Source: an uncultured Sphingomonadaceae bacterium (GTDB taxonomy: Bacteria; Pseudomonadota; Alphaproteobacteria; Sphingomonadales; Sphingomonadaceae). From it: a DNA stretch of 64,000 bases. The stretch is from the NCBI GenBank assembly GCA_947501695.1, contig CANMWO010000001.1:868001-932000 (forward strand). The letters are read 5' to 3'. The position numbers were made by a program, and so were the translations under genes. Shown here piece by piece: positions 1 through 64,000 of this stretch (its first letter is position 1; each line of letters begins with the position of its first letter). Under the pieces are notes generated by a model, which saw only the letters and a program-made list of their open reading frames with translations, did not search any database and had not been told where the DNA came from.

Positions 1-406
1 AAGGTAATATCCATTCCGCAGTTTCTAGAGACATGGTCCTTAATGTCATGAGTTCATTATCTTTGTTAAATTCGGCAACTTCCATCACGGCGTAAATATG
101 CTGGTTGCAATCAATTATGATATGCGAACGCAAATCTTTGATGTCATTTTCCGAAGTCTCTTTATCTGTAGGCATGATGATCTGTGAAATCGAAACGGAG
201 GTAAATCCATTTTCTTTCTTGATACTGGCCTTGTCAGCAAAAAATATATCGCTGCGATAGTCTGGTGCTTCATCTTCGATAATTTCATCAACCAGATACC
301 AGTTGTGCAGGGCATTTGATTTGGTTTTCGCACTTACCGGACAAGCGGTAAGTGATGCCGTTATCAAGAATATGGGTACTGTCAGACTTCTAGCTGTTTT
401 TATCAC
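1..406 (-). CDS. Hypothetical secreted protein (partial, runs off the window edge)
   Basis: Open minus-strand frame from a GTG at 404-406 to the window edge, absent from the ORF track: MIKTARSLTVPIFLITASLTACPVSAKTKSNALHNWYLVDEIIEDEAPDYRSD...; signal-peptide-like N-terminus; overlaps the rarA 3' end by 17 nt. Confidence 0.55.
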   Translation of the reverse strand, partial: MIKTARSLTVPIFLITASLTACPVSAKTKSNALHNWYLVDEIIEDEAPDYRSDIFFADKASIKKENGFTSVSISQIIMPTDKETSENDIKDLRSHIIIDCNQHIYAVMEVAEFNKDNELMTLRTMSLETAEWILP

Positions 407-1712
407 GCCGCAACGTCTCCCAATAGTCTAACCGTTCTCTTATCTTATGCTCAAAGCCTCGGTTGACTGGTTCGTAAAATTTTTCTGGCTTCATTTCTTC
501 TGGCCAATAATTGTCACCGGAAAAGCCTTCATCGCTCTCATGATCATAACTATATCCCTCACCATAACCGATTTCCTTCATCAGTTTGGTCGGCGCGTTA
601 AGAATATTCTGCGGCGGCATGAGGGATCCGGTCTGTTTTGCGGACTTCCATGCGGCTTTCTGGGCCTTGTAAGCTGCATTGGATTTTGGAGCCGTGGCGC
701 AATAGAGGCAGGCTTGCGCGATCGCTATTTCGCCTTCTGGACTGCCCAGAAAATCATAAGCGTCTTTTGCAGCCAGCGCTTGCACCAATGCTTGCGGATC
801 CGCCAAGCCAATATCCTCGCTTGCAAAGCGGACTATACGTCTCAAGAGATAAAGCGGCTCTTCACCCGCAACCATCATACGCGCAAGATAATAGAGCGAG
901 GCCTGAGGATCAGATCCGCGTAGCGATTTATGCAGGGCCGATATTAGATTATAATGACCCTCGCGGTCCTTGTCATAGACCGCCATCCGCCGGTGGAGCA
1001 ATTTAGCAAGTGCCGCGGAATCAAGTGGTTCAGCGATACCCAACGAGAATAAGGTTTCGGCCTGATTGAGCAAAAAACGTCCATCGCCATCAGCGCTGGC
1101 GATTAGTGCTTGTCTCGCACTCTCGGTCACGGGCAGAGAATTTCCGGCCAAGGTCTCCGCCTTAGTCAAAAGCTCATCCAGTGCAGCGCTATCCAGCCGA
1201 TTCAGAATCAATACCTGTGTCCGGCTAAGCAGGGCTGCATTGAGCTCAAATGATGGGTTTTCTGTGGTTGCACCAACCAATATCACCGTACCTTTTTCTA
1301 CATATGGCAGAAAGCTGTCTTGTTGAGAGCGATTGAAGCGGTGGATCTCATCAACGAACAACAAGGTTTGTTTGCCAGTGCGTTGAAATTGCTCGGCCTC
1401 AGCAAAGACTTTTTTCAGGTCCGCAACACCAGAAAACACAGCGGATATTGCTTTGAAATGCAGATCAGTTTCATTCGCGAGCAACCGCGCTAAACTCGTC
1501 TTCCCGGTTCCCGGTGGTCCCCAAAATATGATGGAAGACAGTTTTCCAGCTACGACCATGCGTTTTAGCGCGCCATCCTCTCCTGCCAAATGGTCTTGTC
1601 CAACCACCTCGTCGAGATTTCTAGGCCGGAGTTGCTCGGCTAGCGGCGCATTGGCGGAAAGCTCAGCTCTTCCTGCAGATGCGTCATCGGTTGTGAAGAA
1701 ATCATCCATCAC
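390..1712 (-). CDS. rarA: Replication-associated recombination protein A (RarA/MgsA AAA+ ATPase)
   Basis: PLAEQLRPRNLDEVVGQDHL, Walker A GPPGTGKTSLA, DEIHRFNRSQQD, MgsA C-terminal region. Confidence 0.95.
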   Translation of the reverse strand: MMDDFFTTDDASAGRAELSANAPLAEQLRPRNLDEVVGQDHLAGEDGALKRMVVAGKLSSIIFWGPPGTGKTSLARLLANETDLHFKAISAVFSGVADLKKVFAEAEQFQRTGKQTLLFVDEIHRFNRSQQDSFLPYVEKGTVILVGATTENPSFELNAALLSRTQVLILNRLDSAALDELLTKAETLAGNSLPVTESARQALIASADGDGRFLLNQAETLFSLGIAEPLDSAALAKLLHRRMAVYDKDREGHYNLISALHKSLRGSDPQASLYYLARMMVAGEEPLYLLRRIVRFASEDIGLADPQALVQALAAKDAYDFLGSPEGEIAIAQACLYCATAPKSNAAYKAQKAAWKSAKQTGSLMPPQNILNAPTKLMKEIGYGEGYSYDHESDEGFSGDNYWPEEMKPEKFYEPVNRGFEHKIRERLDYWETLRRDKNS

Positions 1713-1825
1713 CCATCGTTATGGCATTTTCTGGACCGAAAACCAGCATGTTCCTTTGTCCAGACCAAAATTTTGTGGTCGGCAGTTGTCATGATATAGC
1801 GCCTTGGTAGAAGAGGGAGGAATTT

Positions 1826-2287
1826 ATGTCAGAGACCGTTGAAAATACGCGAGGAATGGGCGTTAGACCAGCTACGCCTTGGCACCTTTGGGTGGTTGGG
1901 ATTGTCGCTACAATATGGAATTCCGGAGGTGCTCTGGATTACACAATGACCCAGACGGGAAATGAATCGTACATGAGCGGCTTTACTCCGGAACAGCTTG
2001 ACTATTTTTATGCATTTCCAGCGTGGGCTGATGGAGTTTGGGCTTTGGGTGTTTGGGGCGCACTTGTCGGTTCTTTGCTGTTGTTGCTCCGCAGCCGCCA
2101 TGCGGTGATCGCTTTTGCAATATCTTTGGTGGGATTGGCTGGCTCGTCAATTTATCAGATGTTGGCAGATGTGCCAGCGAGTCTAAGCACTCCGGGAATA
2201 TGGATTTTTACGGCTGTTATCTGGTTGTCGATCATTTTGCTGATCTGGTATGCACGGAAGATGACTACGAAGGGTGTGCTACGCTAA
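1826..2287 (+). CDS. Hypothetical multi-pass membrane protein
   Basis: Four hydrophobic segments; SD-like agaggga upstream. Confidence 0.7.
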   Translation: MSETVENTRGMGVRPATPWHLWVVGIVATIWNSGGALDYTMTQTGNESYMSGFTPEQLDYFYAFPAWADGVWALGVWGALVGSLLLLLRSRHAVIAFAISLVGLAGSSIYQMLADVPASLSTPGIWIFTAVIWLSIILLIWYARKMTTKGVLR

Positions 2288-2293
2288 GGGGGC

Positions 2294-3475
2294 CTAGCGA
2301 ACCGCGGCTTGTTTGATCGGGCTGTGACCTGACTGGCGCTGTCGGATGAGGCGAATATAGGTTTCAGCGACCGCATTGTTGATCTGATCCCAACTAAACT
2401 CGTCAGCGCGGTTTTCGCCAGCAGCACCATGCGCTTTGCGGATGACTGCATCCTGGCAATAGAGCTGCAAAACATCTGCAAAATCACGAATTGCACCGGG
2501 AGTAACCAACCGTCCGGATTCTTTGTCTTTGACTAGGCTTTGGCTGCCGGTCGCTTTTGCCGCGACAACGGGAAGCCCACAGGCCATTGCTTCGAGCGTT
2601 ACATTACCAAATGTTTCGGTCACTGACGGATTAAAGAGCATATCCATGCTGGCAACGGCACGGCCGAGATCATGACCTTGCTGGAAGCCTGCAAAAACCG
2701 CATCTTCCATTCGTTCTTCAAACCATTGCTTCGCAGGGCCTTCGCCAATGATGATAACGCGGTGCTTGATCCGGCGCCGTTTCAACTCATCAATAGTATC
2801 AGAAAAGACATCGAGCCCCTTTTCCATCACCAATCGGCCGAGAAAACCTATAACCGGCTCGCCGTCGGCGATGCCAAAGGATTGCCGCCATGTTAGATCT
2901 CGTTTTGACGGGTTAAACACAGTTTTGTCGACGCCGCGCGACCAAATACCAACATCATAGTTCATCCGCTGTTGCCGGAGTACCTGAGCCATAGATTCTG
3001 ACGGCGCGACCAACGCGTCGCAGCGGCGGTAGAGTCGGCGTAACATTGCCTCAATCACTGGCTCCAGAAACGCGAGATTATAGTATCGGGGATAGGTTTC
3101 AAACCGTGTATGAACCGATGCGAGTACTGGGACGCCGTTTTTTCGCGCCCAACCCACCATTTTATGCCCGACTCGGTCGGGGCTCGAAATTTGGATGATA
3201 TTGGGATTGAAGTTAGCGAGATCGCGTTTTGCGCTGGCAGAAATATGGGTTGGAAAGCGATATTCGCCGCGTCCCGGAAACGCAACGGATGGCACACTTA
3301 TCAAATCACCAGTTGGTTCAAATGCTGGAGTATCCGTGGTGGGCGAATAGACGCGTACCGCAGCACCCTTACGCAAAAGATATTCCGCTAGCCGGTTTAA
3401 CGCTTGATTGGCGCCATCGCGCACGAAATTATAATTGCCACTATATAGGGCAATACGAAGGTCGCTTATTTCCAT
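2294..3475 (-). CDS. Glycosyltransferase family 4 (MgtA-like)
   Basis: GxLGRLVMEKGLD, PSVTETFGNVTLEAMACGLPVVA motifs of GT4. Confidence 0.9.
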   Translation of the reverse strand: MEISDLRIALYSGNYNFVRDGANQALNRLAEYLLRKGAAVRVYSPTTDTPAFEPTGDLISVPSVAFPGRGEYRFPTHISASAKRDLANFNPNIIQISSPDRVGHKMVGWARKNGVPVLASVHTRFETYPRYYNLAFLEPVIEAMLRRLYRRCDALVAPSESMAQVLRQQRMNYDVGIWSRGVDKTVFNPSKRDLTWRQSFGIADGEPVIGFLGRLVMEKGLDVFSDTIDELKRRRIKHRVIIIGEGPAKQWFEERMEDAVFAGFQQGHDLGRAVASMDMLFNPSVTETFGNVTLEAMACGLPVVAAKATGSQSLVKDKESGRLVTPGAIRDFADVLQLYCQDAVIRKAHGAAGENRADEFSWDQINNAVAETYIRLIRQRQSGHSPIKQAAVR

Positions 3476-3539
3476 CTGCGCCTTGAAGCATAATCAACGG
3501 GAAATTGCTAATATGAACTTGTGCAGCTAACCAAGGTAA

Positions 3540-4193
3540 ATGATTGAAACGACGCTTGATAACCTGCTGATCGGGACACCTAAGCCATTTCGTGAGGATG
3601 GTGAAATGAGTGCTATTGTTAAACAGTGCGTTTCCGAACCCATTCAGCTTGGCTTTTTGGGTCTGGATGGCAATCAGGTTGCTGATCCATTGCATCATGG
3701 CGGGCGTGATAAAGCCGTGCATCTTTATCCCACAGAACATTATGACTTCTGGAAAGACAAATATCCGGACGTTGATTTCCTGAATCGACCGGGGGCCTTT
3801 GGCGAAAACCTGAGCTGCGCCGGTTTGACAGAGGATAAGCTATGTTTGGGTGATATTTTTCGGCTTGGTGAAGCTTTGATCGAATGTAGTCATGCTCGCC
3901 AGCCATGCTGGAAACTCAATCATCATTTCGGGAAGCCTGATGTGTTGAAGACCGTGGTCAAGACATCCAAATCAGGCAGTTATTTCAGAGTGTTGGAGCC
4001 CGGTGTAGTGAAGGCTGGTGATAGATTGGTCCAGCAGGACAAACCCCATTCCGACTGGCCCCTAGAGCGCCTGTTCGGTCTCGTGATCGGCGGCAAGCAT
4101 AAAGGGCAAAGCGCCGAGCTATTGGTGTTATCCAAGATGCCGGTTCTGGCAGAAACTTGGCGCATGCGTGCGGCCCAACTGGCCGCAGTTTAG
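3540..4193 (+). CDS. MOSC domain-containing protein (YiiM-like)
   Basis: DGNQVADPLHHGGRDKAVHLYPTEHY, GAFGENLSCAGL, CSHARQPCWKL. Confidence 0.88.
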   Translation: MIETTLDNLLIGTPKPFREDGEMSAIVKQCVSEPIQLGFLGLDGNQVADPLHHGGRDKAVHLYPTEHYDFWKDKYPDVDFLNRPGAFGENLSCAGLTEDKLCLGDIFRLGEALIECSHARQPCWKLNHHFGKPDVLKTVVKTSKSGSYFRVLEPGVVKAGDRLVQQDKPHSDWPLERLFGLVIGGKHKGQSAELLVLSKMPVLAETWRMRAAQLAAV

Positions 4194-4195
4194 CC

Positions 4196-5161
4196 TTATT
4201 GATGCGTGGCAGCCAAGCCAGTATTATGCGGTAAAAGGCGCAGTCTGGTCACCCTTCGATCATCAGCTTCCAATATTTCCAATTGCCAGCCGCTTGGGTG
4301 TTTCAGCATTTCGCCCGTTTTCGGAATGTGACCAGCCAAAACAAAGGCCAGACCACCGATCGTATCGACATCTTCGTCAATCTCGGCCAGCGCGGGATCA
4401 ATTGCCTCACCAACATCATCCAGCTCGGCCCGCGCGTCTGCTTCCCAAATACCGCCATCGAGCGGTTTCAGCATCTGCACGGGCTCTTCATCATGCTCGT
4501 CTTCGATATCGCCAACAATTTCTTCAACAATATCTTCAATCGTGACCAGCCCTTCCGTACCATTATATTCATCAAATATAATGGCGAGATGGATCCGGGT
4601 GGCTCGCATTTCCGCAAGCAAATCCAGTACACCCATCGACTCTGGAACAAATCTGGGTTGGCGCAGATAAGGGGTGATATCCGTAGGCGGGGTGCCACCT
4701 TTTGCGACCAGCGCAAATATATCCTTGATATGGATCATACCGATGATTGTATCGAGATTATCGCGATATACAGGAATACGGCTGTGGCCGTGCTCGGAAA
4801 ATATCTCGACTATTTCGCTAAACGGGGCGCTTTCTTCAATCGCAACAATATCGGCGCGAGGAACGGCTATATCATCGACCCGATGATCACCAAATTCGAG
4901 CAAGTTCCGCAACATTTCAAGCTCAACGGGCGAAATGTCCGGGTCGCCATTTTTGTCTGTTTCGCCATCGCTTTCATGTTCATCAATGACTTCTTCGAGT
5001 TGCGCGCGTAGTGAATTATCTTCCGCTTCCCCAAAAACCATGGCTTTCAGGCTGCGCCATATTTGCCCGGGTTCTTCATCCTCATTGCGGGGGTGCGACG
5101 AAGGCCTCCCGCCGTTACCATTATGTTTGTTATCTTCTGACATTTGTTTTGTTTTGGTCAC
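4196..5161 (-). CDS. corC: Hemolysin/CorC family CBS-domain protein
   Basis: VPRADIVAIEES, CBS domains, FDEYNGTEGLVTIEDIVEEIVGDIEDEHD. Confidence 0.92.
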   Translation of the reverse strand: MTKTKQMSEDNKHNGNGGRPSSHPRNEDEEPGQIWRSLKAMVFGEAEDNSLRAQLEEVIDEHESDGETDKNGDPDISPVELEMLRNLLEFGDHRVDDIAVPRADIVAIEESAPFSEIVEIFSEHGHSRIPVYRDNLDTIIGMIHIKDIFALVAKGGTPPTDITPYLRQPRFVPESMGVLDLLAEMRATRIHLAIIFDEYNGTEGLVTIEDIVEEIVGDIEDEHDEEPVQMLKPLDGGIWEADARAELDDVGEAIDPALAEIDEDVDTIGGLAFVLAGHIPKTGEMLKHPSGWQLEILEADDRRVTRLRLLPHNTGLAATHQ

Positions 5162-5164
5162 TCA

Positions 5165-5686
5165 TCATATCTGTTGTTCGGTATAAGGGTTGGCAATCCC
5201 TAAATTTTTTAGCGCTTTGACTTCCAATGCTTCCATAATCAAAGCATCATTTTCTGTTTCATGATCATAGCCTAATAAATGTAAAATACCATGGATCAAC
5301 AAGTGGGATGCATGGTCCTCCATGGCAATAGATTTCTGTCCTGCTTCGCTAGCGCAAACATCATATGCCATGATGATATCACCAAGAAGTACCTCGCCAT
5401 CGTCGCTGTTTGACAAGGATTGTAAAAGATCCCGCGGCACGAGAGGGAATGAAAGCACATTGGTGGCTTTGTCTTTGCCACGATAGGCGGAATTGAGTTG
5501 TTGCACTTCGTCGTTGTTGGAGAGCTTAATACTTATCTCTAAAGCAAATTTTTTCTGTGCCAACGCGCCATAAGGCGAAACGGAGAGCGCTGCATCTGCC
5601 GCCTTTTCGCTCCGTTTTTGCCAGTCAATCTTGTCGTGCCAGTCCGGACCCTTGTTAAGTTCAATCTGCAGCATCTTTGCCTTCAT
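5165..5686 (-). CDS. ybeY: Endoribonuclease / rRNA maturation factor YbeY
   Basis: NVLSFP, LLGDIIMAYDV, LLIHGILHLLGYDHE metal-binding motif. Confidence 0.95.
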   Translation of the reverse strand: MKAKMLQIELNKGPDWHDKIDWQKRSEKAADAALSVSPYGALAQKKFALEISIKLSNNDEVQQLNSAYRGKDKATNVLSFPLVPRDLLQSLSNSDDGEVLLGDIIMAYDVCASEAGQKSIAMEDHASHLLIHGILHLLGYDHETENDALIMEALEVKALKNLGIANPYTEQQI

Positions 5687-6689
5687 AGGCTTCGACTATC
5701 TTGCCGACCAGTGGATGACGAACGACATCGGCGGCACCGAATTTCACAGTGCTGACGCTATCAACACCGTCGAGCTTTCTCACTGCATCGGCCAAACCGG
5801 ATGTCGCTCCGCTTGGTAGGTCGACTTGTTTGGGGTCGCCGCAAATTACCATTCGGCTGTTCATGCCAAAACGCGTGAGGAACATCTTCATTTGGGCCGC
5901 GGTGGTATTCTGCGCTTCATCCAAAATCACGAAAGCATCCGCCAAAGTCCGGCCACGCATAAACGCTATGGGCGCAATTTCAATCTCACCGCTCTCGATC
6001 CGCCGTTCGACTTGCTCTGCAGGCAAAGTGTCATAAAGTGCATCGTAAAGCGGGCGCAGGAAGGGATCGACCTTTTCCTTCATGTCGCCTGGCAGAAAGC
6101 CTATTTTCTCGCCTGCCTCCACTGCGGGGCGCGACAAGATCAGTCGATCCACTGATCCGGTAATTAGCTGCGAAACAGCCTGCGCTACAGCGAGATAAGT
6201 CTTGCCCGTACCCGCTGGGCCCAAAGCAAAAATCATGTCGTCCCGGGCGAGTTTTTCCATATAGTCTGCTTGTCGGACAGAGCGCGGAAAAATTGTCTTT
6301 TTCCGGGTTTTAATCATCACTTTGGGCGGTGCCGAGATATCGGCCTTGACCGTTTTTTGCATTTCTTGCGATTTCGCTGATTTAGAAACTCTAGGATCGG
6401 CAACCATGCCAATAATCGCTTCCACGGCTGCGGCGTCGATTTCCTGACCTTCTTCTAACCTGTTATAGATACCGGTTAGAACATCACGCGCTTGCGTGGC
6501 CGCTTCCTCTTCGCCTTCGATTTTCAGCTTGGTGCCACGGGCCGCGATATAGACACCCAATCGATTTTCGATCGCGACTATATTACGATCATATTCACCA
6601 AAAAGCTCGCCCAATATCTGGGGATCATCAAATTCTACGTCTAGCGTTACCAGCTTGCTTTTGTCTTCGGCAATGCTCTTTTTGGTCAT
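5661..6689 (-). CDS. PhoH family ATPase
   Basis: FALGPAGTGKTYLAVA, LSRPAVEAGEKIGFLPGDMKEKVDPFLRPLYDAL, DEAQNTT. Confidence 0.95.
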   Translation of the reverse strand: MTKKSIAEDKSKLVTLDVEFDDPQILGELFGEYDRNIVAIENRLGVYIAARGTKLKIEGEEEAATQARDVLTGIYNRLEEGQEIDAAAVEAIIGMVADPRVSKSAKSQEMQKTVKADISAPPKVMIKTRKKTIFPRSVRQADYMEKLARDDMIFALGPAGTGKTYLAVAQAVSQLITGSVDRLILSRPAVEAGEKIGFLPGDMKEKVDPFLRPLYDALYDTLPAEQVERRIESGEIEIAPIAFMRGRTLADAFVILDEAQNTTAAQMKMFLTRFGMNSRMVICGDPKQVDLPSGATSGLADAVRKLDGVDSVSTVKFGAADVVRHPLVGKIVEAYEGKDAAD

Positions 6690-8026
6690 TAAGCAGCTTC
6701 TCTCTGTGTCATCTTGCCCTGTAGGCTGTTAGGCCCCGCACTTTCTATTGTCACATCAACCATATCGCCGATGGTAAGTTCCGGCGCAATGATATGGACG
6801 GATTGGAGCCAAGGTGTTTTACCCACGAGTTGTCCATCGAGCTTGCCCTTGCGTTCCAGTAAAATATCTGTCTGTCGGCCGAGTGCTTGTTTGTTAAAAT
6901 CATATTGTTGTTCGTTCAGCAAGGCTTGCAGTCGCTGGAGCCGTTCATCCATGATTTCCGGCACTATCTGTTCGTCCATGACAGCCGCCGGCGTACCTGG
7001 CCGCGGTGAATATTTGAACGAATAAGCTTGCGAATATTTGGCTTCGCGAATGACCGACAATGTGTCTTCAAAATCAGCGTCGGTCTCACCGGGGAAGCCG
7101 ACAATAAAGTCGCCGGAAATGGCAATATCCGGTCTGACTTTGCGTATACGCGACAATATATCGAGATAGCTTTCGGTTGTGTGCGAGCGATTCATAGCCT
7201 TGAGGATACGGTCACTGCCGGACTGTACCGGAAGATGCAGATAGGGCATTAATGCTGGTATCTCGCCATGAGCAGCGATCAATGCGTCAGTCATGTCATT
7301 TGGGTGGCTCGTTGTATATCGGATGCGCTCTAGACCATCGATACGGTCCAATGCACGGATCAAGCCGTCGAGGCCTTGAGGTTGACCCTTGTCATCTTCG
7401 CTGGTCCAAGCGTTAACGTTCTGACCAAGCAAGGTAATTTCCTTGACGCCACCATCAACCAACGCCTGCGCTTCGGTGATCAAATCTGCCCAAGGACGTG
7501 AGATTTCTGCTCCACGTGTATAAGGAACCACACAATAGGTGCAAAATTTATCGCAACCCTCTTGCACCGTTAAGAAGGCACTTGGTCGGGCTTGTTTCTT
7601 GCGGGTTGGCAAAACATCGAATTTCGACGCGACAGGCATATCCGTGTCTAGCGCTTTCTTTCCCGTCTTGGCGCGGCTAATAAGTTCGGGCAGTCTGTGA
7701 TATGCCTGCGGTCCCACAACAATATCCACGCTTGGTGCGCGCCTAGAAATTTCTTTGCCTTCGGCCTGTGCGACACAACCAGCGACCGCGATCATTGGAC
7801 TCTTACCGTCCTTGCCACGCAAACGGCCGATGTCGGAATAGACTTTCTCGGCAGCTTTTTCGCGAATGTGACAGGTGTTCAGGACGACTAGGTCCGCATC
7901 CTCACCATCGACAGCGCTAGACATGCCCTGATCAACAAGCATTTCAGACATGCGTTCGCCATCATAGACGTTCATTTGACAGCCATAAGACTTGACGCGG
8001 AATTTTTTGGGATCGGATCGATTCAT
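6689..8026 (-). CDS. miaB: tRNA-2-methylthio-N6-dimethylallyladenosine synthase MiaB
   Basis: [14 protein letters not shown], radical [22 protein letters not shown] domain. Confidence 0.97.
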
Positions 8027-8035
8027 AACCGCTGC

Positions 8036-8836
8036 CTATACAACGGGCTCTCCAGACAGGGAAGCGGAAAGCGCCTTGGCAATCCGTCGTTCTGCCTCTG
8101 CGCAGATCGCTTTGCGATCTCCAAATTGCGCAGGATCAAACGGTTCAAGAAAGTGCAGGGTGGTCGGGATAATACCTAGTCTTGCAAATAGGCGCTTCGC
8201 ATTGTCGACAGCCGGTTCATCACCAACCCATGCGATATCTTTGCTGACATTCCCAAAATCCAATAGTACAGGCTGGATCATGGTTGGTTTCGGGGGCGGC
8301 GCCATGGCCTGAAACAAAGACGGTTTAAAGGGTAGCAAACTGTGTCCGTCTGTCGTTGTACCCTCGGGAAACACCGTAATCGGGTATTTTTCCTCGATAG
8401 CTTCGCGAATAATACCAATTTGATCACCAACCTGCATCCGGTCGGTCCGAGAGACGAAAATTGTTTTGTTGATCCGGCAAAGCCATCCGATAATGGGCCA
8501 GCTTGCAATGCCATCCTGCGCCACAAATGTGCAGCCAGTAACTCCAGCGATTACCGGAATATCGAACCAACTTACATGATTGGAGACATAGAAAACATCG
8601 TGTTTCAGCCTGTTTCCCTTGGTCTTTATCACCGCACCACAATTGGTTGCGACCAACCATAGGAAGAACCGCGGCCAAGGAGAAGGTAAACGGAATAACC
8701 GCCAGATATAATGCATTGGGAGGCAAACGAACAAGCTGAGCAAAATGCCCAACACACGTAATCCGATAAGCAGTGCCCCCACTACTGAAATTGAAAGCTG
8801 ACCGGCGTCAGCTTTTTCGGTCAGAGGATACGCCAT
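8036..8836 (-). CDS. 1-acyl-sn-glycerol-3-phosphate acyltransferase (PlsC-like)
   Basis: NHVSWFDI and FPEGTTTDG motifs; ORF extends to 8926 but MAYPLTEK is the likelier start. Confidence 0.88.
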   Translation of the reverse strand: MAYPLTEKADAGQLSISVVGALLIGLRVLGILLSLFVCLPMHYIWRLFRLPSPWPRFFLWLVATNCGAVIKTKGNRLKHDVFYVSNHVSWFDIPVIAGVTGCTFVAQDGIASWPIIGWLCRINKTIFVSRTDRMQVGDQIGIIREAIEEKYPITVFPEGTTTDGHSLLPFKPSLFQAMAPPPKPTMIQPVLLDFGNVSKDIAWVGDEPAVDNAKRLFARLGIIPTTLHFLEPFDPAQFGDRKAICAEAERRIAKALSASLSGEPVV

Positions 8837-9239
8837 AGAGTTCCATGCGATGATCGACCAATCTGTAGCCCAGTTTCTCAGCAATTTGTTTTTGCAGGGC
8901 TTCAAGCTCGGGATCAACAAATTCAATCACTTTGCCTGTTTCAACATCGATCAGATGATCATGGTGCGCTTCTGGAACCGCTTCATAACGCGCGCGGCCA
9001 TCGCCAAAATCATGTCGATCAAGGATTCCAGCTTCTTCAAATAGACGAACAGTTCGGTAAACAGTGGCAATAGAAATGCGTGAATCAACCGAAGAGGCTC
9101 GCTCGTGAAGAGTTTCCACATCTGGATGATCCTCCGCGTCAGATATCACACGTGCAATAACACGGCGCTGGTCCGTTATTCGCAGACCTTTTTCTGCGCA
9201 TAATTTTTCAAGGTCAATTTTATCCGGCATTTGCTCCAT
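8808..9239 (-). CDS. fur: Fur family transcriptional regulator
   Basis: GLRITDQRRVIARV, ISIATVYRTVRLFEEAGIL, HHDHLIDVETGKVIEF; start refined to MEQMPDK. Confidence 0.92.
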   Translation of the reverse strand: MEQMPDKIDLEKLCAEKGLRITDQRRVIARVISDAEDHPDVETLHERASSVDSRISIATVYRTVRLFEEAGILDRHDFGDGRARYEAVPEAHHDHLIDVETGKVIEFVDPELEALQKQIAEKLGYRLVDHRMELYGVSSDRKS

Positions 9240-9345
9240 CCCGATTGTTGGATAATACCCTATTATCCGCCGACAATAAAGCAAAGGGAAAACTGCGATA
9301 TTATTCGCAATTTCCCCATTGATTAAATCTAACGAAAAGCGTTGT

Positions 9346-9759
9346 TTATTTCTTTTTCTTTTTCTTGCCCAAACCAATCGCCTTGGCCAATTCTCGGCGC
9401 TTTTCGGCATAATTGGGGGCAACCATCGGATAGTTGCTCGGTAGTCCCCATTTTACGCGATATTCGTCTGGTGTCATGCCATAATGGGTCATTAAGTGCC
9501 GTTTCAGCATTTTCAATTTCTTACCATCTTCCAGGCAGACTACAAAATCGGGCTTAATCGATGATTTAATTGGTACGGCGGGATCTGGGCGAGCTTGCTC
9601 AGCGGCTTTTCCGGACAGACTGAACAGCGCGCCATGTACATTATTGATGATTAGCGGCAAGTCTGAAACAGCAACGCTGTTATTGCTAACATGCGCGGCA
9701 ACAATATCCGAAGTGAGCGCAATCAACGTCTCATTCAGAGCAATATTTTCCTCTGTCAT
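9346..9759 (-). CDS. MucR family transcriptional regulator
   Basis: VVCLEDGKKLKMLKRHLMTHYGMTPDEYRVKWGLPSNYPMVAPNYAEKR is a typical Ros/MucR zinc-finger domain. Confidence 0.93.
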   Translation of the reverse strand: MTEENIALNETLIALTSDIVAAHVSNNSVAVSDLPLIINNVHGALFSLSGKAAEQARPDPAVPIKSSIKPDFVVCLEDGKKLKMLKRHLMTHYGMTPDEYRVKWGLPSNYPMVAPNYAEKRRELAKAIGLGKKKKKK

Positions 9760-9885
9760 ATATACCTCTTAGTGCGACCATTTTATGGTATTGAGCAATT
9801 TTTTGCTACGAGGTTTGTTGCACGGTCAAGTCGGGTTTTCAACGATCATACTATATAGTGTGTTGAATTTGCGTTGCTTTCACCA

Positions 9886-10398
9886 TCACAAAGATTTTTT
9901 GTAGGTAATGGCATCAAACTTTTCTTTGTTGTGACCTGTATAATAGGCAGGGCGAAGTCCAATCTTCTCAAATCCAAGTTTTTGATAGAGGCTTTGGGCA
10001 GGATTGTTAGAACGTACTTCCAAGAACACAGCTATAGTTCCACTATTTTCAGCATCTGAGATAAGTCTTTTCAGAATTGCGAGGCCGATACCCTTGTTTT
10101 GATAATCCGGATCGACTGCAATCATCAACAGTTCTTGTTCGCCAGCGACAACTCTACTGATTGCAAAGCCGCAGGGCCGTTCATCACTAGCCGCAATCAT
10201 CAATAGGGTGCCCGGCAAGGACAGCATGGATCGGCATTGATGCTCGTTCCAAGCTTCTCCGTAAACGCTAGAAAATGACTTTCCCATAATCTGCATCACG
10301 ACCCGCAGCTTGTCATATCCAGCATATTCCAGCTCTATCGTTTCACTCCGATTCACTGGGATTGCTTCATTTTCGAGATCGGGTGTGAGTTCAGACAT
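9886..10398 (-). CDS. rimI: Ribosomal protein alanine N-acetyltransferase (GNAT)
   Basis: GNAT fold motifs DPDYQNKGIGLAIL, LEVRSNNPAQSLYQKLGFEKIGLRPAYY; adjacent to tsaB. Confidence 0.9.
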   Translation of the reverse strand: MSELTPDLENEAIPVNRSETIELEYAGYDKLRVVMQIMGKSFSSVYGEAWNEHQCRSMLSLPGTLLMIAASDERPCGFAISRVVAGEQELLMIAVDPDYQNKGIGLAILKRLISDAENSGTIAVFLEVRSNNPAQSLYQKLGFEKIGLRPAYYTGHNKEKFDAITYKKSL

Positions 10399-10401
10399 AG
10401 T

Positions 10402-11031
10402 TTAGGCCCGATGAGCCGGTTGAGCATCTGGAGCACGGCCATAAATAGGCGAAACGTCCAAAAATTTCTCATCGCTGGTTAACAGCGCAGATTGGGTGGC
10501 GTCTGGTAAGATACTAGAATATGAAACGCCGGTAGTTAAATCGGCTAGAGGTTTCGCTGCGGAGCCTGCAAAATAATTCGCTTTCGCATGATGTAATGCG
10601 GCCTGTGGAGAGAGCGAAAGGAGATCATCCAGAGCGCTGCCGTCGGCGGCAAAATTTTGCACAAAATATTCGCCATGTCCGCCGACCATAACAACAAAAA
10701 CTGGGGAAACGTCTTTCATATCAGCTAAAGCCTGCGCAGCCACGAGATGTAGACATTGATATCCGGATATTTCAGCATGCCAAGCCATCGCTAGGGCTTT
10801 TGCGGCAGACAGGCCGATGCGAACGCCGGTAAAGCTGCCAGGCCCGCAATTCACCAAGATCTTATCTGCCCGCCCTTTGTCGGGCATTTTCGCTATCATC
10901 GGTACCAGCTTCTCAGCATGGCCACGGCCAATTTCCTCATAGGCACTTGCGATGGATTTTCCGCTGTCGAAAAGTGCCACTGAACAGGCTGTCGTTGCAG
11001 TATCGATTGCGAGAGTACGGTTGCCCATCAA
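10402..11031 (-). CDS. tsaB: tRNA t6A biosynthesis protein TsaB
   Basis: LAIDTATTACSVAL, GPGSFTGVRIGLSAAKALA. Confidence 0.95.
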   Translation of the reverse strand: MMGNRTLAIDTATTACSVALFDSGKSIASAYEEIGRGHAEKLVPMIAKMPDKGRADKILVNCGPGSFTGVRIGLSAAKALAMAWHAEISGYQCLHLVAAQALADMKDVSPVFVVMVGGHGEYFVQNFAADGSALDDLLSLSPQAALHHAKANYFAGSAAKPLADLTTGVSYSSILPDATQSALLTSDEKFLDVSPIYGRAPDAQPAHRA

Positions 11032-11045
11032 TCTGGCGCTAACCG

Positions 11046-11639
11046 TCAGACGATCGCATTGAATTTGTCGAAATCAGGGCGCGGGCTGCGGTCAAAAATC
11101 GTCGACGGATCGCCATAACCAAGAGTAGAGATGAAGTTTGATTTCACACTAGGCTGATCGCTGAAAAAGACTTTGTCGACAGCGGCATTGTCAAATCCTG
11201 ACATCGGACCGGTGTCGAGGCCTAGAGCGCGAGCGGCCAGAATGAAATAACCTCCTTGTAGTGAACTATTGCGCATCGCATGAACTTTGCGGCCGTCAGC
11301 ATCCGCGGCAAACCAGCTTTTTGCATCGTCATGGGGAAATAGTTCGGGCAGATGTTCGTGAAAATCCTGATCCATTCCAATGACGACAGAGGCTGGTGCT
11401 TTTAGAATTTTGTCCTTGTTGCCGGGGCTTGAACAGTCAGCAAGGCGTTGTTTTGCATCGTCACTGTGGCACCAGACCATCCGAGCGGGCAGCATATTAG
11501 CGCTGGTTGGCCCCATTTTCATGAGGTCCCAAATGGCGTGAAGCTGTTCTGCAGTGACGGGCTTGTCATGATAGCCGTTATAAGTGCGCGCTGTTCGGAA
11601 AAGTTGATCCAGTGCAGCATCATCAAGTGGCTGATTCAT
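11046..11639 (-). CDS. Malonic semialdehyde reductase RutE-like nitroreductase family protein
   Basis: FRTARTYNGYHDKPVTAEQLHAIWDLMKMGPTSANMLPAR... Confidence 0.88.
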   Translation of the reverse strand: MNQPLDDAALDQLFRTARTYNGYHDKPVTAEQLHAIWDLMKMGPTSANMLPARMVWCHSDDAKQRLADCSSPGNKDKILKAPASVVIGMDQDFHEHLPELFPHDDAKSWFAADADGRKVHAMRNSSLQGGYFILAARALGLDTGPMSGFDNAAVDKVFFSDQPSVKSNFISTLGYGDPSTIFDRSPRPDFDKFNAIV

Positions 11640-11675
11640 AAGGTCCCCGTTTATTTGTTTTGGCTTTTAGCTTGA

Positions 11676-12248
11676 TTATGCGGCTCTAACTTCAACCACT
11701 TCCGGTACATAATGTTTAAGCAACGATTCAATGCCTTGCTTCAATGTTGCAGAAGATGATGGACATCCAGCACAGGCGCCTTGCATTTTAAGAAACACAA
11801 CACCCTGATTGAAACCGCGATAAACGATATCGCCGCCATCATTGGCGACAGCAGGGCGAACGCGCGTTTCAATCAATTCCTTGATCTGTGCAACAATATC
11901 AGCATCTTCTGGATCATCATTCACTTCTTCTTCGGGCGGAATATGGATTTCTCCAGCTGATCCGGGCTTGAATAACGGCAGGTCGGCAGAGAAATGATCG
12001 AGCAATATACTCAGTACCTGGGGTTTAACATCGGTCCACTCCGATCCAGGGCCAGCAGTAACAGAAACAAAGTCCGAACCGAAAAAGACTCCGGTCACGT
12101 CTCCCAGCGTAAATAGTGCCTCGGCAAGGGGAGAAATATCGGCATCTTCCGGTGACGCAAAATCTCTGGTCCCGTCAGTCATAACGGTTTGGCCCATTAA
12201 GAATTTGAGCGTAGACGGGTTCGGGGTTTTCTCGGTTTCTATCAACAT
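11676..12248 (-). CDS. NifU/Nfu family Fe-S biogenesis protein
   Basis: MLIETEKTPNPSTLKFLMGQTV N-terminal Nfu domain and CAGCPSSSATLKQGIE motif; start refined from 12494. Confidence 0.93.
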   Translation of the reverse strand: MLIETEKTPNPSTLKFLMGQTVMTDGTRDFASPEDADISPLAEALFTLGDVTGVFFGSDFVSVTAGPGSEWTDVKPQVLSILLDHFSADLPLFKPGSAGEIHIPPEEEVNDDPEDADIVAQIKELIETRVRPAVANDGGDIVYRGFNQGVVFLKMQGACAGCPSSSATLKQGIESLLKHYVPEVVEVRAA

Positions 12249-12398
12249 AATTGATATGTGGGAGCATTTGTCCGGGCTATCAAGGTTAAATTGCCTCGCA
12301 GCCATGGAAACATGCAGCCTTATTGATAAGTTTTTTGCATGGCTCTCACCGGCTTTATTCACTGGCCAGTAAGATAGGCCCTGCTTATAACTCGTCAC

Positions 12399-15314
12399 AT
12401 GAACAAACATACCCGCGCATTTGGCCGCATTTTTACAACATTCACTCTTTTTGCTGCATTGGCGATCCCATCTCAAGTCGCGGTGCAGGCCCAAGAAGCA
12501 AAGGCAGAGGTTAGTGCCGAAAAGCCTTGGCTGTACAAGGGCAGTGATGTTCCCATTGACAAGAGCTGGACCTTTGGGATGCTCGACAATGGGTTGCGCT
12601 ATGCCGTGAAAAACAACGGTGTCCCGCCAGGGCAGGTGTCCATTCGAGTCCGGTTAGATGTTGGTTCCTTGATGGAGGAGGATCATGAGCAGGGTTTTGC
12701 TCATTTCATGGAGCATTTGTCATTCCGTGGTTCAACCTATGTACCCGACGGAGAAGCGAAGCGTGTTTGGCAGCGTTTGGGCGCCACTTTTGGTAGCGAT
12801 AGCAATGCCGAAACGACTCCTACACAAACCGTTTACAAGCTTGATCTGCCCAATGCTAATCCCACCAGTCTAGATGAAAGCATCAAGATTATTTCAGGTA
12901 TGATCAGCGCGCCAGGTCTCAATACCATATCGGTTAATTCTGAACGTCCGGTTGTTTTGGCAGAATTGCAAGAAAGGCAGGGGCCTCAGACCAAAGTCCA
13001 GGACGCCACGCGAGAGCTATTTTTTGCTGGTCAGCGGCTCGCGAGTAGGGCGCCGATTGGCACGCCCGAAGCGCTGGCAGCGGCAACTCCGCAGATGCTG
13101 CAGTTATTTCATCAGCGTTGGTATCGGCCTGAAAATACGGTGATTGTCATTGCCGGTGACGGAGAGCCAGCTGAATTTGAAGCGCTGATCAAAAAGCATT
13201 TCTCCAAGTGGAAAGGCGCCGGAGAAGCTGGCGTTGCGCCGGATTTCGGTGACCCTACCGACAGCGGCGATAGCAGCCGGTTGGTTATCGAACCCACGTT
13301 GCCTCGCTATATTTCGATGCTTGTGGTTCGGCCTTGGGAACAAGTTGACGATACTATTGCTTATAATCAGCAGCTGTTGATTGACCTGTTAGCTCTTCAA
13401 ATGATCAACCGCAGGTTAGAATCGCGGGCAAGGGGAGGGGGAAGCTATCTTCAAGCTAGCGTTAATCAAGAGGATGTCAGCCGATCGGTTGATGGAACGT
13501 TTATAAACATAGTTCCGCTGGGCGAAGATTGGGCCGCTGCTCTTAAAGATGTGCGCGGCGTAATTGCGGACGCCACAACACAGGCGCCGTCGGAAGAGGA
13601 TATTGCCAGAGAAATAGCTGAATTTGACGCGGCTCTAGCAATAGGGACTGAAGGCTATGCAACAGAAGCGGCAAGGAAGCAGGCCGACGATATCGTCAAT
13701 GCAGTGGATATTCGTGAAACCGTCGCCACACCACAAACCGCGCTGGATGTCTTCCGAGCAATGCGTAATCTCTACACACCCGAGCGTTTGCTGGAATCTA
13801 CACAAAAACTATTCGATGGAACGGCAACACGGGCATTATTGACCTCACCAACCGTCGTGGATGATGGTAAAGCCAAGATTGCTGCCGCGTTGAGTGAAGA
13901 AGTTGTTGCAGATAGCAACGCGCGCGTGAAGCAAGCCAATCTCGGTTTCGATGCCCTGCCGCGGATCGGTCGCGCTGGCAAAGTAAAATCGACCGAAAAA
14001 ATTTCCCGGTTTGATATTGAGAAACTCATTCTTTCCAATGGCGTGCGCGTATTGCTGTTCCCCAATAAGGCGGAACGGAACAAAATAATGGTCAATGCCC
14101 GTTTCGGCAGAGGCTATAGCGGCCTTGATGCCAGCGAAGAGAACTTAGCTTGGACCGGTGGGATGGCTTTAATGGCGAGCGGCATCGGTAAGCTCGGGCA
14201 AGAAGAGCTGGACAAGATCACGACTGGACGGCGTATTGGTCTTGGCTTCGAAATTGATGATGATGCTTATGAAATCAAGGCAGATACCAGAGCGGCCGAC
14301 CTGAAAGACCAACTTCATTTGATAGCAGCCAAGCTGCAACGCCCTCGCTGGGACGAAGCTCCCGTCATTCGCGGACGGGCAGCATCATTGATCGGCTATG
14401 ATAGCTTCGCCGCCTCTCCCCAAGCCGTATTACAGCGGGATCTGGAGTGGCTGGTTCGGGGTAAGGACCCTCGTTGGAAAACGCCAAATAAGGACGATTT
14501 TAATGCCTTAACGCCTAAGGATTTTAAGAAATTCTGGAAACCGATATTGGCAAGCGGGCCCGTTGAGTTGATGCTTTTCGGTGATTTTGACCGTGATGAG
14601 GCCGTTGAAGCAATATTGAAAACTTTCGGCGCGCTTAAAAGGCGAAAACTTGATAAAATGCCCGATGATGTGACGTCGCCTATGTTCCCGAAGTCTAAGG
14701 CCGCACCCGAAATACTGGTGCATAAGGGAGATGCCGAGCGAGCTGCTGCATTGATTGCATGGCCGACTGGTGGCGGACTGGATAATATTAGAGAAAGCAG
14801 AAGGCTGGAGGTCCTGGTATCCATTTTTAATGATCGGATGTTTGAGATATTGCGGTCGCAGGAAGGCGCAAGCTATAGCCCTCAAGTGATAAATAGCTGG
14901 CCCGTGGCGTTTCAATCTGGTGGCTATATTAGTGCATCCAGCCAGCTGACACCAAGCAATGTTGACAGGTTTTACGGTGTGGCAGAGTTGATTGCGAAGG
15001 ATTTACGGGAAAACCCGGTGAGTCCAGATGAATTGAAGAGAATCGTCGAGCCACTTCGGCAGCTTATTTCGCGTGCTAGCAGCGGAAACAGCTTCTGGAT
15101 GAGTCAATTGGAAGGCGCGAGCTATAATCCCAAGAAGTTTACGGTTCTAAGAACACTATTGAGTGATTATACTGTGATTACGCCTGCAGAGGTTCAGCAA
15201 CTCGCGCAAAAATATCTAAAAGATTCGACGGAGTGGAAGTTGTTGGTTTTGCCAGAAGGTAATAAAAAAGCCGCAATCAAAAATGACCCGGCTTCTCCAG
15301 TTAATTCGCGATAA
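12399..15314 (+). CDS. M16 family metallopeptidase (pitrilysin-like)
   Basis: Signal peptide, HFMEHLSFRGS (HxxEH) zinc motif, two M16 halves. Confidence 0.93.
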   Translation: MNKHTRAFGRIFTTFTLFAALAIPSQVAVQAQEAKAEVSAEKPWLYKGSDVPIDKSWTFGMLDNGLRYAVKNNGVPPGQVSIRVRLDVGSLMEEDHEQGFAHFMEHLSFRGSTYVPDGEAKRVWQRLGATFGSDSNAETTPTQTVYKLDLPNANPTSLDESIKIISGMISAPGLNTISVNSERPVVLAELQERQGPQTKVQDATRELFFAGQRLASRAPIGTPEALAAATPQMLQLFHQRWYRPENTVIVIAGDGEPAEFEALIKKHFSKWKGAGEAGVAPDFGDPTDSGDSSRLVIEPTLPRYISMLVVRPWEQVDDTIAYNQQLLIDLLALQMINRRLESRARGGGSYLQASVNQEDVSRSVDGTFINIVPLGEDWAAALKDVRGVIADATTQAPSEEDIAREIAEFDAALAIGTEGYATEAARKQADDIVNAVDIRETVATPQTALDVFRAMRNLYTPERLLESTQKLFDGTATRALLTSPTVVDDGKAKIAAALSEEVVADSNARVKQANLGFDALPRIGRAGKVKSTEKISRFDIEKLILSNGVRVLLFPNKAERNKIMVNARFGRGYSGLDASEENLAWTGGMALMASGIGKLGQEELDKITTGRRIGLGFEIDDDAYEIKADTRAADLKDQLHLIAAKLQRPRWDEAPVIRGRAASLIGYDSFAASPQAVLQRDLEWLVRGKDPRWKTPNKDDFNALTPKDFKKFWKPILASGPVELMLFGDFDRDEAVEAILKTFGALKRRKLDKMPDDVTSPMFPKSKAAPEILVHKGDAERAAALIAWPTGGGLDNIRESRRLEVLVSIFNDRMFEILRSQEGASYSPQVINSWPVAFQSGGYISASSQLTPSNVDRFYGVAELIAKDLRENPVSPDELKRIVEPLRQLISRASSGNSFWMSQLEGASYNPKKFTVLRTLLSDYTVITPAEVQQLAQKYLKDSTEWKLLVLPEGNKKAAIKNDPASPVNSR

Positions 15315-15321
15315 ACCAGAT

Positions 15322-15960
15322 TTAGATTGCGTCCACGATCGCCAGCAGCTGATCGTTAGTCGGACGCTTCTTAAAGTCGCCTGATATCGATTTGGCGATG
15401 ATTTTTCCATCTTTGCCAATGACAATTACGGAAGCATAGGGAACACCAACGGCTTTCCCTTCGGTATATTGTGGATCGCGGATATCGAACGCATCGATAG
15501 CGGCAGAGTTTCCATCAGACAGCATGGTATATTCAAGCATCTGATTCTTCGAAAAACGATCCTGACTTTCTACGCTGTCATAGCTCACACCATATAGATT
15601 ATAGCCTCGCTCTTTGAGGTCGCTCACAACCGCGTTGACGCCTTTCAACTGTGTTTGGCAGAACGGGCACCATTCGACTGACCGCGTGAAGATCAACACA
15701 GCGGGACCATCTTCCAAAATAGTCGCTAGCGTTTTATCACCCACATCAGTTTGGAAATTTGCGGTCAGCGGCGCCATGGTTCCCACAGCTAGACCAGCGT
15801 CTATCGTCGGTATCTCGGCAACTTCTTCTGTCGCTACCGGTTCCGCAGCTTCACTTATCTCGTTGTCGTCCGCTGGCGGTGACGCGGTTTCAGAGCAGGC
15901 TGCAAATATAAGGGCTGGGGCTAAGGCAAATAGTGAGGCGATCCGTTTCAAATTAAGCAC
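15322..15960 (-). CDS. Peroxiredoxin-like AhpC/TSA family lipoprotein/secreted protein
   Basis: Signal/lipobox-like N-terminus; SVEWCPFCQTQLKGV redox motif. Confidence 0.85.
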   Translation of the reverse strand: MLNLKRIASLFALAPALIFAACSETASPPADDNEISEAAEPVATEEVAEIPTIDAGLAVGTMAPLTANFQTDVGDKTLATILEDGPAVLIFTRSVEWCPFCQTQLKGVNAVVSDLKERGYNLYGVSYDSVESQDRFSKNQMLEYTMLSDGNSAAIDAFDIRDPQYTEGKAVGVPYASVIVIGKDGKIIAKSISGDFKKRPTNDQLLAIVDAI

Positions 15961-16016
15961 TCCTGATAAGTTGTCTGGGGTATTCGATCGGCAATGCTGA
16001 AAGGTTACATATAATA

Positions 16017-16433
16017 TTATTTCTGTGGTGGAAAGCGATCAAAGCCTGGCATTTCGTGGGCAACCCGTTCCCAGCCGATCTGTTCAGCTAGCTGGATGTT
16101 CATTTCCGGAATATAAGCGTCAGGCGTATCCAGTGTAGCGGTTTGAACATCGACCATTCCAGGCAGAATATTCGCATTTTTATAAGCTATTCCGGTCCCG
16201 CAGTTGGCGCAGAACAGGCGTTCTGCACCGCCCTGACCTTGAACTGTTTTAAGTTCGCCGTTGCTTATAGAAAACTCATCTTGACCCAGCATGATCCAGG
16301 CGACGGAGGCTGCGCCACTGCTTTTTTGGCAGTCACGACAATGGCAGATAGATTGATTGACTGGTTCGCCCGAAATTTCAAAGCGCACTGATCCGCAATA
16401 ACATCCACCTTCAGCCATTTCATCCTCCATCAC
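16017..16433 (-). CDS. GFA (glutathione-dependent formaldehyde-activating-like) family protein
   Basis: GGCYCGSVRFEISG, CHCRDCQKSSG, FCANCGTGIAY. Confidence 0.9.
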   Translation of the reverse strand: MMEDEMAEGGCYCGSVRFEISGEPVNQSICHCRDCQKSSGAASVAWIMLGQDEFSISNGELKTVQGQGGAERLFCANCGTGIAYKNANILPGMVDVQTATLDTPDAYIPEMNIQLAEQIGWERVAHEMPGFDRFPPQK

Positions 16434-16451
16434 ATTGAAATATGGGCTTTG

Positions 16452-17753
16452 TTATAGCACATATTTCGATAAATCTGTGTCTTTGGCAACATCAGAAAGC
16501 TGATTGTCGACATAGGTGCCGTCAACTATAATAGTTTCACCCTTGCGATCCTCAGCATCAAAGCTGATATCTTCAAGTAGTTTTTCCATCACTGTCTGCA
16601 ATCGCCGTGCACCGATATTTTCGACGGTTTCATTCACGTTAGCGGCTATTTGCGCCAGCTTTTCAATCGCATCCTGTGTGATTTCGATCGTGACTTCTTC
16701 CGTACCCAATAGCGCAATATATTGCTTGGGGAGATTGGCTTTCGTCTCGGTTAGAATCCGTACGAAATCCTTTTCCGTTAACGCACGCAGCTCGACACGG
16801 ATTGGCAGCCGGCCTTGCAGCTCCGGTAGCATATCGCTGGGTTTGGAGATTGAGAAGGCTCCGGATGCGATGAATAATATATGGTCGGTCTTCATCGGAC
16901 CATATTTCGTGGCAACGGTTGTACCTTCGATCAGCGGCAATAGATCGCGTTGCACGCCTTCACGGCTAACCGATCCGCCACGCACATCACTAACTGCAAT
17001 TTTGTCAATCTCATCCAGAAAGACAATGCCGTTGGACTCGGCATCAGTGATAGCGGCCCGGGCGATATCGTCATCATCGAGACGCTTGTCCGACTCTTCC
17101 TCGATCAATTTATCCCATGCATCCGCTACCCGCATTTTCCGCCGTTTCATGGCGTTTTGACCAAATGCCTTGCCCATCATGTCTGACAAATTGATCATGC
17201 CGACTTGACCAGACATGCCGGGAATATCCATGGGTGCGCTAGGCGTATCCTCAACTTCGATTTCGATTTCGGTGTCGTTCATATGATCATCGACAACCCG
17301 CTGACGGAAACTTTCCCGTGTCGCTTCACTGGCATTTTCACCGCATAGCACGTCGAGTAGGCGCTTCATCGCCGCATCCGTAGCAGCATCGCTGACTGCT
17401 GACCGGCGGCGTTCACGTTCAAGGCGAACGGCCTCTTCAGCAAGATCGCGAGCAATTTGCTCCACGTCCCGTCCGACATAGCCGACTTCGGTAAATTTAG
17501 TTGCTTCGATCTTGATAAAGGGAGCATCTGCCAGTTTGGCGAGGCGACGCGATATTTCTGTTTTACCGCAACCGGTCGGCCCTATCATCAGGATATTTTT
17601 TGGTGTCACTTCTTCACGCAATTCAGCGGGAAGCTTCTGGCGTCGCCAGCGATTGCGCAAAGCGACAGCTACGGCGCGTTTGGCGTCATTCTGACCTACA
17701 ATATGTTCGTCCAGTGCCTTAACAATGGCCTTGGGAGTAAGATTATCTAGCAT
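16452..17753 (-). CDS. hslU: ATP-dependent protease ATPase subunit HslU
   Basis: [62 protein letters not shown]-type sequence. Confidence 0.97.
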
Positions 17754-17820
17754 GTTTAACCTTTAATGGAGTCTGATTTGAATCGGTTGGAAAGTCGGGT
17801 TCCGCGCACGGTTTGCGCCA

Positions 17821-18387
17821 CTAGGTTTCGCTATCTAGTGTTTCCACCGTGACTTGGTCATTGGTATAAACACATAGCTCTGCGGCTATTGTCATCGCTT
17901 TCCGTGAGAGAGCCTCGGCATCTTTTTCATAGTCGATGAGCGCTCTAGCGGCTGAAAGTGCGAAATTACCTCCCGAACCAATGGCTGCAATGCCTTGAGT
18001 GGGCTCCAAGACGTCGCCGTTGCCCGTCAATATCAAAGTGACTTCTTTGTCAGCTACAATCATCAAGGCTTCCAGATTGCGGAGATATTTGTCTGTGCGC
18101 CAGTCTTTGGCTAACTCCACTGCAGCCCGCATGAGCTGGCCATTGTGGCGTTCCAGCTTTGCTTCGAGACGTTCAAACAGGGTGAAAGCATCGGCGGTGG
18201 CACCTGCAAATCCGCCGATCACGGATCCGTCATGCAATTGCCGAACCTTCCGCGCATTGGGTTTCATGACCGTCTGACCCATGGAAACTTGTCCATCGCC
18301 GATCACGATAACCTTGCCATTTTTGCGAACGGATAGGATTGTAGTGCCATGCCATTGTTGCATGCCATGCTGCTGATTTTCTGTCAT
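17821..18387 (-). CDS. hslV: ATP-dependent protease subunit HslV
   Basis: [48 protein letters not shown]. Confidence 0.97.
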
Positions 18388-18476
18388 AAACCGGATATGG
18401 GAAATCTGGTTACCAAGTGCAACCGCTCTATGCCGCTTTATGGTCTTGACGCCATTTCATTCCGATATGCAGACAA

Positions 18477-18506
18477 AAAAATGGCGACCAAAAGGCCGCC
18501 ATTTTA
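18477..18506 (-). terminator. Rho-independent terminator-like hairpin downstream of 18527-18775
   Basis: AAAATGGCG...CGCCATTTT inverted repeat. Confidence 0.6.
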
Positions 18507-18526
18507 AATTAGCTTAGCGCCTGAAT

Positions 18527-18775
18527 TCAGGGGCTTGTTGGATCGTCGTCGCTTCCGTCAGCAGCGATGACAATGCCACCGATTACTGCAGCAGCAGCGA
18601 GAACAGCAATGATGATGCCCGATCCGCCAGCAAGTTTTTCTTCTTTGTCTGCAGATGCGTCAGCACGAACAGCTTCAGAAACTTTAGAAACTGGCTGTGC
18701 AGCCTGTGCGAACACAGGTGTAGCAACCAAAGCGGAGGCTGCTACTGCAGCCATACCAATTTTACCGAAACGCAT
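18527..18775 (-). CDS. Small secreted/membrane protein of unknown function
   Basis: Signal peptide (MRFGKIGMAAVAASALVATPVFAQA), glycine-rich hydrophobic segment, acidic tail DGSDDDPTSP. Confidence 0.7.
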   Translation of the reverse strand: MRFGKIGMAAVAASALVATPVFAQAAQPVSKVSEAVRADASADKEEKLAGGSGIIIAVLAAAAVIGGIVIAADGSDDDPTSP

Positions 18776-19038
18776 ATTTTGCTCCTTCAGGGTTTTCGCA
18801 TTTCACTCAATACGGAAAGTCCAGTGCCATAACAATTGTTTGAAATCAACAACATTTAGGCGTGTGGTGCCGATTGTTGAGCATTGTTGCAAAGATCACA
18901 CAATCCCGTTTTCGATCCATTTCGGACTAATATCCGGTATCGTTTAGCAGCTGGAATAACTGTGCCATCTTATAACAATATAATCCCGACGTAAGTTTAG
19001 CGTAGATTTTATAACTAACAATTTGTTAACGTTTTTTC

Positions 19039-19257
19039 ATGAAACAAAAACGAACTAGAAATCTCGTACTGCACAATGAGGGTGCCAAGCATCCTTTTCG
19101 GGTCTCTTTGCCTTTGGAAGTTCTTAAAGTTGTTCAAGACGACGTTATCGCGGTGGAAGCTGTGGCGCCGCCCAAAAAATGGTTGAACGAAGATGCAAGC
19201 TTGTTCGTACTGAGCTTTTCAGCCTTTTTCACGGCATTTTATCTGTTCATATTCTAA
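19039..19257 (+). CDS. Small hypothetical protein with C-terminal hydrophobic segment
   Basis: 72-aa ORF with a basic N-terminus and a C-terminal transmembrane-like segment. Confidence 0.5.
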   Translation: MKQKRTRNLVLHNEGAKHPFRVSLPLEVLKVVQDDVIAVEAVAPPKKWLNEDASLFVLSFSAFFTAFYLFIF

Positions 19258-19275
19258 AGAATATTGCGACCTAGT

Positions 19276-20562
19276 TTAATCGCAAGCGAGATGAAGCTGC
19301 CAACCCAGCCATGAAGCTACCAAACACATGGCGGCGACAAGTAGCAATTGCTCTGTCGTCGATACACCGAGCATGCTTAACCCCAATGCCGCCAGAGCCC
19401 CGAGTACCATGCACCCGGAATTGACCACGTTGTTGGCAGCAATGGTTCGCGCTGTTTCGCTAATATCCACGGTCGTGGTGAGAAAGGCATAAAGCGGGAC
19501 AACGAACATGCCGCCAAAAACTGAAACACCGGCCAATGTCCCTAAAAGCGCCCAAGCACCGTCATGCTGCATGAAGGTTTGGAACGTATAGAGCTCGCCG
19601 TTCGGTAGGCCTTCCCAACCGCGCGCTATGAAAAATAGGATCAATACGAATACACCCATCGCTATGACACTGATCGGCGCATAGCGAGCAGATACCTGGC
19701 TTTTTAGAAGACGATTTATCAGGATTGATCCGATCGCAATGCCGATGGAAAAGACGCCGAGGAAGAGACTGGCTACAGCAGGCGTTGCTGTTAGCACGTT
19801 CTCGACCAGCGGCGGAAATTGGATGATCAGCACCGAACCGATGGTCCAGAAAAAGCTGATGGCCACAATGGCGAGGAACAATCGTCTAATGTGAAGTGTT
19901 GCAGAGATTAGCTTTATTGATGAGCGAATAAAGTTGAAATCAATTTTTTCGACTTCTTTCTGAGGTGGTGCGCTTGGAAGAAACTGCGCGCCGACGCGTC
20001 CGACCAAAGCTACAAAAAATACCGAAATAACAGCTATCTCTACGCCATTTCCGTTTCTATCGATGATGATGCCGCCCAATATCGTTCCTGCCAATATCGC
20101 GATGTAGGTGCCGGCCTCTACCAACCCAGTCCCGGCAAGAACTTCATCCTTTTCAAGATGCTGTGGTAAAATGGCATATTTTATCGGACCAAAGAACGTT
20201 GATTGTAAGCCAAGCAGAAATAGCGCTGTGAGCATGATCGGAATGGATTGAAACCAAAGTCCGATCCCGCCGATGATAGCTATCGCTATCTCCAACGTTT
20301 TTACGAGCCTTGTTATTCTTGCCTTGTCATAGTTGTCTGCCAGCTGTCCTGCGAGTGATGAAAACAGAAAAAACGGTAGAATGAAAATCCCTGATGCCAG
20401 AGCGTTAAACTGAAAATCCTGTGCTGGATCCTTATAAATTCCATAGGTTACCAATATCACCATCGAGAATTTGAACAGATTGTCGTTAAAAGCGCCAAGC
20501 AGTTGAGTGATAAAAAGTGGCCAAAAACGACGTTTGGCCAATAGACGAAGAGCTGATGACAT
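19276..20562 (-). CDS. MFS transporter (LplT-like)
   Basis: FWPLFITQLLGAFNDNLFKFSMVILV; about 12 hydrophobic segments; start refined to MSSALRLLAKRR. Confidence 0.88.
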   Translation of the reverse strand: MSSALRLLAKRRFWPLFITQLLGAFNDNLFKFSMVILVTYGIYKDPAQDFQFNALASGIFILPFFLFSSLAGQLADNYDKARITRLVKTLEIAIAIIGGIGLWFQSIPIMLTALFLLGLQSTFFGPIKYAILPQHLEKDEVLAGTGLVEAGTYIAILAGTILGGIIIDRNGNGVEIAVISVFFVALVGRVGAQFLPSAPPQKEVEKIDFNFIRSSIKLISATLHIRRLFLAIVAISFFWTIGSVLIIQFPPLVENVLTATPAVASLFLGVFSIGIAIGSILINRLLKSQVSARYAPISVIAMGVFVLILFFIARGWEGLPNGELYTFQTFMQHDGAWALLGTLAGVSVFGGMFVVPLYAFLTTTVDISETARTIAANNVVNSGCMVLGALAALGLSMLGVSTTEQLLLVAAMCLVASWLGWQLHLACD

Positions 20563-20721
20563 GTTGGGGTTTTCCTGTTGTTGAACGCTGTCAGACAGGG
20601 GATGAATTCCGTCCACACCCTAGCGATGTTAATCGATTGCGCAAGGCGCTGAATCTTCAAAAGTTTCATCATTAGTGGCAGGATAACAAGGATAGGATTT
20701 AACTTTTTGCGAAATCTCGTT

Positions 20722-21288
20722 ATGGCTGCGGATAATATGCTGAATCTTCCAAATATTTTGACGCTTTCGCGGATATTCACAGTACCTTTTCTGGTAGCGC
20801 TATTATGGTGGCCGGACTGGAAGCTGGGATATCTGCTGGCAACCGTGCTCTACACCTTGATGGCTATTACCGACTATTTCGATGGCTATCTTGCTCGTTC
20901 GCAAGGGACAGTCTCGAAGCTTGGTATATTTCTTGACCCGATTGCCGACAAAATTATGGTGGCGTCTGTTATTCTTATACTTTGTGCCACTGGCGACATA
21001 AAGGGCTATAGTGTTATTGCAGCTCTTATTATCTTGCTGCGAGAGATAGCGGTCTCTGGATTGCGCGAGTTTCTTGCTGGTCTCCAAGTTAGTGTGCCCG
21101 TTTCTCAGCTGGCAAAATGGAAGACAACATTCCAGCTGATTTCACTGGGCGCATTGATACTGGCTGGCGGCTTGCCACAATTTGAGTTCATCCAGATGGT
21201 TGGTATTTGGACGCTCTGGGCCGCTGCAATTTTGACGCTTATCACTGGCTGGGATTATCTTCGGGTTGGTCTCAAGCACATGGATTAG
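20722..21288 (+). CDS. pgsA: CDP-diacylglycerol--glycerol-3-phosphate 3-phosphatidyltransferase
   Basis: LNLPNILTLSRIFTVPFLVALL, DYFDGYLARSQGTVSKLGIFLDPIADKIMV (CDP-alcohol phosphatidyltransferase motif). Confidence 0.95.
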   Translation: MAADNMLNLPNILTLSRIFTVPFLVALLWWPDWKLGYLLATVLYTLMAITDYFDGYLARSQGTVSKLGIFLDPIADKIMVASVILILCATGDIKGYSVIAALIILLREIAVSGLREFLAGLQVSVPVSQLAKWKTTFQLISLGALILAGGLPQFEFIQMVGIWTLWAAAILTLITGWDYLRVGLKHMD

Positions 21289-21300
21289 GTTATCGCTACC

Positions 21301-21564
21301 ATGTCGCATCAACTTAACGTCGTTTATTTTTCTTGGGTCAAAGAACGGATTGGTCGTGATCAAGATATAATTGATTGTCCGGAAAATGCTGAAACCGTCG
21401 CCCAAATTCTTGAGTTTCTTCAAAGCAAAGATGCGGTCTATCAAGAGGTTTTTGCCGATCTGAAAAAGCTTCGTTTCGCTTTAGATCAGGATTTTGTCGG
21501 ACTGGAAACCCTTCTGGGTTCAGCAAAGGAACTAGCGATATTTCCGCCGGTCACAGGCGGATGA
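21301..21564 (+). CDS. moaD: Molybdopterin synthase small subunit MoaD
   Basis: Ubiquitin-like fold ending FPPVTGG; overlaps moaE. Confidence 0.95.
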   Translation: MSHQLNVVYFSWVKERIGRDQDIIDCPENAETVAQILEFLQSKDAVYQEVFADLKKLRFALDQDFVGLETLLGSAKELAIFPPVTGG

Positions 21565-22004
21565 TTTCCATAGCAGTTCAAGAAAATGATTTTGAATCCG
21601 GTACGGAAATCAATCGACTGTCAGCGATGGGCGGCGGCGCAATATCCAGTTTTGTCGGGCAAGTGAGAGGCGACGGGAAGTTGCGTGCGCTGGAACTTGA
21701 GCATTATCCGGCGATGACAGAAAAAGCCCTGCGCAAAATTGCCGTTAAAGCATCAGAGCAATGGGCGTTGCATGGCATTACGATCATCCACAGGGTCGGG
21801 CGACTACAAGTGGGAGAGCAAATTGTATTGGTCTGCACCTGTTCTGATCATCGGCAGGCTGCGATTGAAGCCTGCTCTTATATCATGGACCAATTGAAAA
21901 CAGTCGCGCCGTTCTGGAAAAAAGAAATACTGCAAGATGGCACCGAAAATTGGGTTGAAGAACGTCAATCTGATTTAGACGCGGCACAATATTGGAAGAA
22001 TTAA
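21561..22004 (+). CDS. moaE: Molybdopterin synthase catalytic subunit MoaE
   Basis: FVGQVRG, LELEHYPAMTEKAL, HRVGRLQVGEQIVLV, PFWKKE. Confidence 0.96.
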   Translation: MISIAVQENDFESGTEINRLSAMGGGAISSFVGQVRGDGKLRALELEHYPAMTEKALRKIAVKASEQWALHGITIIHRVGRLQVGEQIVLVCTCSDHRQAAIEACSYIMDQLKTVAPFWKKEILQDGTENWVEERQSDLDAAQYWKN

Positions 22005-22927
22005 GCTGCGCTTTCTTTTACCCAGCTTTGTCCTTGCCGCATAATCTCGGCTAAGAGCTTGAACTCTTCCCGGCGCGGGCTGTTTTTACGCCAGACAAGC
22101 GCAATGTCGCGAAATGCGCGATCAGATTTGATGGGACGTGCGATAATATCGGTATGAGCCAAAATGCCGCTATCGATTGCCATTTTGGGCAATAATGTCA
22201 GTCCAAGTGCATTGTCGACCATCTGGACCAGCGTGTGGAGCGAGGTGCCCATCATTCGGGCCGAAGCCCTCAATTCAGGGCGATTGCAAGCCGCGAGCGC
22301 ATGATCCTTCAAACAATGGCCATCTTCGAGCAGCAACAAACGGTTTTCGTCAATATTGGCTGGATCCACCAATTTGGGAGGATCCCGGGGGTCATCTTTT
22401 GGAAAGGCGATGAAAATTTCATCGTTAAACAAAACTTCGGATTCTATGTCACCGCAAGGGAAGGGCAGAGCGAGCAAGACGCAGTCCACCTTGCCATGGC
22501 TGAGCGAGTCGCAAGCCGCATGGCTGGTTTCTTCTTTTAGATAGAGCTTAAGCTCTGGTCGTTCTTGGCGTAGGCGGGGCAGGAGTCTGGGCAATAAAAA
22601 GGGAGCGATCGTTGGAATGACGCTCATTCGAACATCGCCGACTAGCGGTTGGCCAGCAGAGCGCGCCATATCAGAGAGTTCCTCGGCTTCACGAAGAATG
22701 CGATGTGCTTTCTCGACCATTTGTTTGCCAAGTTCCGTAAAGCGCACGACACGGCGGGTTCGTTCCACCAACATCACATCAAGCAACGTCTCTAGCTCCT
22801 TAATACCTGCGGACAATGTTGATTGTGTCACGTAGCAAGCTTCTGCAGCCCGCCCGAAATGGCCATGTTCTTCGAGCGCCACCAGATATTGCAGCTGTTT
22901 GAGCGTAGGTAGATAGTTTGACATCAT
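22001..22927 (-). CDS. oxyR: Hydrogen peroxide-inducible LysR regulator OxyR
   Basis: LysR HTH; LLEDGHCLKDHALAAC keeps both OxyR redox cysteines. Confidence 0.9.
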   Translation of the reverse strand: MMSNYLPTLKQLQYLVALEEHGHFGRAAEACYVTQSTLSAGIKELETLLDVMLVERTRRVVRFTELGKQMVEKAHRILREAEELSDMARSAGQPLVGDVRMSVIPTIAPFLLPRLLPRLRQERPELKLYLKEETSHAACDSLSHGKVDCVLLALPFPCGDIESEVLFNDEIFIAFPKDDPRDPPKLVDPANIDENRLLLLEDGHCLKDHALAACNRPELRASARMMGTSLHTLVQMVDNALGLTLLPKMAIDSGILAHTDIIARPIKSDRAFRDIALVWRKNSPRREEFKLLAEIMRQGQSWVKESAA

Positions 22928-23076
22928 TTGGTCCTTCGATGAATAGGCTCTCGGTAATTCAATATGGTGATAAATACGAGTGCAAAAGGACAGGTTTCAA
23001 ATGAGTTGCAAGAAAGGACTGGAAATTTTGCTCTTCGAACCTTAGTTTGTAAATTGTAAAATCTCCGGAGGAAAAT

Positions 23077-23781
23077 ATGTTTCGGGACTTAGGTGAATAT
23101 TTGGACTCCATAAAAGCGCGTGACCCTGCACCTCGTTCACGGTGGGAAGTGCTTCTCTATCCGGGAGTCTTGGCCGTTGGCTTGCATCGTGTGGCCCACT
23201 GGTTGTTTAAGGGCGAGCTCTTTTTCTTCGCCCGGTTCGTGAATCATTTTTCCCGTCTGTTTACGGCAATTGATATTCATCCAGGCGCCAAGATTGGCCG
23301 TCATTTATTTATAGATCACGGATTCTCGGTTATTGGTGAGACTGCTGAAATTGGCGATAATGTAACGATTTATCAGTGCGTGACGCTGGGTGGAACGAAC
23401 CCGACCAACGGAGTAGGCGGAAAGCGTCATCCGACTATAGAGAATGACGCTATTTTGGGTTCTGGTGCGCAGATATTGGGACCGATTATCGTCGGTAAAA
23501 GATCACGCATTGGTGCAAATGCGGTTGTAACACAGGATGTTCCCGAAGGCGCAACGATGGTTGGCGTTCGAGCCCGTCCGACGCTGGTTCAAGTAGAGCA
23601 ATATCAAGAAGAATTCACTCCCTATGGTACGCCGTGCAGCGAGGTTTTCGACCCTTCGACGCAGAAGTTGGAAATTTTGCAATGTGAAATGGAGCAATTG
23701 CAAAAGCGCATCGCTGCCTATGCAGAGGGGCGTGACAAGGCCGATGACAGCGACGCGGAAAGCAAACGAGATAGCGCCTGA
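23077..23781 (+). CDS. cysE: Serine O-acetyltransferase
   Basis: IDIHPGAKIGRHLFIDHGFSVIGETAEIGDNVTIYQCVTLGGT left-handed beta-helix hexapeptides. Confidence 0.95.
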   Translation: MFRDLGEYLDSIKARDPAPRSRWEVLLYPGVLAVGLHRVAHWLFKGELFFFARFVNHFSRLFTAIDIHPGAKIGRHLFIDHGFSVIGETAEIGDNVTIYQCVTLGGTNPTNGVGGKRHPTIENDAILGSGAQILGPIIVGKRSRIGANAVVTQDVPEGATMVGVRARPTLVQVEQYQEEFTPYGTPCSEVFDPSTQKLEILQCEMEQLQKRIAAYAEGRDKADDSDAESKRDSA

Positions 23782-24137
23782 TGCGCTCTGAAGATTCCAA
23801 CGTTTCTTCGTTCCCCCATAGGCATACATCGGTCGCGCAAGTAGGTTTTGAGCGAAAAGAAATCGAGCGTATTCTCAACTTATATGGGCGAATGGTCGCC
23901 GCTGGACATTGGCGCGATTATGCTATGGATATGAGCAAGGATGCTGCTATTTTTGCTGCTTTTCGTCGGACGTCTGAAAGGCCGCAAATGCGGATTGAGA
24001 AACGTCCGGCCGATCGCAACAAGCAAGGTATGTGGACGTTGCATGGTGAGCATGGACAGATATTGAAGCGCGGTCATGATCTTGCCGGGGTACTTGCCCC
24101 AATGGAACGCAAGTTGCTGAAATTGGTCTCAGATTAA
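23781..24137 (+). CDS. DUF2794 family protein
   Basis: VGFERKEIERILNLYGRMVAAGHWRDYAMDM...; overlaps the cysE stop. Confidence 0.88.
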   Translation: MRSEDSNVSSFPHRHTSVAQVGFERKEIERILNLYGRMVAAGHWRDYAMDMSKDAAIFAAFRRTSERPQMRIEKRPADRNKQGMWTLHGEHGQILKRGHDLAGVLAPMERKLLKLVSD

Positions 24138-24182
24138 GACGTTTTAGTTCCATAAACTGCAAAAAAGATGTTCGTAAAAAAA

Positions 24183-24200
24183 CTGCAATAAAACTGACGT
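24183..24200 (+). promoter_or_regulatory. Candidate Pho box upstream of the porin gene
   Basis: CTGCAATAAAACTGACGT matches CTGTCATAAATCTGTCAT at 13/18. Confidence 0.5.
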
Positions 24201-24266
24201 TTTCTCGAAACGTAACCATCATACAGCGGTAACCAACACGCTATCAATTGGTTAGGGATTCGATAC

Positions 24267-25622
24267 ATGACACTCAAAACTCTCCTCATTGGCGGTGCCG
24301 CTATCGTTGCACTGGTTCCAGCTCAGGCATATGCCGCTCCCATTTCGAGCGAAGAAGCGGCTGCACTTATAGAACGGCTCAATCAACTCGAACAGGAAGT
24401 CGTGAGCTTGCGTAAGCAGCTTGGAAATGTTGAAACGGTGCAGCAACAACAAGGCGAGCAGGTTGCCAAGGTCGAAAAGGTGACGCAGGTAAAAGAAAAA
24501 ACCAGCATCAAGTTTAAGGGTGCCCCAGAACTAAAGACCGACGATGGCTGGAGCTTTAAACCACGTGGTCGTATCCTTTATGATTTCAATAATTTGTCAT
24601 CTGTACCGTCAACAATTGATATTGCCGGAGAGGGCTTTTCCAATGAAGCGCGTCGTGTACGGCTTGGTGTTCAGGGTAAAATTCCGGGTGGTTTTGGATA
24701 TAAGCTTGAGGCGGACCTTTTAGATGGCGTGGAGCTAACGGATGCTTATCTGGACTATAAAAGTGGCGGACTAACGGTAACCGTTGGACAACATAATAAT
24801 TTTCAGTCGCTCGAAGAAATATCAAGTAGTAATGATACCAGCTTTATCGAACGTTCAGCCTTTACAGATGCTTTTGGTTTTCAACGTAAAGTCGGCGTTT
24901 CGGCGGCTTACAAGACTGGCGATGTGTTGCTACAGGGCGGTGTATTTACCGACAACATAGATGATCTGAGCGACGGTAATGATAGCATTAGTATTGACGG
25001 TCGCGTTGTTTTTGCACCGAAATTGGGCGATGCTCAACTTCACCTCGGCGGCTCTGTTCACTGGACTGATCTTGGGGATACAATAGATTCAGTTCGGTAC
25101 CGCCAACGGCCTTTGATCCACAGCGTTGGAACACGCTTTATCAATACCGATAACATTGCTGCCGACGAGCAACTGACTTATGGCCTTGAAGCAGCGGTAA
25201 TCTCTGGACGTTTCCATGCGGCAGCCGAAACTCATTGGGCAAAAGTCAGTCGACCGGGATTGGCTAATCCCACATTCTTTGGTGGCTCGATCGAAGCTGG
25301 GCTATTCCTGACAGATGACAAGCGCGAATATAAGGGTGGTGTATTTAAAGGCGTGAAGGTTAAAAATCCGATCGGTTCCGGAGGCTCTGGTGCCTGGCAG
25401 GTGAATGTACGCTATGATCGCCTTGACCTTACTGACGCCGGAATCATTGGTGGAACGCAGGACGGCTATATGGCTTCATTGATCTGGACGCCGGTCGACT
25501 ATGTCCGCTTCCTCGTGAATTACGGCCATCTGTCTTATGGTAATGCGCTTGGTATCGTGACGGGAGCCCCCGATGATTATTCGGTCGATGTGATTGGAGC
25601 GCGGGCGCAAATTGCTTTTTAG
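24267..25622 (+). CDS. OprO/OprP-type (phosphate-selective) porin
   Basis: Signal peptide, coiled-coil N-terminus, GWSFKPRGRILYDFNNL, beta-barrel ending in F; beside the pho locus. Confidence 0.88.
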   Translation: MTLKTLLIGGAAIVALVPAQAYAAPISSEEAAALIERLNQLEQEVVSLRKQLGNVETVQQQQGEQVAKVEKVTQVKEKTSIKFKGAPELKTDDGWSFKPRGRILYDFNNLSSVPSTIDIAGEGFSNEARRVRLGVQGKIPGGFGYKLEADLLDGVELTDAYLDYKSGGLTVTVGQHNNFQSLEEISSSNDTSFIERSAFTDAFGFQRKVGVSAAYKTGDVLLQGGVFTDNIDDLSDGNDSISIDGRVVFAPKLGDAQLHLGGSVHWTDLGDTIDSVRYRQRPLIHSVGTRFINTDNIAADEQLTYGLEAAVISGRFHAAAETHWAKVSRPGLANPTFFGGSIEAGLFLTDDKREYKGGVFKGVKVKNPIGSGGSGAWQVNVRYDRLDLTDAGIIGGTQDGYMASLIWTPVDYVRFLVNYGHLSYGNALGIVTGAPDDYSVDVIGARAQIAF

Positions 25623-25644
25623 CAACTCCGCATAAGGCAAATAG

Positions 25645-25671
25645 AAAAGGCCGGTTTTGACCGGCCTTTTT
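25645..25671 (+). terminator. Rho-independent terminator (porin)
   Basis: AAAAGGCCGGTTTTGACCGGCCTTTTT. Confidence 0.85.
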
Positions 25672-25697
25672 GTATCAAAATTAGAGGGAAATCTAAG

Positions 25698-26393
25698 CTA
25701 AGCTGCTTCCGTATCCAGGGCATATCCAGCAGAGCGAACGGTTCGGATGACGTCCGGGCGCTCGTTTGCGTTCAGAGCTTTGCGGAGGCGCCGGATATGC
25801 ACGTCGACCGTGCGGAGCTCTATATCGCTATCCTGTCCCCAGACGCTGTCGAGTAAGCGCTCGCGGGAGAAAACCCAATTGGGGTGCTCCAAAAAATGTC
25901 GCAGCAGACGAAATTCAGTAGGCCCCAAAGGAATTGTATCGCCATCGCGCTTCACTTTATGGCCAACGGTGTCCATTTCCAGATCGCCAAAAGCTAGTTT
26001 TTCGCCGGCTAGGGCAGGGCGCACCCGGCGCAGCACGGCTTTAACTCGGGCAATTAACTCGCGCGGACTGAACGGTTTTGTAATATAATCATCGGCACCG
26101 GTTTCTAGGCCACGAATCTTGTCTTCTTCCTCGCCACGTGCAGTGAGCATGATGATTGGAATATTAGCGGTTTCTGAGGATCGGCGCAGGCGGCGGCAAA
26201 CTTCAATGCCGGATAGATTTTCAATCATCCAATCCAACAATATAACATCGGGCCGGTTTTCCTTGACCAGCAGTAAGGCTTCTTCGCCATCAGCTGTGTG
26301 AATGACGTCATATTCTTCTTTTTTGAAGTTCCATGACAATAGCTCCGCTAGAGCCGCATCATCTTCTACCAGTAACAGTTTTGCGTTGGACAT
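25698..26393 (-). CDS. phoB: Phosphate regulon response regulator PhoB
   Basis: Receiver plus winged-helix domain, next to phoU/pst. Confidence 0.96.
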   Translation of the reverse strand: MSNAKLLLVEDDAALAELLSWNFKKEEYDVIHTADGEEALLLVKENRPDVILLDWMIENLSGIEVCRRLRRSSETANIPIIMLTARGEEEDKIRGLETGADDYITKPFSPRELIARVKAVLRRVRPALAGEKLAFGDLEMDTVGHKVKRDGDTIPLGPTEFRLLRHFLEHPNWVFSRERLLDSVWGQDSDIELRTVDVHIRRLRKALNANERPDVIRTVRSAGYALDTEAA

Positions 26394-26397
26394 ATTG

Positions 26398-27123
26398 CTA
26401 TCTCCCGGTTGTAGGCTCTTCTAAAAGATCAGTAGGGTTTTCGCCGCGATCGCGTTCGGGCATCGGTTCACCCTTGGCAGCAAAATAGACCATTTCCGCA
26501 ACATTTGTTGCGTGATCGCCAATGCGTTCGAGATTTTTGGCGATGAAAAGCAGGTGAGCCGCTTCCCCAATATCCTTGGGATTTTCGATCATATAGGTGA
26601 TTACTGACCGGAAAATGCTGGTGTAAAAATCATCAACAATCTGGTCCCGTTCGCTGACTTCCAACGCAAGGTCAGCGTCGCGTCGTGCAAAGGCTTCCAG
26701 AGCGTCACGTACCAGCTCTGAAGCAATGTTTGACATAGATGGTAACAGTGAGGCTGGCCCCAATTTATGAGTGCTGGCAATGACCGGGACACGTTTCGCG
26801 ATATTCTTGGCATAGTCACCGATGCGCTCAACAACGCCAGATATCTTGAATGTCGCGATGAGTTCGCGGAGATCGTCGGCCATAGGCGCTCGTAGAGCTA
26901 TGGTCTGAAATGTCAGTTCATCAATGCGTTTTTCAAGCTCATCAATTAACTTATCTTCTGCGACGACTTCTTCAGCCAATTTCAAATCATGTTTCTCAAG
27001 TGCACGCATGGCTTTAGCTATAGCCTGTTCGCTGCGACCACCAATTTCTGCAACCATTCCGCGCAGCTCGTTAATGTCAGTATCAAAGGCTTTTACGGTA
27101 TGTTCTGTTCCGGTATTGGCCAT
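26398..27123 (-). CDS. phoU: Phosphate signalling protein PhoU
   Basis: HTVKAFDTDINELRGMVAEIGGRSEQAI, LERIGDHATNVAE. Confidence 0.96.
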   Translation of the reverse strand: MANTGTEHTVKAFDTDINELRGMVAEIGGRSEQAIAKAMRALEKHDLKLAEEVVAEDKLIDELEKRIDELTFQTIALRAPMADDLRELIATFKISGVVERIGDYAKNIAKRVPVIASTHKLGPASLLPSMSNIASELVRDALEAFARRDADLALEVSERDQIVDDFYTSIFRSVITYMIENPKDIGEAAHLLFIAKNLERIGDHATNVAEMVYFAAKGEPMPERDRGENPTDLLEEPTTGR

Positions 27124-27152
27124 CTATCGGGTTCCTTCCCTTTTCGATCCGC

Positions 27153-27995
27153 TTAACCGTAGCGTCCGGTTATATAGTCCCGCGTCTTTTCCTGTGTTGG
27201 ATTGGTAAATATGTCTGATGTTACGCCATATTCCACCAGTGTTCCCAAATGGAAAAAGGCGGTACGTTGCGACACACGGGCAGCTTGCTGCATATTATGC
27301 GTCACGATAACGATGGCATATTTGCCGCGGAGCTCGTGAATGAGTTCTTCAATTTTTGCTGTCGCGATCGGATCAAGCGCTGAGCAAGGTTCGTCCATCA
27401 AGATTACTTCAGGATCGACAGCAATAGCTCTTGCGATACAAAGCCTTTGTTGCTGACCACCGGATAAAGCGGTTCCGCTGTCCTGCAAACGATCTTGTAC
27501 TTCGCCCCACAAGCCTGCCCGTTGGAGAGAAGTCTCAACAATATTATCTAGTTCGTCTTTGCTGGTTGCCAGTCCGTGAATACGCGGGCCGTAAGCGATA
27601 TTGTCATAAATCGATTTGGGAAAGGGATTGGGTTTTTGAAACACCATGCCGACGCGGGCGCGCAGTTGCACGACATCCATTTTTGGCGCGTAAATATCTT
27701 CGCCTTCCAGCGTAATATCACCGGTGACCTTAGCGATAGGAATAGTGTCATTCATCCGGTTTAAACAGCGAAGGAAGGTTGATTTGCCGCAGCCAGAAGG
27801 ACCGATGAAAGCGGTGACATTATCCATTGTTACATCGATGGAGACGCCGTTAATCGCCTGTTTTTCACCATAGAAAACATCCACATTTCGAGTGGTCATT
27901 TTCAATGGCCCATCGCCAGCGGAAATGGCTGGAACTGTGGATTCTGTCATAGTCGAACTTTCACTGGTACTGGCGCTGTCTACTAAATCTGTCAT
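27153..27995 (-). CDS. pstB: Phosphate ABC transporter ATP-binding protein PstB
   Basis: [35 protein letters not shown]. Confidence 0.97.
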
Positions 27996-28003
27996 ATCAT
28001 TAT

Positions 28004-29272
28004 CTACCAGCGGGTTTCAAAACGATTGCGTAAATATATCGCAAGAGCGTTCATGGTGAGTAGGAACAAGAGTAATACGATAATCGCGGCCGAGGTTTTT
28101 TCTACAAAACCGCGATTCACTTCATCGGACCACAAGAAAATTTGCACCGGAAGAACAGTGGATGGTTCAACTATGCCGCCGGGTGGGGTCGCGATAAAGG
28201 CGCGCATCCCTATCATCAGCAAAGGTGCAGTTTCCCCCAAAGCGCGAGCCATGCCGATAATGGTACCGGTGAGAATACCAGGCAGGGCAAGCGGCAGAAC
28301 GTGATGGAACACAACCTGCATTTGGCTCGCACCGATGCCCAATGCCGCCTCACGAATAGATGGAGGCACGGCTTTGACAGCATTGCGTCCGGAAATAACG
28401 ATCACTGGCATGGTCATAAGGGCGAGCGTTAGACCGCCGACCAACGCCGCCGATCGCGGTAGGCCAAAGAGATTGAGAAATACAGCCAAACCAAGCAGAC
28501 CAAAGATGATCGATGGAACCGCTGCGAGATTATTGATCGAAACCTCAATCAAGTCAGTGTAGCGGTTTTTTGGGGCATATTCTTCAAGATAGAGGGCAGA
28601 AAGTACGCCAATGGGAAAGGCGATCATCAATGTGATAAACATAGTGATCAACGAGCCTTTCAGCGCTCCCCAAATCCCGACTTGCATCGGATCGGTTGCA
28701 TCCGAATTAAACAGGAAGTTACTGTTAAAGCCAGTGCTCAGTTTATCACCCAATTCTGCAACTTTCTTTTCAGCAAAAGCGTTGCCGTCACCTTTATAGG
28801 CAACGTCAATCTCTGATTCCACAGGCAGATAGAGTGTGGTTTTTGTTTCGATAACATCCGGGTCACTCATTATTGCTGTACTGACCGCCTGCCAGCCTCC
28901 AGCTGAAAATAACTCTCTGCCTTTCTCCCCATATTGGATTTCAACGCTGGCATTCACAATATCGCGGACACCCAATGTTCGAAGATTGGCTTTGCCATTC
29001 GCGCCTTCAAACTGGCTTGCCGAAGCACCGCCAGTCATCGCTGGAAAATCGATCTCGACAGGAAGCTCGGTCTGGGTAAAGCCACGTAGACCGTTTCCGA
29101 CCATCACGATCAGCAGGAAAGCTAGAAATCCAGCCGATAACATTATGGCGCCAAGGCCCAGCGCCTTAAACCGACGCTCGGCAGAATAGCGCTTGCGAAT
29201 ACGCTTCTGCATCGCGTCGCCTTGCCAATCGGTCGGATTGCGCGCTTCTACAATGGCAGCGGTGCTATTCAT
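28004..29272 (-). CDS. pstA: Phosphate ABC transporter permease PstA
   Basis: Permease motifs, position in pst operon. Confidence 0.95.
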
Positions 29273-30647
29273 AAGCTTCCCGATATTTTTTCACGACCCT
29301 GAGTGCGATCAAATTAAGTAATAGCGTGACGATGAACAGCACCAACCCAAGCGCGAAGGCAGCTAGCGTTTTGGGACTATCAAATTCTTGATCACCAGTA
29401 AGTAACTGAACGATCTGGGTCGTTACTGTGGTCACACTGGAAAATGGATTAGCAGTCATATTAGCGGCTAAACCGGCGGCCATCACAACGATCATTGTCT
29501 CGCCGATCGCTCGACTTACCGCCAACAGTACACCGCCGACGACGCCTGGAAGCGCTGCCGGGATCAGCACTTTTTTGATGGTTTCACTTTTAGTTGCTCC
29601 CATGGCGAGCGAACCGTCGCGCATCGCACTTGGGACAGCCGCTATGCTGTCATCGGCCATCGAAGACACGAACGGGATAATCATGATACCCATAACCACG
29701 CCAGCGGCTAAGGCCGATTCTGAAGAGGCGCCGGAAATCCCGATGGAAACAGCAAAGTCCCTTAAGGCTGGCGCAACGGTTAGTGCCGCGAAATAGCCGT
29801 AAACAACTGTGGGAACGCCTGCGAGAACCTCTAATATGGGCTTCATCCAGGCGCGGAAATTGGGAGGTGCATATTGGGTTAGATAGATCGCGCTCATCAA
29901 ACCCAATGGGATGGCGACAATCATAGCGATAATTGCGCCAATGAATACAGTGCCCCAGAATAACGGAATGGCACCAAATCCTGTTTCACCGCGCGGACCG
30001 GCCACCGCTTTGGGGTTCCATTCCGTGCCAAACAAAAAGTCTATCGGCGATACCATCGAAAAGAATCGCGCTGACTCAAAGATCAGTGATGCAAATATGC
30101 CGACGGTTGTGATGGTCGCGATGAGCGATGCAAGAAGCAGCGCCATCATGGTGATGCGCTCTATCTTTGTTCGTGCCCTCAGCTCCGGTTTCAATCTCAG
30201 CCAGGAATAAGCGCCGCCCGCAAATACCAACAAAAGTGCCGCAATTGCGCCAAGTGTCTGATAGTAGGATATGGCCGTCTTATAGGGCTCAACCATTGAT
30301 TTGGAGAGCGGATTAAATGCTTTGACCTGTTGGCCTGAGGCAATTGAACGGGCTTCAGCTAATATAGATCCGCGTGCAAAAGCGTCCTGGGGTAGTTGTT
30401 CTGCAGCTGGGCTGGCAAGCGCGGCATCGGTGATTAGTGCCGGGCTAGAGAAACTCCAGATAACTAGAAATAAAAGGGCAGGGCCGATTGCCCAAAGGGC
30501 GACATACCAGCCATGATAAGCAGGGAGAGAATGTACTTCTCCCCTTTTTGTGCTGCTCGTGGAAAAACGACTCGCTTTAACGCGGCCAAAAAACCAAGCA
30601 ATGCCACCAAGAACGATGATCAGCAGGAAGAGAATAGAGCCTGTCAC
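29265..30647 (-). CDS. pstC: Phosphate ABC transporter permease PstC
   Basis: GLMSAIYLTQYAPPNFR, VLAGVPTVVYGYFA, GETMIVVMAAGL. Confidence 0.95.
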   Translation of the reverse strand: MTGSILFLLIIVLGGIAWFFGRVKASRFSTSSTKRGEVHSLPAYHGWYVALWAIGPALLFLVIWSFSSPALITDAALASPAAEQLPQDAFARGSILAEARSIASGQQVKAFNPLSKSMVEPYKTAISYYQTLGAIAALLLVFAGGAYSWLRLKPELRARTKIERITMMALLLASLIATITTVGIFASLIFESARFFSMVSPIDFLFGTEWNPKAVAGPRGETGFGAIPLFWGTVFIGAIIAMIVAIPLGLMSAIYLTQYAPPNFRAWMKPILEVLAGVPTVVYGYFAALTVAPALRDFAVSIGISGASSESALAAGVVMGIMIIPFVSSMADDSIAAVPSAMRDGSLAMGATKSETIKKVLIPAALPGVVGGVLLAVSRAIGETMIVVMAAGLAANMTANPFSSVTTVTTQIVQLLTGDQEFDSPKTLAAFALGLVLFIVTLLLNLIALRVVKKYREAYE

Positions 30648-30684
30648 GGTAAAATAACTGATCCTTGGTTAGAAATATATGCAG

Positions 30685-30722
30685 CGGAATGCGGACTGCT
30701 TAAGATAGCAGCCCGCATTCCG
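30685..30722 (-). other. Intergenic stem-loop between pstS and pstC
   Basis: CGGAATGCGGACTGCT-taagat-AGCAGCCCGCATTCCG, 15/16 paired. Confidence 0.7.
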
Positions 30723-30730
30723 AAAGTTAT

Positions 30731-31774
30731 TTATTTCAGTTCAGTACCAGTCAAAGTCGGCAAACTTTTTGCTGTGTCTGCCATTTGTGTACGAATATCG
30801 TCAGGTGATGCGATGAGGCCAGCTTTCACAAGATAGCCATCTTTTCCGCCTGCTCCCACGAATTCAGTTAGATATTCCTGAAGTCCAGGAATAACGCCAA
30901 CATGCTGTTTCTTGGCGTAAATATAAAGCGGACGCGCTCCAGGATACTCACCGGATGCAATCGCATCATATTTTGGCTCAACACCGGAAACTGCAACGCC
31001 GCGAACCGAGTCGGTATTTTCTTCTAGGAAGCTGTAACCGAAAATGCCCACACTATTAGGATTGGCTTTCAGTTTCTGGACGATCAAATTGTCATTTTCA
31101 CCCGCATCAATATAGGCGCCGTCGGCACGAACATCGTGACAGATAGCATCATATTCATCTTCGTCGGTATCTTTCAACGCTTTGGTGGCGGCGTCTGTTT
31201 TACAGCCTACCTCCATAATCAGTTCCGTAAGTGCATCGCGTGTACCTGAAGTCGAAGGCGGGCCATAAACGCTGATCGAGATGTCAGGCAGCGAAGAATC
31301 GATGTCAGACCAGTTTTTCGTTTCATTCTTTTTACCAAATGGACGCTCTGCGATGGCCTCGTAAATTTGTGTTGGCGTCAATTTGATCGATGGCCCTTCA
31401 TTGGCTTGCGCGATCGCGATTCCGTCAATACCGATCTGAACTTCAACGACATCAGTAACGCCATTTCCTTTACACATTTCAAATTCGGACGCCTTCATCC
31501 GCCGTGAAGCATTGACGATATCGGCAGTGTTTGCGCCAACGCCGGCACAGAATAGCTTCATTCCGCCACCAGTACCGGTTGATTCCAGAATGGGTGAAGT
31601 ATTCGAGCCATCAGAGCTAAACTGTTCTGCAACCGCTTTGGCAAATGGGAAAACAGTTGAGGAGCCGACTATTCTGATTTCGCTGCGAGTTCCACCTTGT
31701 CCGCCAGAAGCCTGATCCTGACAAGCGGCTAATGCGAGAGTGGACACCGCCAAAAGAGCGATTTTCTTAAACAT
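30731..31774 (-). CDS. pstS: Phosphate ABC transporter substrate-binding protein PstS
   Basis: IVGSSTVFPFAKAVAEQF, STGTGGGMKLFCAG, GPPSTSGTRDALTEL. Confidence 0.95.
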   Translation of the reverse strand: MFKKIALLAVSTLALAACQDQASGGQGGTRSEIRIVGSSTVFPFAKAVAEQFSSDGSNTSPILESTGTGGGMKLFCAGVGANTADIVNASRRMKASEFEMCKGNGVTDVVEVQIGIDGIAIAQANEGPSIKLTPTQIYEAIAERPFGKKNETKNWSDIDSSLPDISISVYGPPSTSGTRDALTELIMEVGCKTDAATKALKDTDEDEYDAICHDVRADGAYIDAGENDNLIVQKLKANPNSVGIFGYSFLEENTDSVRGVAVSGVEPKYDAIASGEYPGARPLYIYAKKQHVGVIPGLQEYLTEFVGAGGKDGYLVKAGLIASPDDIRTQMADTAKSLPTLTGTELK

Positions 31775-31875
31775 TATACTGTCCCCGTTTTTTATGGAGT
31801 GGTGAAAAATTGGCCAAGAATCGGATTTGATTTCTAGCCGATTTGCTGTGTTTAAAAGTCGGCAATGTCCTAATG

Positions 31876-31893
31876 ATTACATATTTATGACAG
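31876..31893 (-). promoter_or_regulatory. Pho box upstream of pstS
   Basis: Minus strand CTGTCATAAATATGTAAT, 16/18 match to CTGTCATAAATCTGTCAT. Confidence 0.8.
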
Positions 31894-31926
31894 AAATATT
31901 ACACCGGGCGGATTTGAACTGCCGTC

Positions 31927-33162
31927 CTATGATTTGATGACGGGTAGAAAAATTGCCACCGTCGTGCCGACCCCTTGTCCGCTGGTGACTTCCATTCGCC
32001 CCCCGTGGCGCTCTGTAATATGTTTGACGATAGCTAGCCCTAACCCAGTTCCGCCGATCGATTTGCTTCTACCTTTGTCGACACGGTAAAAACGTTCGGT
32101 CAATCTTGGTATGTGTTCGGCTGCTATGCCATCGCCCTGATCTGTGACGGCCAGCCGTAGCATGGATCCGTTCCGATTTGGCTCGATCGCGACGGAGATA
32201 GGGGTGCCGCGCCGCCCATATTTGTAGGCGTTACTGACTAGATTGTGGAGCAGTTGAGACAACTGTGCATAATCGCCTTGGACCGGTGGTAAATTATTCG
32301 GCAGCGAAACGACAAAATCATGATCTTTCTTATTGCGGCCGTTGAGGAATACGGCTTTCACCTCGGCCACCAAATCGGCAAGATCAACCGGCTCAGCAGG
32401 CAGTTGGTATTTTTCTGCTTCAATACGAGATAGCGACATCAAGTCTTCGACCAGGCGCTGCATTCGGTCGGCTTCTTGATACATGATGTTCAGGAAACGG
32501 GCGCGTGTGTCTTCGTCTTTCCCCGCTTCAGGGTTTTCGAGTGTCTCGATAAAGCCTTTGATGGCTGCGAGGGGCGTCCGCAACTCGTGACTCGCATTGG
32601 CAACGAAATCAGTGCGCATACGTTCAGCGGCATAGCGGCTGCTCTGATCGGAGAGCTGAACGAGTTTTAATCCGTCCCCCAGTGCGTGAATTCGCAATTC
32701 CCAGCGTTGATCCGCGCTACCGACCCCAACTAATAGAATTGGTTCCCCCGAGTGTTCGGCGTTGGGATTGGCAAGCCGGTCAGCGGCTGCCGGATGGCGG
32801 ATGGCGACTCGAACATCTTCGCCGATAATATGATTGCCGAGAAAATTCTTCGCCGCGGGATTGGCTGCCGCTACCTTGGCATTGCGAATAAGCAAAATCG
32901 GATCGGTGATCGGATCTATTACGTCCTGATAAGCCTCGGCTCTTCCTTGATATAAAATCCTTTTTTTCTGGCGTTCCAGCGCGGAGAAATCAGGTTGCGG
33001 CGTTGCGGCGTCTTCGAGCGCAATGATTGCCAAAGCGACGACACCAAAAGCAGACATGATGATAATTTTCATCAATGCAGGAGAGGTTTGCGTGGCCAGA
33101 ACCGATCCTCCAATGATGAGAAGGATAGCAAAAATCAGGCGAAAAGGAGAAATTGTGTTCAT
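31927..33162 (-). CDS. phoR: Phosphate regulon sensor histidine kinase PhoR
   Basis: DFVANASHELRTPLAAIKGFIETL, GGTGLGLAIVKHI; beside pstS. Confidence 0.93.
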   Translation of the reverse strand: MNTISPFRLIFAILLIIGGSVLATQTSPALMKIIIMSAFGVVALAIIALEDAATPQPDFSALERQKKRILYQGRAEAYQDVIDPITDPILLIRNAKVAAANPAAKNFLGNHIIGEDVRVAIRHPAAADRLANPNAEHSGEPILLVGVGSADQRWELRIHALGDGLKLVQLSDQSSRYAAERMRTDFVANASHELRTPLAAIKGFIETLENPEAGKDEDTRARFLNIMYQEADRMQRLVEDLMSLSRIEAEKYQLPAEPVDLADLVAEVKAVFLNGRNKKDHDFVVSLPNNLPPVQGDYAQLSQLLHNLVSNAYKYGRRGTPISVAIEPNRNGSMLRLAVTDQGDGIAAEHIPRLTERFYRVDKGRSKSIGGTGLGLAIVKHITERHGGRMEVTSGQGVGTTVAIFLPVIKS

Positions 33163-33399
33163 ATTTGCCGTTGCGATAAAATTCGGTCGCTTTGTTTAGG
33201 CGGGTTTTTGCAAAAACAACAATGGCTATGTCAAAATTCTGAGCGTGGATGTCGGCTCGAATATTCTTTTTACAGGATTACCCGTTAAGCATCTCAGTCG
33301 AAATGTCCCGTTTATGGACGACGAATTGCAAGCGTGACTGTTTACTCGCATTTAATCGTTTTTCCCTTTAAGGGCGGAATTCAGAGGATATTTTACGCC

Positions 33400-33828
33400 A
33401 TGCCGGACAATGCAAATCAGAATTATATGCCTTTAGAATCTAAAAAAGAATCCGACAATGGCGCCATTGTAACCCGTCGCCGTGCGTTGATGATGGGCGC
33501 TGTAACAGCTTCTGCTATTGTCAGCATCAAACCAGCTTTGGCGCAAACTGCCGGTTCTGTTCTCAATTGTGAGATTCCAGTGCCTGGCAATCACGCTGCG
33601 GGCGGCTTTATTGGTCCCGACGGCAAAATTGTATCACCTGATACGCCGGGCGCATTCCCGCCAGCGGGCCGTAATTTTACTGGCGAAGAAGTAAAACGCG
33701 CGATGAATGGCCGTTCTTTGCCTGGTACATCATACGACCAATCCAAAGCTTATGTGAATTATATCCGCCGGCTGCAGTCTGGACAAAGTGGCTTTACTTG
33801 CTACGCCTCCCTGCAAATGCCGCGATAA
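33400..33828 (+). CDS. Tat-signal small secreted protein of unknown function, candidate partner/substrate of the downstream cassette
   Basis: TRRRALMMGAVTASAIVSIKPALAQ Tat-like signal; two Cys in the mature part; start refined to MPDNANQNYM. Confidence 0.7.
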   Translation: MPDNANQNYMPLESKKESDNGAIVTRRRALMMGAVTASAIVSIKPALAQTAGSVLNCEIPVPGNHAAGGFIGPDGKIVSPDTPGAFPPAGRNFTGEEVKRAMNGRSLPGTSYDQSKAYVNYIRRLQSGQSGFTCYASLQMPR

Positions 33829-33936
33829 GCGGTGCTTTGATTTTCGGCTTCAAAGCCAACGCTTATTAACATATTCATGCTACCAGACAGGCCTGTTTTG
33901 AATGACTTGCCTTGATCAGGAATAGTGTAACCGAAA

Positions 33937-34215
33937 ATGAGCCAGCTTTATCGTGCCGCAGCCCCTGATGGGCTAATCCAGTTTCCGCTGGACAGTATGA
34001 CTCTGATTTTCCAGAAATCATCAGGGATCACGCATATGGTTGCTGATCCGGTACCAGCGATAATCGAGGTAATGGCTGAGGATATATTGACTGCTGATGA
34101 TGTCGCACAGCGGCTCTCTGCCAGCTATGATCTGGAAGATACTGCTGATGCCGCTGATATCGTGCTGGCGAGGCTGGTTGAGCTGTGCTCGCTTGGTCTC
34201 GTGGAACAGGTGTAG
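33937..34215 (+). CDS. PqqD-like protein (HPr-rel-A system PqqD family type)
   Basis: FQKSSGITHMVADPVPAIIEVMAEDILTADDVAQRLSASYDLEDTADAADIVLARLVELCSLGLVEQV matches the PqqD pattern. Confidence 0.8.
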   Translation: MSQLYRAAAPDGLIQFPLDSMTLIFQKSSGITHMVADPVPAIIEVMAEDILTADDVAQRLSASYDLEDTADAADIVLARLVELCSLGLVEQV

Positions 34216-34220
34216 GTCAG

Positions 34221-35090
34221 GTGGCACGGCTCCATCACCTTTATCTGACCGTCGGCCCGGCACGCTTCCGGGTTGCTTCAACTTGGCGGCAACCTCTGGA
34301 TCAATTGGCTGCGCTGTATAAGGACTATCCTGCATCGCAAGATGGTTATGCGGATTTTACGGTCCGCTTGGAGCCTGAGAAGCCATGGCGGCGCTATATC
34401 CGGCCATCGGTCCATATTTCAGGTGACTATTGGCTGCCCGATGCTGCGCCATTGCCGCTGAACCAAAGCCTGTTGGCGGCTGAAATGGGTATGAACCTGC
34501 AAATGGCTCTAGGCTGGCGGCGGCACCTTTTATTGCATGCCAGCAGCGTCGAAAAAGATGGCAAGGCCTTGCTGATGACCGGACTGTCTGGTTCGGGGAA
34601 ATCGACATTATCCGCCATGCTCGCGGAAAAAGGCTGGCGATTCATGGGCGATGAATTTGCATTGCTTAACCCGGATACCGGCATGGTGCACAGCTTCCCG
34701 CGCCTTATCAGTCTGAAAAATGAGGCAATTGCAGCTATGCAAGCGATTGTGCCTGATAACCGGTTTGGTCCTTTGATGAAGGATACGCCAAAAGGCGATA
34801 TTCGCCATATCGTTCCGCCGCTGGATTCTGTGAACAAGATGGCAGACCCTGCGAAGCCAGCCTTGCTGCTATTTCCGCGTTTCGGCTATGATCCCGCACT
34901 GCGCGATATGGGTAAGAGCGAGATTTTCGTGCGTCTTACTCAGGCTTCGACCAACTATGTCGCTCTGGGTGAAGTGGGCTTTCGTGCGCTAACAATGTTT
35001 GTTGATACGGTGCCGGTTAAGGCAATAGACTATCAATCAGCGGATCAGGCCGAAGAGCTGATTGATGGTCTCTGGGGCGAGCTGTCATGA
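34221..35090 (+). CDS. HprK-related kinase A-like protein
   Basis: LLHASSVEKDGKALLMTGLSGSGKSTLSAMLAEKGWRFMGDEFALL (HprK-like P-loop); start placed at GTG 34221 after the pqqD-like stop. Confidence 0.82.
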   Translation: MARLHHLYLTVGPARFRVASTWRQPLDQLAALYKDYPASQDGYADFTVRLEPEKPWRRYIRPSVHISGDYWLPDAAPLPLNQSLLAAEMGMNLQMALGWRRHLLLHASSVEKDGKALLMTGLSGSGKSTLSAMLAEKGWRFMGDEFALLNPDTGMVHSFPRLISLKNEAIAAMQAIVPDNRFGPLMKDTPKGDIRHIVPPLDSVNKMADPAKPALLLFPRFGYDPALRDMGKSEIFVRLTQASTNYVALGEVGFRALTMFVDTVPVKAIDYQSADQAEELIDGLWGELS

Positions 35091-36106
35091 TGCACAATGC
35101 TCAATCTTTGGTGGATGCTCTTCGAGAGCCGGATACGGTTCTTGCGCTTGACGGGGCAAAGTGGGCGGATCTCATCAGTATTGCCCGGGCAGAGTCACTT
35201 GTCGGCAGTTTGGCCCATCGTTTGGCAGATATTGAGGTGCCGAAGCAGGTTGAACCAATTCTGAGGGATGCGATTCAAGCCACTGACCTTGCTCGACAAC
35301 AGGCGCTTTGGGAGGCGGATAGCGCGCGCCGTGCCCTCGCACCACTAAACTGTAAGACGGTGCTGATGAAGGGCACCGCTTATGTCGCAGCGAATCTCGA
35401 CGTGGGTATCGGACGGAGCATTGGCGATCTCGATATCATGGCCGCACGGGATCAGTTGCCCGCTGTCGAAGAGCTATTGCTTGACGCCGGTTGGGAATGG
35501 GTGAAGCAGGACTCTTATGACGATCAATATTACCGCGATCATATGCATGAGCTGCCGCCGCTGATTCATCGCGAACGCGACCGGATGATCGATGTGCATC
35601 ATACAATTTTGCCATTGACCGCACGGCCAACGCCTAATGCGGTCGAGATATTGAATGCGGCAATTAAGCTGGATTCCGAACTCTACGTGATGGCGCCTGC
35701 TGATATGCTGCTCCACTCGGTTGCGCATCTTTTTGCTGATGGTGACTTGGCGGGGGGATTGCGCAACTTGTGGGATATTGATCGGCTGGTGCAGCAATTT
35801 GCTAACGAAGATAAAGAGTTCTGGACGGAATTGGCCACACGCGCGAAATTACATCAACTGGAACGGCATCTTGAGCGCGCACTGCGACTGGCCGCTCGGC
35901 TATATGGCACGCCCGTTTGTGAAGATCGCGCGGGTAAGACTAGATTTGCCGATTTTCTATACGTTCGCCGCCTGTTAGCGAGAGACGGATGGGGTCGGGA
36001 AAATCGAAAGTTCACACGGCAAGCCTTCTATATCCGTTCCCATTGGTTAAGAATGCCGCCGCTTATGCTCGCTCGACATTTATGGACAAAGTGGCGCAAG
36101 GGCTGA
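35087..36106 (+). CDS. Nucleotidyltransferase family protein (NTP_transf_5-like)
   Basis: VLMKGTAYVAANLDVGIGRSIGDLDIMAARDQLPAVEELLLDAGW, DVHHTILPLTARPTPNAVEI; overlaps kinase stop. Confidence 0.82.
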   Translation: MMHNAQSLVDALREPDTVLALDGAKWADLISIARAESLVGSLAHRLADIEVPKQVEPILRDAIQATDLARQQALWEADSARRALAPLNCKTVLMKGTAYVAANLDVGIGRSIGDLDIMAARDQLPAVEELLLDAGWEWVKQDSYDDQYYRDHMHELPPLIHRERDRMIDVHHTILPLTARPTPNAVEILNAAIKLDSELYVMAPADMLLHSVAHLFADGDLAGGLRNLWDIDRLVQQFANEDKEFWTELATRAKLHQLERHLERALRLAARLYGTPVCEDRAGKTRFADFLYVRRLLARDGWGRENRKFTRQAFYIRSHWLRMPPLMLARHLWTKWRKG

Positions 36107-36109
36107 TGG

Positions 36110-36796
36110 TTATTGCCCTAATGTGATCAATGTCGGAACAAGTTCGTCATAATGATCGATAACGGCATCAGCGCCGAGCTCTTCAACAGGCTGATGCAAA
36201 AAGCCGAAACTTACCGCAACATTAGCGATTCCGGCATTTCGCGCCGCTTTGATATCGAAAATACTATCGCCAACAAAGGCGGAGGGTGTATGATCCACCA
36301 CGCCACCACAGCGCCGGATCATCTCGTCAATCGGATCGCGTTTGGGTTTGCTGCGCCCTTTGCCCATTGTATCGCCACCGATGACAGTTACAAAGCGATC
36401 AATCATGCCGACATTGTTCAGCAGTTTAACCGCGAGACTTTCAAATTTGTTGGTGACGACCGCTAGCTTAATGTCCTGATCCTGCAGCAAATCCATAGCA
36501 TCGAGCAATCCAGCAAAGGCCGGTGCATTGTTACCCAAATTGGCTTCATAATGGTCAATCAGCACTGGCATCAGGCTTTTGACTAACTCTTTATCGCTGC
36601 CACCAGACTGCTCCAGCGCCATTTCCAGCATGTGCCGCGCACCCATGCCAACCAGTGATCGAATAGATTGCGAGTCAACAGTGGGTCGGTTCGCGCTTTC
36701 CAGCGCATGATTGAGCGATGCAGCCAGTTCCATGCTGGTGTCCAGCAAAGTGCCGTCGAGGTCGAAGCCAATAATATTGAAAGGAATTTTTGCCAT
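36110..36796 (-). CDS. HAD family phosphoglycolate phosphatase-like hydrolase
   Basis: IIGFDLDGTLLDTSMELAASLNHAL, FVGDSIFDIKAARNAGI. Confidence 0.88.
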   Translation of the reverse strand: MAKIPFNIIGFDLDGTLLDTSMELAASLNHALESANRPTVDSQSIRSLVGMGARHMLEMALEQSGGSDKELVKSLMPVLIDHYEANLGNNAPAFAGLLDAMDLLQDQDIKLAVVTNKFESLAVKLLNNVGMIDRFVTVIGGDTMGKGRSKPKRDPIDEMIRRCGGVVDHTPSAFVGDSIFDIKAARNAGIANVAVSFGFLHQPVEELGADAVIDHYDELVPTLITLGQ

Positions 36797-36889
36797 AGGG
36801 CTGCCATAGAACCGATCTTGCTGGCATAAGCAAGTCCATCATGGCATGGCCAAAATCCAGTTTGCCGAACATATATCCGGAGTTTTTGC

Positions 36890-38242
36890 ATGAGTGACCG
36901 TCCCCTAGCAGCCATTATATTAGCCGCCGGACAAGGCACGCGGATGAAGTCCGAAACGCATAAGGTGCTGCACCCGATTGCTGGAAAGCCGATGCTCCAT
37001 CATTTGCTCGATACAGTTGATTCCATCGGCGTTGAGCGCACTGTTGTGGTCGTTGGCGCGCGGCGAGAGCAGATTGAAGCCAGCGTTGAAGGCCGCAACA
37101 TTGCGGTTGCCGTGCAGGACGACCAGCTGGGAACGGGCCATGCGGTCGCTCAGGCGCATGATGCGCTCAAAGGCTTCGCGGGTGATGTGTTGATCCTTTA
37201 CGGCGATGTCCCGATGGTTAGCGCTCAGACGATGCAGGAGATGATCTTTCGTTTGAATAACGGCACAGAACCGCGCGCGGTTGTGTTAGGTTTTCGCCCG
37301 GATGACGCCGGTGCATATGGCCGGATTATCGCTGATGATCAGGGCGAAATCGAGAAAATGGTCGAGTTTAAGGACGCCAATGATCAGGAGCGCGCTATAA
37401 ACCTGTGTAACAGTGGCCTCATGGCGGCACGCTCGACCGATTTGTTCATTTTGCTCGATCAGATCAGCAACGATAACGCGGCAGGCGAATATTATCTGCC
37501 CGATATCGTCATGTTGCCGGGTCAGAAAAGCGCTGTGATCGAAGTTGACGATCCAGCCGAGGTTGCCGGCGTGAATAGCAGGGCCGAACTCGCAGCTGTC
37601 GAAAGTGAATGGCAGGCTCGCCGCCGGGAAAAAGTTATGGCAGATGGTGTCAGCTTGATTGCGCCAGAAACTGTTTGGTTTTCATATGATACAGATATCT
37701 CTTCAGACGTAGTGATAGAACCAAATGTGATTTTTGGTCCCAATGTTTCAGTTGCATCCGGCGCGACCATCTATGGTCATAGCCATATCGAGGGCGCGCA
37801 AATTGGCGCCAACACCAAAGTCGGCCCGTTCGCGCGGCTACGCCCCGGTGCGGTGATGGAAGAAGGCTCCAAGGTCGGCAATTTTGTCGAGATGAAGAAA
37901 ACTACGCTCGGTAAGGGTGCCAAGGCCAATCACCTGACCTATCTCGGCGACGCCGAAGTGGGCGAGGGCGCAAATATCGGCGCAGGTACGATTACCTGCA
38001 ATTATGATGGTTTCTTTAAATATAAGACGGTGATCGGGAAGGGCGCGTTTATTGGGTCGAATAGCGCGTTAGTGGCGCCTGTGACGATTGGTGATGGCTC
38101 TATTGTGGGGGCCGGCGCAACGTTGACGAAAGATGTTGCCGCTGATGATCTGGCACTAGTAAGGTCGGATCAAAAGGAAAAAAGTGGTTGGGCCAAGCGC
38201 TTTCGGGAGGTGATGGTCGCTAAGAAGAAGACTGAAAAATAG
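36890..38242 (+). CDS. glmU: Bifunctional N-acetylglucosamine-1-phosphate uridyltransferase/glucosamine-1-phosphate acetyltransferase
   Basis: AAIILAAGQGTRMKSETHKVLHPIAGKPML and C-terminal hexapeptide repeats. Confidence 0.97.
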   Translation: MSDRPLAAIILAAGQGTRMKSETHKVLHPIAGKPMLHHLLDTVDSIGVERTVVVVGARREQIEASVEGRNIAVAVQDDQLGTGHAVAQAHDALKGFAGDVLILYGDVPMVSAQTMQEMIFRLNNGTEPRAVVLGFRPDDAGAYGRIIADDQGEIEKMVEFKDANDQERAINLCNSGLMAARSTDLFILLDQISNDNAAGEYYLPDIVMLPGQKSAVIEVDDPAEVAGVNSRAELAAVESEWQARRREKVMADGVSLIAPETVWFSYDTDISSDVVIEPNVIFGPNVSVASGATIYGHSHIEGAQIGANTKVGPFARLRPGAVMEEGSKVGNFVEMKKTTLGKGAKANHLTYLGDAEVGEGANIGAGTITCNYDGFFKYKTVIGKGAFIGSNSALVAPVTIGDGSIVGAGATLTKDVAADDLALVRSDQKEKSGWAKRFREVMVAKKKTEK

Positions 38243-38248
38243 GCGGGC

Positions 38249-38803
38249 ATGAAATATCGCTCGGAGCTGCTTGATTTACTTATAAATGACCCGCTTCGGT
38301 GGTCCTTGATGCAAGATGTTCGAAGTTTAGATTTGCCCGATTGTTGGATCGGAGCTGGTTTTGTTCGCAACGCTGTATGGGATTATCTTCACCATATGCC
38401 GATCAGTTCACCGAAAACGGATATAGATGTAATCTGGTTTGACTCTTTGATTACAGACACCAGCGAAGACCAAAATTTAGAAGCGATCTTACGGGACAAA
38501 AATTCCGATTTTTGCTGGTCAGTTAAGAATCAAGCAAGAATGCATATAAGGAACGGCGATCGCCCTTATAATTCGTCCACTGATGCTCTTATGCATTGGC
38601 CGGAAATAGCGACTGCGGTCGCGGTTCGTGTAACCGCTGAAGATAGTTTGGAAATCGTAGCGCCTTTTGGATTGTCAGATCTTTATGAACTTCGTTTGGC
38701 GCCAACGCCTCATTTCCTGAAAAATAAAATAGAAGTTTTCAACAGAAGGGTTGCGAGCAAGAGATGGTTGGAAAGATACCCGCTTTTATCGATAGCTAGT
38801 TGA
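38249..38803 (+). CDS. Nucleotidyltransferase family protein (DUF925-like)
   Basis: LPDCWIGAGFVRNAVWDYLH..., KTDIDVIWFD. Confidence 0.8.
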   Translation: MKYRSELLDLLINDPLRWSLMQDVRSLDLPDCWIGAGFVRNAVWDYLHHMPISSPKTDIDVIWFDSLITDTSEDQNLEAILRDKNSDFCWSVKNQARMHIRNGDRPYNSSTDALMHWPEIATAVAVRVTAEDSLEIVAPFGLSDLYELRLAPTPHFLKNKIEVFNRRVASKRWLERYPLLSIAS

Positions 38804-38817
38804 CAAGATATCACGAT

Positions 38818-38835
38818 ATGATATCAGTATATCAT
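38818..38835 (+). promoter_or_regulatory. Operator-like inverted repeat overlapping the start codon of the antitoxin-like gene
   Basis: ATGATAT-CAGT-ATATCAT, perfect 7-bp arms; GATATC also at 38807 and 38820. Confidence 0.5.
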
Positions 38836-39073
38836 GACTCGTATCCTCGCTGACTTACCTGAAGAAGATGTTGAATGGCTCGACGCGCTTGCGGTGGAGC
38901 AGGGTAAGTCGCGTGCGGCTTTGCTCCGCGAAGCGGTTGAGGCTTACAGGGCGCGGGAAAGTCAGGACGGTATCGCTAAATATTTTGGTCTTTGGGCGCG
39001 CCATGGCTCGCAAGTCGATGGTCTGGACTATGAACGCAAAGTCAGCAGCGACTGGGATGGCGCACCGGAATGA
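38834..39073 (+). CDS. Ribbon-helix-helix antitoxin-like protein
   Basis: MTRILADLPEEDVEWLDALAVEQGKSRAALLREAVEAY RHH pattern; overlaps PIN ORF. Confidence 0.85.
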   Translation: MTRILADLPEEDVEWLDALAVEQGKSRAALLREAVEAYRARESQDGIAKYFGLWARHGSQVDGLDYERKVSSDWDGAPE

Positions 39074-39438
39074 TCGAAGCTTTTTTTGATACTAGCATCG
39101 TGGTGGATGCGCTCCAAAATGAACCGCGTGCGGGCGTCGAGTTACAGCGAACGAGTCGCCCGTGGATCAGCCGGATTAGCTGGATCGAAATTATGGCGAG
39201 TGCGCCGGAGGCGGCTTTGGCGGAGACCGAGGCTTTTTTGAGGCTATTTGCGATTAGTGAGCTCGATGAAGAAATTTCTCGCCGTGCCGCCTTGATGCGC
39301 CAACAGCGCCCGTCGCTGAGCTTTCCCCATGCGATTATTTGGGCCTCGGCCCAAGTATCTGGTCGCATTCTCGTTACTCGCAATATAAAGGATTTTCCGT
39401 CAGAGATGCCGGGTATCCGAATTCCTTATACACTTTAG
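39070..39438 (+). CDS. PIN-domain toxin (VapC-like)
   Basis: FFDTSIVVDALQNEPRAGVELQ, SWIEIMA, AIIWASAQVSGRILVTRNIKDF acidic PIN residues. Confidence 0.85.
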   Translation: MIEAFFDTSIVVDALQNEPRAGVELQRTSRPWISRISWIEIMASAPEAALAETEAFLRLFAISELDEEISRRAALMRQQRPSLSFPHAIIWASAQVSGRILVTRNIKDFPSEMPGIRIPYTL

Positions 39439-39456
39439 AAGAAAGCCTGAAACACG

Positions 39457-41280
39457 ATGTGCGGAATTATTGGAATTGTTGGCAAGGAAGCTGTTTCGGA
39501 TCGTCTCGTCGATGGTCTGAAGCGTATGGAATATCGCGGCTATGACAGTGCAGGCGTCTGTACGGTTGAGGGCGATCAACTGATCCGCCGCCGTGCAGAG
39601 GGCAAGCTTGCCAATCTGGTAACGGTTCTAAAAAGCGATGATGCAGCCGGTAACATCGGGATTGCCCATACCCGCTGGGCTACCCATGGCGCGCCAACCA
39701 CCAATAACGCGCATCCCCATGCCACTGGGGAAGTGGCGCTGGTGCACAATGGGATAATCGAAAACTTCAAAACCCTGCGGGAAGAATTGAGTGCGCGCGG
39801 TCGTTCGTTCGAGAGTGAAACAGATACCGAAGTGGTCGCGCATCTGCTTAGCGAGCAGGTTGAAGATGGAAAATCACCGGAAGAGGCTGTCCAAGCGGTG
39901 TTACCAGCATTGCGTGGTGCTTTTGCTCTGGCAATAGCATTTCGCGAGCAGCCGGACCTGTTAATCGGGGCGCGGTTGGGGTCGCCCTTGGTGGTCGGCT
40001 ATGGTGATGGTGAGACATATCTCGGTTCTGATGCATTGGCTCTCGCGCCGTTGACCCAGAAAATTGCTTATCTGGAAGAAGGCGATTGGGTGGTCATCAC
40101 TCGTGATGGAGCCGCGATTTATGACAGCGCTAACAATCCTGTAGAACGCGAAATCACGACATCTGGTGTGTCTGCTGCAGCCATTGAAAAGGGCAATTAT
40201 CGCCATTTCATGCAGAAGGAAATTTTTGAACAACCCACCGTGGTCGCCCAAACACTTCAAAGCTATATACGTCCACTGGAACAGCAAGTCGCGCTGCCGC
40301 AAATGGATTTTGATCTGCGCGACATCAAGCGCATCACAATCGTGGCCTGCGGGACGTCTTATTATGCTGGTATGGTAGCCAAATATTGGTGTGAGACTTT
40401 TGCCCGCGTACCGGTTGATTTGGATTTTGCATCCGAATTTCGGTATCGCGATCCGGTGTTGGAGCCAGGCGGCCTGGCGCTGTTTATTTCTCAATCCGGT
40501 GAAACGGCCGATACATTAGCGGCGTTGCGTCACTCAAAGGAAAACGGCCAGAAAATCGCCGTGGTGGTCAACGTACCGACAAGCAGCATGGCGCGCGAAG
40601 CTGATCTGTTATTGCCGACCCATGCGGGCCCAGAAATTGGAGTGGCATCGACTAAGGCGTTTTCCTGTCAGCTAGCCGTTTTGGCTGCGTTGGCCGCGCA
40701 TCTGGCTGTGGTTAAGGGTGAGATGACGCGCGAGGAAGAACGCGAAGTTGTCAAACATTTGACGGAAGCTCCAGCCGCACTGAACGCCGCACTGGCCCAT
40801 GATGAGGATATTGCCGACATGGCGCATCTGATCGCACCAGCGCGCGACGTGCTCTATCTGGGGCGCGGTCCCGATTATCCGCTGGCGCTAGAAGGTGCCC
40901 TCAAACTTAAGGAAATCAGTTATATTCATGCGGAAGGCTATGCCTCTGGTGAGATGAAACATGGTCCAATCGCCTTGATCGACGAGGCCGTACCAGTGAT
41001 TGTTATCGCGCCCTCAGGACCGCTTTTCGAGAAGACAGTCTCTAACATGCAGGAAGTGCGCGCACGCGGCGGCAAGGTTGTGCTGATCTCAGATGCCGAT
41101 GGGCTTGCTGAAGCTGGAGAAGGCTGCATGGCGACGATTGAGATGCCAAAGGTCCATCCGCTCATTGCTCCGCTCGTCTATGCGGTGCCTGTGCAGTTGC
41201 TTGCCTATCATGTGGCAGTGGCAAAAGGCACGGATGTTGATCAGCCTCGCAATCTCGCGAAATCGGTAACTGTGGAGTAG
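39457..41280 (+). CDS. glmS: Glutamine--fructose-6-phosphate aminotransferase (isomerizing)
   Basis: MCGIIGIVG, HTRWATHG, SIS domains, terminal LAKSVTVE. Confidence 0.98.
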   Translation: MCGIIGIVGKEAVSDRLVDGLKRMEYRGYDSAGVCTVEGDQLIRRRAEGKLANLVTVLKSDDAAGNIGIAHTRWATHGAPTTNNAHPHATGEVALVHNGIIENFKTLREELSARGRSFESETDTEVVAHLLSEQVEDGKSPEEAVQAVLPALRGAFALAIAFREQPDLLIGARLGSPLVVGYGDGETYLGSDALALAPLTQKIAYLEEGDWVVITRDGAAIYDSANNPVEREITTSGVSAAAIEKGNYRHFMQKEIFEQPTVVAQTLQSYIRPLEQQVALPQMDFDLRDIKRITIVACGTSYYAGMVAKYWCETFARVPVDLDFASEFRYRDPVLEPGGLALFISQSGETADTLAALRHSKENGQKIAVVVNVPTSSMAREADLLLPTHAGPEIGVASTKAFSCQLAVLAALAAHLAVVKGEMTREEEREVVKHLTEAPAALNAALAHDEDIADMAHLIAPARDVLYLGRGPDYPLALEGALKLKEISYIHAEGYASGEMKHGPIALIDEAVPVIVIAPSGPLFEKTVSNMQEVRARGGKVVLISDADGLAEAGEGCMATIEMPKVHPLIAPLVYAVPVQLLAYHVAVAKGTDVDQPRNLAKSVTVE

Positions 41281-41283
41281 AAT

Positions 41284-41721
41284 ATGGTCAATCCTTCCAT
41301 CGTCTCTGTAGAGAGCGCCAGCGGTAAGTTTCAGCAGACGGTTCGGGTAGGGAAGCATGTTTTTCTTGCTGATGAACCTGAGTCATTTGGTGGAGATGAT
41401 ACAGGTCCGTCACCTTATGATCTGTTGCTCGCTGCATTGGGTACCTGCACCTCGATGACGATGAAAATGTACGCCGACCGCAAAGGTATTCCTTTGGAAG
41501 GAGTGCATATCGAACTGGAGCATAGCCGTGATCACGTAGAAGATTGCGCGACCTGTAACAATGATGACAATCGAATTGATGTGATTGATCGAACCATCAC
41601 TTTGCATGGAAATTTGTCTGATGAGCAACGGCAAAAGCTGATGGAAATTGCGGGCAAATGCCCTGTGCACAGAACGCTGGAGAATCGCATCGACATTCAT
41701 GAAACGTTGGTGGAGTCATGA
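41284..41721 (+). CDS. OsmC family protein
   Basis: [40 protein letters not shown]. Confidence 0.92.
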
Positions 41722-42086
41722 TTGACGTTGCTGGCGGATGCCATTGCGGAGCCGTTAGATTCGTTGCGCAAGCCGAGGCGCAGCCGGAGATGCTCGATTG
41801 CAATTGCTCGATTTGTGCGCGCACCGGTTTCCTCCACCTGTTCATACTGCATGATCAGTTCGATCTGCTGAAAGGTGGAGACGCGCTGACCAGCTATAAA
41901 TTTGGCAGCAAGCAAGCCGATCATCTTTTCTGCAAGCATTGCGGGGTCAAAAGCTTCTATCAGCCGCGGTCCCATCCTGAGAGTTGGAGCGTCAACTATA
42001 ACTGTCTGGACGCAGGCCATAGTCTGCAACCCAATATCACGAAATTTGATGGACAGAATTGGGAAGCCTCCAAAGCCAAGCTTTGA
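41718..42086 (+). CDS. GFA family protein
   Basis: [36 protein letters not shown]. Confidence 0.9.
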
Positions 42087-42094
42087 ATCAAAAA

Positions 42095-42120
42095 TGGCTC
42101 GCCAGTTTCCCGGCGAGCCA
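42095..42120. terminator. Hairpin between convergent GFA and katG genes
   Basis: TGGCTCGCC...GGCGAGCCA. Confidence 0.6.
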
Positions 42121-42148
42121 ACTTTAGGTTTGCGACCCGTTCGTTTAT

Positions 42149-44362
<2,214 letters not shown>

Positions 44363-44617
44363 TTAAATGCTGAGGGCACATTTCGTTGAATGATGATCTC
44401 TTATAATACAGATCGTTCGGTCCGCTAAATCAATTAAAACATTCTGTTTGATTGTTTCAGTCGATTAAACCAATTGCCAGTCAAAGATCGCTAGCGACCT
44501 TTTGCAATGATTGACCGTTATCCTGTTCATGCATATAAGAAGATCAAGTTGAAGAAGGCGGCCAATCGGGTCGCCTTTTCTGTTTTTTCTGCGACTATTT
44601 TTTGGAAGGAAAGTAAG

Positions 44618-45802
44618 ATGACGATTACCCCGCTCATGCCCGTATATCCTCGGTGTGGTTTTCGTCCTGTGCGAGGCGAGGGTGCCTGGCTGATTTCCGA
44701 AGATGGCAGCCGCGCGCTTGATTTTGCCACTGGCATTGCGGTGAATCTTTTGGGCCATGGCCACCCGCATTTGACCAAGGCGATACAAGAGCAAGCAGCG
44801 ACGCTGATGCATGTGTCAAACCTTTATGGGAGTCCGCAAGGCGAGAAACTGGCGCAAAGGCTGGTTGATACAACATTTGCCGATACAGTATTCTTCACCA
44901 ATAGCGGGGCCGAGGCGGTTGAATGCGCGATTAAAGCCGCGCGGGTCTATCACCAATCACAGGGCAGTGATCGGTTTGAAATAATCACTTTCAAGAACGC
45001 TTTTCATGGCCGGACGATGGCGACTATTTCCGCCTCGAATCAAGAGAAGATGCACCATGGTTTTTCTCCGCTTCTTAGCGGCTTCAAATATGTTGATTTC
45101 GATGATTTAGAAGGAGCGGAGGCTGCGATCGGTCCTAAGACTGCCGCGTTCTTGGTAGAGCCCATTCAAGGCGAAGGCGGCGTACGTCCGGCATCCGAAG
45201 CCTTTATGAAGGGCCTTCGTGCTTTGGCTGATAAACACGGCATATTATTGGTCCTCGACGAAGTGCAATGTGGTGTTGCGCGGACCGGAGCGCTTTATGC
45301 ACACGAGCTATACGGTATAACACCGGACATCATGGCGAGCGCAAAGGGCATTGGCGGCGGTTTTCCTTTTGGCGCTTGTTTAGCGACAGAAGAAGCCGCG
45401 CGGGGCATGGTTCCTGGCACGCATGGTTCGACCTATGGCGGCAACCCATTGGCGATGGCAGCTGGTAATGCAGTTTGGGATGTGGTCGCAAATGATGAAT
45501 TTCTCGAGCATGTTCGCGATATTGGCGGAAAACTCCGTTCTGCGATTGAGCAGTTTATTGGTAATTATCCTGCGTTGTTTACGGGCGTTCGTGGCCATGG
45601 CTTGATGCTGGGTGTCACCATGACTCAGGAAACACGATCCTTCGTTGCGCATTTGCGCGATAATCATGGTCTGCTGACGGTTGCGGCGGGTGACAATACC
45701 CTACGGATATTGCCGCCGCTCAACATTGACGAAGGTCATATTGCGACGTTTATCGAAAAACTGTCAGCCGGTGCGGCTGACTATCAGGCGCCTGTCTCAT
45801 GA
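44618..45802 (+). CDS. argD: Acetylornithine/succinylornithine aminotransferase
   Basis: [47 protein letters not shown]; start refined from 44507. Confidence 0.93.
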
Positions 45803-46725
45803 CTCGGCATTTCTTGAATTTAGCGGATGCGGGCGGCGATGTGCTCGCCGCCATGATCAACGAAGCTATGGATCGCAAGGAAGCTCGCAAAAACTGGCCC
45901 AAGGGCAAGGTAGATGCAGACGCGCCGCTTGCGAATCACGTTTTGGCCATGATCTTTGAAAAGAGTAGTACAAGGACGCGTGTATCTTTTGATATCGCTA
46001 TCCGCCAATTGGGTGGGACCAGCATCGTGATGGATAGCGGGTCGATGCAGTTGGGACGCGGCGAGACTGTTGCTGATACAGCCAAAGTGTTGTCGCGCAT
46101 GTGTGATGCGATCATGATCCGTACCGACGATCATGCCAAAATCGAAGAACTAGCAGCCAATGCCAGTGTGCCGGTGATAAATGGTCTGACCGACCTGTCG
46201 CACCCGTGTCAAATCGTCGCTGATCTGCTGACTCTGGTCGAACATGGTAAGGCGCTGCCGGGGCTGGAAGTGGCGTGGTTGGGCGATAGCAACAATGTTC
46301 TAAACAGCATCGTTGAGGCCGCAGGCTTGATGAAGTTTAACGTACGGATCGGTTGCCCGGAAGGCTATGATCCGGACCAGAGCTTCATTGCGGCGGCGCG
46401 GGCGGCTGGAGCCAACATCAACGTTTTCCGTGATGCGATGGAAGCGGCGGCTGGCGCTGATGTAATTGTCGCCGATACGTGGGTATCGATGGGACAATCA
46501 CATGCCGAGGCCAAGATCGATGCGATGATGCCGTTCCAGGTCAATGATGTGATTATGGAAAAAGCCAAAGCGGATGCTGTATTTTTGCACTGCCTTCCAG
46601 CCCATCGCGGGGAAGAGGTTATGCCTTCAGTCATCGATGGCCCACAGTCATTGGTTTGGGATGAAGCAGAAAATCGTATTCACGCGCAAAAATCCGTTCT
46701 GCGCTGGGCCTTCGGTCAAATCTGA
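45799..46725 (+). CDS. argF: Ornithine carbamoyltransferase
   Basis: [38 protein letters not shown]. Confidence 0.97.
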
Positions 46726-47639
46726 TGGCTGAAAATTCAGATATCCCGACGCTGATTGATAAAAACCTGTCCTTTTCGATTCCGGCGAAACATTGCCGAG
46801 GTAGGGCGGTGAGACTTGGTCCCGTGCTTGACGATATATTGTCTGCTCATAATTATCCGCAGCAAGTAAAATCCTTGCTGGCCGAGGCCGTGTGTCTAAC
46901 ATCTTTGCTGGGCGCTCTTCTAAAAGAAGAAGATGCGCAACTAACATTGCAGGCACAGACAGAAAGCGGCGTCATCAGTCTGCTAGCTTGCGACTATAAA
47001 GATGGCGACGTTCGCGGCTATGTTCAGTTTGATGCCGAACGGCTTGCCAGCCAGCCGCTAGAACCCAGCCTAATGGCCTTGTTCGGCAAGGGCTATTTGG
47101 CGATTACCTTTGATCATCCCCAACCGCGCGGACGTTCGCAGGGTATTGTACCGCTGGAAGGCTCCAGCTTAGCTGAGGCTGTACAAAATTACTTCATGCA
47201 GTCCGAACAAATACCGACTGTCATTCGCGTTGCGCTTGAGACAGAGGGCGATAGAACGACAGCAGGCGGCTTGTTGGTCCAACATCTTCCGGATGGGGAA
47301 GAAGGCAAAGAACGGCTGCACGTTCGCATGAACCACCCGGAATGGGAGCATGTGGCGATCATGGGAGCCAGTGTTCAGACCGAAGAGCTTATTGATGCTA
47401 GTCTTCCGTTGGAGGATTTGCTGTGGCGTCTATTTAGCGAGAGCGACGAAGTGAGGGTTTTGAGCGGTAAACCGCTCGTTAAGGGTTGCCGCTGTAATGA
47501 AGATCATATCCGGGACGTGATCGCACGATTCCCAAAAGAAGATAAGGAGGATATGGTCAGCGAGGATGGAACAATCTCTATCGATTGTGCGTTTTGTAGC
47601 AAGAAGTTCATTATTTCGAGTGCAAGTCTAAATAATTGA
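46725..47639 (+). CDS. hslO: Hsp33 family redox chaperone
   Basis: CRCNEDHI... and CAFCSKKF zinc-binding C-terminus. Confidence 0.93.
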   Translation: MAENSDIPTLIDKNLSFSIPAKHCRGRAVRLGPVLDDILSAHNYPQQVKSLLAEAVCLTSLLGALLKEEDAQLTLQAQTESGVISLLACDYKDGDVRGYVQFDAERLASQPLEPSLMALFGKGYLAITFDHPQPRGRSQGIVPLEGSSLAEAVQNYFMQSEQIPTVIRVALETEGDRTTAGGLLVQHLPDGEEGKERLHVRMNHPEWEHVAIMGASVQTEELIDASLPLEDLLWRLFSESDEVRVLSGKPLVKGCRCNEDHIRDVIARFPKEDKEDMVSEDGTISIDCAFCSKKFIISSASLNN

Positions 47640-47789
47640 ATTTGCAGCTAGATTTCTAGGTTTTTTCCAAAATCTGTCCAAATCATACAATTAATCGCCG
47701 CAATTGGGCGCGATAATCGCCATAATCTTACACTAGCTAAACAATGAAGCGGATTTTCCGTTTTTATTGGAAAAGAAAGGGATCAGGGA

Positions 47790-48197
47790 ATGAAGGGCAT
47801 CACACTGATAAAGACTATCAGCGCATCGACTGCTGCGTTTCTGGCATTTTCTGTTTCAGCGCCGGCTCAGGCTCCTGAATTAGCGCTTCTCGATGGCCTG
47901 CAAAAGGGCGAATGGACACTAAAAGCCCGTGGTTCCGCTGAAGCTGGCAGGAAAGTCTGCCTCGGCGATCCAGGAATATTACTACAAATTCAGCATCGCG
48001 GAACGACCTGTTCGCGCTATGTTATTCAAGATACGCCGAATAGTGTCCGTGTTAGCTATAAATGTGGCAGCTCTGATCATGGGGTGACGACAATCAAGCG
48101 AGAATCTAGTGGATTGGTGCAGGTTCAGTCACAGGGCATAGAGGGTAACGCCCCATTTTCCTTCAATGTTGAGGGTCGCAGAACGGGTGCCTGCTGA
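47790..48197 (+). CDS. Hypothetical secreted protein
   Basis: Signal peptide; cysteine-containing mature region ending RRTGAC. Confidence 0.75.
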   Translation: MKGITLIKTISASTAAFLAFSVSAPAQAPELALLDGLQKGEWTLKARGSAEAGRKVCLGDPGILLQIQHRGTTCSRYVIQDTPNSVRVSYKCGSSDHGVTTIKRESSGLVQVQSQGIEGNAPFSFNVEGRRTGAC

Positions 48198-48312
48198 GTT
48201 TAGGCTTTTGAAGTCGGACCGTTAACCAGATATTTACCATGTTTCTGCTAAGCCGTAACAATCATGCTTAGGCATGATTTTCTCCCTCTTGGCTTGAACT
48301 AGAAGCCTAACT

Positions 48313-48346
48313 GGGCCGCGCTTCGATAAAGCTGCGGCCCTATTTT
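48313..48346 (+). terminator. Terminator-like hairpin upstream of queC
   Basis: GGGCCGC...GCGGCCC followed by TATTTTTT. Confidence 0.65.
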
Positions 48347-48427
48347 TTCGCACTTGCCGTCAAATGCTTGCCAGAATGCTTGCCAGAATACTTGATTGTC
48401 ACCGCGAAGAGGATTAGCGGAGCGGGC

Positions 48428-49117
48428 ATGTCTCAAGATCACAAAAAGGCTATTGTCCTGCTGTCCGGCGGTCTCGACTCCATGGTATCTGCCGCGATGG
48501 CGCGGGAGCAGGGCTATGATATCGTCGCGCTGACCATTGATTATAATCAGCGGCACAAAATTGAGCTCCAATCTGCGGTGCAGATCGCGGCGAAGCTCGA
48601 CGTTGCCGAACATATCATCCTGCCGCTTGACCTCAGCCGCTTTGGCGGTTCTGCTTTGACCGATGATATTGATGTACCAAAATCCGGTGTCACCAATGAT
48701 ATCCCTGTGACCTATGTGCCCGCGCGCAATTTGATCTTTCTTTCGTTGACGCTTGGTTTGGCTGAAGCTCGCGATGCTCGGGACATTTTCATCGGCGTCA
48801 ATGCGCTAGACTATTCAGGTTATCCCGATTGTCGCCCTGAGTTTATCGAAGGGTTTGAGAGGCTCGCTGACCTCGCAACAAAAGCGGGTGATCAGGGCAG
48901 TGGCTTCACGATACAGACACCTCTGCAATATATGACCAAAGCGGATATCGCCAAGGAAGCACGGCGGCTGGATATCGATCCGGCGCTAAGCTGGTCTTGC
49001 TATGATCCGGCAGAAGGCAATTTGCATTGCGGATTCTGTGATAGTTGCCGTTTGCGTCAAAAGGGTTTTGAGGAAGCGGGAATAGTTGATCCAACCCGCT
49101 ATGCGCTCATTCCATGA
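48428..49117 (+). CDS. queC: 7-cyano-7-deazaguanine synthase QueC
   Basis: AIVLLSGGLDSMVSAAMA, terminal CGFCDSCRLRQKGF; start refined. Confidence 0.96.
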   Translation: MSQDHKKAIVLLSGGLDSMVSAAMAREQGYDIVALTIDYNQRHKIELQSAVQIAAKLDVAEHIILPLDLSRFGGSALTDDIDVPKSGVTNDIPVTYVPARNLIFLSLTLGLAEARDARDIFIGVNALDYSGYPDCRPEFIEGFERLADLATKAGDQGSGFTIQTPLQYMTKADIAKEARRLDIDPALSWSCYDPAEGNLHCGFCDSCRLRQKGFEEAGIVDPTRYALIP

Positions 49118-49758
49118 GCTACGCCGTTAAGGAAATGTTCCTGACCCTACAGGGGGAGGGGGTGCATGCCGGACGCCGGGCCGTATTCTGTCGCTTTACT
49201 GGATGCAACCTTTGGTCAGGCCTCGAAAAAGATCGCGGAACAGCCGTTTGCCAATTTTGCGATACAGATTTTGTCGGGATGGACGGCGACGGCGGCGGAC
49301 GTTTTAAAGACTCTGCTGCGCTTGCTGCAGTGATATCTTCAATATGGGGTGAGGGCGAAGATGATCGTTTTGTAGTGCTCACGGGCGGCGAACCGATGTT
49401 ACAGGTCGATGATGCTTTGATCGACGCACTTCATTCCACCGGATTTGAAATTGCTATTGAATCCAACGGTACGCTCGCGGTTCCCCGTTCAATAGACTGG
49501 ATTTGTATCAGCCCTAAAGCGGGCAGCGAAACGATACAGCGCTCCGGCGATGAATTGAAACTTGTCTGGCCGCAATCGGGTAGCGACTGGGAAGCGATGC
49601 AGGATTGGGATTTCGCCAATCATTTGCTGCAACCCATGGATGCGCGTGCGGATGATGCCGCTAGTGAAGCCAATCTGCAGGCGGCGATTGCCTTCGTGCA
49701 GGCCCATCCCAAATGGCGGCTATCTCTGCAAACCCATAAGATATTGGGTCTAGCTTAG
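49114..49758 (+). CDS. queE: 7-carboxy-7-deazaguanine synthase QueE
   Basis: EMFLTLQGEGVHAGRRAVFCRFTGCNLWSG, VLTGGEPMLQ. Confidence 0.95.
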   Translation: MSYAVKEMFLTLQGEGVHAGRRAVFCRFTGCNLWSGLEKDRGTAVCQFCDTDFVGMDGDGGGRFKDSAALAAVISSIWGEGEDDRFVVLTGGEPMLQVDDALIDALHSTGFEIAIESNGTLAVPRSIDWICISPKAGSETIQRSGDELKLVWPQSGSDWEAMQDWDFANHLLQPMDARADDAASEANLQAAIAFVQAHPKWRLSLQTHKILGLA

Positions 49759-49762
49759 GCTT

Positions 49763-50008
49763 CTACTCTTCAGATTCGGACGATTCTTCGCTGTCTTCGT
49801 CGCTGCTTTCGCCTTCAGCCAACTCGTCACCGGTTGCCTGCGCGTCTACATCGACCATGTCATCACTGATCGTGCCGTCAATTACATCAACTTCGTCCAT
49901 GCGCGTTTCAGTAACCGTATCGGCCTCTGGTGCCTCCGGATCGCCAGAACATGCCGCTAGGGATGTCATTGCGATGACCAATGCTGAGGCTTTAACTAGT
50001 TTAATCAT
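49763..50008 (-). CDS. Small acidic lipoprotein-like protein
   Basis: MIKLVKASALVIAMTSLAACSGDPEAPE lipobox; Asp/Glu-rich tail. Confidence 0.7.
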   Translation of the reverse strand: MIKLVKASALVIAMTSLAACSGDPEAPEADTVTETRMDEVDVIDGTISDDMVDVDAQATGDELAEGESSDEDSEESSESEE

Positions 50009-50052
50009 TGTTTTTCCTAACTTGATTTGACGGTGACCATATCGCCTCACGG

Positions 50053-50700
50053 TTATTTATCAATTGCGGTAAGAAAAGCCGGTGCAGTTTTTTTCAATGC
50101 CAAGTCAAAATCTTCCAAGGTGGCGGTTATGCCCAGCTGTCGTAAACTGGTCACGGGATATTCACTTATCCCGCAGGGGACAATGCCACCAAAATGGCTG
50201 AGATCAGGATCGATGTTCACTGAAAAACCGTGCATTGTTACCCATTTACGGATGCGAATGCCAATCGCACCGATCTTTGCTTCCTGGCCTTGCGGTGTGT
50301 CGCACCAAATTCCGACACGCCCTTCAACTGCCCGGGCACTAATGCCAAATTCCGCTAGCGCCTCGATCACCCAATCTTCCAGCGCATGCACGTAGTTGCG
50401 GACGTCTGCTTGCCGCTTTTTCAGATTGAGCATCACATAGCCAACTCTTTGGCCCGGGCCATGATAGGTATGCCGTCCGCCCCGGCCGGTTGTATAAACC
50501 GGGAAATCCTGACTCAGCAATTCGGCAGGATCTGAGCTGGTTCCGGCAGTATAAAGTGGTGGATGTTCCAGCAACCAGATGAGTTCGGGTTGACGGCCAA
50601 GATAAATAGCAGCGTTGCGCTCTTCCATTTCCGACAAGGCGTCGGGATAGGCGATCTGCTTATCGCTGATGCGCCATTCAATGTCGGACAAGTTGGTCAT
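50053..50700 (-). CDS. lipB: Lipoyl(octanoyl) transferase
   Basis: [26 protein letters not shown]-type motif [10 protein letters not shown]; start refined. Confidence 0.95.
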
Positions 50701-50774
50701 AAAATTTCCGTGCACAATTGACGCACCGGTGGCAAGGGTGCGTTTAACGAAATTCAAACCTGAGGGTTAAGCCA

Positions 50775-51527
50775 ATGAAGCTGAATTACATGCAGTGCTG
50801 GAACGGTGCTATGGCATTGTTACGTGATCACAAGGAAGCCATTCTGGCGATAGCTGGTGTTTTTGTGTTCCTGCCAACATTGTTGATGGCCCAATTTGTC
50901 GGGCAACCCGTTCTGACTGGTACAGAAGATTTGAATGCGATTACTGCGGCATATTCGACATTTTTTAGCGAGAATGCAGTGCCTATCATTTCGTCGAATC
51001 TGTTGATCAGTTTTGGCGGGTTCGTTATCTTTTTTATCATTGCGCCTTCGCATAGTGGCACAGTGGCAGATGATTTGAGTAAAGCTATGCGGCTATTCCT
51101 GATATTCTTGCTGGCCAATATTCTAACGGGCCTCGCAACATTTGCTGGCTTTCTATTGCTTGTTGTTCCTGGGCTTTATGTCGCTTGCCGTTTGGTATTG
51201 GTGCCGATCATAATCGCTGACCGCGGAGAGAAAAACCCTATCGAAGTCTTGAAAAAAAGCTGGGACCACACAAAAGGCAATGGCTTTTCTATTCTTTTGT
51301 TGATCCTTATCATCGCGATAATCGGGGCGATCACGGTTGGCGTTGTTCAGATGCTTATCGGCGTTGTAACCGGACTTGCGACAGGTGGTGAAGGCTGGCC
51401 GTTGATTGAAAACCTCGTTTCAGCGCTTGGCGGCGCTGCTCTGCAGGTTTTGTTCACGGTAGTAATCGGATCTATCTACTATCAATTGACTGGCAAAGGC
51501 TCTGACGTCGGTGAGGTTTTTAACTGA
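50775..51527 (+). CDS. Hypothetical multi-pass membrane protein
   Basis: Hydrophobic segments; VVPGLYVACRLVLVPIIIADRGEKNPIEVLKKSWDHTKGN. Confidence 0.8.
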   Translation: MKLNYMQCWNGAMALLRDHKEAILAIAGVFVFLPTLLMAQFVGQPVLTGTEDLNAITAAYSTFFSENAVPIISSNLLISFGGFVIFFIIAPSHSGTVADDLSKAMRLFLIFLLANILTGLATFAGFLLLVVPGLYVACRLVLVPIIIADRGEKNPIEVLKKSWDHTKGNGFSILLLILIIAIIGAITVGVVQMLIGVVTGLATGGEGWPLIENLVSALGGAALQVLFTVVIGSIYYQLTGKGSDVGEVFN

Positions 51528-52098
51528 TAATTGGAATATGCGGACCTGCATCCATCGGCAATACGCCTGTTAACCGTTGGTCAGGACCAATCCCTATCTC
51601 GCGCTTATAGGCGACAAATCCGGAATTTAGATAAAAGCTCATCGCACGTGGCGAATCCAATGTGCAGGTATGCAGCCAAACCCGTTTGATCCCTTCACGC
51701 CACGCCTTGGTTAACGTCTCTGCCATGAGCCAGCGGCCATGGCCTTGACCATTTAGCTCGGGTATCAGACCGAAAAACCCGATTTCGCATTGGCCAGCCT
51801 CACGGAAATCCAGCTCGATAAAACCAACGTGCCGTCCGTCCTTCTGAACCAGAAAAATCTCTACATCGGGATGTCGGATAGCAGCGGTAAGTTCCGCGGT
51901 GCTCATCAATAATCGCGATTGCCAAAGCCATGGTTCGCCCACTTTACGGAACAGCGTCAGATATGCGTCCGGGTCTGGCTGTTTCCATATCTTAATCGAA
52001 AGGGACGAATCCGTCCGCGTAATCACCGGCTTTGCAATCATTTCCAAATGAGTCACAATATCTGCCAAGTGGCCATCGGGGACGGGGATCATCGTCAA
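51520..52098 (-). CDS. GNAT family N-acetyltransferase
   Basis: LIPELNGQGHGRWLMAETL, LDSPRAMSFYLNSGFVAYKRE. Confidence 0.88.
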   Translation of the reverse strand: MTMIPVPDGHLADIVTHLEMIAKPVITRTDSSLSIKIWKQPDPDAYLTLFRKVGEPWLWQSRLLMSTAELTAAIRHPDVEIFLVQKDGRHVGFIELDFREAGQCEIGFFGLIPELNGQGHGRWLMAETLTKAWREGIKRVWLHTCTLDSPRAMSFYLNSGFVAYKREIGIGPDQRLTGVLPMDAGPHIPIIS

Positions 52099-52102
52099 AG
52101 AA

Positions 52103-52987
52103 TTAGCTCCACTTCGCTTCGGGAGGCAGGCTCATCAATATGGCATCGACATTGCCACCAGTTTTCAATCCAAATGTTGTACCACGGTCATAGACCAGAT
52201 TAAACTCGGCATAGCGACCCCGCCAGATCAATTGTTGCTCTTTTTCATCATTTGTCCAAGCCAATCCCATACGTCGCCGCACCAATTTGGGGAAGATATC
52301 CAGAAACGCGCGGCCTACGTCTTGTGTGAAGTCAAAGTGCTTGTTGAAGTCATCATCTGATTCGAGTTCAAGATGATCGTAAAATATCCCACCAACACCG
52401 CGATGGACTTGCCGATGGGGGATATAGAAATAGTCATCCGCCCATTTTTTAAATTTGGCATGATAGTCTGGATCATGGGAGGCGCAGGCTTGTTCCAACC
52501 TTGCATGAAAATCTGCGGTATCCTCGTCATAAGGGATGGGTGGATTTAGATCAGCACCGCCACCAAACCAGCGCTTCGTTGTGCACAGAAATCGCGTGTT
52601 CATATGAACGGCTGGCACATGCGGGTTAGCCATATGGGCCACAAGGCTGATGCCGGTAGCGAAGAAATGAGGATTATCCGATGCTCCGTGGATGGATTTG
52701 GCAAACTCCTCGCTAAACGTCCCATCAACGGTTGATATATTGACGCCTGCTTTTTCAAAAACCTTGCCTTTGATAACCCCGCGAACGCCGCCGCCGCCTG
52801 GACTGCCATCCGGGTTTTCCCGATCCCAGGGCAGATAGTCAAAACGCGCATCGCTACCTGCTTCGACTTCGATCGCTTCAAACTCAGCGCAGATATCGTC
52901 GCGCAGTTTTGTGAACCATGTCTGTGCTTGCAATTGCTGATCATCCAGTGGTTGGTCATTTTTTCGGATTGGAGGCTGTTCCGTCAT
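52103..52987 (-). CDS. hemF: Oxygen-dependent coproporphyrinogen oxidase
   Basis: GGGGVRGVIKGKVFEKAGVNIS, WFGGGADLNPPIPYDEDT, RGTTFGLKTGGNVDAILMSLPP. Confidence 0.97.
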   Translation of the reverse strand: MTEQPPIRKNDQPLDDQQLQAQTWFTKLRDDICAEFEAIEVEAGSDARFDYLPWDRENPDGSPGGGGVRGVIKGKVFEKAGVNISTVDGTFSEEFAKSIHGASDNPHFFATGISLVAHMANPHVPAVHMNTRFLCTTKRWFGGGADLNPPIPYDEDTADFHARLEQACASHDPDYHAKFKKWADDYFYIPHRQVHRGVGGIFYDHLELESDDDFNKHFDFTQDVGRAFLDIFPKLVRRRMGLAWTNDEKEQQLIWRGRYAEFNLVYDRGTTFGLKTGGNVDAILMSLPPEAKWS

Positions 52988-53442
52988 TTGGAAAATTGTC
53001 CCGTTTGTTTGAGCGCTTCGCCGAGCGCCATGCCTGCAGAAACGGCAAGGTTCAATGAACGCATGCCATTTTTCATCTTTATGGTGATTCGTTCGTCGGC
53101 GCGTTGATTTACATCATAAGGAACGCCCGTGCTTTCTGATCCAAAAAGCAAGATATCGTCTGGTTTGAAGCTAAACTCATGATAAGCCTCATCTACTTTG
53201 CTGGTAAGTAATACTATTCTTGCCAAGTGTGAATCGGCAAATGCAAGGAACGCATCCCAATCGGCATGTCGCGTGAAATCAACATGATCAAAATAGTCCA
53301 TTCCAGCGCGTTTCAGGCTACGATCGCTAAACGGAAAACCACATGGTTCGATGATATCAACCGCTACATCAAAACACGCGCATGTCCTTAGAATCGTTCC
53401 TAAATTTCCGGCGATATCGGGTTGGTAAAGGGCTACTCTCAT
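52984..53442 (-). CDS. trmL: tRNA (cytidine(34)-2'-O)-methyltransferase
   Basis: YQPDIAGNLGTILRTCACFDV, LFGSESTGVP, MRSLNLAVSAGMALGEAL (SPOUT). Confidence 0.93.
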   Translation of the reverse strand: MRVALYQPDIAGNLGTILRTCACFDVAVDIIEPCGFPFSDRSLKRAGMDYFDHVDFTRHADWDAFLAFADSHLARIVLLTSKVDEAYHEFSFKPDDILLFGSESTGVPYDVNQRADERITIKMKNGMRSLNLAVSAGMALGEALKQTGQFSK

Positions 53443-53615
53443 GATGAGACCAGCATGAGGTTATTTATAATGTGCGGTCAATCAAAAATTGACTGTTGGC
53501 AAACCATAGTCTTCGCGGCTATCAGGCGCGCAAATCGCTGCCGGATGAAACTGATTGAGGGATTAGCTTCGTTATGGCAGACAGGGATACTAAACAAACT
53601 TAAGGGCATGTTTGC

Positions 53616-54197
53616 ATGGCTAGTGTTGATACCGCGGTTGAACCCAATGATTCGGCTGTTTCGGAACCTGAAATCGGTGGCGTGCGTCGCCGCGACTTCA
53701 TCAATATCGCTGCAGTGAGCTTCGGCGGGGTCGGAGTTGTTGCAACAGTCTTTCCGCTAGTAAATCAGATGAACCCTAGCGCAGACGTTTTGGCGCTGTC
53801 GTCGATTGAAGTGGATATCTCAGCCATTGAGCGAGGACAGGCGATTAAAACCAGCTGGCGCAAACAGCCAATATTCATTCGTAACCTGACCGCTCCTGAA
53901 ATTGAAGCGGCAAATAAAGTGGATGTGTCCGGTCTTCGTGATCCGGAGACACTGGCTGAACGGACACAGGCTGGCAAAGAAAACTGGCTGATTACATTGG
54001 GTGTTTGTACCCATCTGGGTTGCGTCCCGCTTGGCGCTGCACAGGGCGAAGTTAAAGGTGAATTTGGCGGCTATTTCTGCCCATGTCATGGTTCGCACTA
54101 TGACACAGCAGGCCGCACTCGCAAAGGGCCGGCGCCAACCAATTTGGAAGTACCGGAATATAGTTTCCTAACAGATACCGTCGTGAAAATCGGCTAG
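53616..54197 (+). CDS. petA: Ubiquinol-cytochrome c reductase Rieske iron-sulfur subunit
   Basis: [21 protein letters not shown]. Confidence 0.97.
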
Positions 54198-54208
54198 GGG
54201 CAAGAAAA

Positions 54209-64000: not shown

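Follow-up and report, generated by a model that had tools for sequence, protein, structure and literature searches.

Three adjacent genes for a PqqD-like protein, a kinase related to HPr kinase, and a nucleotidyltransferase-like protein, with no peptide cyclase beside them, raise the question of what such a set of enzymes modifies. They lie in a stretch of 64,000 nucleotides from an uncultured Sphingomonadaceae bacterium, which was analysed as a whole and is henceforth called the window; by its nearest named relatives, it comes from a sphingomonad resembling Sphingorhabdus/Parasphingorhabdus. A sequence-only reading had assigned the genes to the HPr-rel-A system and regarded both substrate and chemistry as open. 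The features of the locus are as follows:

33400-33828, + strand: gene of a secreted protein (142 aa), the proposed cassette substrate (synteny, leader profile, co-occurrence)
33469-33549, + strand: twin-arginine leader, residues ~24-50 (TRRRALMMGAVTASAIVSIKPALAQ), proposed to act as export signal and to bind PqqD
33799-33813, + strand: CYASL motif (C134-L138), with C134 and S137 invariant
33808-33810, + strand: codon of Ser137, the conserved serine of the C-terminal motif and proposed phospho-acceptor
33824-33867, + strand: RNA hairpin ahead of pqqD, possibly an attenuator (-18 kcal/mol, z -3.2)
33937-34215, + strand: gene of the PqqD-like RiPP-recognition-element (RRE) protein (TIGR04353, 49.6 bits; cut-off 35)
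34221-35090, + strand: gene of the HprK-related kinase A, 289 aa, GTG start (TIGR04352, 245.5 bits; cut-off 200)
35087-36106, + strand: gene of the nucleotidyltransferase-like protein, 339 aa (PF14907, NTP_transf_5, 165 bits; cut-off 31.2)

The three enzyme genes are packed as had been described from the sequence, with 5 nt between pqqD and the kinase gene and a 4-nt overlap (ATGA) between the kinase and nucleotidyltransferase genes in the open reading frames of the window. An HPr-rel-A system was defined by matches to TIGR04353 and TIGR04352 above the curated cut-offs together with an adjacent PF14907 protein, and all three were found among the window genes, in agreement with the earlier assignment. 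In an even sample of the phylum, 51 of 398 genomes had a TIGR04352 match, compared to none of the 14 controls. Genome comparison showed that the three genes remain linked across Sphingomonadaceae and far outside it; the wide co-occurrence on which the sequence-only reading had made its case depend is thus observed. No substrate, chemistry, or role was found in the literature searched for these cassettes, which are widespread in the phylum.

The earlier statement that the window encodes neither cyclase nor protease also held. No asparagine-synthetase ORF was present in the 64-kb window, where GlmS was the sole class II amidotransferase seen, PF13471 (the lasso B2-type protease domain) had no match anywhere in the genome, and inspection of the ORF list gave no peptidase or exporter among the genes flanking the cassette. 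With no cyclase in the window and no B2 protease in the genome, a lasso pathway was dropped. An anti-phage defence role was dropped as well, as there was no convincing PADLOC match.

In an alignment of 41 diverse kinases, H106, G124-x-G126-K127-(S)-T129, D144-E145, and K191-G192 were invariant. The His, Lys, and first Asp of L. casei HprK align with H106, the P-loop residue K127, and D144, and the second Asp is Glu (E145) in every sequence, compared to a catalytic set of His-Lys-Asp-Asp in the lasso kinases (PMC9266682); the HprK catalytic residues, on which the sequence-only reading had staked the kinase relationship, are thus kept apart from this substitution. Against TIGR00679 (HPr(Ser) kinase), the window kinase scored 19.8 bits, far under the cut-off of 240. 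Its predicted structure (pLDDT 96) had PEP carboxykinases as best PDB folds (E ~1e-8 to 1e-6), followed by HprK/P (E ~1e-4), both of which are known relatives of this kinase fold. For the nucleotidyltransferase, K95-G96, R110, D114-x-D116, and D169 were invariant in 25 sequences, and a pol-beta-type signature (DxD and a third Asp) is present in D114-x-D116 and D169. The profile of the PqqD family gave one clean single-domain PDB match, namely the lasso RRE TfuB1 (6jx3, E 0.0017); its matches to CpcN and designed repeat proteins add up many weak domain matches and were disregarded. Given the conserved catalytic residues, the kinase fold, and the match of PqqD to a lasso RRE, all three proteins are expected to be active.

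The substrate of these enzymes is very likely the secreted protein encoded directly upstream. Its gene was absent from the cassette of the sequence-only reading, which had brought up the protein solely for joint structure prediction with PqqD; the view of the substrate as open is superseded by this strong candidate (33400-33828). Almost all retrieved sphingomonad loci have the gene upstream of pqqD, and cassettes of distant Proteobacteria carry at the same place an ORF with a very similar leader (~RRRxLLKGxAAGxPAIVTLxSGxALA) and an unrelated body. The window protein, which has two conserved Cys, matched no Pfam, NCBIfam, or PADLOC family, and a sequence search with it gave no match in the distant cassettes. 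A leader profile was built on the first set of loci and frozen before being used on 54 new cassettes. It detected a same-strand upstream gene in 49 of these 54, with 1 off-target among 1396 ORFs, and in a 50th cassette the leader gene was evident by eye. No leader gene was present within ~1.4 kb in the other 4 (L190, L196, L197, and L199), and L163 (G279) has a cassette without an adjacent leader-bearing gene; these loci may have the substrate gene at another place or use a different type of substrate.

The window protein shows the Tat features RR, hydrophobic stretch, and A-x-A; generic Tat profiles matched its relatives weakly, under the cut-off, and did not match the window protein. Its predicted structure was confident only for residues ~70-130, with a low-confidence C-terminal tail. 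Two plasmid-borne genes of this type carry the NCBI label "hypothetical protein", and the leader is present in both translations. On the Vibrio alfacsensis plasmid NZ_CP140104.1 (L239, 7875-10942), genes for an HprK-related kinase A, a nucleotidyltransferase, and a leader-bearing upstream protein adjoin genes for 2-aminoethylphosphonate use, with no annotated PqqD gene in between. The hairpin at 33824-33867 was considered as a conserved attenuator between the substrate gene and pqqD and was dropped, as it is strong in the window and absent as a signal in the relatives (mean z -0.5 vs. -0.3 in the control). In 15 Sphingobium-type loci (L067, L078, L108, and 12 more), a group 4 glycosyltransferase gene lies between the substrate gene and pqqD.

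Regarding the surroundings, a divergent phosphate regulon (phoB-phoU-pstBACS-phoR, 25698-33162) adjoins the substrate gene in the window. As phoR adjoins this gene in most Sphingomonadaceae, the system may be under phosphate control. Three extra genes separate glmU from glmS in the window, apparently for a nucleotidyltransferase-like protein (38249-38803) and for a ribbon-helix-helix/PIN toxin-antitoxin pair (38834-39438); glmU directly adjoins glmS in S. parapaucimobilis (L238).

Co-occurrence of kinase and substrate was established by comparing 201 genomes of the Sphingomonadales, 83 of which carry the kinase. The window-type substrate was found in 45 genomes, all of them kinase-positive, and in none of the 118 kinase-negative ones; within the family of the window, it was present in 45 of 46 kinase-positive genomes. 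In genus g31, a rearrangement has parted the substrate gene, which adjoins phoR, from the cassette, which adjoins gph-glmU; the two are distant from each other or lie on separate contigs. In the genomes compared, simple linkage is inadequate to explain the association of kinase and substrate, because both unlinked parts are retained in the g31 genomes read.

Two classes of serine motif were recognised in the substrates. Since these motifs were spotted in the data before being counted, the following counts are descriptive, and the prospective test covered the leader and its position only. The pattern [ST]C[WYFLIV]xS, located at most 40 residues from the C-terminus (type 1), was found in 42 of 57 non-redundant substrates (shuffled sequences: mean 0.16, maximum 3); the window version is TCYASLQMPR, whose conserved serine, Ser137, is followed by five more residues. 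After addition of the new loci, 101 non-redundant substrates were split into 47 of type 1 (with Ala too allowed before Cys) and 54 others. S[GA]xxS occurs within ~40 residues of the leader in 46 of these 54 (shuffled: 8.6, maximum 16), and none of the 47 type-1 substrates has SG..S at the leader-proximal place. The type-2 motif SISGxMS resembles the Ser46 region of HPr, a likeness on which no conclusion is based. A third, small class of substrates (L133, L205, L206, and L207) has an AYTSL-like or SAxAYTS-like tail, near type 1 and without Cys. On the tree of 101 kinases, the substrate classes need 2 changes (the minimum) vs. 35.6 with shuffled labels, which shows that kinase and substrate motif have travelled together. 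We lean slightly towards these serine motifs as the place of the phosphorylation site, and the low-confidence modelled tail around Ser137 is as expected for an accessible acceptor.

Cassettes are often located inside loci of exosortase A (XrtA) and exopolysaccharide (EPS). Over three clades pooled, XrtA was present in 161 of 166 kinase-positive vs. 102 of 355 kinase-negative genomes, i.e., 81/83 vs. 66/118 in the Sphingomonadales, 30/33 vs. 23/167 in the order of G079, and 50/50 vs. 13/70 in the family of G278, where XrtA was counted only above the curated cut-off. Fisher p-values for this association range from 1e-12 to 6e-22 and, by ignoring kinship, overstate its independence and strength. 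When on one contig, XrtA and cassette lay at most 60 kb apart in 28 of 47 Sphingomonadales genomes, 10 of 13 in the G079 order, and 30 of 36 in the G278 family; in the window genome (G000), XrtA (343 bits) is 83 kb away. The commonest NCBIfam matches among 120 neighbour proteins of 18 non-Sphingomonadales cassettes include XrtA/PEP-CTERM parts (the TIGR03108 amidotransferase, PrsK, a PEP-CTERM-box response regulator, two glycosyltransferases, and a chain-length determinant). These genomic associations make a functional tie of the cassette to XrtA and EPS likely. The asparagine-synthetase-like neighbours in EPS loci were dropped as peptide cyclases, as TIGR03108 fits them far better than the lasso-cyclase model; the missing peptide cyclase is normal for the HPr-rel-A system.

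We infer a four-gene system for protein modification and export within the XrtA/EPS machinery, a reading that we hold to be moderately probable as a whole. The upstream protein would be made with an N-terminal leader bearing a twin-arginine signal, and the PqqD-like protein would bind this leader and, before the protein leaves the cytoplasm, present it to the HprK-related kinase. The kinase would phosphorylate a conserved Ser, i.e., Ser137 in the flexible C-terminal tail of the window protein and the SGxxS serine in the other class. Subsequently, the nucleotidyltransferase-like enzyme would act on the phosphoserine and add a nucleotidyl or sugar group in a PsmN-like manner, and the finished protein, exported probably by Tat, would work at the cell surface together with exopolysaccharide from the XrtA/PEP-CTERM system. 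Modification in the cytoplasm before Tat export fits this order of events.

Phosphorylation of the upstream protein on Ser is fairly likely by analogy, as PadeK and its relatives phosphorylate a C-terminal precursor Ser (PMC9266682) and LppK phosphorylates Ser3 of the LPP core (PMC13381572), both in pathways with an RRE. Addition of a sugar or nucleotidyl group by the PF14907 protein is a tentative assignment: PsmN, an annotated nucleotidyltransferase, is needed for the hexose on the phospho-Ser of pseudomycoidin (PMC9266682), and deletion of LppN caused no detectable change in LPP (PMC13381572), which makes the role of the nucleotidyltransferase less certain. It is conceivable, if on balance unlikely, that the phosphoserine is a glycan attachment point tied to XrtA exopolysaccharide and that the exported glycoprotein anchors or primes the polysaccharide via a Ser-phosphate-sugar link. 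To our knowledge, such a surface attachment chemistry has not been described for Gram-negative bacteria.

The enzyme set shared with LPP and paeninodin clusters, LPP precursors with a likewise conserved N-terminus and variable C-terminus (PMC13381572), and the match of the PqqD profile to a lasso RRE would also suit a usual RiPP pathway, in which the modified core is excised and released as a bioactive (antimicrobial or signalling) product, as for phosphorylated lasso peptides and LPPs. We consider this improbable, given mature parts of ~75-230 aa, the structured stretch predicted in the substrate of the window, its strong conservation in Sphingomonadaceae (63% mean column identity), and the lack of a lasso protease in the genome, of a cyclase in the window, and of a peptidase or exporter in the flanking genes.

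The serine motif, which is conserved along with the cysteines and whose class tracks the kinase, argues against a role of PqqD as leader chaperone, with kinase and nucleotidyltransferase making or activating a small molecule for loading into the exported protein and no Ser being modified. Tat export typically follows cofactor loading of a protein, the substrate has conserved Cys residues, and the activity of the PF14907 protein in this system is a prediction, all of which would accommodate such loading. However, HprK-fold kinases of RRE pathways phosphorylate a precursor Ser (PMC9266682, PMC13381572), and we rate the small-molecule route as quite improbable. The kinase might also be a regulator of phosphate or EPS signalling with another target, the secreted protein being a neighbour by inheritance. 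This is very improbable: the cassette of Sphingomonadaceae does adjoin phoR-pst and glmU/glmS, and HprK is classically regulatory, but beyond Sphingomonadales these neighbours change and the secreted gene stays, and substrate and kinase co-occur even when unlinked.

The preferred reading, modification of an exported protein on Ser, provides a substrate candidate, a specific Ser, and a link to XrtA/EPS, which make the HPr-rel-A question experimentally approachable. The HPr-rel-A system is already named by NCBI (TIGR04352/TIGR04353) and its enzyme module is known; these families cover the kinase and the PqqD protein only, to which the window adds the secreted fourth gene. Neither this gene nor the motif classes nor the XrtA link turned up in NCBIfam, in Pfam, or in the literature searched. 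The substrate class, its types of motif, and the association with XrtA thus seem not to have been described before, an earlier description being possible in subscription journals, which were mostly outside that literature.

Compared to known systems, HprK/P shares with the window kinase the P-loop kinase fold and the aligned His, Lys, and first Asp, and differs in the second Asp (Glu in the window kinase) and in the profile score far under the HprK cut-off. The XrtA/PEP-CTERM system is connected to the window system by genomic co-occurrence and frequent proximity; however, the substrate has no PEP-CTERM-like tail, and the cassette is an accessory that only some of the genomes with XrtA carry. 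The LPPs of Bacillota (Popov et al. 2026, PMC13381572) resemble the window system in having an RRE, an HprK-like kinase, and an NTP transferase without a cyclase, a precursor conserved at the N-terminus and variable at the C-terminus, a location in polysaccharide loci, and phosphorylation on Ser, which for the window system is a proposal. LPP clusters have a SipW-like peptidase and an MsbA-like exporter of their own, and the LPP leader bears a YxxP motif (PMC13381572). On inspection, their leader motif YxxPxVLxHQxIxFETxxS was absent from the secreted protein of the window, and no such peptidase or exporter was recognised among the ORFs around the cassette; the window system, in turn, differs from LPP in its twin-arginine leader, larger proteins, occurrence in Proteobacteria, and association with XrtA. 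The likeness to the RRE/kinase/nucleotidyltransferase set of phosphorylated lasso peptides, which had been pointed out from the sequence, is supported: paeninodin and pseudomycoidin (PadeK, PsmK, PsmN; PMC9266682) also combine an HprK-like kinase with a nucleotidyltransferase-like partner, and their acceptor Ser lies near or at the C-terminus, as the candidate Ser of the window does near its end. Unlike these lasso clusters, the window has no cyclase or B2 protease, and its candidate substrate is a protein. The preferred reading suggests that the modification module of lasso peptides and LPPs is used in Proteobacteria on exported proteins instead of small peptide products.
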